NCBI GenBank assembly: GCA_026419785.1
Contig: JAODTK010001288.1
Span: 62,001 to 126,000, forward strand
Direction: 5' to 3'
Length of the DNA: 64,000 nt
Origin: Sclerodactyla briareus
Lineage: Eukaryota > Echinodermata > Holothuroidea > Dendrochirotida > Sclerodactylidae
The notes under the pieces are model-generated. The model saw only the letters and a list, made by a program, of their open reading frames with translations, ran no database searches and was not told the origin of the DNA. The position numbers and the translations under genes were made by a program. Below, piece after piece: positions 1 to 64,000 of this stretch (the first letter of the stretch is position 1; the number at the start of each line of letters is the position of its first letter).

Positions 1-470
1 GTTAGAAAACACCGTGCGTCGATATGACTTTAATGTTTGATGAAAAGTTGACACTGTAGATTGAATGTACCCAAATGAGGTTGAACCAACTTCGATGGGG
101 TTTTGTTCCACACTATTATCTCTAAATATATACACTTGTCAACAATCGTTTATTCTCTCGCAATCAACTCCTCGAGGGGAGCCCAGCAGACGTTTACTTA
201 GCACACGTGATCTACTTAAATACTAGTTGCAATCGGTACAGGATAGCTGAGCTCGAAGTCGCTCAGTTAAATGTCAGATAGGTGGTCCCGCCAGCAACTC
301 GGGAGCGGTTTGGATGGCAACGCAGTCTAATCTCCTTGGAGAGTTAGAAGGCACCGTGCGTCGATAAGACTTCATTGAATAGATAACAGCTTTGATGAAC
401 TCCGATGGGGGTATACCAACTTCGACGGTTTCGCTTACACCAGCCACCAATCGTTCAGAACTCACAACAA
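1..470. repeat. Divergent direct repeat at left edge (two copies about 342 bp apart)
   Basis: Two related stretches begin at 1 and at 342. Both open with GTTAGAA..CACCGTGCGTCGATA followed by ACTT, and both later contain ACCAACTTCGA(T/C)GG and a CAA(C/T)AATCGT motif. The first copy runs to about 175 and the second to about 480. The sequence between them (about 190-340) is unrelated. This may be the edge of a longer tandem repeat that starts outside the window. No protein was recognised in either copy; the minus-strand open frame across the second copy (274-624) has no known motif. Confidence 0.5.
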
Positions 471-480
471 TCGTCATACC

Positions 481-3400
481 CAAAACTTGACTTGAAAATG
501 AAAAAAAAGGAATAATGTGGGGGGTTGTCCCCTGTGTGTTTGCATTACGACGACGGGGGTGCACACATACTGACAATGTCTGGTATAACAAGACGCATAA
601 CTGCGCCGAGATCTTGTTGTACACTGTTAATGAGTTTACGCCTTCGTGACCGTATTAAGGCAAAACCCACCATACTATTAGGCCTGATCGCTAATTGCAA
701 ACGCACACGCAGTCACATCATCGTTCAAGATTAATACCGGCAAACACCTCAGGTCGGCACATAATGTCTCCTGTTTGGGCTATTGACGAACTGCTGATTT
801 TATAGTATACATTTGTGTGGTGAATTTGTCAATGGCTTATGGTCGTCAACTTATGGTAAAAGGTAGTCTGGGATATGGAAAGTAGCTTGTGCGGGGTTAC
901 ATATTTCAAACTTTGCTACCCCCCCCCCCTCTGATCATATATGTAACTACAGAACTCTGTAAATCTTCCAAAAAATACCGGTAACTCAGAGGAAGGGGGG
1001 TGGGGGTCTTCACGCATGCTATTGTATATGCGATCAATGCATGCACAGGCACTTCGTTATTTTGACCGAGGCAGATCTAAGGATAGCTTCATAACAGTAA
1101 AAAACAAATGTAAGTCAATTGGCATGGAGTGTGAATCATCACTGAATTGTCGTGACGATTGACCTGTATAGGCGTTTTTTAGTTCGGAGGTAAGAAAAAC
1201 AGCCCCATTTGAATCAGAAGGGGATCTACTTCGGATTGCTGTGGTAAGTGATCAGGAGCATGTGATTTATTCTAGTGCCTTATGTGACGAATACGGGGGT
1301 ACTAGGTCTTAAATGTGATTCAAGACTGATTATGACGTCATCGTATAGGCTATGAAAGCCGAGGGGGGGGGTGCCCCTATGGATGCCCATCCTGCCGGCC
1401 TCTCTCTACCGGTAGAGGGGAAACGTCTCCAATGCATTGTGCACAAGCAGCTGCTAAACCATATCAACTGTTGACTGTACATCATATTCCCTGTGCTTGG
1501 TTTGCTCGCCGCAGAACCGATACCCTGCGATACCCAACGAGTATTACTTGCCTCTTGTAGACGTTCATGCTGGTATTGGTATACATGGAAATGCAAAATC
1601 TTCACAAATATTTCGCTGCGCAATCCTCGAGGATGGAAGTGGGGAGAAGGGGGGGGGGAGTGAACAACACGACTTCAGCAATACCCGTAGGCCATTGCCT
1701 GTATGATCATGGTTCATAATAATATCGCACACAAGATGATCAATAACTCAGTCGGTACTATAGATGACTTCCTGCTGCGATTCCGGATGTGATAGCTGGG
1801 GTCGTTTGCCCGACAAAGAATAGGAAACAGAGGAGTTCGATCAATCAAGACTGATATTCATTTTCCTGCAATCAAATAAAAGTTGCATACAAGCCGGAAT
1901 TAACTGCTGAGAGAACACCGGAACAGACACTAATTTGGTTGGTTGATATGCCACATATCCCACTCGCGATTTACAGGTTACCATGAAGGACTAAAAATAG
2001 CATGATTCCGAAGTTTTTATTTAATCAAATCTGATTCACGAACTGAGAGCTAACAATTTACTGCATCGACACAGTTTAGTCAATGTGTATGTCTCAGTGT
2101 AGCGGTTGTATAGCACCAGCAAAGTTGAAACTGGACTGAGGAATTTTGCTATTTTAATTTCCATTGTGTTAACAATTGAATGATCTATTGGCGCCAATAC
2201 AATATGCTTAATTTGGTTGCAAAGCGTTTGGCGTAATCTAATATTGGTGTAGATCTGACATTTATTTCAGTCATACTCAGGGGGAGGGAGTCAGTAAACA
2301 AGGCTATAGTTTTGATTTGGGATATTCGCAATTTTGCGAACAGAAAGGCGTTCACCCACTGTAGGCCTATAGTGTGTGGCCTGTAAGTGAGCCATCGGCA
2401 ATACATACAGTAGTTACTGTAATGTTATTTGGGTATGGGTCTGTCATCCCCCTCTTGTGCTGTGGCTTGATTGTGCAGATAACAACGCACACGTGCTTGA
2501 CTCTTTGCATGGATATTCATCATCGCACGCTTTTTTTTTTTTGGTATCAGAGATTAGGTTAGGGTTACAACCCACGTTCAACCAACAGAAACCAAACTTT
2601 TTCCAGGATGGACGTTACTTCGCTATTGTGACGAGCAGGCTTCTACCACTTCTCGCATCCCTAATCTGATAGAATCATTGACTGAGCGCTGAATTAGGGA
2701 ACAGAAACGGCGGATAAAATGCGAGTTATCACATTGATCTCTTTCCCACGATCAGAAAGATGAACATAATCATTACTACCAGTATCCAATTACTATTACA
2801 TAACTATCGTTCACAAGAGACGATGAGCGCATGAGACACCATGCATATGCGGTTTATTATATCACTGACAACGGGGAGAACGGATATTACCTCGATCCTT
2901 CGATATCAGCATGGGGTTGATTATTCTTAGTATAGTGTGGTACTCTCTGCTATTCTGATCATATAATGTGTTCGCATTATCTGTGAGAAAGCCGCGCTGA
3001 CTGCTCTGTAACCCGACCTATATAATTATATCTCCCACGTGGAATGGTCGGCCAAATGATAGTCTAACCTACCAAGTAGACTCTTCCTGAACCGCTCAGC
3101 TAGCCGAGCCTATTTGTCATGTCCAAGAGCATCCCGACAATTACAAGTCTGTTACTAGACGCGTGTTGTGTAACATCAGCGGACAGGTCATTTGATAGGG
3201 AGAAATATCATGTATATACGCGGTATATCCCGATTATGATGACTCGGCTAGAATATTGTAGAGCATTTTATTACATTTCGTGAACTTGTTTTCTCTGGCC
3301 GCCAAGTCCGAATGATGCCGTCAGATTTGTATGCCGTCGTCACTCCTCTCCAGCACATTAGTTACCTATGTGTCTGAATAACTTCGCCCCAACCATCTCG

Positions 3401-3690
3401 TCGTTTCTATAACCGATATGTTCCAGTCCGTACTTTAAGATCCTCGTTCGACCCTCATCAACCCCATTTTGCACCCATTTTGCAAAGTTGCACATGGTGA
3501 AAAACGGTACAATGTTTATGCTGTCATAATTGGAACAGGTTCCTACCCACGGCATGTCACCTTAACCTCTTCAGAGTGGAGAGGGTCTTGGGTCTTACAT
3601 CGATACTATGTATTTTCTACCTGAAATTGCGTTATATGCTTTAAAATTCCTCCCTGTGTTCACACGCGATGAGAGGCCTATTTAGTGTAC
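481..3690. other. Intergenic sequence without recognisable genes
   Basis: I see no conserved protein motif, RNA gene or transposon end here. It holds short homopolymer runs (poly-C near 921-929, poly-G near 1363-1370 and 1650-1660, poly-T near 2530-2541) and only short unconserved open frames, the longest 97 codons on the minus strand (1330-1623). Confidence 0.5.
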
Positions 3691-3691
3691 G

Positions 3692-3847
3692 AATAATAAT
3701 AATAATAATATAATAATAATAATATAATAATAATAATAAATAATAATAATAATAATATAATAATAATATAATAATCATAATAATAATCATAATCATATAA
3801 TCATAATAATAATTATCAACATCATCATCATCATCATCATCATCATA
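3692..3847. repeat. AT-rich trinucleotide microsatellite (AAT/ATC)n
   Basis: An imperfect AAT tract drifts into AATCAT and finally into pure ATC units near 3820-3845. The change of unit along the tract suggests expansion with point mutation of an original (AAT)n. (AAT)n tracts often mark 3' ends of L2-like elements, but no GCGCT-type tail is visible next to this one. Confidence 0.9.
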
Positions 3848-5108
3848 ATGCTAGCATGTAACTGAAGATGTTACGAGAACTAGAAGAAGTGTTCTGTTCG
3901 GTTGTCTTTAAGTGACACTAAACATCTCCAGGCCAAATTCAACAAGCTCTATATGCTTACCGTCATGAAGTTGTTTTTTTAAATCTAACTGAAGTTTGAG
4001 TCAGGACTTTTGTGCTTATAACCAAATGCTCGACCTAATTCGGCAGTGGGGCGGAATGTTGCGGGCACGCTCCGGAATTTTATCACGGATTATAAAACAT
4101 TCGAACAGGAACCCAACATTTCTCAGATTGATAGCCCTGGACTGATGGTGAGCACAGTCGTCCAATTTGTTAGCCAGGCTATCACCCTATAGAATGTCAT
4201 CCTGAGTGTTTGCCAAACCTTAACAGACCTATCTCGTTAGGTGGATGTTTCACTTATAGACTAAACCTTCCCCATATTTCCTTATACATGGGATAATTCT
4301 TGCTTCGTTACGAAGCGAGATGTGAACAAATACAGTTCCTTCTCTGGCAGTCTAGAAATCATATATCTGTTACGTGCACGCTTCCATTAGGGCCCACCAC
4401 GATCATGATCATAATTCACCCCCGATTTTAACGCTGGGTGGTCAACAGCGTTCTCTCACGAGACAAATTAAGTATAACTTATCATTCCGCTAATGATCAC
4501 GCTTTCACGATACAGAACATGATAACAGCGATAACTTGTCCAATGTAACGCCGCGCAAAATATGTTACGAATGTTACGTAAGGTGTAAATTCCTGGAAGC
4601 GTGCCTACAGCTACGAACAGACAAATCTTTCATGTTGAGTTACTGTTAAAGGACTACGCATGAGATATAATTTGACTGAGTTCAGTACAGTGTAACAGCG
4701 GTTCCCACAATATCGAGGGTTTTTGAACCTGCAAATTTTCGAATCATGAAATAAGAACGCAGAATCACATCACCTAGTTGATTAAGAAAAGATTGAACAC
4801 ATATCACGTATGCGGGAATCCGACTTTCGATGTGGGTCAGTATTTGATAACACGTTGCCTTCAAGTATAGCACATTTACCAGGGCTCCCGATTGGCGATA
4901 CTGAACTGGGAATGTATGTACATTTTGCGATAGACTCAATAGCACGATTCGTGGCGGGGGCGCATGTCCATGATGTAAGAAGTGAGGCACGTACATATGT
5001 ATAGTATAATTATAGCACGATCATCCCGAATACCACATCGTTCGATGCGATGTCGTGAAATGATGGAACAAGGCCTGTTGCTCTATTACGAATGGGCAAT
5101 TTACTCCT
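3848..5108. other. Intergenic sequence without recognisable genes
   Basis: No protein, RNA or transposon motif was recognised. Two overlapping open frames on opposite strands (4682-4996 minus, 104 codons; 4810-5004 plus) show no known domain and look like chance. Confidence 0.4.
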
Positions 5109-5150
5109 TCTATCTATCTATCTATCTACTATCTATCTATCATCTATCTA

Positions 5151-5185
<35 letters not shown>

Positions 5186-5230
5186 GCTATCTATCTATCT
5201 TCTATCTATCTGATCTATCTATCTATCTAT
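5109..5230. repeat. (TATC)n tetranucleotide microsatellite
   Basis: A TATC/ATCT tract of about 120 bp is interrupted by single TACTATC and TCATC variants and followed by a TTTATTTATTCA stretch to about 5275. In translation it gives a meaningless SIYLSIYL-type peptide. Confidence 0.95.
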
Positions 5231-5275
5231 TCAGTTTATTTATTTATTCATTTTTTTTGTTTATTTATTCATTAT

Positions 5276-8200
5276 GCATTCCTCAACATCATTTTTTCCG
5301 TTGAGGACAATTCGCAATACATTTAACACATTCCACGCATACGGATTGCAAGTGACGCTTACTTTGGTGTTGTCAATTAGTAATATAACTCTCAAATGAT
5401 TGTCAGTTTAATTAATATGAAACCGCTTTCAAGTCGATGGCCCTGTTCTGATATGAGGTAAGCTCTCAGTCATTTATTCAACAACACGCGTTCAGCAAGG
5501 CAGATAAATCCGCAGGCGTATGCTATTGTGGTGAAAATATTGATTATCATCAAGTCACATATTTATACGACCCAAAATGCAATCAACCTCATAATCACCT
5601 ATTGATTTTCACGAAATTGTGTCGGCCGATGCCGTGCAACTCCTAAGCACGAGAATGGCATTTGTTTAGTGTTCGCTGGCATGCAGTAACGACTATTACA
5701 TTGACCGTTCCATCGGTTTACTAGTTCAGCTAAGCTAAGGTAAACAAACGTCTGCACTCATTTCATTTCGTTGAAGACTAGAGAAGGGAGAGCATTGATG
5801 GCCGCTCACTTCTCCACGTACACGGCCAATGTGACAGCCAAAACCTCATATCCCGCAAGAATGTGTCCGGGAAATCGCCCTCTGGTCAGCTCGTTATTTG
5901 TTTGTACCGGACTGTGGTACAATTTATTTGCTGACTGCACCCGCAGAGGTTCTCCTGTCGTGTGTGAAGGCTGGCCTGTGGTCTAGCAGAGGAATATGAT
6001 GTAAGATTGACGAGGGAGAGGTAAATGCTGCGCTCTATGAACAATTGCTCCCCTATGGCTGACCAACAACCTCTCCCCTACCTTTCCGAGATAATCTCAA
6101 CAAAGAAGACGAGAACCAATTCCATCCAGAACGAGGAGTCCGACCAGAGAACTGGGGTTTCTTCTATAGAATCCATTTGAAATTGACCAGAACCCGATGC
6201 CCCCGTTGCGCGAAGAGAACGATTTCATTTTGACTGGACGTTAATGCGGCTTCATAAAATACCATATTGAGGCCCGCGTATTAATGTGTGACTTCGGCAA
6301 GGGCAACCATGCATGAAATATCCATCGCACAATTAAACATCTGCCCTTGAGGGGGTTTTCTTTTGCTACCGAGTTAGTGTTTTGGCAATACTGCATTGTG
6401 GTCTTCGCAAATGTTGCGAAATGTGATTACGTAAGAACAATCTCAAACTAACTAAAATCGGACAATTGCCCTCCATCAGCCCATAAGGGATTACAACCAA
6501 CGTGAAATACAGCCAAAAGCACATACGTTAGTAGAATTCCCACTATTCGGTGAGCTAAATTGGGTTATTGTTTGCCCGTGGTAACACAACTCAATCAGGC
6601 ATATGAACCCTCTGTTTCTGCTTCACCAGAGGAAAATTTATATAAACGATGTTATCTCGAATTTGAAAAGCTTCCAAAGACAGCTGTTTTGAGAGGATAG
6701 GTTGGGGACCCCGGTATTCTGTTTCATCATCGTTCTGAGTATTCACCTGCAGCAGGGCTGCATAGAAAACCGGGGCACCTATTGCGAGTGCTCTCCCCCA
6801 CTTCAACCAACAAGCGCAAGTCGAAACGTCTGGATCAAAGAGCGGACGGCAAAATGTGGCGAATACACTGCATGCTCTTCACCAATCCACATTTATATTG
6901 TTCACATCTATTGACCTTTAATGGCATTGTCATTAATATTGGAAGGTTGGAACATGTCTTACCACATTAGCCTAATTTTGCTATCAGTGCCCAGCACAAA
7001 GAACCCAACCAAATCATTCCCAAGGCCTGTAGGCAGTGAAAGAGTGGTGGAAACACATGGATCCACAATGGGAAAGTTCCACCCAGGCAACCTACATATG
7101 AGAACCAGGTCGATGACAGGACTTCCACAAACCTGCCTGTATTTCCATTGCTGCATTCATTCTACCTCAATGCTGACAGACGAATTAAACGGTCCCCCGT
7201 CTACCTGCTGCCCGCTCGGCAGCTCGAGGCAATGTAAACAAACTTATCCACAGGAAGATCAAGGGAAGGGCTGTGGGTAATTATTTGGATTTTATCAAAA
7301 TTCCCCAATATGCAACAAAAATGTAACTCAGCCCTAGCGTGGCATGCTCAGCCACCACCAAGTTTCAACTGATCGCATGTTGGTGTAATTTAGAGTTATG
7401 AGTGAACTGACGAAACGAGCGGAAAGAACGAACGAACTAACGGAACGAACGAACGAACGGACGGTGGGAAAGAAATGATGAACTTATAGAGGCTGATCAC
7501 CCGAGCAGCTGAAAAATAAGAAGAAAAAAAAACAGGATAGATGCTCAAATATAGGCTTCGATTGTCTGGAACAAAAGACATATCAGTGCTCATGGTCAGT
7601 GCAGTACATTTCCGTCGTTTTGCTGAACCAAGGGTCAGGAAGCGTCTAGCGATCAATTCGTTGTGGTTGTTGTTGTGTGCTCGCGCGCGAGTAGGTGTGC
7701 GGATATGTGAGTGTTGTATATGTAATACGCTTGCTTATTAGCAGGATCTCTATGATGAAAACCGTAAGAAACGATTTGTTGTGTGCATGGGGTATTGGAG
7801 TTGCTGTGGAGTGAACCTGATTATGATTAGATTAGCTTTTTTCTGTATCTTCCTGTTTTGAGACTCGTGGCGAAGATAGATAACAGACAAACTGTAGAAA
7901 ACTGTCATGATGAAGTTTGGTCACATGGGCTTATAGGATAATAGGCAAGGGATAGACTGGTTCCATTTTCAGAATAAAATATGATTAATAAGTAGCTAAT
8001 TACATAATTTTACATTCATAGTCAATGTGCACTCAATTGTCGAATTCGCATGATTCTTTTTTTTTTTTTTTATGCAAATTTTATTGCATAACAATTCAAC
8101 GTCTATGTTTACGTAATCCCATCCAGTCTCCTGACGCTCTCGCGAAAACCGTCCAAATCAGCAAGACTATGGGGACCACTTTAGGGGGTTGAACCAATTA

Positions 8201-9420
8201 CCATCGCAGGACCCCTAATACTCTCACTTCATTCACATCGCGAGGACGGCTACAGTATTACGAATAGATGTCAATGTTTCAGCAAATTGGTTGAGTCACC
8301 CATAAAAACTCTCATATCAATAAGTTCCTCCTGAAGAAAGAACTTCGGTAGTAAGTAACTACAGGTGAACTAATTAGCTGACAACCCAAGTTCCATCGCA
8401 AATAGTGAATATTTATAGTTTATTCATTCGATTCGTTTCTGTCAACTAATTTCTTCTTCGGTTTTCGGCAGAGTATATGGCTCCCCATCCGGCAGACGGA
8501 CCCTCCACTATATGTTTCATCATCGTTACTGGACCGATGTTCAGTTTGGGCAGCCCGCGTGGAACTGCCACCTTCAGGCGGGTATCAAGATTTTGGGGGT
8601 GGCATCAACTGCTATGCATAGTGTCTTCCTATAGTCAGGTGCTCGTTTGTTAATACAGTTTATGCGCATGCAGCGTCACCCAACGTATTATTTGGTGTTG
8701 TTAATCATTCCGCAGAGTGTTTGGTAGGATCATCCGAGAAGTCCATTTAGAGACATACCGACATGTTATTACCCCGATAATATTCCATTTTCTTTCCAAT
8801 TCTTTCCAACGGCAATGATGCGCATTGACACATAAAATCATTTTTTATTTTTTTTTGCCTTTCTGTTGCTTCGTTTAGCAGCTGTGTTGCGGATATCTAA
8901 TTGGATGGGCCTACATATTGGAGCCTGTTTTGATGTGGTGCTAAATTTAGGTGGAATTTTGATATATATAGAGGTGTAGTTGGGGTAAGTTTATAAGACT
9001 TCTCAGCTGTCATGTTGGCATAAAATATTGCTCGGGTTCGATGTTGTCCTCACGGACGGTGAATGAGAGGGATCGGAGGTGAGGAGCGGCCGATGGGACA
9101 ATGGAAGAATTATAATTGGCACACAACGTGACGGTGGTTGGTTTTCAAATATGGACAGACGATAGACAGACAGGTCAGGCATGCAGGCATGGTGATCGAC
9201 AGACAGAAGCAGGTAGAACAGAACGTAACATACGCTACCCACGTGTTAGAGTGTTTACCTTGTGAGGTGACTTTGTGAAACGCGAGCTTGTCTGTGGCTG
9301 CCCTATCGTGGAGAACTCCGAGAACCAGTGCGTGCTGATAGTTTTAGTGAAAAAAGGGTCAGGTAAGGGATCAAATCCTCATGAGAGACCCTGCATGGTA
9401 ACGGGTGCTACAAGTCACTA
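5276..9420. other. Intergenic sequence with a short AACG microsatellite
   Basis: No recognisable gene was found. An imperfect (GAAC)n tract lies at about 7408-7465, a poly-T run at about 8057-8070 and a GT-rich patch at about 7655-7720. The longest open frame (6921-7280, plus, 119 codons) has no identifiable domain. A minus-strand frame at 6591-6806 contains a GAPV..AALL string that briefly recalls histone H2A but does not extend. Confidence 0.4.
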
Positions 9421-9655
9421 ATACAGGGGTAATATCTGTAAAGCGCTTTGAGCAAGTCTTCGACTGGAAAAGGCGCTAATAAGAAGTGTTGTTATTATTA
9501 TTATATTACTATTATTATTATTATCATTATTATTATTATTATTATTAGTAGTAGTAGTAGTAGAGTGTGTAGTAAAGGTAGTAGTAGTAGTAAGTAGTTA
9601 GTAGTAGTAGTAGTAGTGTAGTCGTATAATCAGTAGTATCATAATATTATGTGAT
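9421..9655 (+). mobile_element. L2/CR1-type 3' tail or derived SINE tail with ATT/AGT microsatellite
   Basis: The string GTAAAGCGCTTTGAGCA followed by a short loop and GGCGCTAATAAGAA leads into (ATT)n and then (AGT)n. The GCGCTTTGAG...GCGCTA stem followed by a trinucleotide tail is the 3' end typical of L2-type LINEs and of SINEs that borrow their machinery. Upstream sequence from about 9300 (GGGTCAGG...GAGACCCTGCATGG) may belong to the same element, but no tRNA-like head or coding region can be read. Confidence 0.65.
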
Positions 9656-9659
9656 TATT

Positions 9660-10040
9660 TTTTAAAGGAGGTTAATATTAAGCTGAGAAACTAAGAACCG
9701 GGAGTTCATAACTTTTCGGTTACGGAGGCCTTTGACGAGAGCTTGCGTAATGCGGGAGAATCGGAAAATATTAAACCACTCCAATAATAAATGATTCAGA
9801 ACTTGCCAACAACAATGCGAATATTCTTCGTTCTGCTATCAAAAATGTACACATCATTTCACAAAAAAATCACATTAAAACTAATTAGAGCGGATTGTTT
9901 GGAGTGATTGGGGCACACAATTGGTAAGAGAAAGACCCACGACATCCTGCGGTGTTCAGTCGACTTGATCATTAACACAAGGGCATAATAAACTATATGA
10001 ATAATTTCTGTGTGTTCCAAACTGTGATTCATGAATATGA
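9660..10040. other. Intergenic, AT-rich
   Basis: Nothing recognised. A related GATCATTAACACA string at about 9967 precedes the better copy of the same motif at 10041, so the repeat described next may extend leftwards. Confidence 0.35.
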
Positions 10041-10150
10041 TCTACATAATCATTAACACAGGGAACAGTGTTCGAATGAAATATTCGCCCACATAATCGC
10101 GTTCGCACAGACACATACTATTGTACTTTACTACTTTCGCCCCCCCCCAA
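10041..10150 (+). repeat. Dispersed repeat, copy 1
   Basis: This copy contains TCTACATAATCATTAACA, GGGAACAGTGTT, AATGAAAT, ACATAATCGCGTTCGCACA and CTTTACTACTTTCG, ending in poly-C. The same blocks occur in the same order and orientation at 14843-15004. The sequence suggests a small dispersed repeat; I do not recognise the family. Confidence 0.65.
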
Positions 10151-12689
10151 ACCACACAACGAAGAACACTAAAATAGTATACACATAATTTCCTTTGTGT
10201 TCAACTGTGATGTCATATGTTAGTGTGCAATAGGGATTCTCCATAAGTTTATCTGCCATAATGAACCGGACTGAAGGGTTATAACTCACTATAGTAGCCA
10301 TGTATTATAATGGGTTTGGACCTAAGTTTCATTCCCCCACCAATGTGATCCAAGCCTCCAAGTGTCCTTTGCTGTGGGAGTCTTCGATGTATTGAATCGG
10401 TACAAAATTAGCACAGAATAATAGATCTTTGGTATATTAGTGTTTTTTCTTTGCTCTTTATATCATGTTACTACCTAGACAGAATAAAGCCTCTGAGTAT
10501 CACGTCACACTCACAGAGGAATTGTTACTCTAATTATTGAAATGTTCACCTTTAACCTACAGTTTTATTGTCTCAGCTGCGATGATCCTGATTACAATAT
10601 TATTCCAGTCGTAACCTACAGGATGGGGTCGATTGTTATATCCTTCTGTGATTACCCTGTCGAGAAACAGACAGTGTGTATTCATGCATATTGCGTAAAC
10701 CTTGCCTATCATTTACCTAATCCTATAGACTCGCTCTCTGATACTGGGAGGACAGCTGCAGGTCGCTAGCCATATTTTTTAGAGTTCTTCCCAAGGAGTC
10801 ACAGCAGGCGTGATATTTTTATTCGCCCTTGCTTAGATCGGGAGCAGATATTGAGCAGAGCTTTAAAAAAGTCCCCCGAAGTGAGGTCTGTGTGTGTCTT
10901 AAATACGAGCGGTAATCTATCGGGCACTTTTTATTTAGTATTTACTCGCCAACGACAGACGGGCAGTGCCAGTTGTTCCAAGATTAAATGACTCTATTCA
11001 ATGTTAATCATCATGTACACGGGAACCAATAAGAGTGAATCAAGTGTTGACGGAAAGAGGCCCGGCACGATTTTTAAGGGTTCGGACCTTTTAACACGTT
11101 TATTTGATATAATTAGTTAGAGTATTTTGAAGTTCCGTTCACTTTTATTCATGTCCTCCTTCCAGCCACGAAGCTATGGTAATCTCTTATCGTATTGACT
11201 GAACAAGAATTTACAATTGTAAGACAAAATCCGTTGAAACAAAGTCTCAGGTCAACATACGTAATTTTCTTGGAATAGGTCCCTGCTACGAAACATATTC
11301 GTTTTTGGAGAATTCACGACTTATCACCATTTACTTTACTCCCAGGAATAGGACATGATTTAGGTGCTGTACTTTTGACTGAAGTTTCTTCTTGTCCTGG
11401 TTGTGATGAGGTATCGACCGAGGCATCGATTTTTCAATATCTTTTGGTGCTTTTATTCTCTCGTAAAATTTCAAGGCTAACTGGAACTTTAAATATGTAA
11501 TTATCTTGTCTACTTGTTTGACAACATGAAAAAAGAAACATAAAGAATACTTTTAACCATTTTGTCAATGAATTTTGTCCTTTTACATACAATCCAAAAA
11601 AAATGGCATTCCTCTGAAAACAGAACGCATAAGGATAAACGGATTAGCCTGAACTGAACTATTGACACCCATTTGCGGCACAGAGTATTACGATTTGTAC
11701 CATCGTTTATGGAGGAAGCTCCCATATAAAATTAACAACCCTAACGTTTCGGAAGCCAGTTCAACAGTTCCAAGCATTCATGTTTAAGAGAGGATTTGGG
11801 ATGTGTTGAATTGCCGAACAAATTGTGGTAACTCAAAATTTTCAAGCGTCAGTTTAAGGTCGTTCATTTGTTGTCAAAGTTTGGGTATGTTTCAAATAGG
11901 CCAAGGCATCACGATACATATTTTTGTTCTTGTTGGGCTTTACGAAACTCCGTACAGTATTTCCGGGGCTTGCGCAGTACCCGTACGTGGCCCAGTTCGC
12001 CGCTACCTGATGCACGTTACCCTCACGGTCCAGTACCGGCGCCAGGGCCGTCTTACCCATTAACAACACATCATAAATTACCGCGAACCTGCTGTATAAG
12101 AAACGTCTGACATGTTGAAAATGGGATTGGAGTGCCGAAAATACATGTGTTGGGCGTGTACAACATTTCACCAGACCTACTTTACACCGAGGAAGATCTG
12201 CCCGTTTCCATGCCGCGGCCGAGTCCAGTATCATTGGGACGCTTTTCAGGGAATTGCCGCATTCTGCTTTTGTAATCGATAACATGATGGATTTTATCCA
12301 AGCCTGCGGGAGAGTTTGCCACTTGAAGTTTTAATGATGCTATGAGAGAAGTCGTGGGACCGTGACATCTCGCGAGAGAAGGTTGTCCGGAGGAGAAATA
12401 ACGCACGTAATTTTTCAAACAGATTGGGAGCAATTTACGAATTTCTATTAAGGTAAATCATCGAGACAGCGTGAACGTCAACGTAAATTCCCCTCAGTAC
12501 AAGGCGATCGCCCCCAGTGTTTCGCTTGGTTTGCGCGATCAGTGGTTTAGTCACCATGCAAACATTATAAGTCATTCCTTTGTTTGCTTTCAGATTTTGG
12601 TATTAGCATTCACAGAAACAGCCTATTAATCAGTGACCAATTCAAAGTCATAAGGATGATTATTGGCCATGTCTACCAAAGGAGTATGC
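10151..12689. other. Intergenic sequence with unrecognised open frames
   Basis: No known motif. The longest open frame is on the minus strand at 11854-12285 (143 codons), overlapped upstream by another minus-strand frame at 12182-12433 (83 codons) in a different phase. Together they could be a frameshifted coding remnant entering from the right, but I recognise no domain, and the GC-rich block they cover (about 11960-12260) may simply lack stop codons by composition. Confidence 0.3.
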
Positions 12690-13340
12690 GTTTTGTGGAA
12701 ATGTGAACGAAATTTCATAATTTAATGCAAATTAGACATAATACTCAACTTCCATTTACCCATTTTCGCAGGACAAATGGTGGACCACACTTTAATACGT
12801 TCATGAGGATCCAACAAACTTGCCCTTTGCAGAATGAAGCGATCTTAATTCTATTGAACAACCCCCAGTGCTTGAGTCAGTGTTAAAAGTTCGGGGCTGA
12901 ACGTAGACCATACCCATCAACACGAACAAACTTCGAAATTTGGAATAAGTTATGCAAATAAGGCACACTGAATGACCTCTATTGGACCTCCAGTCCCTAT
13001 GTAAAGATGTTGGAGATTAAAGTAAGGCCATCTACCAGTTTCATGAAATTCCAACAAATTTTAAATTACGCATAAATTATGCAATAATACACGTTTGAGT
13101 GACTCCGTGACCCGAATCATGATAAAAACATGCAGAGCCAAAGGCAATCATACCCACAAGGTCTCATGAAAATCCATCAACTTAATATTTTCGAATAAAT
13201 TATGCAAATTGGGCACATTGAAGAACCTCCAGTAACCCTGAAAGTATGGGGGGGGACTGAAAGTAGACTTATTAAGTTTGTGAAAATTCAACTAACTTTG
13301 AAATTTCGAATGAATTATGCAAATCAGACAACAATTAGCC
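12690..13340. repeat. Divergent ~120-bp tandem array with conserved ATTATGCAAAT
   Basis: The core (A/T)ATTATGCAA(A/T) recurs near 12723, 12951, 13078, 13200 and 13316. The last four are 116-127 bp apart. Each is preceded by a form of CATGAAAATTCCAACAAACTT and followed by a form of GGGCACATTGAATGACCTCC. One unit boundary between 12723 and 12951 is too degraded to place. Downstream the element probably continues through GAGATCGGCCGCACCG (13560) to a CATA microsatellite. The ATGCAAAT core matches the POU/octamer motif, which may be coincidence. Confidence 0.7.
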
Positions 13341-13539
13341 ATATTTCCTCGAAAATCTATCATTTCATCACCTGGATATTCTGGCCCTAGTCCAAACCAA
13401 ATCACCATAGCCCTACGGTTCATCCAAATCTTGCTAACGTGCCTAAACAATAAATTTCATATAATAGGCTAATTATCCTATTTAGTAGTGACTTTTGTGG
13501 TCCAAATCCATCAGATCGTGTTCACCCAACCCTGATACT

Positions 13540-13743
13540 ACATACACAATTTCATCGAGATCGGCCGCACCGTTTCTGAGAAAACCCTCTAACGAAAAGT
13601 GGACATACATATATTAACCCCCCTCCCCCTCCACCTAACACATACACACCCACCTACACATAATACTCCTCATACATACATACATACATACTACATCCAT
13701 ACATACATACATACCTACATCCATACATACATACATACATACA
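13540..13743. repeat. Repeat tail: GATCGGCC..CCGTTTCTGAGAAAA followed by (CATA)n
   Basis: TTTCATCGAGATCGGCC(G)CACCGTTTCTGAGAAAA is a type of sequence common just before a tetranucleotide microsatellite at one end of invertebrate interspersed repeats. Here it leads to poly-C, CACAC-rich sequence and a clean (CATA)n tract at 13674-13743. It most likely closes the tandem-array element that begins near 12.69 kb. Confidence 0.6.
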
Positions 13744-14842
13744 CGACAAAGTGATCGCTATTCCCGCCCTACTTGTTCACAGGCGAGACCAAACCCTGTA
13801 ATCAGTGATATGGAATCGTCCCTATTCACGTGATATCATTTGGGTTTTGTGTGCTTCGAGGACAGTAAGTAGCTATCCCTAGTAATTAGCGGATCAACTG
13901 AAATGACTACTTCTAGGACGTCTTAAACCGATGGCATCTTACAACTGTTATTTTCTTTTGACCGTATCGATTACTCAACAACTGTAACCTACCGGTAGTC
14001 ATAGACGCAGACGGTCGACATGTTACTGTACTTAACAGACACTTGAACGGTTTAGGATAAGTGACTCTTTTCAAGTAACTCTCTTTTATATTTGGACAAG
14101 TTTCAACATCGGAAAGGCATTCCTGAGAAATTGAAGAAGGAGTTACACTCCGGTCCTTTATTGTTAGGTGTTTCGGGGTCCTTCGGGGGTAATGCTAAAA
14201 ATTCGCAGAACATCTGCAGAATGAACGCAAGTTCAAGTTATATCTAGTGCGAATTAGGTTATATACTAGACTGCAGACAGGGGCGCCAACACTGGGGAGT
14301 AGGGGGGGGTGAACCCCACAACTTTCACGGAGTCTCCGCACGTTTGAATTGATTTTTCCTTCCGAATTTTATACTTCAGGAAGCCAAGTCAAGGCTCTTA
14401 AAAGAACCCTGGCAGAATCGATCGTTGAATGACACCAGCGAAAACTCGCTTCCTCTTCTCCATAGGTACTCGATGATATGAGCAGGGACGTAACTCATCA
14501 CCACCTCCCGGGACCGACATTACCCGTCCTCTCCGAAGGATCCGACCACATTCTCGAACCACGGAGTATCGGGTAATCCAAGTCCTACGTGACTGCGCAC
14601 AGCCGACTGACGAAACTCCTGCATTGCACATCCACGACGAAATCTCTGTAACCGCCAGACAGTTCACTGTATTACAGCGGAACCATGAATGAAGACCTCT
14701 CCCTCGCAACTGCAAGTGTTGCCAACTAGGGAAAAACGTCCCGTGGCTGCTAGAATTCGAACTCGGTATGGTCTGTTTACAAAGCGCCACTGATACTATC
14801 TGCCACGCCATTCTTGTTTATTTTCGTTAACTCAATGAATTG
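13744..14842. other. Intergenic sequence with an unrecognised 137-codon frame
   Basis: No motif recognised. A minus-strand open frame at 14398-14811 (137 codons) lies in a locally GC-rich block and has no domain I can name. The plus strand of the same block is interrupted by stops. It could be a decayed coding fragment of a mobile element; evidence is weak. Confidence 0.3.
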
Positions 14843-15004
14843 GTCTACATATCATTAACACTGGGAACAGTGTTTCAATGAAATTAATTCAGAATCCATT
14901 GTGGTTTGCGTGCAAAGGGGTCACCGACACACTCCGCCTACATAATCGCGTTCGCACACACAGACCATCGCTCTTTACTGCTTCCGACCCCCCCCCCCCC
15001 CCCC
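14843..15004 (+). repeat. Dispersed repeat, copy 2, with internal insertion
   Basis: The blocks of the 10041-10150 repeat recur here in the same order: TCTACAT.ATCATTAACA, GGGAACAGTGTT, AATGAAAT, ACATAATCGCGTTCGCACA, CTTTACTGCTTCCG and a poly-C run. About 45-50 bp are present in the middle (about 14886-14935) that copy 1 lacks, including TCAGAATCCATTGTGG and GTGCAAAGGGGTCACC. Confidence 0.65.
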
Positions 15005-15585
15005 GTCCTTAAAAAGGAGAGAAGAGAACTGTTGATGTTATCACATAGCGGGGACATTTTATTACATTAGGCATGCCAGTTCAAGGCCACTCAACAATTG
15101 AATATCGAATGTTGTGTGACATTGTAAAAGTGGCCAATTCAGCATGGCAGTTCAACGATGGTGACATGTATGGTTGTATAAGGTAAACTTCTGTGAGACT
15201 GTATATCCGGCCTGTATGATGCGCATATTGTCCACCGAATAAAAGCTTCAGCAACAGCCTCGCTCTCTCTATTTATATTGCTGTTGACTGCAAAAACATA
15301 GCAATCTGCGAAATGATCTGTTCCATTCGAAATGCGCATTGTCACATAAATGGATGGTGAATCAGATTACGCATTCCCCGTGATCAGTTGACGATGAGTG
15401 AGGCGTATTGTGAATGCATCAGGCATGATCGCATTCGCGACGTGGTGCGCGAATGGGGGTGACAGTGAAGTCTAATGACGTAGTTCGCCACGCTGCGCGC
15501 TCTCCACCCCCTATCTTCTTTATTGTAGCAAAAAAAGTAACAAAACAAACTCGGTCAAGGACATATATACTCAGTTACCTCATTA
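15005..15585. other. Intergenic
   Basis: No gene or repeat family recognised between the poly-C run and the next microsatellite. Confidence 0.35.
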
Positions 15586-15715
15586 TTACTTATATGATTA
15601 TATGATTATTATTATTATATTAGTATTTATTATTATTATTATTATTATTCTGATATGATTATATGATTATTATTATATTAATATAAGATTATTATTATTA
15701 TTCTACATATTATCA
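15586..15715. repeat. (ATT)n microsatellite with an internal duplication
   Basis: An AT-rich ATT tract contains the block GATATGATTATATGATTATT twice in slightly different form, near 15593 and 15650. It is followed by CTCTCTTTCTCCC. Confidence 0.85.
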
Positions 15716-15854
15716 TTTCCTCTCTCTTTCTCCCTGACAGGGAATTATCAGTTAAATGCAGGCAGACGGACCTCTCGTTGATCGTAATTCACATCGTGAA
15801 TGTTTATTTAACCATTGAGGTATGCACTAGTTTTCGACAAGGGATTTTTATTAG

Positions 15855-16225
15855 ATGCAAGAAGAAACAATCTGTCAACACATGCTGGTCTCAAAGGTTG
15901 AATATACCTGAATAGTATATACCGGTTATGAATTTGCAAACGTTCCCTGGAAATCTTGGAAGAATTCAGAGCACGTATGCCTGAAGTGGTTTACAACCAA
16001 TCTATTCAGCCACGAAAAAAAATCCGTCCCTTTCGAGGCTGACGATGCATGGATGTATTAAGATGCTAGGAACCCATCCATCAACTACATGCTAGTTCTA
16101 AAAGTTGAATACACTTGTTAATTTCTATCATATCTTGTACCGTCCTGAATCAATCTTATACAGGCTATGCACTGAGCAATACGGTTTCCAGGAACTCTGA
16201 AAGAATGCAGAACACGTAATCGGGA
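15855..16225. repeat. Divergent tandem duplication, period about 200 bp
   Basis: The blocks CAAC(A/T)(C/A)ATGCT.GT.TC.AA(A/G)GTTGAATA, then TTCC(C/A)(T/G)GGAA.TCT..AAGAAT.CAGA.CACGTA occur at about 15875-15985 and again at about 16080-16222. Identity is moderate, so the duplication is old. No coding capacity was identified. Confidence 0.45.
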
Positions 16226-16691
16226 CAACGAAAAGATGCTTCTTCCTCGTTCAAGGCATCGGTATAGAAGCAGGAAAACAATAGGATTTTATCTGGCAAC
16301 TCAATTCGGTGAGTGACAATAATTGATTGCTCAATACTGTTGGCAAATCTACGGCAGTGGAATGACATGCGGTGCGGAAAATATTTCCGGGGTGAATTAC
16401 GTGTGATTTGACCCCATTGTCATGGTCCACGAGAAAGTTTGTTTGTCCCTTTGGAAATTTTAGTAGGTTGCGACAGTGCGAGTCGAAAATGCCCGGGTAG
16501 AGTGGTAGAGGTGAATATGAATGAACTCGTTTGTAATCATTACCTACCATGTGATTCGAAGGAAGTGGGGGTAGTAGTAACCTACTACTAGAAAGTCACT
16601 GGAAGTGGAGGCTCTCCCTAAAAAACCAGGGATTGTTGGTTTAGATTAAATGGCTGTTGAACTCTAAATGTCTTTCTTCCATTGTTTGCAG

Positions 16692-16900
16692 CAAAAAATG
16701 GCGATTTACAAAGCTGTAGGTCAGTGTCGGTTGAAAACCCTACTATGGAAAATCCTAATGCTCCAACGTTGACCGTTTTTCAAAGACATTTTCAAGTTCC
16801 TGAGGAGGAGAAGGAAAAGAAAGAACGCCTGATCAAAAGAGACAGTCGACGCCTCCATGTTCGGCGAATAAGAGTGTGTACTCAGTTACGATCCAACTGA
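16692..16900 (+). CDS. Possible terminal exon, unrecognised charged protein
   Basis: A pyrimidine-rich tract ending TTCTTCCATTGTTTGCAG looks like a 3' splice site. From 16692 a frame entered in phase 1 stays open for about 69 codons to TGA at 16898-16900. The peptide is rich in E, K and R in the middle (EEEKEKKERLIKRDSRRL) and has no hydrophobic segment. Purine-rich coding-like composition and the acceptor are the only support. No upstream exon was found and no family is recognised; it may be chance. Confidence 0.25.
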
Positions 16901-17310
16901 GGGTCACACTTTCGAGGTGGTGCGATGTGTGTTCTGTGGTAACTAGCCTATTGTAACCTTTAATCCACCATCGGCAGAATCCTGAGGAGTTGCTCGGAAC
17001 TGTGAGGTATAGTAGCGCAGCGTTCAACATTATTGCTCGATTTGGTCATTCCGTACCGACCTTCTGATTAAAATTCTCATAGGCAAAGCGACCTCGCACC
17101 CCCCCTCCTCGCTGCAGGCCCATTAGTCACAGCCGGCAACAACAGTCAATGAGAAGAGGTACGAATGAAGAAAAAGAAGAAAGAAAAAAACGGTTCGAGC
17201 AAACTATGGTCCACTAGGCATTCGTCCACATTAGTCCGTCATTTCCTTGGGCAAAAACCAAGAAGTATTTCTTGGTCTATAAACCATAACAAAGTGAAGA
17301 TGAAATAGAG
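16901..17310. other. Intergenic
   Basis: Nothing recognised apart from a purine-rich AAAGAAGAAAGAAAAAAA stretch near 17170. Confidence 0.35.
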
Positions 17311-17400
17311 CGTGGTTCCCAACCAGGGGGGAACATTTCCCACCCAGGGTGGAAATTTCAAGATTTCAGGGGAGACCAAAAATGTATACGAGGGTAATCA
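17311..17400 (+). mobile_element. hAT-like terminal sequence (single end)
   Basis: GCGTGGTTCCCAACCAGGGG followed by GGAACATTTCCCACCCAGGG and GGTGGAAATTTCAAG resembles the CAG(T)GGTTC(T/C)CAACC(T/A)GGGG ends of non-autonomous hAT elements widespread in animals. The expected inverted partner CCCTGGTTGGGAACC was not seen downstream, so this is probably a truncated copy and the 8-bp target duplication cannot be checked. Confidence 0.4.
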
Positions 17401-19435
17401 TTTTTGCAGGATTCCGTCTTGTTTACAAACACAATTAACATAGCAAGGTTTAAACCCATCCGGCATCTCCCACCTATAAACCTTCAATTATAATGTAGTT
17501 CATAAGGGGGAAACGGCTTCAAGCGGAATGGCAAAGGGGACATGGGGGAAGAAAAGGGTAGGAACACGGACTAGAGGGTTTATGACAAGAGCCAACAACT
17601 CGTCATCAATGTTGCATCTCTATCTCCCAATAAAATTCGGAAGCCTAATATGGAATCCGGGAAATCGTCTTCTTTTCAAACTAAACAAGACTGCAATGTG
17701 TTTTCACATAATCCTAGATTCATACCCTGGTGGAGACCCCCACGACTCTCTCCGCCTCTACTTCTATAATGTTCGAAAATCAGTGTAGCACTTGACATGA
17801 TATTACGATCCAATATTGCGAATGCTCTATTCAGATTACACTAATAACGCCAAGGTTACTCACCGCCCACGGGTATTGGGAGATATTCATTAAGATATAG
17901 TAGCTCTGAGAGATGTCGTGTGCTCTTCAATGTGGGGTGCAGAATAGGGTGAAGCGTATCGTAGAATTTTACTTCGTCGTGCTATAAACAGTCTCCACTC
18001 AAAATTTGCTAGCTAACGGATCCGACCCTGCCTCGTCCGAATTTCGTTAATGTTCATCTCGGACTGTTTCATTCCCGATGATAAAATCCCACAAAGCGCT
18101 CAACTCCTAGTGACAGTTTTACGTGACTTCGACCCCAGGGGATCATCTGTTTAGATGACCTGTACGTTGATTACTAAGTCAAGTACAAGTTCAAAGCACA
18201 TCATCGAACGGAAAGGGGAAACGGGAAAACGATAGTTGAATGAATATGGTTGAATTCAATCACATTTTTACTCTACTTGAAACCACAACGGATTTCCAAG
18301 AGGGCCACAAAATGACGCCTTGCATCTTTGGAAGATTATTGAGAATGCGCTTGATATGATATTGATTTTCATTGATTCAAAGAGGACAGAGGAACGAGTT
18401 GTTTATAGAATTCCACATGGGGATGCAACCCGTAAAATATAAACGAGTTATGATATAGACCTAATATTTCTGGTTTTTTAAGAAAAGACAGTAATACAAT
18501 TAAACTCGGGAAGACAGATAAGAAATCTTACCTCAAATACAAGAGGCCTACAGGTATTCCCACCAGCTTAAAAATCAAATGTCCTGTGCTACCAGCGTAT
18601 TATAGACGAGATATAAAAGCCGAAACCTTGCCCTGGAATTGCTCCCTGTATCGGACAAACAGAATTCCCTTCTTCAGTCGGAGATAACTGCCACGTCCGG
18701 TGTTGGTCTAGAGGAATTGAACATTGCGATGAGATATTGGGGAGTTTCTTAATTCCACTTACGATCTGATTAGTTCTCCCAGGGTAGGTACCTACTATAT
18801 CCACGTTCCATATCAATGTTTTAACGTCTGCAACAACGGGTGATCGATCAAACTGCGCGACAGGAGATTTTCTCCCGCGTCAACTCCCCGCGCCAATCTC
18901 CCGCGCAACAGTACACAGGTACATGCAGATTTAATGGCTCATGAATTTAAACGAGAAGAACTAGCTCCAGGAATTCGCGCAACTCTCAAAGGAAATGATT
19001 ATTGGTCGTTGTCCCGTAGGTTTCGCCAGTTATGATATTACGGAGTCGTTTAGGGAGGCGGAACCGTCACCGTTCAAGGTTGTGAGGACTGTCGTCGGTT
19101 CACGGCAATCCACGACTCTTCGACTTCTCGACGCCTACCCTCAGTAAAAAGAACAATCAGGCCAGAGCGTTGAATTTGGGCTTTGTTCATCCTTTAAGGT
19201 TGGCCGCACATGAAGATGTGTGTTAACAGGGCCTAGGGCGGTGTTTCTCCTGGAATTTGAAAACAATTCAGGGATTTGGAAGTTGCTGACCTGAGTAGTA
19301 CTTTGGCAAACGCGGGAGGGTACAAACAACAACACAAGTGAATGAAGCACACGTTTAATAACCTTTGTAATTCATTATTACGCACCATTAACTTCTTCTT
19401 TACGTTCAAATTGTTTTGAATGGTTGTATTCTTCA
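17401..19435. other. Intergenic
   Basis: No recognised gene. Short open frames (for example 17528-17788, plus, 86 codons) lack known motifs. A patch at about 18870-18905 repeats CTCCCGCG / CTCCCCGCG / CTCCCGCG. Confidence 0.35.
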
Positions 19436-19610
19436 GTGGATAGGATTAGCTCAGTCGGCAGAGCTCCAGATTGTCGATCGAAAGATAGTGAGTTCGAATC
19501 ACACAGACCGATCAGCTTCTCCGTGCTGTCTACGGCAAGACACTTCATCCTCATGCCACTCAACACTTCCGTACTAAACTTATGAAGACCTATGGAAAAC
19601 TTGTATTAGT
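19436..19610 (+). mobile_element. tRNA-derived SINE fragment
   Basis: The sequence contains an RNA polymerase III box A (TAGCTCAGTCGG, 19447-19458) and box B (GAGTTCGAATC, 19490-19500) 31 bp apart, as in a tRNA-derived promoter. The tRNA part does not close into a clean cloverleaf, and it is followed by non-tRNA sequence: CCGTGCTGTC, then GGCAAGACACTTCATCCTCAT, a block common in tRNA SINEs of marine invertebrates. I therefore call it a SINE rather than a functional tRNA gene. The 3' end is indistinct and no terminal repeat or target duplication was found. Confidence 0.7.
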
Positions 19611-20289
19611 TGATGCTGCATACTCCCGAATTGTCGGAGTGCGTAACAGTTCTATAAAACAAGGTGATATATTACACCCTCGATCAGTAGGAAGGCGGTA
19701 TATTAATTTGATATATGAATACATGTGCAATGTGTTTTCAGTCACGTGAACTTCTGTGCCTGTACAATTGACCTCGACAAACGTCGTGATCTCAGGTCAA
19801 CGTGACCATTACGTATGTTATCACGTTATGCCAATATCAATGTCTGACTGTAAACAGACGAGTTCCGAGGAGGACTGCCTTGGGAGCTATTTCTTGCAGA
19901 TGATTTGGCACTATAATGGCAGGTAGTAAAAAGAAGCTACAGAGAACTGGAGAAGCTGGAGTAGCAAAATGAAATGGAATCAAAGAGACTTAATAATAGA
20001 AGAGTATGGGAGACTAGTAGAGGGATTGAGACAACTTCCAAAAAAAGACAAGAACTGCAAAAATTTATAGCAGGTCAATCAGGTATCCATGCGGTTGTTT
20101 GGTCTGAAAAAAAAATACTAATGAGTGTCCTATTCTTGTCGTTAATACAATAAGGTTTCCGCGAACTTCTTCATTGTGAGTTGCACCACCAGTCATTCCT
20201 TGATAAACAAAACTGGGTAATCAGTACAGTTTTTTTTTTTTTCAATTGTAATTCATTAAACGCATCATTGGAACGAATCCTTTTGCGAT
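19611..20289. other. Intergenic
   Basis: Nothing recognised. A poly-T run (about 20230-20241) immediately precedes the L1-like fragment. Confidence 0.35.
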
Positions 20290-20640
20290 GGCAATAGGCT
20301 TACGCGACCACCTACATTGTGCGTTCTGTCGACGCCACGGAGAGTCAGTATTACACTTATTCTGAGACTGTCCAGTTGTCTCTGGGTTCATTTCAGACGT
20401 TCAACAAATATTCTTTGAAAAGACGGTTTGTATTGTTGAAAGAGGATTTCTTTCTTTGGTTAATGGGATTTCATGATCCATTATCCATACAACTTTCTAA
20501 TATTTCATATGAAATATTTCATTTATTATTATTCGAAATTGAGTGAACAGAATGCAGGTGTTATTCATTTCTTGCGCTACTAAATTTGTTGTAGAAGTGG
20601 AGAGAGATATTTCACAGGATAATTTTCTTTGTTATCTATA
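20290..20640 (+). pseudogene. L1/Tx1-like retrotransposon ORF2 C-terminus (decayed)
   Basis: One frame reads HLHCAFCRRHGESVLHLF, stop, DCPVVSGF, giving C-x2-C-x8-H-x4-C at 20318-20371. This is the CCHC zinc knuckle at the C-terminus of L1-clade ORF2 proteins, where the usual context is LLHLFW.CP. The stop at 20363 is TGA where TGG (W) is expected. A shifted frame then gives FFLWLMGFHDPLSIQLSN, the kind of segment that follows the knuckle in this clade. Only this end of the protein is present; no RT core is seen upstream. The fragment is frameshifted and not functional. Confidence 0.6.
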
Positions 20641-21460
20641 GAGAATCACATGCGTCTTTTAAGACGGCGTATCATTATTTTTGGTGAATTCTGTATGTTT
20701 TGGATCAAAAATCCCATTGATACACACACAGGTATTGTATCGTATTTTATTGTTATATGCGGATTGAATAATAAGCGAGATGGAAGGGAAAAAGCAACGA
20801 CATACTATCACTTTACTGCTTGTAAAATTATTAATCTTTCTTCCTTCACTAAGATGTCAACAAGTGATAGGCAGACTACATGTCTGTTCGAGGTCGCTTA
20901 GAGTCACCTTACAAAACAAAACAAAAAAACTATCGGGACGCAAGCACTGAAGTACCAACGACACACAAGGATGCTTGGCATGTATATCAGACGTTGATTT
21001 CGCGACTGTAATACGTCAGGACAAAATTCTACTCTTCGGCGCACCTTGTACAGGCGCAATTCGTGTGACTCATCGCAGGCCACTTAATATTGAAAAAATA
21101 AATAGCCAACATTTCACTAGCTATCCAATATTACTAATACTGGTTCTAATGGCGATCATGGTCACATGGCCTAACATTATTTCTACAATATCTTGCACAG
21201 GTTAGTGAGACATTTCCCAGGAACTAATGCAACCCTTTGTTGTCTCACTCGTCTTCGAAATGCAACACATGTTACAACTTTCTTCGAAACATAAGTATTT
21301 TACTCTGAGCAGCATTAGGTGAAGCTTCTGAACTTTTCCTTAGCGATATTGTTTGAAGAATCAGGCAAACCTACAGCTAGTACCTCGATTGTATTTTCTC
21401 TCTCTCTCAAATCTGCCATAATTATATCCCCACTTCGGGTGAATATTATGGTTTTTGGCT
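20641..21460. other. Intergenic
   Basis: No clear features. Open frames such as 20629-20901 (plus) may include the last residues of the L1-like fragment but have no independent support. Confidence 0.3.
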
Positions 21461-21507
21461 TCGCCGTCGCTCCCGCCGCCGCCGCGTCCGCGTCCGCCGC
21501 CGCGTTT
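21461..21507. repeat. CpG-rich (GCC)n trinucleotide patch
   Basis: A short GCC/GTC/GCG-rich tract interrupts otherwise AT-rich sequence just before the tandem array. It translates as poly-alanine on one strand and a GRGGG-type run on the other, neither likely to be real protein. Confidence 0.8.
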
Positions 21508-21555
21508 CTGTGAGAGCAATAAAAACTTTTTCTCCAACACTTTGTCCATTTGAGC

Positions 21556-22110
21556 CGAACTTGGCACACATGTCCGCCTAGTGAAATCTCAGATGAGTTC
21601 GAAAGTGGGTGTCGCCACATGAACGGGGTCCGCTACTTTGCATAATTTCCACGATTGAAGATTTTCCCGTTAGCGCAATACTCTTTAACGCTTATCCGAT
21701 CGATCTGAACCTTAGTACACTTGTCCGCCTAGTGGAATCTCGGATGAGTTCGGAATGGGAATCGCGTTGTCACACTGCTGGGGGCCGCTAATTTGCATAA
21801 TTTTCTGCGAAAATTTCAAGGTAGTCGGATTAGAACGAATCTTGGTGGGTAGGGATTATAGTAGATCCCGAAAATGTGGCGGTCATTCAAGGGTCATCAA
21901 GGTCAAAATTGTGAAATTTATGCGATTTCCAAACTTTGTAAGAATTTGAACGAAACTGGTGGGAATGAACTATAGTTGAATCCGAAAAATGTGGAGGTCA
22001 TTTCAAGGTCATCGGAGGTCAAACTTGCAAAATTTATGCGATTTTCCAAACTTTTTCAGATTTGACGAAATTGGTGGATGGGGGCTACATTTGTTCCTCC
22101 CTAAGTTAGA
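21556..22110. repeat. Two adjoining divergent tandem arrays (~152 bp and ~115 bp periods)
   Basis: The first unit contains (A/T)CACATGTCCGCCTAGTG, AATCTC(A/G)GATGAGTTCG and TTTGCATAATTT, seen at 21564 and 21716 (period about 152 bp). The second unit contains GAA(A/T)CTTGGTGG, TCCGAAAAATGTGG.GGTCATT, GGTCAAA.TTG and AAATTTATGCGATTTCCAAAC, seen near 21837, 21952 and 22067 (period about 115 bp). One copy has AGGTCA three times at 21995-22021, spaced 5 and 4 bp. A less similar copy may extend to about 22260. Confidence 0.7.
21995..22021 (+). promoter_or_regulatory. AGGTCA direct repeats, spacers 5 and 4 (DR5/DR4-like)
   Basis: AGGTCA lies at 21995-22000, 22006-22011 and 22016-22021. The consensus half-site of many nuclear receptors is AGGTCA, and DR4/DR5 spacing is used by RXR partners (thyroid-hormone or liver-X type for DR4, retinoic-acid receptor for DR5). 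Whether this repeat is ever bound is unknown. Confidence 0.4.
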
Positions 22111-22260
22111 AGTCATTTCAAAGCCCCATGGGTCAAATTCATATTCATGTGCCTATAAAACATGGATTCCACACAAACTTGGTGGATGCATGAAGTTTGT
22201 TCTTGGTTCTGACCAAAATGGGGGTCTTTATGGGGTGTTAGTTACTTCTTCCCAATGATT

Positions 22261-22660
22261 GCCTCAGAAGTGGGGATATACACGTGGGCAGTTTACCCGC
22301 CTACACATTTTTAGTTTTGCATGGGAATAACTCACCGGCTATCCAGAAAGATGAGCTAAAGAGAACTCAAGAAGGATAAGTCGAGAGGAAGCAACACATT
22401 AGTGAATAGCGACTGGAAAAGGCTCCCGACCAAAACGTAAGCCAATTTGAACGTTGTGATACTGTGATCCTAACAGCCGAAAAATTACGAGGCCCTACAC
22501 AACACAGTTTAACACTTACGCAGTATGGTAGCAGTTCAGTACGGAAAAAAAAAACCAACAACGCAGAGGCGGGCCCAAACGAATAAGGCAGTCTCAACCC
22601 ATGACGAAGTCCATTGCCGATTCTGTTGGACGAGAGTGCGCCAAGGTAACCGATAAGATT
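22261..22660. other. Sequence between array and retrotransposon; possible 5' part of the element
   Basis: No motif recognised. It could be the 5' untranslated region or a very decayed start of ORF1 of the element that follows. Confidence 0.3.
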
Positions 22661-23300
22661 TCGAGGATGAAGGTTCAAAGATTTTTCTCCGTCTCGCTAT
22701 ATCCCAGGCGATTGCAGATAAGCTCGATAGTCTCCTCCGAAGGATCGAAACACCGACAAGAGACTCAACTTATTTGAAACTTGAGTGAGAACAATCGAAG
22801 AAAGGGAGGCCAGATCCGTCATATCAGCAACGCAATCGATGACCCAGCAATTTACACTTTGAGCAGCAGACTGAAATTACGACCTGGAACAAGTTTCTGA
22901 GGGAAAATAACATAGCAAATAACCGTAGCACAGAGACCCAAGATGAGGACACTGATGACATGGTCAAGAAATTACCCGCCGACAAAACACTGAACACCCT
23001 CCTGAAAGGATCCATCGACGGTCTCATTTCGGAGTCTGGAACGCCGCGTGGGAACCGAGCGATCATTGTGAGTTCGTCTCGTCCAGGACTAAAGTGGACA
23101 TCATGAAAGCGAAAAGGAAACTGAAATCTACCAACATTGGGATCCGAGAGGACCTGACCAAGTACAATCTAGCCCTACTGAAGCGAACAAGAGAACACAA
23201 CAGAGTGAAAAACTGTTGGACTGTTGATGGACGGATTGTGGCTCTGGTTCAGATGTCCAACGGAACGGACAGAAAGGCAAACATCCGCAGGTAGTTGGAA
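22661..23300 (+). pseudogene. ORF1 remnant of a CR1/Jockey-like LINE
   Basis: Split over several frames, the plus strand encodes DKLDSLLRRIETPTR, later TETQDEDTDDMVKKLPADKT and then, from 23094, MKAKRKLKSTNIGIREDLTK followed by YNLALLKRTREHNRVKNCWT and VDGRIVALVQMSNG, ending at TAG 23292. The pattern R..LK.....I.EDLTK...LL...R......NCWT.DG.I is the C-terminal block of ORF1 proteins of many invertebrate non-LTR elements, following a coiled-coil region. It lies directly upstream of an endonuclease-RT region on the same strand, so it is probably ORF1 of that element. Frame changes make it non-functional or reflect sequence error. Confidence 0.6.
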
Positions 23301-23559
23301 ACTGGCTACACTGTGAAACCTTGAATGAACATGGAATTGTGAATATGTCCTCTCATAAAACGATATCATAAACCGATTTCATTCATAACTTTATTACGAA
23401 CTCCTCTCCCAAATACTGTTACCCATATTCCCTCACCTAACATACAACTAGCTCACTTTCCAATGTTTGGCGTTTTTGCGATCAGAAATCATAGTTACTT
23501 TCACTAGGCTTTTTCATTTTGTATTCCTGTTGATGTCTCAATATTCCCTCCACCCTTCT

Positions 23560-24340
23560 CTGAGCAATATCCTAATTGCCAAAAGAAAAATTTTACAACA
23601 CATGACCGATCATACTGCTATGATTCTAGAATGCCAATTCCATCTCAATGTATGACATGAGTGATATTTACTATTCTAACAATTCCTGTGCTTGCAACTA
23701 TTACAATGATCGTGGCTGGGTTGCAGAATCCAGGATAACAGCACACCTTCTCTATTCTTCATATTAATATTCGTAGTATAATGAAAAAACAACCCTCTCC
23801 AACTCCCCTATGCAACTATGTCTGCACAGTCAATTAATAATTATAAATTTACATTCATAGCTTTAACTGAAACGTGGTTGAGTGAACATAGCCCCTGTGA
23901 TCTGTTAATGTTGGATGGATATGACTTACTAGTTGATAATCGAGAGCATAGTAGAGGTGGCGGAGTTGCAATTTTGTCAGGAATGATCTAAATGTCAAGT
24001 TACGGCCCGATTTAAATGAGCATTTAAGAAATAGTGCTGAAACCATTTTTGTTGAGATTGAGAATTCTAGAACTAGAAATATTCTCCGTGGAGTGATATA
24101 CCGACCGCCTGATGGACAGGTGAATGGATTCATCATTCATTCAAATGAGAGGCACACCCATCAGGAGTTTTCAGATATGATTACACTCTACTCATTCATT
24201 CCAGTAATTTCTAAGCCTACCAGAGTCAAGGAAATGTCACTTTCTTAATTGATATTATTTTTACTAACTCCAGTGCTGACCAAATTAAGAGTAGTCTGTT
24301 TGAAAAGGATATTTCCCACCACTCTCCTATATTCTGTATT
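23560..24340 (+). pseudogene. AP-endonuclease domain of CR1/Jockey-like LINE ORF2 (frameshifted)
   Basis: The plus strand reads INNYKFTFIALTETWLSEHS and, in the same line, LLMLDGYDLLVDNREHSRGG followed by GVAI, the start of an exonuclease-endonuclease-phosphatase (APE-type) domain with its ALTETWL and RGGGVAI blocks. After a frame change come TIFVEIENSRTRNI and GVIYRPPDG, the next conserved strand (VYRPP). Further on ISKPTRV and LIDIIFTN are split between frames and correspond to the pre-catalytic SKPTR...TLIDLIFTN block. Frames shift near 23985, 24160, 24240 and 24370. The domain nicks target DNA in intact elements; this copy cannot be translated as it stands. Confidence 0.75.
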
Positions 24341-24809
24341 GCAACAAATGGGATAGAGTTCAGGGTACCCTCAGAATATCTTCAAGCATAATACTTCCCG
24401 CAATAATATTGAACGTTCGAAGAATGAGCTTCACAATATTGACTGGTCCTATGTCTGTGATGATTCTAAACCCGAAACAGCCTGTAGTAATTTTTCCGAA
24501 ACAATTATCAATCATTGAGAATTGCTGCCATAAACTGGGTTTTTAAAACAAAAGATTCGAGTGAAAAATCTCATGGATGGGACAAGCGAACTTTTGACCT
24601 CTAGGGGAAAACGAATGTTATACATCAAATAATTCGAAACACCCTACGCCTACTAATAAGTCAATTTATACGAATTTTATGAATAGTCTACGTACTGTTG
24701 TAACAAGATAAAAAAGAATTTCTAGCGGAGTCGTATTGATGAAAATCAAATCAAAAGGAAGGGTTACTGTGTAGAGACTATTGAAATAAGATCCTCCATA
24801 AAGAACAAG

Positions 24810-26440
24810 AATACTGATATGAATGAAGTTTTTGTCAAGCGACGCATATTTTACGAATGCAAACGACATTCAGAAGAATTTAACAGTTATTTCTCTTCAG
24901 TGACAGAGGAATTGGCACAGCGAATCCCGGATGGTCACAGGGCCCCATCTGAATACATAAATCACGACGTTGTAAATTCATTGGTCATGTTTCATACTGA
25001 AGAAGAAGTACGACTAGTATTACTAAAATTGAACGGTGGAAAGAGCTATGGATATGACAAAATATCGAACGATATTCTAAAACACATATCAGAGGTCATA
25101 TTGCGACCGTTGACCCACGTAATAATCTTTTCATCTCAAACGGTTATATTCCCAGATCAGTTGAAAATCGCTAAAATTGTTCCAGTCTTCAAGGCGGTAA
25201 TTCGAAGCTCCTTTCAAATTATAGACCTATCTCCGTCCTCCCGTCAATTTCGAAGGTTTGTTGAACGTTTGATTAGATAGGTATATACAAATCATCTCTA
25301 CTCCAACTTATATTATGCCATCAGTATGGCTTTCGAGAGAATCACTCAACCAACATGGCTGCTCTAAAACTAATTGATAAAATCTCTACAGGCTTGGATA
25401 TTAGGCAAACACTGCTGCTATCTTTATTGATCTCTTGAAAGCCTTCGATACTATTGATCACAGTATTTCTATTGGATAAGTTATACGCCTATGGTGTTCG
25501 TGGACTGTCGCACAAATGGTTTGCAAGCTCTTGAAAAATCGTCAGCAATATGTCCAATATGAAAATACTTCATCTGCTATGTGACTAACAATATTGGTGT
25601 ACAACAGGGGTCAATTTTGGGCCCACTGTTGTTTATCTTGTATATTAATGATATATATTGCGCATCTAAAAATCCAACTTTATTCTATTAGCGGATGACA
25701 CTACAGTATTTTATCAGAATAAAAAACTAGCAGATACACTGGCAGATGCCACAATTGAATTTGATTATATTTGTGATTGGCTCAGATCGAATAGATTGTC
25801 TTTGAATTTATCAAAAACAAGCTTATGATTTTGATAACAGAATAAGGATGCTAGTGATATTTCATTATATTGAACGGGATACCAATCGCTGCATCCCCCG
25901 GTGTAATGTTTCTGGGATTACAAATCGAGAATTTACAATTGGCAGCACATATACTCTGCAAATGTCGCTACTAAAATATCTAGAATAAATGGTATCATAA
26001 ATCATTTAAAAATCATACTCTGTTTGTTTTGGTTTCATACTCTTTTTGTTTTGTCTCATTTCTTAATAATTTGTATAAACTACAGATAATACGGATAATA
26101 CGTGATATTTGTAACGCCAGCTTTCAGTCTAATAAAACAATTTTATTCTGTGAACTCAAAATCCAATATTTTTGACCTGTATAGGTATCTGGTAGGGTTA
26201 TTTTTGTAGTTTCATAGTGGCTTCCTTCCCAGTATGTTTGAAAAATTTGATTGTACTAATTCTTCGTTCCATAATTTCAATACGCGAAATAGACGAACGT
26301 CAATACGTTGACGAACCCGTATTCAAGAACGGTCCGGAATAAAACTCGAATCCGGGGAGCCGGTGTTAACTTATGGAATTCCTTAAATCCAGATTTGAAA
26401 ACGGCAAGAAGTTGAAACTCGTTTAAAAAACACCCTCAAA
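24810..26440 (+). pseudogene. Reverse transcriptase domain of the same CR1/Jockey-like LINE
   Basis: An uninterrupted 153-codon frame at 24819-25280 gives LLKLNGGKSYGYDKISNDIL and PDQLKIAKIVPVFKA, then a shifted frame gives the NYRPISVLPSISK-type block. After 25310 come YGFRENHSTNMAALKLIDKI, a split FIDLSKAFDTIDH motif A, GVQQGSILGPLLFILYIND (25597-25650) and ADDTTVFYQN (the ADD catalytic motif, about 25690-25715). C-terminal sequence (FHSGFLPSMFEKF, NTRNR) runs to about 26440. Several frameshifts inactivate it. The order of blocks is canonical for CR1/Jockey-superfamily RTs. Confidence 0.85.
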
Positions 26441-26530
26441 TATCGCATTAGTAACGTATCATGATTCCATAGGTATTGCTCCATTACTTTCTTCGTTTCT
26501 TGTACCCTTAAGCTTTTTCCTAAGTTCTAA

Positions 26531-26553
26531 CCCCCCCCCCCCCCCCCCCCCCC
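26531..26553. repeat. Poly-C run in retrotransposon 3' region
   Basis: Twenty-three uninterrupted C, then GCCCCC. A second shorter run lies near 26628-26637. Runs of this kind are error-prone in long reads. Confidence 0.95.
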
Positions 26554-26917
26554 GCCCCCTCATTCGACTACAAAATGAAAGCACGTCAGCATGTGAGCCC
26601 CTGTTCTTAATCCCCATCTTCACCTCCCCCCCCCCCCATCCATTTCTCTTTCCTCCTATAAAAAACATAAACACTATAAATCACTATAAACATATCTTCC
26701 ATGCAGGGACCACACTCGAAAAGTCATATTTATTTCTGGTCCCTCCACCTCAAGTCGCTTATAGAATTTTGTATATATTGGTATGCATTGTATTGTATTG
26801 TATTGTATTGTATTGTACCATTCGTTTTTCAGTATAATTCACTTTGTAAAATTATGTAAGAATGCGCATACTTGTATAATGAGGTGGAAATAATCTTGAA
26901 ACTTGAAACTTGATACA

Positions 26918-27404
26918 TGTAAGAATGACCAAACAATTTTCCTTGGAGTTATCTTAGTGAAACCCTAGTGATGTACGTTCCCTTGCGTCGTCTAGGGGTC
27001 ACCAATGGATCACAATCGCTTGGTACCTCCAAATCGTAGCTTCGAAGGTATCATGATCATGACATTCCGCCACCTAGTCAAATCGGCTCTCTTGTCAAAT
27101 CCGTTCTGTATCGAACCTGTCGTATTTTTACTTGTAGGACCATTACAACACACAACAACCTCCATTAAGTTGACATAGTCCCTCGTGGTACCTGAAAGTT
27201 GATAGGCATGATTGTGAAGGCACTTGTTCGCCATCAAGTATTCACGTTCGCGTAGATCCTCAGGCGAAAAGTCAGATAATTCGCTTAATTAGACTTAATT
27301 GCGGTCATCGACCTTTTTCGACTTATCGATCAGCGAACAAGGTGTCGACTTGAAAATCTCGGTATCTTAAGGGAACTGATTGTCAAGAACTCTGTCCAGA
27401 GGTG
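26918..27404. other. Spacer between two retrotransposons
   Basis: No independent motif. The right part (from about 27290) may be 5' sequence of the L2-like element that follows. Confidence 0.35.
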
Positions 27405-29018
27405 TGTTCTCCTGAATGCTCAGTCAGCCCGTAATAAGGTCACCACTCTCTCGTAGCATTTGATCGATCAGCAGTTTGACATTGCCTCCCTCACTGAAAC
27501 GTGGCTCAAGCTCAGCGGATGTTTACATCTTAAGGGAACTTTGTCCGGAAGGCTATTCCTCCAAGCATGCTCCAAGGAGTCAGAAACGAGATGGTGGTTG
27601 CCGTTATTCATCGCTCCTCGCTGGATTTCCGAGCTTACGACCACCAATGTCAATTATCGACATTCGAATGCAAGGTGTTGACGTTATCCCAACCCGTACA
27701 AGATCACGTTGCGGTGACTACCGTCCGCCGAAAGCGGGACCTGTCATCGAAACACTTCCAGCAGAATTCGAGCTGCTGGTATCCGAGTTGGAGGGTCGAC
27801 CGGGCTGAATGCTTCTGTGTGGCGATTCCAATATACACTGGATGACAACAGCTCCCCGGGTGTTACTCAGTTTGTCGAGACACTCGAATCCCACGACCTG
27901 CATAAGGCCGTCAGTGGTAGCACACACAGAAGTGGCCATACTCTCGATCTTGTGATTTCCTAGACCACGTGAATTCATCATCAACACCAATGGTTTTGGA
28001 TCCCGCTATCGCTGACCACAGCACCATCGTATTCGAATTGCTGTCAGAGAAACCCGAGCGGAAATTGCATTATCGCGTGGTCGCGACTATCGAAGCCTGG
28101 ACGAAGGGTTGTTCCATTCAACACTGCAGCGTCGATTTGAATCATTGGATATCCGATTTAAATCACTGGATGAGGTTGCCTGTGAGTATGACGGTTTTAC
28201 GCCACGGTCTGGACATTTATGCCCGACTTGCGAACAATCACTCGCTACCATGGATGAATGATGACATCAAACAGCTGAGACGCGAACGTCGCGCGTTGGA
28301 GAGTGTCGAACTTCACGTCTATCGGGAAAGTATGAGCAGAAGAGACGTGTCAATGGCACTCATCTTGGCTGCTAAACGACAAATTTCGAGCACAAATTGT
28401 CTTCTTCTCACCAGAAGTCAACCTGTACTATCCTCAACGACCTGATGAGGGATGACGAACAGTCTGTTCCATTGGTGAGCGACACATCGGACTCCGAGGC
28501 ATTCTCCTAGTTCTTCATTGAAAAAGTAGAAACCTTCCTTGCGGAAATTCGATCCTGTGATGTGCAGCGCGACCATCTAGAGTACCATGCGTCACCAGAG
28601 TATCAGCACATCCTTTCTGAGCTCGCTCCTATCTTCGTCGATGAGCTGGAAAAGCGGTGGTATTTTCATCCCCAACGGAAGCTTGCATACTGGATATCAT
28701 CCCAACATGGCTACTAAAAAAGACATTGGTCACTCACAGCAATTGCGAACCTGTCATTTTCCAGTTTGACGATGCTCTTAGCTGCTTAGTACCCCTTCTC
28801 AAGAAGCCATCCTCGATCCTTCGGTACGGTGCAATAACCGCCCGATTTCGAATTTAGCTTCCTCGGAAGGTCCTGGAGGGTTCGTCGTGAGGAGGTTGGG
28901 ATCTCACATCAGCCCCACGTCAACAATCTGAATGAGAAGTTCCAATCGGCGTACAAATTGCAACATCCACAGGAACCGCACTTATCAGGATACAGAACGC
29001 CTTATCGTGCAGGCTCAG

Positions 29019-29100
<82 letters not shown>

Positions 29101-30338
29101 GGAAACGGCTGCCCCGTTGATGCTTTTGATACTTTCAGCCACGTCAAGTTGCTGGAGACTCTCCACTCCATTGGAATAACTGGAAAAGCACTTGAATGGT
29201 TTGCCTCGTACCCTGATGATCGGCAGCAACGTGTCTCAGTCAATGGAACACTATCCAATCGCCGCCGTGTTCCTCATGGCGTACCCCAAGGTGCTGTTCT
29301 TGGACCGGTTCTGTTCGCGATCTACACACGACCTCTGCAGTCCATCATCGGGTGTCATGGCCTATCCTACCACCGATATGCCGACGATGTACAGCTGAAT
29401 GCAGAGTATATCCATCCGACCCATTGAGCTGTCAGGCGGTAGTTGACAAAGTGCGAACCGTCATCACAGACAACTGTCATCACAACTGACAACCATCTCA
29501 AACTCAACAGTGGTAAAACCGAATTACTCAATGTCCTTTCCCCTCGTCACCTGTTACATCACGGTCGTCTATTACTGAATATTAATGGATTTTGTATCAG
29601 ACCATCACAAGTGTGGTCAGATGCTTGAAGTTATCCTCGATGAACATCTCTCCATGACCCAGCAGATTACAAGTGTCGTCCAGCAGTCTTGCAACTACGC
29701 AATATCTCCGCAATATCGGCAGGGTGCGAAAGTACCTGACCACGGAAACATGCAAGACTGCAGTCCAGAGTCTTGTTGTATCTCGAATGGATTACTGTTG
29801 TAGCTTACTGGACTGTAGCCCCCCCGGCCCAACCAATTCGGAGGCTCCAAGTGATACAAAATAGAGCTGCCAAAATAGAGCTATTATTACAAGGGTGAGT
29901 CTACAAGATCATAACTCACCCATTCTGGCAGGTCTGAACAGAATCCCATGTGACGACAGGGTCAAGTTCCGGTTTACTGACGCATGTCTACAAGTATCTA
30001 CACCAATCGTCACCGATCTACCTCAAAGACCTGATCGCCATCTACCAACCGCGTCGATCACTCCGGTCATCCGCGCATAAGTATGTTTCTCGTGCGAGAC
30101 CAATCCCGAAAGAGAATCGGGACCATGCTTTCACTCTATTGCTCCTGAGCTGCGGAACAAACTGCCATCAAATATCCGACATGCGTATATTCTGCTCGTA
30201 CATTCAAGTCTTTGTTAAAGACAGATTTTTTCGAGAAGTTTAGGGTGACTATTGTTGATTTTGTCGTTTTCGTTCAGCGCATTGAGCTCCGGGATTGTGC
30301 GCTTTATAAGTACCAGTGTAATAATAATAATAATAATG
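27405..30338 (+). mobile_element. Decayed L2-like non-LTR retrotransposon, split by poly-A
   Basis: The element begins in the endonuclease with VLLNAQSARNKVTTLS (27405-27453), QQFDIASLTETWLK (27472-27513), then CPEGYSSKHAPRSQ and VAVIHRSSLDFRAYD in shifted frames, LLCGDSNIHW (27810) and STPMVLDPAIADHSTIVFEL (27980-28040). The RT has QSAYKLQH (28948), an 80-nt poly-A, then LLETLHSIGITGKALEWFAS, GVPQGAVLGPVLF (29278-29316) and YHRYADDVQL with YADD at 29377-29388. The C-terminus includes YKYLHQSSPIYLKDLI and RSLRSSAHKY. The 3' end GGGATTGTGCGCTTTATAAG followed by (ATA)n to 30338 is an L2-type tail. Frameshifts are frequent. Confidence 0.85.
29019..29098 (+). repeat. 80-nt poly-A run inside the RT coding region
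   Basis: Eighty uninterrupted A separate the QSAYK...ALIVQAQ side of the RT from the FDT...HVKLLETLHS side (motif A). Only about 10-15 codons of the expected protein are missing across it, so it sits almost precisely where a short coding stretch should be. It could be a poly-A tail left by an insertion whose body was lost, an expansion, or an assembly artefact. Confidence 0.9.
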
Positions 30339-33300
30339 GACACATGCCAGATATAGTTTTTCATGTGGAGTCCAAAGAAATCGTCGAGGGTAACATGATG
30401 GATAGGAAGGTTATACGAACATTTAGATGAAATGCGATGCCGTCATGCAAATAAATATTGAATCGTAAATTGGATATAGTAACGACTTCTTATAGGTTGA
30501 TTTTTTTTCCCTGTCCAGAATGAACAGACTTCGATCCTTTTCTGGCAGGTGCCCATTTTATTCAATTTGAGTGTGATGGCCAGATGACATAGTGCAGGCA
30601 GTTAGCGATGTCATCTTTATTCACTATTGCTAGTCAACCGTTTTATCATGATTACAATTATGGTGGGTAACTGAATGCAGCACACCAGTACTCCCTTCGT
30701 TTTAACACCCCTTTTATTTATGGGCGGCTCGATAACAAATTTGGTAACTGCCAATCCTCATGCACGATTGGAAAGTCACATAACTACGCGTTAGAGACTT
30801 GACTAAGTCTAGCTAAGAAGCGAACAAATAGAGTTATTCATCCATCACTGTGAATACAATGCGTCAAAGGAACCCCGGTGGGATTGGCGAGGTCTTTTTT
30901 CCGTAGAGGCTAAGGCGCTATCCAGCGACCCGCTCCATCGCCCGATATTTGTTTTGCCGGTTTCCTATACGATAATACCCTATTATTGGACCCATTTCTT
31001 TGGCTCGCCGTTCTATTGTGTGGTTATGACAACGTGCTACCTGCCACACAAACAGCACTATAGTTCGTCTAGCTTGACATCTGACAGTGACTATCACTTA
31101 CCATACTTACTGTATTTGAGTTTGAACTTAATTTGAATTCAACCATAGATGTTGGTGGTCTACGGACTTGGAAGATACCCTACCATGACGATTCCAATTC
31201 CAACTTATGTCATGGGGAGACAAATTTTATCATTGCTTTAGCACAACTTGTTTCAGTGGAGAGGTCTTTTATATGGCGGTTCTCTCTGCCTTTTTAAGAG
31301 CACTTTCATATATTTATCATGAAGTAGTTCTTCCAACTGTGCCAACCTTTGAAACTGCTTCATGCCGAGTACACGATAAATGTTTTATTGCGTTATTTCC
31401 CAATGCCATAGCACAGTAAGACTATGTATTTCAAGAAAGAAACGTTTGTCATAGTATAACTGCTGCGGTTCGTTCGTCTTTGCGACCGCCGGATCCGTCT
31501 TCATTGTATGTGCCTTGACCACGCGCTATCGAAACGCGGTGCGGTTTTCCATACCATTTAACATTCGCTGGAGATAATCGGGCACGTTAATCATCTGAAG
31601 GAAAGATCACACGTCTGAATTCTGCACTGTCGTAATTGCTTCGGTGGGGTGCTGCAGTGAGTAAGCCATCGATCATCTTCCATAGTGAAGATCAGACGCT
31701 TCAGTTTCGTCGGGTCTACTTCGCGCTATGCTCTGCTATTGTGACAGCGATAGCTTCACATTGTCGGACTGCTCACGGAGCGGGGGGTCCATCAAATGTC
31801 TATTCTCCTCCATTATGGATTAGTGTCTGCTTTGTCATTCCCTTGTGACGACCTCTGTGTCACACAGGGGGGGGCATCTGGGTGGTCCCAGAATGTAGAT
31901 ATATCCCTTGCAACTCTGATCACGTGATTGAGAGTTTTGGATTTCTTCGTCCAGAGAGCCTCGTTGGCAGCCCTTGCTCTTGAGACGGGCCTGACTCACC
32001 ATCTCTTCTCCTCCAACGTCGTGTTCGCTTTCCTCGTTCATTCTTCTTCTTTGGACGTCCCACCGGACGGAATTTATCAGTTTCTTGGGAGTTGTAATGA
32101 TCGTCGCGGCAGGGTAGGGATATCGCTGGTGAGGAACAGATCGATGGATGCGGAAGAGGAGATCTGTAAAGGGGAGAATTGAGGCATATGTGGCGCCCCA
32201 GAGGAAGGGGATGTAGACCATAGTTTAGAAACAACCCGCCTCATGAGTCGAACACTGGGCACTGATGTATGCTTTATCATCCATACGAACAAGTCGGAAC
32301 AATAAACTCTATTCGACTAGCGACTAATGCAACTTGGAGCCATTCTTCTGAAACTACTGCAATTTATGTTATACGATGGAGATGCGAATGCGGAATTTAG
32401 CTTGTTCGATCATAAAAGAAACAGCTCATCCTCTTATTCTGATTCAACACAGCCATCCGAAGAGAAGAGAACCGATCTACGAGAAAAACCACATGGCGCA
32501 GATTCTTCCGGAAGGCAACACTGGATTATTGACTATGCGATTTTTTTATCTTTAACATACATCACGGATATTCTGTAGTCCTGTCTAAAACAGCTGATTC
32601 CTTCTTTTAATTACGTCACTCCATCTAAAGAGAGAGAAACGGCCAGTCAGTACCATTCGGGCCGATTGTTTCAAGAGCCACACTGGAATATTGATTTTGT
32701 TTTTGACATCAGCCGCGGGATTTCTGTAGTTTTTGTCTCCTGAGCTTGGGGGTAGTGAAGAACCATATGGTTTTCTGTTTGGACAGGGTCGTTATTTATA
32801 GCCACTCCCGTCCTAATTATCATTATTATTAATATGTTCCCATTATGTATGAGGTTACCAGAAGTACTCACGTCAAGACAACTTGTAAACACGATATTCA
32901 TATGTTTAGTTTTACTGAGGGTTGCGTAGCTGTGTTCTGATATAAACATCCCCATTGGTGTTTCATTTCCGGATATAGTTTTTTCCTCCTTAGGCATGAA
33001 TTTGTAAGAGGCATTGCTCATTCCCGTGTACGCAGATTCGCAGATTCTCTGAGAAGAAAACTTGCAGTATTCCAGGTCTACAACCCTTGCCGCGCCTCGA
33101 ATAGGTTCGATCCTCTTTGGGCAAGTAATAATGTTTGAAATGTTTGAAATAGAGGTATGCATGGGTTGCAGATGGGAGAGACACGTTCAATGCCATTAAG
33201 GGCCTGAGAGCTCAAATTCCAGGAAGCGTGTCATATGATACTGTGGAAATACCATAATTGAATAATATCCATTCCTTATTGGCGTTTTTTTCACATGCTC

Positions 33301-36300
33301 TTGCCCTTGATCGTCAGTGACTTGTTCCAAAAAACGCCGAACTAGATAGCATGCAATTCTGGCTTGTTCGCTCCCGAAGCTCCATTTTCAGTTACGTCCC
33401 TTTACCGTCTCCCAGGGGACTTCCCAATAGGGCAGCACATACAGCTTCATTCACAGTCGCTTCACAAGGTTCCCCCTTTTACACGTGGGTGGCGTAGAGA
33501 GTGGTAGACGTCAATTCAGATGTTCTGGTTGCAAATACGCGATGGATAGGCTCCATCATTCCGATTATCATCTCCAGATCATTCAAGTGTTCAAGAGTCA
33601 CGTACGCGTTTATGTTCTGTTTGTGAAATTGTGATATTTTTGTTGTGAATTTTATCTCGCGAACACGGTGAATCAATCTGAACTTGGTGGTTGGACACAA
33701 TACTTGGGTTCCATACAAAGACACCCCCCACAATTAGTAAATGTACAATATTGCGTTGGTGTCAGATAAGTAGCCTTCATTGGGGTGGATGTGCATCAAT
33801 AAAAACTTTTTTAATATTCACTAAACCTATTGCTTTTTCTGCTTTCAAGCTTAATTGCTCAGATCTTTATAAATAATAATAATACAAAACAAAAAACAAA
33901 AAACGAACCTTGTCTTTCTATTAACGCGCTCTTATTCCAATTATCATTTCTAATAATTCGCTAAATTCCGGATCTGTTATACACCACGTGAATATTCTCA
34001 ACACTATGTCTTCCTCCACCTCCCAATCCTCTCCTTTCCCTTTTTGCGATGTTCTACCCCAAGCAACAGCAAACGGGAAGGCTCGACACAGGGGAAAAGA
34101 GAGAACAAGGAGTGGCGTCTCGAAACGCAAGTCGGTCCGCAACGTTACCATCTCCTCTGGAATAAGGTTCATATGTCTCTGTCTGAGCGACGGTATTAGA
34201 CCTATATGGGACCAAATAACAAGGCTACCATGTATGAGAGGCCACCCAGTTATTGAATCTTCGACAGGAGTACGATCTTGTGGAACGGTCTGTGTGAATG
34301 TTGTAGACACAAGCTAATCAATAAGATTCAGAAAAACAAAGTTAGAGTGAAACACTTCGGAGTCCTATGTAGATTAGGGTCTAACATTTTGTGACCCGAG
34401 TTCAGGCCCTCACTTGCCTTACTTTAGATATGGAGACATGTGTTGTGATAATGCCACAATAGTAAGTAACGGAAACCTTCTTTCATTGCAATGAAAGGAA
34501 GCGGAGAATAAGCAAGCATCTAGACTATAGGACTAGTACTTGAAACCCATTTTGGCAAATTTCTTCCCCTTATGTAACTATTTCATCGAAAAAAACCCAG
34601 ATTCGGTTCCGCGTGGACTTCAATTTTATTGTTGGGGTTAATATATGCGGAACCGGCGTGAAGGCAGTCAATCAAAGATTACACGCCTGAAATCAGAGTG
34701 TGCAGGCATTTTGAATTATCTTCCCAAGTTGTTCTTTTCATCTTCTATTCGAATTACTCTGATGCGCCCCACCAAAGGAATTGATGGAGGATAGTTGGTG
34801 TACAGGGGAAGATCCATGCTATCGTCTCAACCAGGGATCCAAATGCCCCCTTGAAATATTTACTTTACCAGCACGTTTGGGGGGGTGTGGGGTTGTGCAA
34901 GTGTACGCAGGGTTCCTCGATAATAGGGGCCCCAACGGCATCGACACGACAGATTCATGTTTTGTGGGAGACTGAGGGTTGGACCGATTGTGTCGCTAGG
35001 TGAGGAATGAAGATACCTTTTGTGGGGTCACAATCAATTATTGGTTGTGGCTTTTGTGACATTACTAACGAGGTCCGTGACATTTCGGTCTGTGATCAAG
35101 AGTTTTCCATTTTAGGGGCGGAATGATATCACTCGCACGATCGAGACACGCCAAATCTACGCAGCTCTGTTTTGGACCATTTCAAGTTAATTTTTGTTAG
35201 TGACTGTGTAAGTCATGACCACCACTTCGATGCGTATTCGGTTGGGGCGAAACATAAAATGTTGTAGGGCAAGTTCTTGTAAACATGTGGGGGGGGGTGA
35301 ACATTCCTACAGAGGAAGTTCAAGGAAACTTGGTGGCCTTAGCAACTACTGGCTTTTTTGTTGGACCAATTGTCAAGTGGTTGGAAGAATATTCCTGGTT
35401 GTGCTCAATGAAAACCAATGGAACGTTCTCATCAGTGGGCCAAATAAGGTAATAATAAAGTTGCACAATGAACTTACAATGTTTGGTTAGACATATCAAA
35501 GGACGCATAGAGGATTGCCTTTAGAGAGAGATACAGAAAACTTGAATGTAGACTAGACCTATAAAAATGTGTCGCCATGTGAACTGTACTGAGAAAGAAA
35601 ATGCAATCGTACCAGGGAATTGAGCATAGCAACCCAAGCAAAGCAAACGCGAACTGTTGGTTACTGTAGTAAACGTATGAAAGAGAGAGGTGGGCTTTAT
35701 GGAGACTTAACATAGTCAGGGTTCAAACTCGACTAAAGCGATAAAATGGGGCCGCTACAAAATAATGATGTATGTATTGCAGGGAAGAACCTATAACGCA
35801 AAGGGACGGTTTGTGTGTTAAGTTCATGACTAGTTGCTTCATTTACGATTAAAGACCAATGGTCATGTAAGAGATTTGCTTTTGAAAACTAGCAACATGT
35901 GAAAGAAGACACATCAAAACCCCACACATAATATTGGATGTGATAGATGTGCGGTGTTGAAATATTTCAATACACTTGAGAAAATAGGAGGAATCTTATG
36001 ACATCACGGGGGAGGGGGGGGGGGGGGAGAGATTATGGCCGGCTATAGCCCTACCCAGTAAATGTGGAATATTTGCGCCATGGTACGGGAAAGACGAAAA
36101 CATGTATTGACTCAAAAAACATATGAGATATTCTTCAATCTTTCGTGAATGATTTTGTAGGTTTTCATCGGATTCCATCTTAATTGTTTTGGTACAGGAT
36201 TTTCAGAGTCATGTTTAACATTGACTCTGTATCATTTGAGATCCGTGGTTTCCCCCGTGATGTCAACAAAGCAAAATTTTGCGATAGCTGATTTGCCCTT

Positions 36301-37139
36301 ATCAAGAACACTCAAATAGGCTGGAAATTCGTGGGGAGTTTCTGCTGTCATAGTGTATACAGAGGAAGTACCGGAAGTCCAGCATTATACCAGACCATTG
36401 GCCTTTAAAGTTTATAATGTACATTCTGTGTTAAATATGGGAGGTTCGTCGAGGCTGATGCTTACTGGCCACGATATATAGTTTGGTCGTGTCGACAAAA
36501 TCCTGGGCCCCAGTTGCTAGCATCATCCGCTTTGCTGGTGGTACAGCTTAATTTTTTAGGCAAGTAGCGACAAGTCACCATATATTTTGTGTTCAGGACC
36601 AAGTGACTCAGAATTAGAGCAAGCGAGTCGGTAGGCAGTCGGTTGTACAACCAATGGAAGCAAATCAACTCAATCATTGGCAAGTCGGCACCGGCATTTT
36701 CGACTCGAAGTCACACGTGCGGATTAGTTACCCATCTTTGTTCCCGGTATGCATCAATTATTCTAGAGAGAAGGGCCAGGATGTTCCGAGGGTGAGGCAG
36801 CATGGTTTTTTTTTTTGCCAAGAGCCATGCACTATTTTCTCATTAGTATTGTGTTCAAGGGGGGTGGGCGGGGGGATTTAACGAGGAGGTCCCCGTACCA
36901 ACCTATTCGGGCTAAGCCAGGATGGGGTATGATTAAGTCTATAGTCTAGGAGGACGATAAAACACCCACATATGAAGACGAGGGGAGAACACGGCGGGCA
37001 GGGACCGGTTTTTTCGAAAAGACTTTAGAAAAAAAAAAAAAATTTGTACTGGTTCCATGCATTTATCATACGTACTAGTAGGCTATTTTGTGGGGGTCAA
37101 CACGAGGGAAGTGCGCCCTCATAAGGCCTCACCCCTATT
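30339..37139. other. Long anonymous stretch with unrecognised open frames
   Basis: No protein family could be named. Open frames of note: 32671-33162 minus (163 codons), 31835-32221 minus (128 codons, with an overlapping frame containing FRPVGRPKKK, which recalls the basic GRPKKR tail of some RT proteins), 33921-34310 minus (129 codons) against 33988-34317 plus (109 codons), and 33479-33733 minus (84 codons). Two minus-strand frames share an LEMIIG string (near 33590 and 33945), probably by chance. A poly-G run lies at about 36007-36027 and a poly-A run at about 37029-37041. Confidence 0.35.
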
Positions 37140-37940
37140 GGCAAATAAGTACAATTTAAGCATTCAGTATCATTCTTGCCGCTTTTTGTGCAGCGAAATA
37201 TTCTCTGGAGCATACTCTCCATTACACCAGTATGTAGTCAGTCATAATAAGAAATTCTCGTATTAGTAACCAAAAATATGGTCTGATACGTCTGAGAAAG
37301 GCCAATCTATTGTTATTATTTTACAAATATGGTCATGGACTATTCAATGACAAGTTGCTGTCAATCATTATTCTCAATAGCTTATCAACGATTACATTCT
37401 CAAGTGAGCTTTTCGTAAAAAAGTTATTTTAAGAATAACCTTAATTTACAGTAGAAATCCTTTGTACGATACAACCCGTAAGAATGTAGTCTTCTTTCGT
37501 GTTAATGATCATTTTGTTTCTCTTACACCAAGTATTTACTCCCACAGTCTCTGTCGGGTCGTCATTTTCATTTTCAGTGCCTAATAGTCTTTTTAAACAA
37601 CCCCTTGTATAAAACGTAGTTCATCGCCATACAGATCGGCAGAACAATTGAGCAAGCAAGTCCATAATGTTCATAATATATAAGAAATAAAGTGGTCCAA
37701 ACGAATGGATCCTGGACCAGCACACCGTAACGTAAGATTACTTTGTTTTCTTCGAGTTGAGGTGAGACGAAAACCATTGAATTGCATTTCACATAAACCA
37801 TAAACACGAGTTTTTTCATTAGAAGGTCTATCACCAAGTCGAAGATTTTTCGTAGATCTAAAAATACTTTTCCTATGAAGTAGTTTTTTTTTTATTATTA
37901 GTCAACAGAACTCTTAGATTCCATCCAGTTGTCCAGATCT
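37140..37940 (-). pseudogene. Reverse transcriptase fragment (Jockey/CR1-like), minus strand
   Basis: Reading the minus strand from about 37860 gives DLRKIFDLVIDLLMKKL, the motif A region (DLSKAFDLVDH.LLLKKL) with one base shifted. Further along come YGLCEMQ, NTWCKRNKMIINTK (the W...NKM.IN..KT block after the catalytic YADD), SLENVIVDKLLRIMIDSNLS (the (L)LGI.ID..L.W block) and RLAFLRRIRPYF followed by YI and VW.G, the thumb region of this RT superfamily. The order is right and frames change several times. The YADD box itself is not readable. The N-terminal endonuclease is not present upstream on this strand. Confidence 0.65.
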
Positions 37941-38119
37941 TTATCTTAGCGTTTGCAACAATGAGTGATTGCTATTGGTGAACCTTAGGATAGAGTTGAT
38001 AATAGTCAAAAATCAAGTTTGTTATGACAACGATTTTGTATGACTGGTGGATTTTCGGTTGAATGAGTACTTCGTGATAGCGCTGAATTACAACAATATT
38101 AATGATTATTTTTATCGTT

Positions 38120-39250
38120 GTAAAGACCGACTTCGGTGCTTCCCTCTGTAACAGCTGTCCGGCTGTCAAGTGGTGGTGGTGGTCCTGGCCGATAACCTAT
38201 CGAGATCCTTATGGACCCCCTTATGGCCCAGTCGAGCGCACCGGGGTGTGACAGTTTGACATTAATTGGTTCGATGTCTGCAGGTGTGTTCTTGTGGTGC
38301 GGCTCACACAATTTGTAGCATCCTCGATGATAGTTGTTTCCATGCTGTGACGTCATAGGACCGGTAGAGATCCGACTTCTGGTGATTCCCTCTGTTACCT
38401 CTGTCTCGGCTGTCAGAGTGGTGGGGGTATGAGACCTTTGTGTGATGGCCGCCGGTACGTCCTTGAATGTCTACGGGAACTCCCATTATGTAGATTCGAC
38501 GTAGATATGTTGCTAGACACACTGGACCTAATTTGAAGGGAAAAAAAGGTGCTGCAGTAGCCTTGTGTGGTTCCCGTTTGGCTGAAGTGGAAAAAATTCG
38601 TCGGTAAACAAGAAGTCGTCGACTTCATCATCCGCGTATGTAAAGGCTGCAATGTTGTCAAAGTATTTACAGTCCAATTTATGGCAACGACCTCTTCCAG
38701 TCCATCATTCATATCCTTGCGGCTGGGCAACAGTGGTCATGTCCTGGGCAGTGTCCAGATGTGATGCTTTTGCTGTCTCCCCTGATTTGCATAAGGTTAC
38801 GATTCTTTAATAACTGGACAGGGAATCGAAGATTGGAAAGTTGTTAGATATGTCTTTTGTGCCAACAGATGGCAATTTTTCCTATATCACACGTCTTCTG
38901 TGATGGTATAACTTAACGTGTCAATGGTGGCACCTCGAACGCATTCCACGATTACGTTTTCCTTGCAAAGTCTTTCCATAATGTCCCGAGAATAGAGTCC
39001 CCAACGATAAACACCTTAGGGTTGGTCGGAATCGCTGCAGTGGTTACGCCTTGGGGTCCTGTGCTTACCTCGAACGCGTTTCCTTATGTCGGTCCTCCGT
39101 TGGCGGACTTTCCCATATGTTTTGTATAGACGCGGCGAGGGTCCGCTCTCATTGTTAGGTCTTAGATTCTCTCCTGCTTCGATGATTTTTAAGAAGCGTT
39201 TTGGTAGTTCTCTTGGGTTTTCGTATTTTGTCCCGGCATTTTCAGACATT
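38120..39250 (-). pseudogene. LINE ORF1 with GDSL/SGNH-hydrolase motif (frameshifted)
   Basis: The minus strand starts with MSENAGTKYENPRELPKRFL (39249) and a basic segment (TYGKVRQRRTDIRKR), then at 39014-38990 one frame reads VFIVGDSI, the GDS nucleophile block of SGNH/GDSL hydrolases. The next frame continues MERLCKENVIVECVRGATID. Further on are KNCHLL (about 38880), PSRKDMNDGLEEVVAINWTV (38730-38670; compare V.PR.DM.....V..IN) and FFHFSQTGTTQGYC. Some ORF1 proteins of CR1-like elements carry such an esterase domain. A catalytic DGxHLS block near the C-terminus is not clear. It lies upstream, on the same strand, of the RT fragment at 37.1-37.9 kb, which could be a deleted part of the same element. 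Confidence 0.55.
38128..38430 (-). repeat. Internal duplication in the ORF1 3' part
   Basis: The block CCGACTTC(T)GGTG.TTCCCTCTGT.AC followed by CTGTC.GGCTGTCA.GTGGTGG occurs at 38128-38180 and again at 38366-38425, about 238 bp apart. In the reverse translation both give a S/R/G-rich segment. Moderate identity points to an old duplication. Confidence 0.5.
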
Positions 39251-41199
39251 GCTTGACAGAACCACCTTGACTTTTGGCCCTTTGGTCGGTGGCTTATCCA
39301 ACCGACTCAATTGCTCTGGTATTAATTCCCACAAAAGTCGCAAATGGCAGGCTAGTTAGCTCCGTCTTCTAGTGAAAAGCACAATTGCGTTGGCCCTCAG
39401 TAAAACTAAGCTGGATTTTCTCTGGGATTGTTTGACTGAATCCCTTGAAGGGCGGTCAACTTTGTTATCGGTTGCCATTCGGGTGGTGATGAAGTTGGCT
39501 ACACCGTACTGTGTTAGTAATACATGTTGGCCTACTAGTACCTTCTTCCGCAGTCACCCCCATTGGCAAGTTGCCAATCTATTGCTGTGACCAGCGGAAA
39601 ATGCAACATGAACCATTTTAAAGTCTTTGGTATGATCAGCCCGGATTTCGAATTCCGATCTTTCCCGGTTTGGAGGCCGATCGACGCTCTACACTTTGTG
39701 CCACCACTCGGATACAGTGATAGTAATAGTATATACGATATTTCCATACAAATAATCCGCGAATATTCTGCCAATACTTAGTTACCACGGGCGGTGCAAT
39801 AGGGTCATATGGTAGCAGCCCCTCCCCTACTCCCCCTCCATTGAACAACCCTAATTCGGAACCACAGACCAAAGGAACAATGAAAAAGAAGAACATGAAA
39901 ATGTGGAAATGGCAGATTGCGAGGATAGGGCGAGGCAGGCTCGTGGCCATCTTTTTCCCAGTCATAGGGCATTGTTTCGATCGAGGTACCGTACACTTTG
40001 CCGCGTGTCCACCCGTTTGGAAACTTGTCCCTTTCGGGCCTGCCCCCCGTTGGGAGAATCATGGAGCCGTCGAAAATTTAACGAATGCCCATAGGAAACC
40101 ATCCGCTTGCGCAATCCGCAGAAATCGCTCATTGATGATCGATTCCCCTGAGATGCGCTGCGCCTTGCGGACCGTGGATGGCAACCTTCTGTTATTCAAA
40201 ATGTTCTCGATTTCTGCGGAACTGCCCATGTCCTGCGCTGCGTCTGCGCTGTCGATTTATTGAACAGCACCTTTTACATCATGATGAAGGGTTACACTCG
40301 GTAAGCTAAGAGGCTATCTAACCCTAGCCGGCCAAAAACATTGAAAAACCCAAAAAAACAAAAAAAAAAAAGGGTTTAAGCCTATAATATCTAAATACTG
40401 AAACATAATATGTACACATACTGTAATGCAGGCGGAGGAATTAATAACAATTGCACACTTGGGGAAAGCCAATGAAGTAAAACTATGAAGTTAAAGCATA
40501 ATACATTGTTATGCCTTGTAAACAATCAAACTACCGAAGGTAGTCTAAATGAGCAACAAACTGAAAAGACCATCATCATATAAAAAAAAACTGTCAGATA
40601 CGACAGCGGGAATCAATCGTCAGAAATATGTATGATTATCTAAGATTAAAAAGATATGAACTCCTGAGTAAACCTTAAAACTCATTACCACGGGAGCTCT
40701 TAATCTTATTTTTTAAAAACAGATAAAATCCTGGCCTCTCTCCATTCGTTTGGTAATCGTTCCAATTAATATAGTCATAAGCTGCTTTGTAAGAGAATGT
40801 TCTTGTGATAATCCGTCTCCCACCTTCATAAATAAGCCGTTGTTATGGACGAATCGTACTCATACGAGTGGGTGTCTTTTGTAAATTGAAAGGAATCTGT
40901 CGATACGTCGGAGCAAGCCATTTGAAATCACTTTTAAAGAATCGTCTAATCTTTTCTTTCAATGGTTGCGCGTCTATGGTTTCACAATTACTAGAATCAA
41001 ATTCAAACATAAATGGCGGAGCTAATCAGGGAAAAATGATCATCAAGTTAAACTCTTCGCTGTGATTTTTTGGCGCCGAATAACATCTTTGTAAATTTCC
41101 CTTTTACATGTGCCCCATACAACATGCAGTATTGGTAGATATAACCTCTGTATTTAATAACTTAAAGACACGTATCAATGTCGAGTAATTGCTTTATTC
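39251..41199. other. Anonymous stretch
   Basis: No recognised motif. Open frames: 39841-40263 plus (140 codons), with minus-strand frames over the same GC-rich block including one that reads SSAEIENILNNRRLPSTVRK, none assignable. The right part (40700-41199) may contain very decayed minus-strand sequence downstream of the RT scrap described next. Confidence 0.3.
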
Positions 41200-41665
41200 T
41201 TCTTCACCATGATAGTCTAACTATCACTAATCTTTAACAAGATACTCGATATGTGCATTCCAGGATTAGTTTGGTCAACATATAGTCCCCAAAAGTGGTT
41301 TCTCACACTCGGTGTTTCAAAAAGCAAGTTCATTTACTTTGATTGCAATCTCGATCGTTCAGATTCGATCATCTTCGCTGTGGTCCCACTAACATGTTTA
41401 GTTTTGTAAGTATTATTTACCATTGATTAGCCGCACCATGTGCTAATTAACATTCATACGTTGTCAAACTTAGAATTAATTTCCTCTGTTTTTTCACAAC
41501 CCCGTAAAATGAGAGTATCAATATAACTATCCCAACTACTAATTCAAAGTCTGACAAGTCGTTCATATAAACTAAGGATGATAATGGTCCCAAAACGATG
41601 AGGTACTCCACACTCAACTTATATTCATTTTTTAGAAGGTTGTTAACTTGAGGCACTGGTCCGTC
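41200..41665 (-). pseudogene. Reverse transcriptase scrap (minus strand)
   Basis: The minus strand at about 41610-41490 reads LIVLGPLSSLVYMNDLSDFE and then VILILSFYG. This corresponds to VLGPLLFLVYMNDL...(ADD)TLILS in RT proteins, with the YADD box itself corrupted. Further on (about 41300-41200) WGLYVDQT and HISSIL fit the LG..ID..L.W..HI block. Frames shift repeatedly. Only about 0.45 kb is recognisable. Confidence 0.5.
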
Positions 41666-41889
41666 TTGAGATATGACGGAACCATAATTATGGAGCCTAA
41701 GTTTTTTTTTTTTTTAGCACTATACATGATTAGAGCCCTTTTCTCAAAGCGAGATAGACGGTTCCTATATAAAACCCTTTGTCAATTGCCGTCATCCAAT
41801 ACAGTTACGCTAATTTCAGTGATGCAATACGATTCAATAAAGGAGTTGTGGCAAATACTGAAAACGCCCTTTTTTAAACAGAAAGCCTC

Positions 41890-42197
41890 AGGACCAGTAC
41901 AACCTTAACTACCCAAAACATCACTCTCCAAACTGCAGCTGCAGAACTGGCACCAGTATTAACTTACAACTTCCAACAGAGTTGGATAGGAGTGACTCCT
42001 GAAGATTGGAGAACCGCAAACGTATGTCCCATTTTTTAGCGGGTGCTAAATCAGACCCAAGCAACTACAGACCAATCTCCTTGACGTGTGTTAGCTGTAA
42101 GATCATGGAACACAAAGTTGACAGCCAACTGATGAAGCACGTGAGCGGAACATAACATTCTATCGAGACGCACAAGCAGTCAGGAACAGAAGCCAAA
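41890..42197 (+). pseudogene. RT fragment A (left part of an RT split by an insertion)
   Basis: The plus strand reads TPEDWRTANVCPIF and, after a shift, GAKSDPSNYRPISLTCVSCK followed by IMEHKVDSQLMKH. These are the W..A.V.PIFK.G...P.NYRPISLT....K..E blocks at the start of a CR1/Jockey-like RT domain. The next expected motif, QHGFR, is degraded around 42160-42190 (NILSRR is still readable; AGGAACAGAAG could be its RNR). RT homology then stops abruptly. It resumes at 44345 on the same strand with the next motif in order. Confidence 0.75.
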
Positions 42198-42339
42198 AGG
42201 ATTAGTGATTCCGTACTCTTTATGCCAACCTATAGCCGGGACACAAAGGACAAATGGAAGATGGTTACCAGCTATTATGGAAATCATCGTCTGACAAATT
42301 TCACAATTTTCCCCAACCAACCAATATGGTTACTATACT

Positions 42340-43145
42340 CTGTTAAGATGGCTACACACTAATTTCAAGGATTTCGAACTTGGCCTATGGTACCTCAAAA
42401 CAATAGGGTCATGTTATTCATGACCTCTAACTTGACCCTAAAATGATAGGGTTGATGTACTCATCTGGGGAACACACAAGTATGAGCGTCATCCATTCCA
42501 GGTGGGGGTCAGAGTTTCTCGGTTCAACAAAAGCAAAATTGGCCAATTAATTGACTTTTCATCACCAATTCTCTATTTTGAACCAAAATTCAAACCGCCC
42601 GACCTTAAAATACCGAAAACAAGAGGGTTCTGTACTCCCCATAAGAAGCTACCACCAAATTGAACCCATCAGATCACCATTCTGACTTATCTTGTCTCAC
42701 CACACAAGGTTTTCATACTTTGAGACCTCTGTGACCTCAAATGACCTCTGCCTGACCCCAACAGGAGCTCATGTACTCTCATGGGAACCCATATACCGAT
42801 TATGAGCTTTCATACATCCAGTTGGGGTCGAGTTAATCGTGTGCACAAGCCACAATTGGCCAAATGATTGATTTTTCAAAATTTTCTATTTTCGCGCCCC
42901 CAATTTACCCCCGACCTATACACCAAAAACAATAGGGTACCTGTACCCCCATAAGAATCTACACACAAATTTTGAACCTGATCAGACCAACGCAGTCTGG
43001 ACTTATCGTGTTCACCGGTTTTCAGAACTTTGACCTCTGGTGACCTCAGATGACCTTCTGCCTTACGCCAAAACATAGGGTCATGTACTCATCATGGGAC
43101 ACACACCTAACCATTAACTGGGCTTCATCCATCCAGGTGGGGTCG
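42340..43145 (-). repeat. ~300-bp tandem units carrying AGGTCA direct repeats (copy 1 array)
   Basis: On the plus strand each unit reads ACCCC(A).AGG.TCATGTACTCAT, CATCCA..CAGGTGGGGTC, GTGTTCACAAG, AATTGGCCAA, TCTATTTT, CCCCGACC..A, AAACAATAGGG, CCCCATAAGAA(G/T)CTAC, CAAATT.GAACC, TGACCT repeats. TGACCT occurs three times with 4-bp spacers at 43031-43056 and twice with a 4-bp spacer at 42732-42747. This is the reverse complement of the unit at 61.6-63.9 kb. Confidence 0.8.
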
Positions 43146-43189
43146 ATTTAATGTGTTCACAAGCCCAGGCGTTACAGCCATACATACAC

Positions 43190-43245
43190 ATACGCACACA
43201 CACACCCACACCCCACACACTCCTACACACATCCACACACACTGG
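43190..43245. repeat. (CA)n-rich microsatellite
   Basis: ACACACACACCCACACC and related CA-rich sequence forms part of the terminal region of the satellite-bearing element; the 61.39-kb copy has the matching GT-rich tract. Confidence 0.9.
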
Positions 43246-43254
43246 CATGACTGC

Positions 43255-44305
43255 ATGGGCGTCACAGGGGGGGACGGGGGGACCCTGTCCCCCCCCCCAC
43301 TTTCAAAAGTGGGGGGGTAATCATAATCGTTTGCCCCCCCCCCCACTTTTCCGGACCGTATAAAAAATAATAGGCACATGCCCGATTTCTTATCACTCTA
43401 ACTGATTCAATTTTTGTCTACCAAATCATAATCGCGTTGGAAATGTTCTTAAGGTCCCCTAATTCCAGGTGAGGACCCCAAGTGGAGATCTGGACCCGAC
43501 AGGGCCGAAGTCGCAGGATTACCACCCATGTTTCATACCGGTTCTCGAATTTTAAAATCAAATAGCCACAGTTGCCATAATATTCAAGTGTTTCCGCGAA
43601 CCAGCGTTTTTTTTTTTTTTTCAAAGGCGTTGTAGCTAAATATTCGATGTAATGTTTCGAATCATTTTGTTCACCCGAATTTAATTTCAGAAGCCTTGCG
43701 GGGATAACCCCCCCCCCCCTCGGCCACCATTTTTCTGAGATGAATAATTCCGGGCGATGAATTCTGGAAAAATTTGAGGGAAAAAGGCAATGAAAAAAAT
43801 GCCTTAATTTTTGCAGATATTTCATAAAATCCCGCCCGGAGAACATGTAAATTTTTTTCTGCGCCGCACCCCCCGCGTCGCTCGCGCCGGTAGTTTTCCT
43901 CTCCGATGAACGAATTGTACAATTCCGGGGGTACATTTTTCTGCTCCCAAATGGAGTAGTCCGTACTCCTAGCTTTCCCCCTTCGATTCCCACCAGGGAC
44001 CGTTCGGTAGAAAAACCCTGGAATCCCCCGTAAACAAAGCCAGTAAAAGGTAATGAAAAATGCCATGTGTTATATTCCGGTAAATCATCTTATAGCCCAA
44101 GACACTTTTTTTGTCTGTCTTTAACGTCAATCCACACATTGATGGTGCTATTGAGCCTGGCAAGTGCCGTTCCTTCCTTCGATCTGGGAGGGTTGAAAAT
44201 TTGAATTCTCTTGGTAACGCTTCGCGCCAACCGTGGTGCGCTCGCTATTGGTGATTTGCCTTCGACTGTGCCCCCCCCCCCACTTTTCAAACCTCCGACG
44301 CCCTT
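43255..44305. mobile_element. Non-autonomous DNA transposon with perfect 9-bp target duplication
   Basis: The left end reads ATGGGCGTCACAGG and the reverse complement of the right end reads AAGGGCGTCGGAGG. Both ends carry subterminal poly-C/CACTTTT motifs (left CCCCACTTTCAAAAGTGGGG, right CCCCCCACTTTTCAAACC). The 9-mer CATGACTGC directly flanks the element at 43246-43254 and 44306-44314. At 61.38 kb the empty equivalent has a single AGCAGTCCATGACAGTG, which confirms the boundary. A 9-bp duplication is usual for Mutator-like elements. The longest internal frame (43418-43993, minus, 191 codons) has no transposase motif I can see; frames include a poly-K run from a T homopolymer. Confidence 0.8.
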
Positions 44306-44344
44306 CATGACTGCTTAGATTCCTCCGCTCACGTCACGGAATCA

Positions 44345-45620
44345 AAAATCGATCGGGCGGAACCAACTCATCAGCACCTTCCATGATCAACGACGAACTA
44401 CATAAACGAATGCCAAATGTGAACCCAGTAGACCTAGCTATTCTTGATTTCAGTAGAGGCATTTGTTCCGCACTGCGTCTACACTGAAACTAGACTCGTA
44501 TGGCATACTCAAGCAAACCCTTGCATGACCGAATCAAGTTTCCTTTTCTCATAAACCGCCTCAGACAGTAATCGTGAACGGAAAATCTCGACATCGTGGA
44601 GCCCGGTTCTCAGCGGCGTTCCACAAAGCCTTGAGTCAGGACTCTCATTTTTGTTCATCCTATTTTGAAATGACATTGCCGCCTGTGTCAACACAAAAAT
44701 CTCAACTTGAACTATTCCTGATGAATTGCATTGTCTACAAATCCATCACCTCCTTTACCTGATGAAGAAGCCCAGCTCCGGAATATATAACAACCTCACA
44801 ACTGGTAAAAAAAAACGACAACCCTGAAAGGCTGATTACACCATGCTTGGACAGGACCTGGAAGAGGTGAAAGAAGACAAAGTACCTAGGGGTGACTACA
44901 AAAACAACTTGAAATGGGACAAACAAACCAAACACGCCGCGTCAAAGGCCACGAGTATTGAATTTAACCCAGAGGAAATCGGCCGTTGCTCACGGAAAGT
45001 GAAAGAAAACCTCTATGTGACACTTGTCCAACCACACTTGAATATGCGTCCCCAAGCATGAACCCTCGTACAACAAAAACCAACCGAGACACCCTACAGA
45101 AAGTCCAGCGGCGTGCTGTGAGATTCGTTAGTGGCAACTCGATACACATTCATCTGTTACGAATATTGGCCAACTTGAACGGGAAACGGTTGAGGAGAGA
45201 CGAACAGAATCGAAGGATAGCAATGTTCCCTAATATTATCAATAAAGAGGCTACATCGACCCGGATAGATACACTAAACCAAGATGATCCAGAACTAGAC
45301 GTCCAATTCTCGACAATTTGAGGTCTCCCGGCCATCATTCGTCTCCACCCAACACCAGTCTACCACGGTCATTTTCATCGAATTCAGTTACCTCCGGGAA
45401 TGCACTTCCAGAAGACATCGAATGTCTATAGAGACCGACTCATGGACCTGCGACCAACTACATATGACGAATCAACTGAAAAGCCTTATCTCTCGCCCAG
45501 AAGTCAAGCCTCCAGTTATATCCCTAGCAGAACTTTTCGGAGGTGAAACTACAAGGACAAGGATGATGGCCGGCTTCAAAGTTATTGAGCGCAAAATCCC
45601 GAGGTTCATGGCCTAGTTCT
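44345..45620 (+). pseudogene. RT fragment B (right part of the same RT)
   Basis: RT homology resumes with NQLISTFHD (44352-44380), then NPVDLAILDFSRG (44425-44460, motif A), PQTVIVNGKS in shifted frames (44561-44585), the SGVPQ block (about 44606-44625), NDIAACVNTK (44672-44700) and NCIVYKSITS. The C-terminal part has LYVTLVQPHLNMR, then LQKVQRRAVRFVSG (45095-45137) and RLRRDEQNRRIAMF, typical of the RT thumb (Y.TLVRPHLEYA..VW, L..VQRRA.RFV). The catalytic ADD box is not intact. The tail ends near 45620. Confidence 0.75.
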
Positions 45621-46234
45621 TTGCGCACCAAGGAGATAGCTACGTGTAATTTTTATGCCTGAGGTGGAGGCTCTACCCTATTTTCAAGCACTTGCACTGT
45701 ACTTGAAGTCACTTCTTTCGGTTTCGAAAAAACAACATTAGTAGATCTCTTCTCGAATAAAATTATTGTTAATCATTGCTTGGTAAGTTGATAGTTAGGT
45801 GTCATTATGATTCAGTAACTAATCTCTATGACAGCATGTGATTGGCCCTCGGCCTCGCATGACTCAAGCCTAATGCTCCTAAAATCGTCGGAATTCATTT
45901 CGAACGGGACACACCCCGCTAGATCAAATCCGAAAGTAGACCACTGCGGATACACAAATAGTTACGCTCAACTGAACACTCGAAGAAGAAGCCGGACAGT
46001 TATACTCCATGAATAGCAGACTCAGTAGTAAGGCCATCTCGCCGAGATAGCCAAAATCGAGTGGGAATACTTCAAATAGTTAAAAATATTCTTCGTGCTA
46101 AGGAAGCACATATAGCCAGTGTTTTATAAATGTTGTAGGCTGCGTAGTAGCTAGCCAACACTTTAACATAAAGGCACACAGGTTAGGCCTTTTCAACAGG
46201 GCGGTACGTGGGGGTCAGACAATTCCAGCTTAGA
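45621..46234. other. Spacer between two RT remnants
   Basis: The left part is probably 3' untranslated sequence of the first retroelement (GGCCTAGTTCTTTGCGCACC). No other feature recognised. Confidence 0.35.
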
Positions 46235-47525
46235 GTCTTAAAGGGACGTGTGCTGTGCTATTGCCCCAATTTTACGATTAATTTTCCAAGGTCTCTAGAA
46301 TGTGGCATTTTCCAACTGTGGATCAGGCTAACGTTATCCTATTTTTAAGAAAGGTGACAGATCTTGTCCTGCTAAAACTATCGTCCAGTTCCTTAAACAT
46401 GCATCTCCTGTAATTATTAGAAACAGATTATTCACAGACATTCATGGACCATATAAGGACAATATCAGATGCTCACCGACCGACAACCATGGATTTCGCA
46501 AAGAAAAGGTCCGGAAACCCAGCTGGCAGCACTTATGCAAGACCTTGCAAGAGCGTTGGATAAAAGAAGCAAAGTCGATTTGTTGAAATCAATGGACTTC
46601 AGGAAAGCATTTTATACGGTCCCTCTCAGCGTCTTCTCAAACAAACACTCACATAATATGGGGATAGGGGCAACACAAAGAATGGATTAATAATTTCTCA
46701 CAAGCGCCACCAGTCTGTGACCGTTGATGGAGATGAATCATCAAACTCACCTGTTTAACTTCTGGAGTCCCGCAGGGAACGGGTACTGGGCCCTCTACTG
46801 TTCGTTATATATATTCAAGGCCCTTCCTGATTCAATCAAATCTCAGGTCCGCCTGTTTGCAGATGATTGTATTTTGTACCGTGAAAATATCTTCTCAGCC
46901 GATTGTGAACCTCCAACGGGACATCAATACATATGTACTGGGAGGAAACTGGCAAATGAGATTCATCCCTCAACATGCTTCGCGATGATATGACCATCAG
47001 ACGAAAAGCGATCACCAACACTATAGATGGGGACTACTACTACTACAAGAAGTGGATCACCACCCTTACCTGGGAGTTCAATTATCAAAGATTATCATGG
47101 TCAAAAACACATTAATCAATCACATCGGAGCCAACAGAAGTCCTTGGTTTATTAAAAAGGATTTGAAATGTGTGAAGTGAAACTAAAGCAACTGCGATAA
47201 AGTGCTAGTTCGCCCTAAAACTCAAGTACTGCAGGCAACATCTGGGATCCCACAACTCGGCCAGATCGAATCGATAGAGAAGGTGCAAAGAAGAGCAGCA
47301 CGCTTCGTTACGAACCAATTCAACCGTGAATCCAGTGTTCAGATGCTTCGAAGATCTTGAGTGGGAGAGGCTTGATATCAGACGGACAAAGAGTACGCTA
47401 ATAAAACCCAGAATGAAGCTCTCCCCGCCGATCTGAAAGCATCTGACATCCTGAAAGACTTCAAATTTAAACTCAACGAAATCAACCTGGAAGACTTGGC
47501 CAAGAAAGCACACAACTAGAACGAG
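46235..47525 (+). pseudogene. Second CR1/Jockey-like RT remnant, plus strand
   Basis: In shifting frames the plus strand gives NHGFRKEKV (about 46484), ETQLAALMQDLARALDKRSK (46520-46575), DLLKSMDFRKAFYTVPL (46576-46630, motif A), HQSVTVDGDESSNSPV (about 46710-46755), a GVPQGT-type block (46763), LPDSIKSQVRLFADDCILY (46822-46878, with the ADD catalytic motif), a (W)..FNP.KC-like block, HPYLGVQLSK (about 47060-47090), a KR..L.C block, and at 47430-47516 SDILKDFKFKLNEINLEDLA. The order matches an RT from the fingers to the C-terminal end. It is related to, but distinct from, the RT at 41.9-45.6 kb. No endonuclease precedes it. Confidence 0.8.
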
Positions 47526-49499
47526 ACCGTCAGGCTGCCCACTGCCACATTTTATCATAGTGCACCAACTGCTGTGTTTAGAAAGCTATCCCAGGCGATT
47601 CATGCAGTAAAATTTTCTGAAGGTTCTGAAGGTTACTTAGTTAGAGTCAGTGCGCAAATCAGAAAATTTCTACAGATATTGGACAAATATCTGGGTGATG
47701 GAGAGTCAATCACTTAGGAATGTTTGGATAGGGAACCATTTGAAACATGGAATAAGATTGGTGAACCTTACCAGAATCATTCATCAATGCGTCTCCTCTT
47801 TTGTGGGTTTGTTTGAATCTAAAACTAACTGCCGTGTTCTAAAAAGTCATACAGCATGCAGCAAAACCAAGCGGACAGATGCATATGTATACCATTAGCC
47901 GGCGCTTGTGGTCTAGCTCGGCAAAAGTAGGCATGCTATGGAAGCCCAAATAGAATTCTAGCGTAAATGGATTTTTTTGGTTTTTCGGCAAAAAATAACA
48001 CATTTCAGTAGATTGTCACGATGTGTAAAACATTATCGGGAACGACATATATACTAAATTTTGAGAGAATGCGCAGACAATGAGAAAGATAATTGAATTA
48101 CAAGTTTTCATACTGATAACACAAAAATGCCCCTGAATTATCCCAGTATGCATCAAAACATATCCTATAGTGCTACCCGCAACATGCTACTTGCGAAAGG
48201 GTCTGGGTGTATCTGCATATGGTGAGGGTAGATTTCACTACCCCTCCCCCCCTGATGTAATCCCAAAATCTTATCATTATAAAAACGTGAACAACAGTAA
48301 CCCCTAAACCCTCACTAACCCTAAGACAACTCTAATTACTAAACGTAACACTAATAAACCTCAGTACATTTAAGGTACACATGGGTATACATTATGCAAC
48401 ATGCCCCAAGGTATACCAATCGTGAGTGATCACCATGTGTGGGTGCAGAAATTACTCCTTACACGGCACAAACATTTGGAACTCTATTTAAACCTGCAAT
48501 TGCCACTAACAAAATTATGTCAAACTATCTAGGGGAATGGAACATGAAAGAAACAATCTTCTTGTTTATTAGACAATTTGGCAGGGTGATTCAGCAACGC
48601 ATAATCAACCCAGGGTTATAAAATTTGTTCTCCGGAAATAGGAACAATGGAATGATTAATTGTTTTGATGCGCCTAAATTAGAATTGTACTATCGCACGA
48701 ATGTTTTTTAATGAGGCGATATGCACACGCAGAGTACATCATATAAGTGAGCGTTTCGCACTCAGAAAAGGATGTGCTGATCGACTCACAATTGTGATCG
48801 ACTTACGATCGGTCACTATATATTAGACATATATTTGTCATTTTTCTACACTGAACACCATTCGCTAAAATAGTTCTTCAATAGAATGTGGCAGCTCACT
48901 AGGTATCGGAACCACTTTACCACATGATACGGTTTGCATTTTTCCCATGAAATAATTACTAAGAATGGAATGCCTGAAGTTAGTACTATTCAAAGATCAG
49001 CAACTTAGAATAATAAGGAGTTATCGCGAGGCAATCACATGATGAGTTGTGCAATGTGCTGCTGAACATGAACAAAAGTTTGAACAAACATGAAAATATG
49101 GTCGATTAAATCTGTTCTGTGGCATGTGAATTGAAGAGAAAAATCGAGAAATATTCTGTATCGGTTATGTTGGCTATTTAAATAAGGTGTCAACCAGTCT
49201 GATCCAGATTTAATAAGGTTTTTGGCAAAACTTGTAAAGTTGCTTTCCAAATTATAGGGTAGACAATTTAAAAAAAAAATGCACTCAGTTTGATGAATAT
49301 GACACAGTGTTTAGTGTTCACATTCAATTCATTTTATCTGCACTTATTGACTCCCGATAAAGGTCGACTCAGAGTGCTACTCTACATGGTTCTCATGAAT
49401 TATACAGAGAAAGGTGAAAAAATATGAGCAATCAGAGAATTAGGGAGTAAGAATGGCATCCTTGACTACTCTCTGGCTAAAGCCATGAGAACTTGAATG
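47526..49499. other. Intergenic, with a short degenerate telomere-like stretch
   Basis: No gene recognised. At 48299-48326 the sequence CCCCTAAACCCTCACTAACC continues to CTAAG, resembling degenerate CCCTAA repeats. A patch at 47888-47945 (GTGGTCTAGCTCGG..AGGCATGC) faintly recalls a tRNA-like box A but has no box B. The rest is AT-rich with only short open frames. Confidence 0.4.
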
Positions 49500-51920
49500 T
49501 CTAAACTGTGTAGGAAGTGTTGATGTTGTTATGGATCATATATGTGACAACATCCATTCCACATTTTGGGTTTCCTTGCATTTTTGCTCAAAAACCTGCT
49601 ATGAATCTGCAGTCACCGATATATTATCTATCTCTATCTATCTATACTGTGTGTCAACAATTGCATATTTGGCCCCCAAACGGTCATTCGTTGATGGGTG
49701 TAGACCAAACGTGGCACAAGTGGATGAACCCATGGGACAGGTGTGACTTTGTGGAGGTTCACGGTCAAAGGTCCATTAAAAGGGCAGTATAGACCATTAT
49801 GTGAACACTTTCAAATGTATCTCCTCCTACAAATTTTGGTGAACAGTGCTGATGTTCGGTCATCATGAGGGGTAACAGCCGTACGTCGGGGGTTCAGAAT
49901 TTTGTGGTCCAAGGTCCGACTTGGTGCGGGGCCCATTTTATGATGATGAAAATTTCACAAAATAGTACTTGAAATTGCATCTCCTCCCACAAGATTCAAT
50001 TGATGTCTTCAAAGTTACCATGGTGTAATGGTCTTGGGGTGAGGGCCATAGGGGGTGCTCGGGAGTGTGGGTTCAATGCCCGTTTGGGCTCAAGGCCATT
50101 ATATGAAATATTGAAAATCTTGCATCTCTTACAAATTTTGTTGCACATGCTGATGTTCAGTCATAATGCTGGTCCAATAGATGTTCTTCCGGGTTGCCAG
50201 GGTTAGGTCCCAAGGCCCAGTGTGGGCCCTTGGGCCCCATTATGGAATTATGCGGAAAATGCTTCTCTTACGAATTTGTTGCACAGTGCGGACATTCAGT
50301 ATAGTGATGGTATAACAGCCGTACCTGTGGGGTTGTTTCAGGAATTTTGTTCTAAGGTCCCACATGCACATGGGCCCATTTTAGGAACTTTCACACAATG
50401 GTACTTGAAATGCATCTCCTCCCACAAGATTATATTGATGTTCTTCAAGTTACTGTTAAAAGGTATTTAGGTAGAGGGCCATTGAGGGTGTTCAGGAATT
50501 TTAGGCTCAGGCCAGTTTGGGCAGTAGGGCCCATTCCTATGAAATATATACGCAAAATCTTGTATATCGCACAAATTGTTGGGCAGTGCCCTTGTTCCGT
50601 ATAATGGTGGTCCAATGCCATACCTTCATGGTGCCCAGGAAATTGGTTCCAAGGCCCCGTGTGGGCCCTAGGGCCCATCATGTGAATCACGCAAAAATGC
50701 TTCTCCTCCTGCGAATTTTTAATGCACAGTGCTGACATTTGGGGTGTTCAGGAATTTTTAAATCCACGGTCCTACTGGCTTGTGCGCCCATTTCATGAAA
50801 TTTCACACAATGGTACTTGAAATGCGTCTCTTCCTACAAGCTTCAATTGATTTTCTTCAAAGTGGTCATCGGGTAGAGAGAGGGCCATTGGGGTTTCAGG
50901 AATTTAGGGGCCACTGGCCCACTTTGGGCTCTAGGGCCTAGGTATATGGAATACCACAAAATCTTGTAACTCCACATCTATGTTGCACAGTGATGCTGTT
51001 CGGTATTAATGCTGGCCCGATGGCCGTAACTTCAGGGCGTGTCCGGGGATTTAGGACCGATGGCCAACAGGGTTGAGTGTGGGCCCTGGGGCTAATCATG
51101 TGGAATTATGCAAAATGTTTCTCCTCTTACAAATTTTGGTACAGTGCTGCATTTGGTTGTAATGATGGTCTAACAGCAGTTCCTTCGGGTTGTTCAGGAT
51201 TGAGAGCCATTTATGAAATTCACATAATAGTTCTTGAAATGCATCTCCTCCACAAGCTTGCAATTGAATTTCTTCAACGTTACATGTATGGTCCTTGGGT
51301 AGAGAAAGGCCATGGGGGGTACTTGGGAATCTTGGTCCATGCAGGGCCACCATATGCAATGCCCATGTCATTCTTATCTATCTATTCAGTTGTATTAATG
51401 TTGCTTTTTTGGCCACCAAATGTTTGTGCTTCAATTGATTTTGACAAACTTGGTCACAATGATTACTGAATGAAGGGGCACAGGGTCATTGTGAAGAAAC
51501 CTGCAAAATGCTACTTTGCAGATTAGGTAGGATTTGCCATGAATACATGACTAGTGTAACCATTGATTAGTGGTACCCAAGCATTGTAAAGGAATTGGAG
51601 GTGAAGGTCATCAAAGCTGGGTTAGTAGGCAATGTTGTTTCCAAATGTAAAATGATATGCAATTTGCAGTTTTTGGCCTTTAAATACTCCTGCTTTGATG
51701 GAATTCCCAGGAGGTTTGACATAATATTATTGACTGCTAGGTGACATTCAACCACCAAAGTCAGGGTCCAAGGTCATTGAGGAAGCCTGATGGGCCATTG
51801 TGTGGAAAACTATGTATCTCCTACTCAAAAATAGTTGATCTTCAATATGAGCCGCTCAGTGTCATCAAGGTCAGTATAACTGAAATAATGCACAACTCCA
51901 ATAACACATATACCAGTCAC
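49500..51920. repeat. Higher-order tandem array (~140-bp subunits, ~420-bp period)
   Basis: The subunit contains GCATCTCCTCC.ACAA(A/G)ATT, TTG.TGCACAGTGCTGATGTTC, TCATAATG.TGGTC.AATA.CCGTACCTTCGGG, TGTTCAGGAATTT, GGTCCAAGGCCC..GTGTGGGCC and TAGGGCCCATTATATGAAAT. A marked subtype with GTACTTGAAATGCATCTCC recurs near 49967, 50401, 50813 and 51231, giving a ~420-bp higher-order period of about three subunits. Sequence of looser similarity flanks it (49500-49800 and 51460-51920, for example ACTATGTATCTCCTACTCAA at 51809). There is no convincing reading frame; several same-strand frames of 60-130 codons reflect the repeats. The family is not one I can name. Confidence 0.75.
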
Positions 51921-51978
51921 TACATATGAAAAATTTGTCCGTTGAGCTACTGAACCATTGGTTCTCTTGTTTTAACAG

Positions 51979-52273
51979 CAACTCAGGCACTCTTCCATCT
52001 TTCTCCCACGATGGGGAGTGTGAGATGCCACAGCTTTCATATATTTTTAGCTGTTCCAAAAATGCCACAGACACGGATGTTGCACATATCAAGACTTTGT
52101 GTAATATTTTGGGTAGGTTTCGTGTAAGATTTTACCAGTCCTTTGGCTCACCTGTTTTTCATGTGTGGCAGGATTCTCCGGAAAAATATATGAGTGCAAA
52201 ATATGCACAACTCGCTGATATGGGTCTCCACCTCCTCACAGTTCACGATCATTTTACAGCAGAGTCAAGGTGA
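51979..52273 (+). CDS. Possible exon with weak SEFIR-domain resemblance
   Basis: A pyrimidine-rich tract ends in TTGTTTTAACAG at 51978 and a frame stays open from there to TGA at 52271-52273 (it is open back to 51926). The peptide contains LSYIFSCSKNATDTDVAHIK and TLCNIL, then about 30 residues later KYMSAKYAQLADMGLHLLTV. The spacing of a hydrophobic strand ending in (Y/C)S(K)(D/N), an amphipathic helix with V..I..L..IL, and a later AD...(H)LLTV strand recalls the SEFIR/TIR fold of IL-17 receptors, but no diagnostic residue is decisive. GTAGGT at 52113 could instead be a splice donor, giving a shorter 134-nt exon ending in phase 1. I recognise no signal peptide or membrane segment. Alternatively it is chance or a repeat. 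Confidence 0.3.
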
Positions 52274-52279
52274 CTGAAA

Positions 52280-53170
52280 GTAATTTATCGTGACTACAGA
52301 CGGATTTGTATAATTTATGGAATTTTTCCATCATTTTTGTCTGATTTACTTGGTAGAGTTTGTGATGCCTTATAGGAATCATGCAACGTAACTGATACTT
52401 TAGTTACTAGATGGGACACATGAGATGGTTAGCTTGTAATATCTACTGATATTAAAGATATCTGTACTGAATTTGTCTGCTTCTTAATTAAAATCTGTCG
52501 CCATTTTTCTTTCACAAATATTATAGATAGCAATCGTTTTTCAGTTGTGATCTAAGGTCAACTGCCAGGCTTCGACAACAGATTTATATCATGGAGAATG
52601 GAAAACTGTATCTTTAAGTCCAAACCCCTTCCCAATACATGTTCCTATGTGGAGTTTATTGGCCTTCAAAGTTTGTCCATTTCATGCAGAAAATTGGGGG
52701 AAAATCTCAAAAATTGCACAATAATGCAGGATGTCAACACTTGGATCACAGGAAATTATGTTATGTATTTCCTTGTTTCATTCTGTGAATAAGTCAACAT
52801 TTAGCAGAAGTTCTGTTGTCTTTGTCCCACCAAAGTAATCATCACATAGTCTCCAATACCCGATCCATCAATCCGCTCCCATATATAAATGTTTTTCGAA
52901 GTGGAATTATGGTGTGATTTCCTATGGAAAACAATGTTTGGCAAGGTGTGCCAAAGACTCATAATTTAGTATTGCATGATGGGATTGCTTTCCCGACCTT
53001 GCACAATACACATGTAACAAATTTCAAAGGACGTAACTCCTATCGGAAGTCGTATGAACTTTCGTTTTGGACTGACGTATTCCATTTTCCCCTCCGCTCA
53101 TATATTAGCCCTTTTGTGAATTATCCTGCCATGTCCTTCAATATAGCATTTTGTGTACTCACATAGCATT
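52280..53170. other. Intergenic or intronic
   Basis: No feature recognised; would be intron if the flanking blocks at 51979 and 53192 belong to one gene. Confidence 0.3.
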
Positions 53171-53191
53171 CTGTGGTTTTTTTCATTTCAG

Positions 53192-53370
53192 ATAATTCAA
53201 GCGCGCTGACACGACGCAACAAGCGGGATGGGCACCAGAGAAACCTGTTAGTCCATCGCTGTCGCAGCCACAGGAAGAAGAGCCCCTACAGCCATGCAAA
53301 CGTATTTAAACCCCTGGGGATGGAAGAAGATAATACAGGCCTGGCCATACAACCAGAACTGCTCCCAAAG
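53192..53370 (+). CDS. Candidate internal exon, basic protein segment
   Basis: TTTTTTTCATTTCAG precedes 53192 and GTATCTCC follows 53370, so both splice signals are good. The 179-nt block is open in phase 1 entering, phase 0 leaving, and encodes a basic stretch (TRRNKRDGHQRNLLVHRCRS, then HRKKSPYSHANVFKPL) followed by an acidic and neutral tail (GMEEDNTGLAIQPELLPK). Base composition is more GC-rich and codon-like than its surroundings. The dense basic cluster would suit a cytoplasmic juxtamembrane region, which is inference. If the 51979 block ends at its GTAGGT donor, its phase 1 end would join this exon in frame. No family is recognised. Confidence 0.4.
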
Positions 53371-53419
53371 GTATCTCCAACATATCAATTCAAAATTTAG
53401 TAGAATAATTTAAAAATGG

Positions 53420-53905
53420 CATCATAATAATAATAATAATATAATGCAATGGAAGCATTTATATAGCGCTAAATACAACTCACATAAAGAGCAACCGATC
53501 TGGCGGTGAACAATACAACTTCAGGACCCAGGAACAGCCCTAGAAAAGAGATAACAATATGTGACTTGAGCTTGATTTGAAGCTGGGATAGATTCTGAGG
53601 TTCTTCCAACAACGTTTGTGCTTCATTGATACAGCGCATATGTTTGAAAAGATCCCCGTTAGACTCTGTACGGCTAGGTGGAACTACAAGAAAGATTTTT
53701 TTCAGACTACGGAGACATCTGGAGGGTCGATGGGAAGCTGGTGATCTTGATGTAAGATAGGGAGCCAGTGGTGATAGCTTTAAAAACATAAATAAGGAGA
53801 ACCTTGAACATGATCCATTGCTCAACAGGAAGCCAGTGAAGATGGCTAAGAACAGGCCCTAATCGGCGGTCTGCGATAATTCGGTGAGGTCGCAGCATTA
53901 GCTTT
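53420..53905 (-). mobile_element. L2-type LINE 3' end (RT C-terminus plus tail), minus strand
   Basis: On the minus strand LRPHRIIADRRLGPVLSHLH and WLPVEQWIMFKVLL (about 53890-53800) match the (I/V).P.L..LHWLPV..RI.FK.LLL block at the end of L2/CR1 RTs. Next come PLAPYL, RPSRCLRSLKKIFLVVPPSR and T (53745-53655), the R.LRSS....L.VP..RT segment, then EEPQNLSQLQIKLKSHI. The element ends with TTTAGCGCTATATAAATGC and an (ATT)n tail at about 53425-53475, reverse-complemented. It is a 5'-truncated copy. Confidence 0.85.
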
Positions 53906-56334
53906 TGGGAAGGTCAACCGATACTTATTAAAGGTCTTTGACCAGGGTGGAGCAATCTTGGACTTTATTGGTGTAGCTCTCCTTTGAAAAAAAAAACCTT
54001 GGATATCTGCATTATTCTGTCTAAATCCCTTTATATGTAACAGTCCTGCATCGCACCACCTCCTCCTCCTCCTTCAATTCCGCAGTACATTGTTGACACC
54101 TGGTCGAGCGTGGGTTTGCAAAATCCTCTCGAGAGGGGGGAGCTACGGGAGCTCATTATGTTGGCTGAGTGGGTCAACATGTGTGACACACTGTAGCCTC
54201 TCTGAGGGTGCATCCCCTTAGGACACGTAAAAGAGATCAAGCCGGACGGTAGGCGCACAGGCGGCCTATCCGGCAAAGATTAGCTGGCTGGCACGCATCC
54301 GCGTTACATTCCACGGTTCTTTCCTTTCCTCCTCTCGAACCGGCCACTGGGGAAGGGGTGTGCTCCTTCCCATATCTTAAGCCAGTCTTTCGCCTCGGTG
54401 CAGGAGTTCTATACGGCCTGAAGAAGTTTGACAGTTGTGGCACTGCGTTGGTAGATCTGTGGGCGGATCTGCACAATCTGGTAGCGTCTGTCGTGACTGT
54501 TCAGTCTTTGGCGATTGCGGAGTCACGTTGGATCTGGTCTGGAATACGATGGCTGCTGTTGCAGTTGGAGTGCTGTTCCCTTTACAAAGAATCGCCCGTA
54601 TGTTGGTGGCAAGATCCTTTGTGGTTTTATGTTTCTTCAATAACGTCATTGGAGAGCGCAGGATATGTTGAGCATTAGCGCTTCCATTGTGTTGTTTTGG
54701 TAAATGTTTCCGATGACAATACGGATACGATAACCATAGAGGTTACACTTTACCATATTCTTCATCTATTCACTTTTGAATTAGAGGACATTCAGCAGGT
54801 TTCACTGACGCTTATGGAAACGTGTTCATAGTTTTATTTCCTTTCTGGGGTGTCAATCAGCATGAAAGGCGTTACGTCGCTCACAGTGCTGTTCAATGTC
54901 ATACTGTTCATCCCCAAAACAGGTGGTTTTATTTTTGGCATGGGTAAATCATTACAACAACAAGTACAGGGTGGTCACCGAGACCTCCCGAGAAATTGGG
55001 CGGCTCTGATAAAGCTAAGAGGGTGGTCGTTCGAAACTGAAGCCTCAGTCTGAACTGAACCAGCATCCAGTTTTAAGACAGTCCTATAGCTCAATCAGGC
55101 CTCCACGAATCAGCGCTCAGGCAGATGACTAGACAGGGGAGATGCATCAACTTTTTTCCGAATGTTGCGCCAAGCCAGTTTTACTCAAGTTCAATATAGT
55201 GTACCAGTGTAGGTTTAGAGAGCATCTGGTTTGAAACAACACAAAAATAGAGGTGATTTGATTAGGCGGGTCTGCAACACAAATATTGTCTCCGTGTGAT
55301 TCACATGAAAATTTATTATATTCTTATCAAATGAAAATGATACTGTAATGTCAATACATATGTTCAAATACAACGGGACCAGTTTGTCCATACAAACCAC
55401 CCACTCATCAGCTGCAATTTTATTTTATTTATGCCATAAGCATTACATGCCTTCAATTCTGTTCTAGTGCCGGTCTAGACCACAAATTTTCTCTGAACTT
55501 CAGAATAATAATGGGATAAACAAGATTAGCCCCATGTTGATTCCATTTTACTGGTCATTCATTACAAAAACAAAGACAAAGACAGTTTTGGGACGAGTCA
55601 ATAGGATGATCATTGTAATGCTGCCATTGGGCCTCTATTGTTGCAGAAAAGCTAGAAGCTGTACAAAAGGTAGGTTGACGGTCACAGATGGAAAAACAAT
55701 AACTTGGGCTATATTAGTTAAGGGCAAGGGTGGCACAGGGAGAGTGGGGGCGTTATCTTTGCTCGACCACACGTACCTATCGGACTGACAAACACTTCAG
55801 ACCTTTATTCCCTCCCTAATTTTTCAAATTTTTCATTAGAATTTTTTTTCATGCTGTTGTGTTGGAGCAATATAAGCCTGTCAAGTTGTAACACATCTTC
55901 TGGGGTGGAGAGAGCATGGCGTAGGGAGGGAGCATGGGCCACCCTTGGCCGCGCAGTAAGTGTAATGTTCAGTGTTTGCTGGCAATTGACCATAGGAGGC
56001 TAGCTTAGAATAATCTGGAATGAGATTGTCAGAGAGGTTACGATACATAAAAGAAGCGTATTAGTAGTGACCTGGCTAGGGATAGGTCTATGAGTTCAGA
56101 GGAATAGTCACTCCTGTTGTCAACCCAAACCACAAAGACATTCGAAGCAAAGTGTGGTGAATAATAGACATGGAGAACCAATGGAATGGATGAGTTAGTT
56201 ATAGAACCTGCTTATACCCCTTAAACTGGGAGATGCCTTTGAAGCTGTAAATCCTGCTTCACACAGTACAGAATTTACTGACTGCAAGGTCTCGCTTAAG
56301 GTTGTGGTGATTGCTCTCCACTCTGTGTGACAAA
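53906..56334. other. Anonymous sequence
   Basis: No gene recognised. A GC-rich block at 54030-54660 has long open frames on both strands (54358-54678 plus, 106 codons; 54377-54649 minus, 90 codons), none with a known domain. A short block at 55626-55672 ends in ...ATTGTTGCAG / AAAAG / GTAGG and could mimic a 23-nt exon, but support is too weak to list. Confidence 0.35.
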
Positions 56335-57237
56335 CAGTGTTGGAGGACTCTCGAGTCCGGTCTCGGTACCGAGACCTAGGTTTCGAGGTAATTGAGACTC
56401 GGACTGGGGGGAATTCAATGTCTCGGACCGGGCTGCTGGGACTCGGGCAGTTGGGGCGTCGGTCCAAGTCCTAATTCTAAACTGATGAACAAAAACATGA
56501 TGAACGACTGTGCTGTCTTTATTCAATGCCCAAACACTCAGACCAAATTTGAGTAGCCAATAGTGATACGGCAATACAAAGGTTTGTCACATTGTACAGA
56601 ACAAGAGAAGATGCCGCATCGCCTCATGGTCTAGGCAGCTAGATGGGTGGAGATAAAGACTTGTGATATTATTGGAAGGCAGTGAAAAAATTACTTTATT
56701 AGATATGCTAACTGTCTGTATGGAAAATTATTATGGTTTCCAATGGTATGTAGGCAGGCGGAGAGTCTACAAAGGGTTATATGGATTGTTTAGGCCAATT
56801 TAATATTTAATTATTATTTAAAAAACCCCAAAATTTTGGGTTTTTTTTTTTTTTGTTTGTTTACACTGCAGTTACATGGGTTATTGCTATGAACTTTCGT
56901 GATGAGCATCCATCTCTGGAATAGGAATGTATGGAACTTTATGATGAATTTTGCATTGGTCTGATTTGTGCATCATTATCCTATACAGTTTCAGGGATGC
57001 TGCAATATTTACAACGGTAGTAAACTTGTATTTTGAACCCAATACTTGGCCTATGATTCAGTTTTGCTGGAGCCAAGTTTTACTAGGGACTGGTAGACCC
57101 GGGGACTCAGACTAAAGGACTTGGACTTGACCTATAGACTTGGATGTTAGAACAGGACTCGGTTGGACTCGGACTCGGAGGATGAGGACTCGGTCTGGAC
57201 TCGGAACGCGGATTGGCTGGACTCGTTTCCCAACATG
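56335..57237. mobile_element. hAT-like non-autonomous element, about 0.9 kb
   Basis: The left end is CAGTGTTGGAGGACTC and the reverse complement of the right end is CATGTTGGGAAACGAGTCC; both lead into subterminal reiterations of GACTCGG / GGACTCG (56343-56470 and 57100-57215). CAGTGTTGG is a hAT-type terminus. The 8 bp flanking the left end, GTGACAAA (56327-56334), resemble those flanking the right end, GTGACACG (57238-57245), six of eight matching, as expected for a hAT target duplication with decay or read error. The interior, including a poly-T run near 56838, has no transposase. The element is non-autonomous. Confidence 0.65.
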
Positions 57238-57539
57238 GTGACACGAGGTTGTGTTGAAGCCGATGACCATAGGACTGCTGAGTCGCCAACTGGCTGCAAA
57301 GCCTGGGAACCCCGACTGTAAGGTTTCAAATAAGTGCAAAACTTGTAGGAAATTCTGCTAAAAGCGTAATGACGAATATTCGGTAATAGGCATATAAGAG
57401 TTGTGAAACTGAGGAATAACTTCAACTGAAAATAGCACCTGTTGCTATCAGTGGTCAAAACTTCCTTATTTCCTTGTAGAGTTAAGGTTGTTATGTTGCC
57501 TTGAACTTTTGAAGTTATCATACAGGGAACGGAAGGTCC

Positions 57540-59570
57540 ATAGCGGGCCCCTTGAAACTCTGTACAGTGTAAGCAAGTTTATTGCCAGCTGAAATCTGTG
57601 ACGTGGAGGCCGGGCTTTCATTGCAGATTGAACTCTGTACATTGTAGAGTAGGTTTTATTGTTGGCCTTGAGCTCCGTACAGTGTTGAGGAGGTTATTGA
57701 TACAGTGAACGGCAGGCGTCATTGCGGCCGGAATTGAACTATGTACAGTTTGTGAGGCAGGTTTTTACGCAGCCTTGATTCTGCTACGGGTGAGGAGGGC
57801 TTCATTGCCAAGCATGACTCGGTACCTTGGTAAGTATGTGTATTGTTGCCTTGAACTCCATACAGGTGAGGCAGGTTATCTGTACAGTGAACAGCAGCTC
57901 AATACGCCGTGAATCTGTACATGTAGGCAGGTTCTACTGCAAGCTTTGAATTCTGTACGTGGTGAGGCGGGCTTTCCTCGCACATTGAACTCTGTCCATT
58001 GGTCGAGTATATGTTATATTGTTGCCTTGAACTGCCGTCCAGTGTGAGGCAGGTTTATCTGTACAGTGAACGGCAGGCTTCATTGCGCCGTTACTGCTGT
58101 ACCGTTGTGAGCCGGTTCTACTGCAGCTTTGAATTCTGTAACGTGTGAGGCGGGCTTCATTGCAGCATCGAACTCTGTACATTGTAGAGTAGTTTTATTG
58201 TTGCCTTTTTGGGAACCTGTACATGTGAGCAGGTTATCTGTACATTGAACGGCAGGCTCATTGCGGCCGTAACTCTGTACAGTGTGAGGCAGGAATTTCC
58301 AACTGCAGCTTTGAATTCAGTACGTGTGAGGGCGTGCTTTCTTGGCAGCTATGAACTTCTGTACGTTTGTGGAGTAGGTTTATGTTAGCATAGATAGTAA
58401 TAGATTACTTTATTGAATCCACAAGGATTACAACTGCCTTGTAAATAAAAAGTGAAGAATGATAAGGGTACAAACATTAAGACGCCTTGGAACTCAGACA
58501 GTGTGAGGCAGGTTTCATTGCAAAAGCCTTGAACTCTGTAACGGTGTGAGGCCAGGTTCTACTGCGGCTTTGAATTTTGTACGTGTGAGGCGGGGGGCTT
58601 CATTGCAGCATTGAACTCTGGTAGGCTTGTAGAGGTAGTTTTATTGTTGCCTTGCACTCAGACAGTGTGAGGCAGGTTTATCTGTACAGTGAACAGCAGG
58701 CTTCAATTACGGCGGTGAACTCTGTACAGTGTGAGGCAGGTTCTACTGCAGCTTTGAATTCTGTACGGTTGTTGAGGCGGGCTTCATCGCCAGCATGAAC
58801 TCTGTACATTGTAGAGTAGGTTTTATTGTTGCCTTGAACTCCGTTTACAGTGTGCGGCAGGTTATCTGTACAGTGAACGGCAGGCGTCATTGCGGCCGTT
58901 GAACCTGATACAGTGTGAGGCAGGTTGACTTGCAGCTTTGGAATTCTGTACGGGTGAGGCGGGGCGTCATTGCAGCATTGAACTCTGTACATTGTAGAGT
59001 AGGTTTTATTGTTTCCTTAACTCTGTACAGTGTGATGGCAGGGTTATCTGCACAGTGAACGGAGGCTCATTGCGGGCCGTTGCAACTCTGTACAGTGGAG
59101 GCAGGTTATAAGGCCGCCTTTGAATTCTGTACGTGTTGAGGCGGGCTTCATGGCAGCTATGAACTCTGTACATTGTGTGGCAGTAGGTTTTATGTTAGAG
59201 AGATAGAAAAGAGATTACTTTATTGAATCCAGCAAGGGGAATTACATGCTGTAGAATAAAAAAGGTAAGAAGATAAGGGGATACAAAACATTTTAAGACG
59301 CCGTGAACTGCGTACAGGTGGAGGGCAGTTCATTGCAGCCTGAACTCTGTACGGGTGAGGCAGGTTCTACTGCGGCTTTGAATTTTGTACGTGTGAGCGG
59401 GCTTCATTGCAGCGAGTAACGCTGTACATTGTATAGTGGGGGTACATTGTCTCCTTGAACTCTGTACCGTGTGAGGCAGGTTTCATTGTGGCTTAGGAAT
59501 CCAGACAGTGTACGGCAAGTTTCATTTGCAGCCTTGAACTCTATACAGTGTGAGTCAGGCGCCACTTGTT
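57540..59570. repeat. Three-tier satellite array (~45 bp, ~180 bp, ~815 bp)
   Basis: The smallest unit is about 40-45 bp and ends GAACTCTGTACA(G/T)TGT.(G)AG.(C)AGGTT. Variants alternate in fixed order: CTACTGCAGCTTTGAATTCT, TTCATTGCAGCATTGAACTC, TTATTGTTGCCTTGAACTC, TTATCTGTACAGTGAACGGC (short), TTCATTGCGGCCGTTGAACT, giving a ~180-bp unit. The marker TATCTGTACAGTGAACGGC recurs near 57690, 57875, 58051, 58228, 58678, 58866 and 59043. A ~100-bp foreign block (ATTACTTTATTGAATCCA) lies inside at 58385-58485 and again at 59200-59300, so the whole arrangement repeats with a ~815-bp period. No coding potential. Confidence 0.85.
58385..59305. repeat. Duplicated ~100-bp block embedded in the satellite
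   Basis: Both copies read GATTACTTTATTGAATCCA, GG(G)ATTACA, a region of AAAAAG(T/G)(G/T)AAGAA, GATAAGGG, TACAAA.CATT and AAGACGCC. The first is at about 58385-58485 and the second at about 59198-59303. The TTTATTGAATCCACA motif resembles a truncated 3' end of an interspersed element. It probably inserted once and was then copied with the satellite. Confidence 0.75.
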
Positions 59571-59682
59571 AACATTGTTATCAGTCAGGATTCCCATTCC
59601 CTAATTGCCAAACCTACTGCTATGTTTTTGGATAGGGTATTGAAAGGCATCATTTCAGGAACATTTTCTCTTTCCCTCATAG

Positions 59683-59791
59683 ATGTTTAATGGCTTCGTT
59701 TTGACACTAATGGTAACATCGTAGCTCACAGTATCCTCGGTACCCTGGACGATTACACACGCGAGGCTGCTGTACGGGGTCAATGTTCACA
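59683..59791 (+). CDS. Possible exon with good splice signals, one in-frame stop
   Basis: TCTCTTTCCCTCATAG precedes 59683 and GTGAGTAAC starts at 59792. One frame encodes WLRFDTNGNIVAHSILGTLD then DYTREAAVRGQCS, a convincing protein-like stretch with no stop, except for TAA at 59688-59690 close to the acceptor. A one-base error near the AT-rich start would remove it. DTNGNIVAH-type strings occur in ligand-binding domains such as those of receptor family C or guanylyl cyclases, but that is only a hint. The intron phase (leaving in phase 2) does not match the next candidate exon without an indel. Confidence 0.3.
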
Positions 59792-60026
59792 GTGAGTAAC
59801 ACATATTTCCATTTCATATTATTTTAGCAGTGTGTCTATATAATATCACCAAATAAGAAATAGGACTGTAGATCTATTTTAAACACATGTAGTCAAATTA
59901 AAGTTCATCTCAGCAAAAAATGTATGTTTCTCTTCTTCCTCATTGACGCTTTTTTGCCACAGGGACTTACAAATTTTGACCTAATACTATCCTTTCACAA
60001 CAATTTTTTTTTCCTTCCAATTGTAG

Positions 60027-60214
60027 TTTTTGAATCAGTCAGTACAATATATTACTACGTATGGGTAGCTCCATGGCTCGGAAAGGAGGACATGAAAACA
60101 AAAGCTGAATGGAACCCTCAAATTGGGTGGAATATGACCAACCCTCAAAACCCTGGCAGAACATCAGCTATTCTCCCTGCACTGAAGAATATGTATTTTC
60201 TTCTTGTGTCATGG
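60027..60214 (+). CDS. Possible exon with splice-like boundaries
   Basis: TTTTTTTTTCCTTCCAATTGTAG precedes the block, which ends at a GTAAAT donor at 60215. One frame is open throughout (phase 1 in, phase 0 out) and gives YYYVWVAPWLGKEDMKTKAE and GWNMTNPQNPGRTSAILPAL. A second frame is open from 60109 and gives WVEYDQPSKPWQNISYSPCT then EEYVFSSCVM, which looks more like a cysteine-containing extracellular segment but has TGA at 60106. Because read errors are frequent I cannot choose between them. No family is recognised. Confidence 0.3.
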
Positions 60215-60815
60215 GTAAATACTCTAAATTGCACAATTATAGTCGCACACTATTGAGGACCCAATATTATGTTACAAAATGGCCCATCGTTTGACCGCTG
60301 TGAATCAAAAAAGCCTGCTACACAATCTTTGTAAATTCGATGCAAACTGCCTGCAGCACTCAGAATTTGCCAGCTACAACCACGATGGGCATTCCATGTC
60401 AAACAAAATAGAAGCGGATCCAACATAGTATCTGCATCAATGCATCACACGTAAAGGACATTCCGTGGACCCCCCAATCCTGGAAGGGTGGAACAACTAG
60501 CACGGTGGATGTGAAGTCTTAACAATTCCTCATTGGCAGCTTCTGACCCGTGCTGTGCTTTTGCTAGAGCGAATGTGTTAATAAATACTCTCCCCCGATC
60601 CCTTTCCCTAATCTTTAGTTCCCATTTCTTGAACTGTTCTTGGTGAGGTATTATGTTACTATACTTGATGAAGGAACTAGCTGTATAATTTTTTTTTTGA
60701 TATCCCCCTCGTGTTCTTCTGTAGCAAATGACCTTTAATACTGTAGCTGCACATTTCGACCGAGGGTGTCTTGGACTATTCATTGCCACTGTACAGTAAC
60801 TCTTCGCATGTTCCT
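60215..60815. other. Intergenic, with unrecognised minus-strand frame
   Basis: A 114-codon minus-strand open frame at 60445-60789 has no known motif. Nothing else recognised. Confidence 0.3.
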
Positions 60816-61240
60816 ATAAAGAAGGGTGAGAATGTAACCCCTCCAATCACAGGCCGATTACCATCACATCAGTAACTTCAATGTTTGAAACAATATTGTC
60901 TTGTTGTTTTTGGAATCCCACTCTCTCATCCATGACCCCGCCAGTATGGTTTCCGTCATGGCTGGTCTACGGGGTACTTACATTTTGGGGCACCGACCAG
61001 CTTTCACCATCGCCCTTCTGTGAGCAGGGTCCATCAACTCTTGATATTGCCCAGAGCCTTCACTGCATAGGACATGATAACGTCTTCTAAATTGCCTTCT
61101 TCTGGTTTTGGTCCTCATCTCATCCCTGGACTGGGCTAGTTTTTCTCCTGGTGACGATCTCATCCTTTTTGTGTTGACGAGGCTCTTTTCCTATTAATGA
61201 TATTGGTACTCAAGTACATACATTACCAATGCCCTAAACA
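60816..61240 (+). pseudogene. RT fragment (Jockey/I-like), truncated
   Basis: In changing frames the plus strand gives ECNPSNHRPITITSVTSMFE (60833-60892), RQYGFRHGWSTGYL (60940-60982), TLDIAQSLHCIGHDN (61039-61083) and SGFGPHLIPGLG (61107-61141). These correspond to P.NYRPIT..S...K.FE, QYGFR.GRST..LL, LDI.KAFD.VWH and FG....L..W...FL, the first RT blocks up to motif A. Homology stops before GVPQG, where the satellite-bearing element begins within about 100 bp. In motif A the aspartate-bearing FD is replaced by LH, so it is inactive as read. Confidence 0.7.
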
Positions 61241-61559
61241 TAATCCTCCAGAGAATGGGGGGGGGCACATGTCCTACAAAAATGAGACAGGTAGGCTATT
61301 GTCTAATTCTGTGCCTGGGGCGGTTTCCAAAATACAAAAATACCCTCCATTTTGTGATTCCTTGATGAATCAGAGGTCTAGCAGTCCATGACAGTGTTGT
61401 GTGTGTATGGGTGTGGGTGTGGGTGTGTGACGCCGGCTTGTAAACACTTAACCCAAAAACAAGTAGGATCCTTTGCTCCCCTCCCCCATTGGCCACAATA
61501 TCGACTTTTTTTGGCTGTAACAACGAATAACCGACCCCCCTGGAATGGATGGAAGCTCA

Positions 61560-63860
61560 TACTTGACATATGTGGTGTTCCCATGATGAGTACATGGACC
61601 CTATTTGCTTTTGGAGTCAGGTCAGAGGTCCTCTGAGGTACAGGAGGGTCAAAGTCTGAAAACTTGTAAACACGATAAGTCCAGATGGTTGGTCTGATCA
61701 GGTTGAAAATTTTGGTGTGTCAGCTTTCTTATGGGGAGCACAGGAACTTTATCGTTTTTTATCGTCGGGGTGACTTTGGGTCGAAAATAGAAAAATTAAA
61801 AGTCTCCATTTTGGCCAATTTTGGCCTGTAAAACGATAACTCTATCTCGACCCCGCCTGTATGAATGAAGCTCAACTCGATATGTTGTTTCCCCATGATG
61901 ATTACATGGTACCCTATTGTTTTCGAGTTAGGTCGGGGTTCACAAGAGGTCAAAGGTCTGAAAACCTTTTAAAAACATGATAAGGTCCAGAATTGGTTTG
62001 GTAATGATCGGTTGATTGAAATTTGGTGGGTAGGTTTATTATGGGGAGCACAGGAACCCTATTGTTTTTGGTATAGTCGTGGTAAATTTTTGGTCGAAAA
62101 CGAGAAAATTGGTGAAAGTCTAACATTTTGGGCATTTTGGCCTTGTAAACAATAACTCGACCCCGCCTGATGGATGAAGCTCATACGTGATATGTTTTTT
62201 CCCCCATGAAGGATTTACATGGACCCATTGTTTTGGAGTTAGGTCAGAGGTCACCCGAGTCAAAGTCTTGAAAAAACCTTTTAACATGATAAGTAACCAG
62301 AATGGTTGGGGATCTTATGGCGGGTTGAAATTTGGTGTGTAGCTTTCTTATGGGAACAACAGGAAACCCTATCGTTTTTGTATTGGTCGGGGGGTGAATT
62401 TTGGTCAAAAATAGAAAATTGTGAAAAGCAATATTTTGGCCATTTTGGCTTGCTTGTGAACACGATACTCGACCCCGCGCTGGATGGATTAAGCTCATAT
62501 TTGGTATGTGTGTTCTCCATGATGATACATGAACCCTATCGTTTTGGGGTCAGGTTCAGAGAGGTCTCCAGGGTCCAATCTGGAAAACCGTGCAAACACA
62601 TAAGTCCAGAATGGTTGATCTATCAGGTTGAAATTTGGTGTGTAGCTTTCTATGGAGCGCACAGAACCCTATTGTTTTTGGTATAGTCGGGGTGGATTTT
62701 GGTCAAAAATGAGAAAATTGTGAAGTCGATATTTCGGCCAATTTGGGCTTGTAAACAACAATAACTCGAGACCCTGCCTGGATGGATGAAGCTCATACTT
62801 TGATTGTTTGTTCCCCATGATAGTACATGGACCCTATTGCTTTGGATCAGGTCATAGTCATCTCTGAGGTACCAGAAGGTCAAGTCTGAACCTTGTAAAA
62901 CATAAGTCCAAATGGTTGGTCTGATCAGTTGAAATTGGTGTGTAGCTTTCTTATGGGGAGCCAGGAACCCTATTGTTTTTTGGTATAGGGGGTCGGGGTG
63001 AGGTTTGGTCAATATAAAATTGTGTAAAGTCAAAATTGGACCAATTTTGGCCTTGTAAATCACCATAACTCGCCCCGGCCTGGATGGATGAAGCTTAAAC
63101 TTTGGATCTTGTTCTTCATGATGAGTACAGATTCCTTGTTTGGGGGTCTAGGTCATTTGAGGTCAAACGAGGTCACCAGAGGTTCAAAGTCTCAAACCTT
63201 GTAAACACACGTAAGTCCAGAATGGTTGGTCTGATCAGTGTTGAAATTTGGGTGTTTAGTTTTTTAATGGGGAGCCACAGGAACCCGATTGTTTTTGGTA
63301 GAGGTCGGGGGATTTTGGGTGTAACATAGAAAATTATTGAAATTCAATATTTTGTGAAAATTTTATATTCGGACTTGTGAACATGATAAACCGACCCCGC
63401 CTGGATGGATGAAGCTCCTACTTAGTATGTGTGTTCCCACATGATGAGTAAAAAAAAAAAAAAAAAAAAAAGAGGGAATTACACTCATTGTTCTGGAGTC
63501 AGTCAGAGGTCATCTGAGGTCACCAGAGGTCAAAGTCTGAAAACTTGAAACACGATAGTGTCCGAATGGGTTGGTTCTGTTCGAGGTTTGAAATTTGGTG
63601 TGTAGCTTTCTTATGGGAAGCACATGAGCCTATTGTTTTTGTATAGTTCGGGGTTGAATTTTGGTCAAAAATAGAAAATTTGTTAAAATTCTATTTTGGC
63701 TTTTTTTGGCTTATCCCTGCATGATGGGATGTGTGTTCCCCACGATGAGTACATGACCCCCATCGTTTTGGGGTCAGGTCAGATGTCATCTGAAGTCGCC
63801 ATAGGTCAAAGTCCTGAAATTCGTGAAATTAGTGTGTAGCATTCTTATCAAGAGCATAGG
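61560..63860 (+). repeat. ~300-bp tandem units carrying AGGTCA direct repeats (copy 2 array)
   Basis: Units share GTGTAGCTTTCTTATGGGGA, GCACAGGAACCCTATTGTTT, GGTCAAAAATAGAAAATTG, TGGCCAATTTTGG, CGACCCCGCCTGGATGGATG, CCCCATGATGAGTACATGG and AGGTCA..TGAGGTCACCAGA. The GTGTAGCTTTCTTATGG landmark recurs near 61717, 62032, 62336, 62640, 62940, 63250, 63600 and 63833 (mostly 300-315 bp apart). AGGTCA occurs three times with 4-bp spacers at 63507-63532. One unit contains a 22-nt poly-A at 63450-63471. Copies differ mainly by single-base indels. Confidence 0.85.
63507..63532 (+). promoter_or_regulatory. Triple AGGTCA with 4-bp spacers (DR4-DR4)
   Basis: AGGTCA at 63507-63512, 63517-63522 and 63527-63532, spacers TCTG and CCAG. 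The same arrangement on the opposite strand is at 43031-43056 (TGACCT, spacers CTGG and CAGA). It is a fixed part of the ~300-bp unit. Function not shown by sequence alone. Confidence 0.45.
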
Positions 63861-64000
63861 AACCCTTTGGTTGGTTGGGATTAACGGGAAATTTGTCAGT
63901 TGTCATGTTGCCCATAATGAGCTGTGCAATCTCCATTTTGTTTCGTGTCGAGCTGTAGGTTGTCAAAAGATCAAGTAATCACTACGGCCTTTTGGCTTTC

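Follow-up and report, generated by a model that had tools for sequence, protein, structure and literature searches.

HINEs, the non-autonomous Helentrons of the rolling-circle class, are defined by subterminal inverted repeats (subTIRs), an inverted repeat, a microsatellite, a palindrome and a T-rich target, as set out in the structural descriptions of two studies (PMC4067079, PMC7492417). Compared by described architecture, the closest known relatives of the element analysed here are Cg_HINE of oyster, DINE-1 and Pearl. PMC7492417 describes Pearl/CvE of oyster, MgE of mussel and DTC84 of Donax as likewise non-autonomous, built on a comparable plan and with satellite-like repeats at their centre. 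We analysed a 64,000-nucleotide stretch of the genome of Sclerodactyla briareus (the window), in which an initial annotation had noted two copies, in opposite orientation, of a mobile element of unrecognised family that carries a variable satellite array between conserved ends. The anatomy of the ends and two natural empty sites argue that both copies very probably belong to one family of HINEs.

Both annotated elements are real, but their limits had to be redrawn, to 42185-44348 on the minus strand and 61351-64005 on the plus strand (Table 1). The right end had been placed 7 bases short; homology in other copies extends past GGCTT to ...GGCTTTCTGGTT. Both ends are common to the two copies, as had been claimed, but the extent of sharing differs from that proposed, alignment of copy 1 with copy 2 giving about 230-250 bp on the right and, on the left, about 55 bp together with a GT-rich patch. 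BLAST of the window with the end consensuses (E up to 1) placed the left end of copy 2 at 61351-61405 and that of copy 1 at 44348-44306, the inner part of the latter lying at 43256-43234, and the right ends at 63952-64000 and 42237-42190, respectively. The remaining matches of the end consensuses were stray ones of 12-15 bases, and searching the window for the end and unit consensuses revealed no third copy. The annotated count of about three units against eight was a fair one, BLAST in the window giving about 2.3 for copy 1 (unit matches at 43146-42836, 42832-42534 and 42507-42420) and about 7.3 for copy 2. The length of copy 1 exceeds what its array accounts for, owing to an unrelated 1.05-kb nested insertion in its left end that the initial annotation had overlooked. 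The insertion has imperfect inverted GGGCGTC termini and long G/C runs; it had no second match in the window or in the family loci then compared, and its longest open frame had no Pfam match. Rfam and tRNA searches of the window gave no matches.

Table 1. Positions, within the window, of the two elements, their parts and the interrupted host gene
Feature	Position	Strand	Remarks
Host LINE RT gene, upstream part, SNYRPISLTCV... stretch	42003..42184	+	broken in A run (T run in element orientation)
Copy 1, same element as copy 2	42185..44348	-	interrupted by nested insertion; from end alignment and BLAST
Copy 1 3′ palindrome, AATCC-TTTT-GGCTT on minus strand	42190..42203	-	
Copy 1 right subTIR	42206..42217	-	decayed, GGAATCA retained
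Copy 1 central array	42420..43146	-	2 full units + 1 partial
Copy 1 GT microsatellite	43180..43243	-	CA-rich on + strand
Unrelated 1051-bp insertion in copy 1 left end	43255..44305		9-bp direct repeats CATGACTGC at 43246-43254 and 44306-44314
Copy 1 left subTIR TGATTCCGTGAC	44333..44344	-	complementary inverted repeat GGAATC at 44318-44323
Host RT gene, downstream part, frameshifted	44349..45321	+	first ~130 bases match paralogs; rest RT by eye from translation
Copy 2, HINE-type element (probable)	61351..64000	+	true right end 64005, 5 bp past window
Copy 2 left subTIR TGATTCCTTGAT	61355..61366	+	consensus TGATTCCTTGAC; then decayed inverted repeat, about 61367-61379
Copy 2 GT/GGTGT microsatellite	61393..61429	+	
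Copy 2 central array	61532..63872	+	~7.3 units of ~309 bp
Copy 2 right subTIR ATCAAGTAATCA	63970..63981	+	consensus GTCAAGGAATCA
Copy 2 3′ palindrome CGGCC-TTTT-GGCTT	63985..63998	+	consensus AAGCC-TTTT-GGCTT

Searching the whole assembly (319 Mb, 3171 contigs) for further copies with short motifs, at up to three mismatches and without indels, yielded 469 occurrences of a left-end 37-mer, 803 of a right-end 35-mer and 745 of a unit 35-mer, against none for each reversed control; coming from different motifs with no indels allowed, these figures are not comparable as copy numbers. The two elements are members of a family of many hundred copies that carries a short, variable, satellite-like array. 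Scored for 40 of 2789 candidates, the repeat unit itself proved dispersed, with at least 106 matches on 37 contigs. We fetched 38 loci by unit match, two by Rep match and six by the presence of both ends. By BLAST cut-offs, none of the 38 unit-selected loci lacks an element end, and 28 contain both; some further arrays or fragments in these loci have no end in the stretch read, such as the one at 5645-6981 of locus L011, which reaches the stretch edge. This gave 37 two-ended elements: 29 from 28 of the unit-selected loci (L009 being copy 2), copy 1, one in L032, which adjoins a Rep fragment, and the six end-selected ones, all of which, picked via both ends in the pattern lists, carry arrays. 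Homology in the elements read stops at both termini, and copies lie on many contigs, so that neither finding named in the initial annotation as refuting it, homology that passes these termini or copies confined to a single local array, was obtained. Its further suggestion, that the element is a route for seeding satellites, goes beyond this evidence, since each of the 38 unit-selected loci has at least one end and long arrays free of ends were not encountered among them. In public collections, from which near-identical genome records may be absent, the exact unit motif had no match in IMG/VR and the right-end motif had none in IMG/VR or in GTDB genomes. A full-text literature search with the letters of the subTIRs and palindrome returned no transposon paper, to judge by titles and the opening lines of abstracts.

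The ends were set side by side (19 right and 14 left, copy 1 included). On the left, a T-run is followed by TGATTCCTTGAC, GAA, GTCAgAGGAATC, TATGCAGTCATG and a GT microsatellite; on the right, GTCAAGGAATCA is followed by CT, the palindrome AAGCC-TTTT-GGCTT and TCTGGTT, so that the 3′ terminus reads ...TTTCTGGTT. The short inverted similarity that had been noticed near both ends proved to be a 12-bp subTIR, TGATTCCTTGAC/GTCAAGGAATCA, which is decayed in both window copies and forms a perfect inverted match in the consensus, within the 11-15 bp known for HINEs. The right subTIR stands 23 bp from the element end. Three further HINE features are present: the inverted repeat GTCAgAGGAATC lies 3 bp past the left subTIR (3-22 bp in HINEs), a GT/GTAT microsatellite occurs in the aligned left ends, and the palindrome follows the right subTIR, 7 bp from the end.

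Individual copies were scored for 30 of the 37 elements (copy 1, L023, L028, L035, L042, L045 and L050 omitted). Both subTIRs are exact in six of the 30; the GGAATC inverted repeat is present in 18, the left end is GT-rich by a GT/TG cut-off in 16, GCC and GGC of the palindrome are retained in 22, and TTT stands at the 5′ end in 25. Left and right subTIRs pair with scores of 4-12 versus 3-7 when shuffled, and mean folding energies were -5.0 versus -2.1 kcal/mol for left ends and -3.2 versus -0.7 kcal/mol for right ends, with one shuffle per copy. For the consensus, the left hairpin, in which the subTIR pairs with its own inverted repeat, folds at -7.6 kcal/mol (z -3.72). Taken alone, the right palindrome is not exceptional (z -1.47; 17 of 200 shuffles fold equally well). 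End signals thus exceed shuffles and the testable structural features of HINEs are present in the consensus, yet many single copies are decayed.

Two loci have unusual ends. At L027:5290-6001 a diverged left end, TCAATCCTTGACAAAGTCAGAGGAATC, is followed by different repeated units; this may represent an older subfamily that carries something else, and hints that the family ends occur without this array. At L019:4084-4207 (minus strand) a unit fragment is accompanied by a pair of right ends, both diverged, which occupy 4084-4126 and 4175-4207. Tandem 3′ ends are a known by-product of rolling-circle transposition.

The annotated position of copy 1 inside an RT gene is borne out both by its flanks and by uninterrupted paralogs. 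The joined flanks match nine other genomic places, every one of which continues through the junction, and in the eight of these paralogs that were fetched the site is an unbroken A run (a T run in element orientation). Against RVT_1, the 50-residue host stretch scores 16.2 bits, below the cut-off of 29.6, and the paralog composite 35.6; the frame at 44968-45318, in the downstream RT part, had no Pfam match. AACAG-A-CGATCG, considered as the target of copy 1, was rejected: paralogs place the site elsewhere, the guess being wrong because of the shortened right end. Empty sites had been proposed as a check in the initial annotation, and a second one was found in locus L011, where one copy interrupts the array of a second at the oligo-T of one of the array's units; the joined flanks of the inserted copy align as a single unit except for the number of Ts. 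At both empty sites the target is T-rich and neither duplication nor loss of target is visible within the uncertainty of T-run length, as in HINEs; one or a few Ts may have been duplicated. Bases past the T-run show mild A+T richness only. With termini fixed, copies dispersed and both empty sites bracketing end, array and end, the earlier proposal that the array is mobile as a unit between conserved ends holds. Elsewhere in the window, a run of 80 A (29019-29098) falls midway through an open frame matching RVT_1 (28936-29424), and is either an assembly artefact or the remnant of an insertion.

Among the genome's profile matches (the C3088 region left out), no autonomous Helentron was found between family ends, so the partner with the same ends that the initial annotation had suggested looking for did not emerge; the oyster HINE study likewise reports no autonomous partner (PMC7492417). 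Matches to Helitron_like_N (PF14214) occur on two contigs only of the 319-Mb genome, and PIF1 (PF05970) matches at one place, with two internal stops. The Rep fragment of contig C2413, located at L032:4198-4986, is an open frame of 263 aa with a match to Helitron_like_N; it has no second genome match and lies about 1.4 kb upstream of the neighbouring family member, outside the element. No family ends were present in the 9.9 kb examined around the Rep match of contig C2926.

An alternative is a MITE or foldback element, that is, a DNA transposon with internal tandem repeats moved by a DDE transposase, the class in which Pearl was originally described. Short inverted repeats near both ends, an internal array and the fact that no coding capacity was seen would all suit such an element. 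However, the inverted repeats are subterminal, the right one standing 23 bp inside the end, the left end alone forms a hairpin, and neither of the two insertions for which an empty site is available shows a visible target duplication. A TIR MITE, with terminal inverted repeats and target duplication, was accordingly rejected, and we consider it highly improbable that the family is a MITE or foldback element.

Canonical Helitrons begin with 5′ TC, end with 3′ CTRR and insert between A and T. The rolling-circle-like character of the family, its 3′ hairpin, the lack of visible target duplication and the existence of Helitron_like_N remnants in the genome would agree with this class, but the termini contradict it: ...TTTCTGGTT is not CTRR, the 5′ T-run is not TC, T-runs occupy both empty sites, and subTIRs are present. 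The chance that the family consists of canonical Helitrons is therefore slimmer still, and assignment to HINEs is retained.

The array has the same orientation in all 37 two-ended elements. Delimited by BLAST segmentation, these contain 152 units, with 0.93 to 11.1 unit equivalents per element (median 3.4), and element length follows 358 + 310n (r 0.995; nested insert of copy 1 subtracted). The unit of about 309 bp is a dimer whose diverged halves, of about 146 and 163 bp, align over 98 columns with a score of 41, a value that none of 300 shuffles approached more closely than 28; in L064 the array proceeds in single-monomer steps of 145 bp. Among the 152 units, mean identity is 0.916 between neighbours in an element, 0.910 for other pairs within an element and 0.879 between elements, all values being lowered because the assembly is rich in indels, as seen from LINE paralogs that change frame. 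For 72 of 146 units the nearest unit lies in the same element, compared with a mean of 5.0 (maximum 13) in 200 label shuffles; the other 74 have their nearest unit in a different element, as expected from common descent. First units are as similar to the first units of other elements (0.869) as to their last units (0.868). Arrays thus travel with the ends and also seem to turn over inside copies, the latter being drawn from units most like those of their own element.

That the family could instead be a non-mobile satellite, dispersed by segmental duplication or recombination and with satellite edges as its shared ends, would accord with dispersed arrays and with own-array nearest units (72/146) but is contradicted by the empty sites, where an RT gene and the array of another copy were each cleanly interrupted, as well as by fixed non-repeat ends flanking 37 elements and by 250-bp flanks of 28 elements which, compared with the fetched loci, share unit sequence and a few dispersed repeats among the matches listed, leaving it next to no probability.

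Two other tandem arrays were observed in the window. At 21828-22077 a 115-bp repeat contains GGTCA motifs as in the element unit, with weak similarity to the unit (~30 bp). At 57590-59193 two arrays with periods of about 183 bp and about 39 bp adjoin each other and contain a TGAACTCTGTACAGTGTGAGGCAGG-like motif.

For the HINE family we infer the following course of events. The left end, with its T-run, subTIR, hairpin-forming inverted repeat and GT microsatellite, would be recognised in trans by the Rep/helicase/endonuclease of a Helentron, and the right end, with its subTIR, short palindrome and ...TTTCTGGTT, by the same enzyme. The interior dimeric array would be copied along with the ends as a single strand, in rolling-circle fashion, and this strand would enter an oligo-T run without target duplication. 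Unit number would change in individual copies by unequal exchange or slippage. More tentatively, the element might be a satellite nursery, in which the dimeric unit is amplified and homogenised in single copies during or after insertion; hundreds of sites would then hold independently evolving arrays bounded by the same transposition signals, any of which could expand into a classical satellite. The observations behind this reading are the excess of nearest units within the same element, the lack of a closer match between first units of different elements, and the single-monomer steps. With both ends, the unit numbers and two natural empty sites documented, the family illustrates clearly how satellite-like arrays are dispersed as the cargo of a probable rolling-circle element. 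Given an improved assembly, one could test whether the length of the array is altered in the course of transposition or only later, and whether such cargo has given rise to free satellites.

Comparison with the structural descriptions of its relatives places this well-marked family within a known kind of element, not in a new one. In Cg_HINE of Crassostrea gigas (PMC7492417), as here, a left module of subTIR, inverted repeat and microsatellite is separated by a short satellite-like array from a right module of about 60 bp with subTIR and palindrome; the array has fixed orientation, and insertion is into oligo-T, without target site duplication and with no autonomous partner reported. Compared by description, its monomers average 140-180 bp, unlike the ~309-bp dimer found here. 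The Pearl repeats described in the same study measure about 160 bp and number up to six, whereas the dimeric units here number up to about 11. HINE-Mo of a mite and DINE-1 of Drosophila (PMC4067079) are described as having subTIRs of 12-15 bp, a microsatellite, optional central repeats and a 3′ palindrome, again as here; a difference is that the present genome yielded no autonomous Helentron sharing the ends of the family. Distances at the right end also differ: in the mite HINEs the subTIR lies about 38-60 bp and the palindrome 8-35 bp from the end (PMC4067079), both farther than here. In its inverted repeat near the left subTIR the family resembles DINE-1, and with both HINE-Mo and DINE-1 it shares a T-rich target without target modification (PMC4067079).
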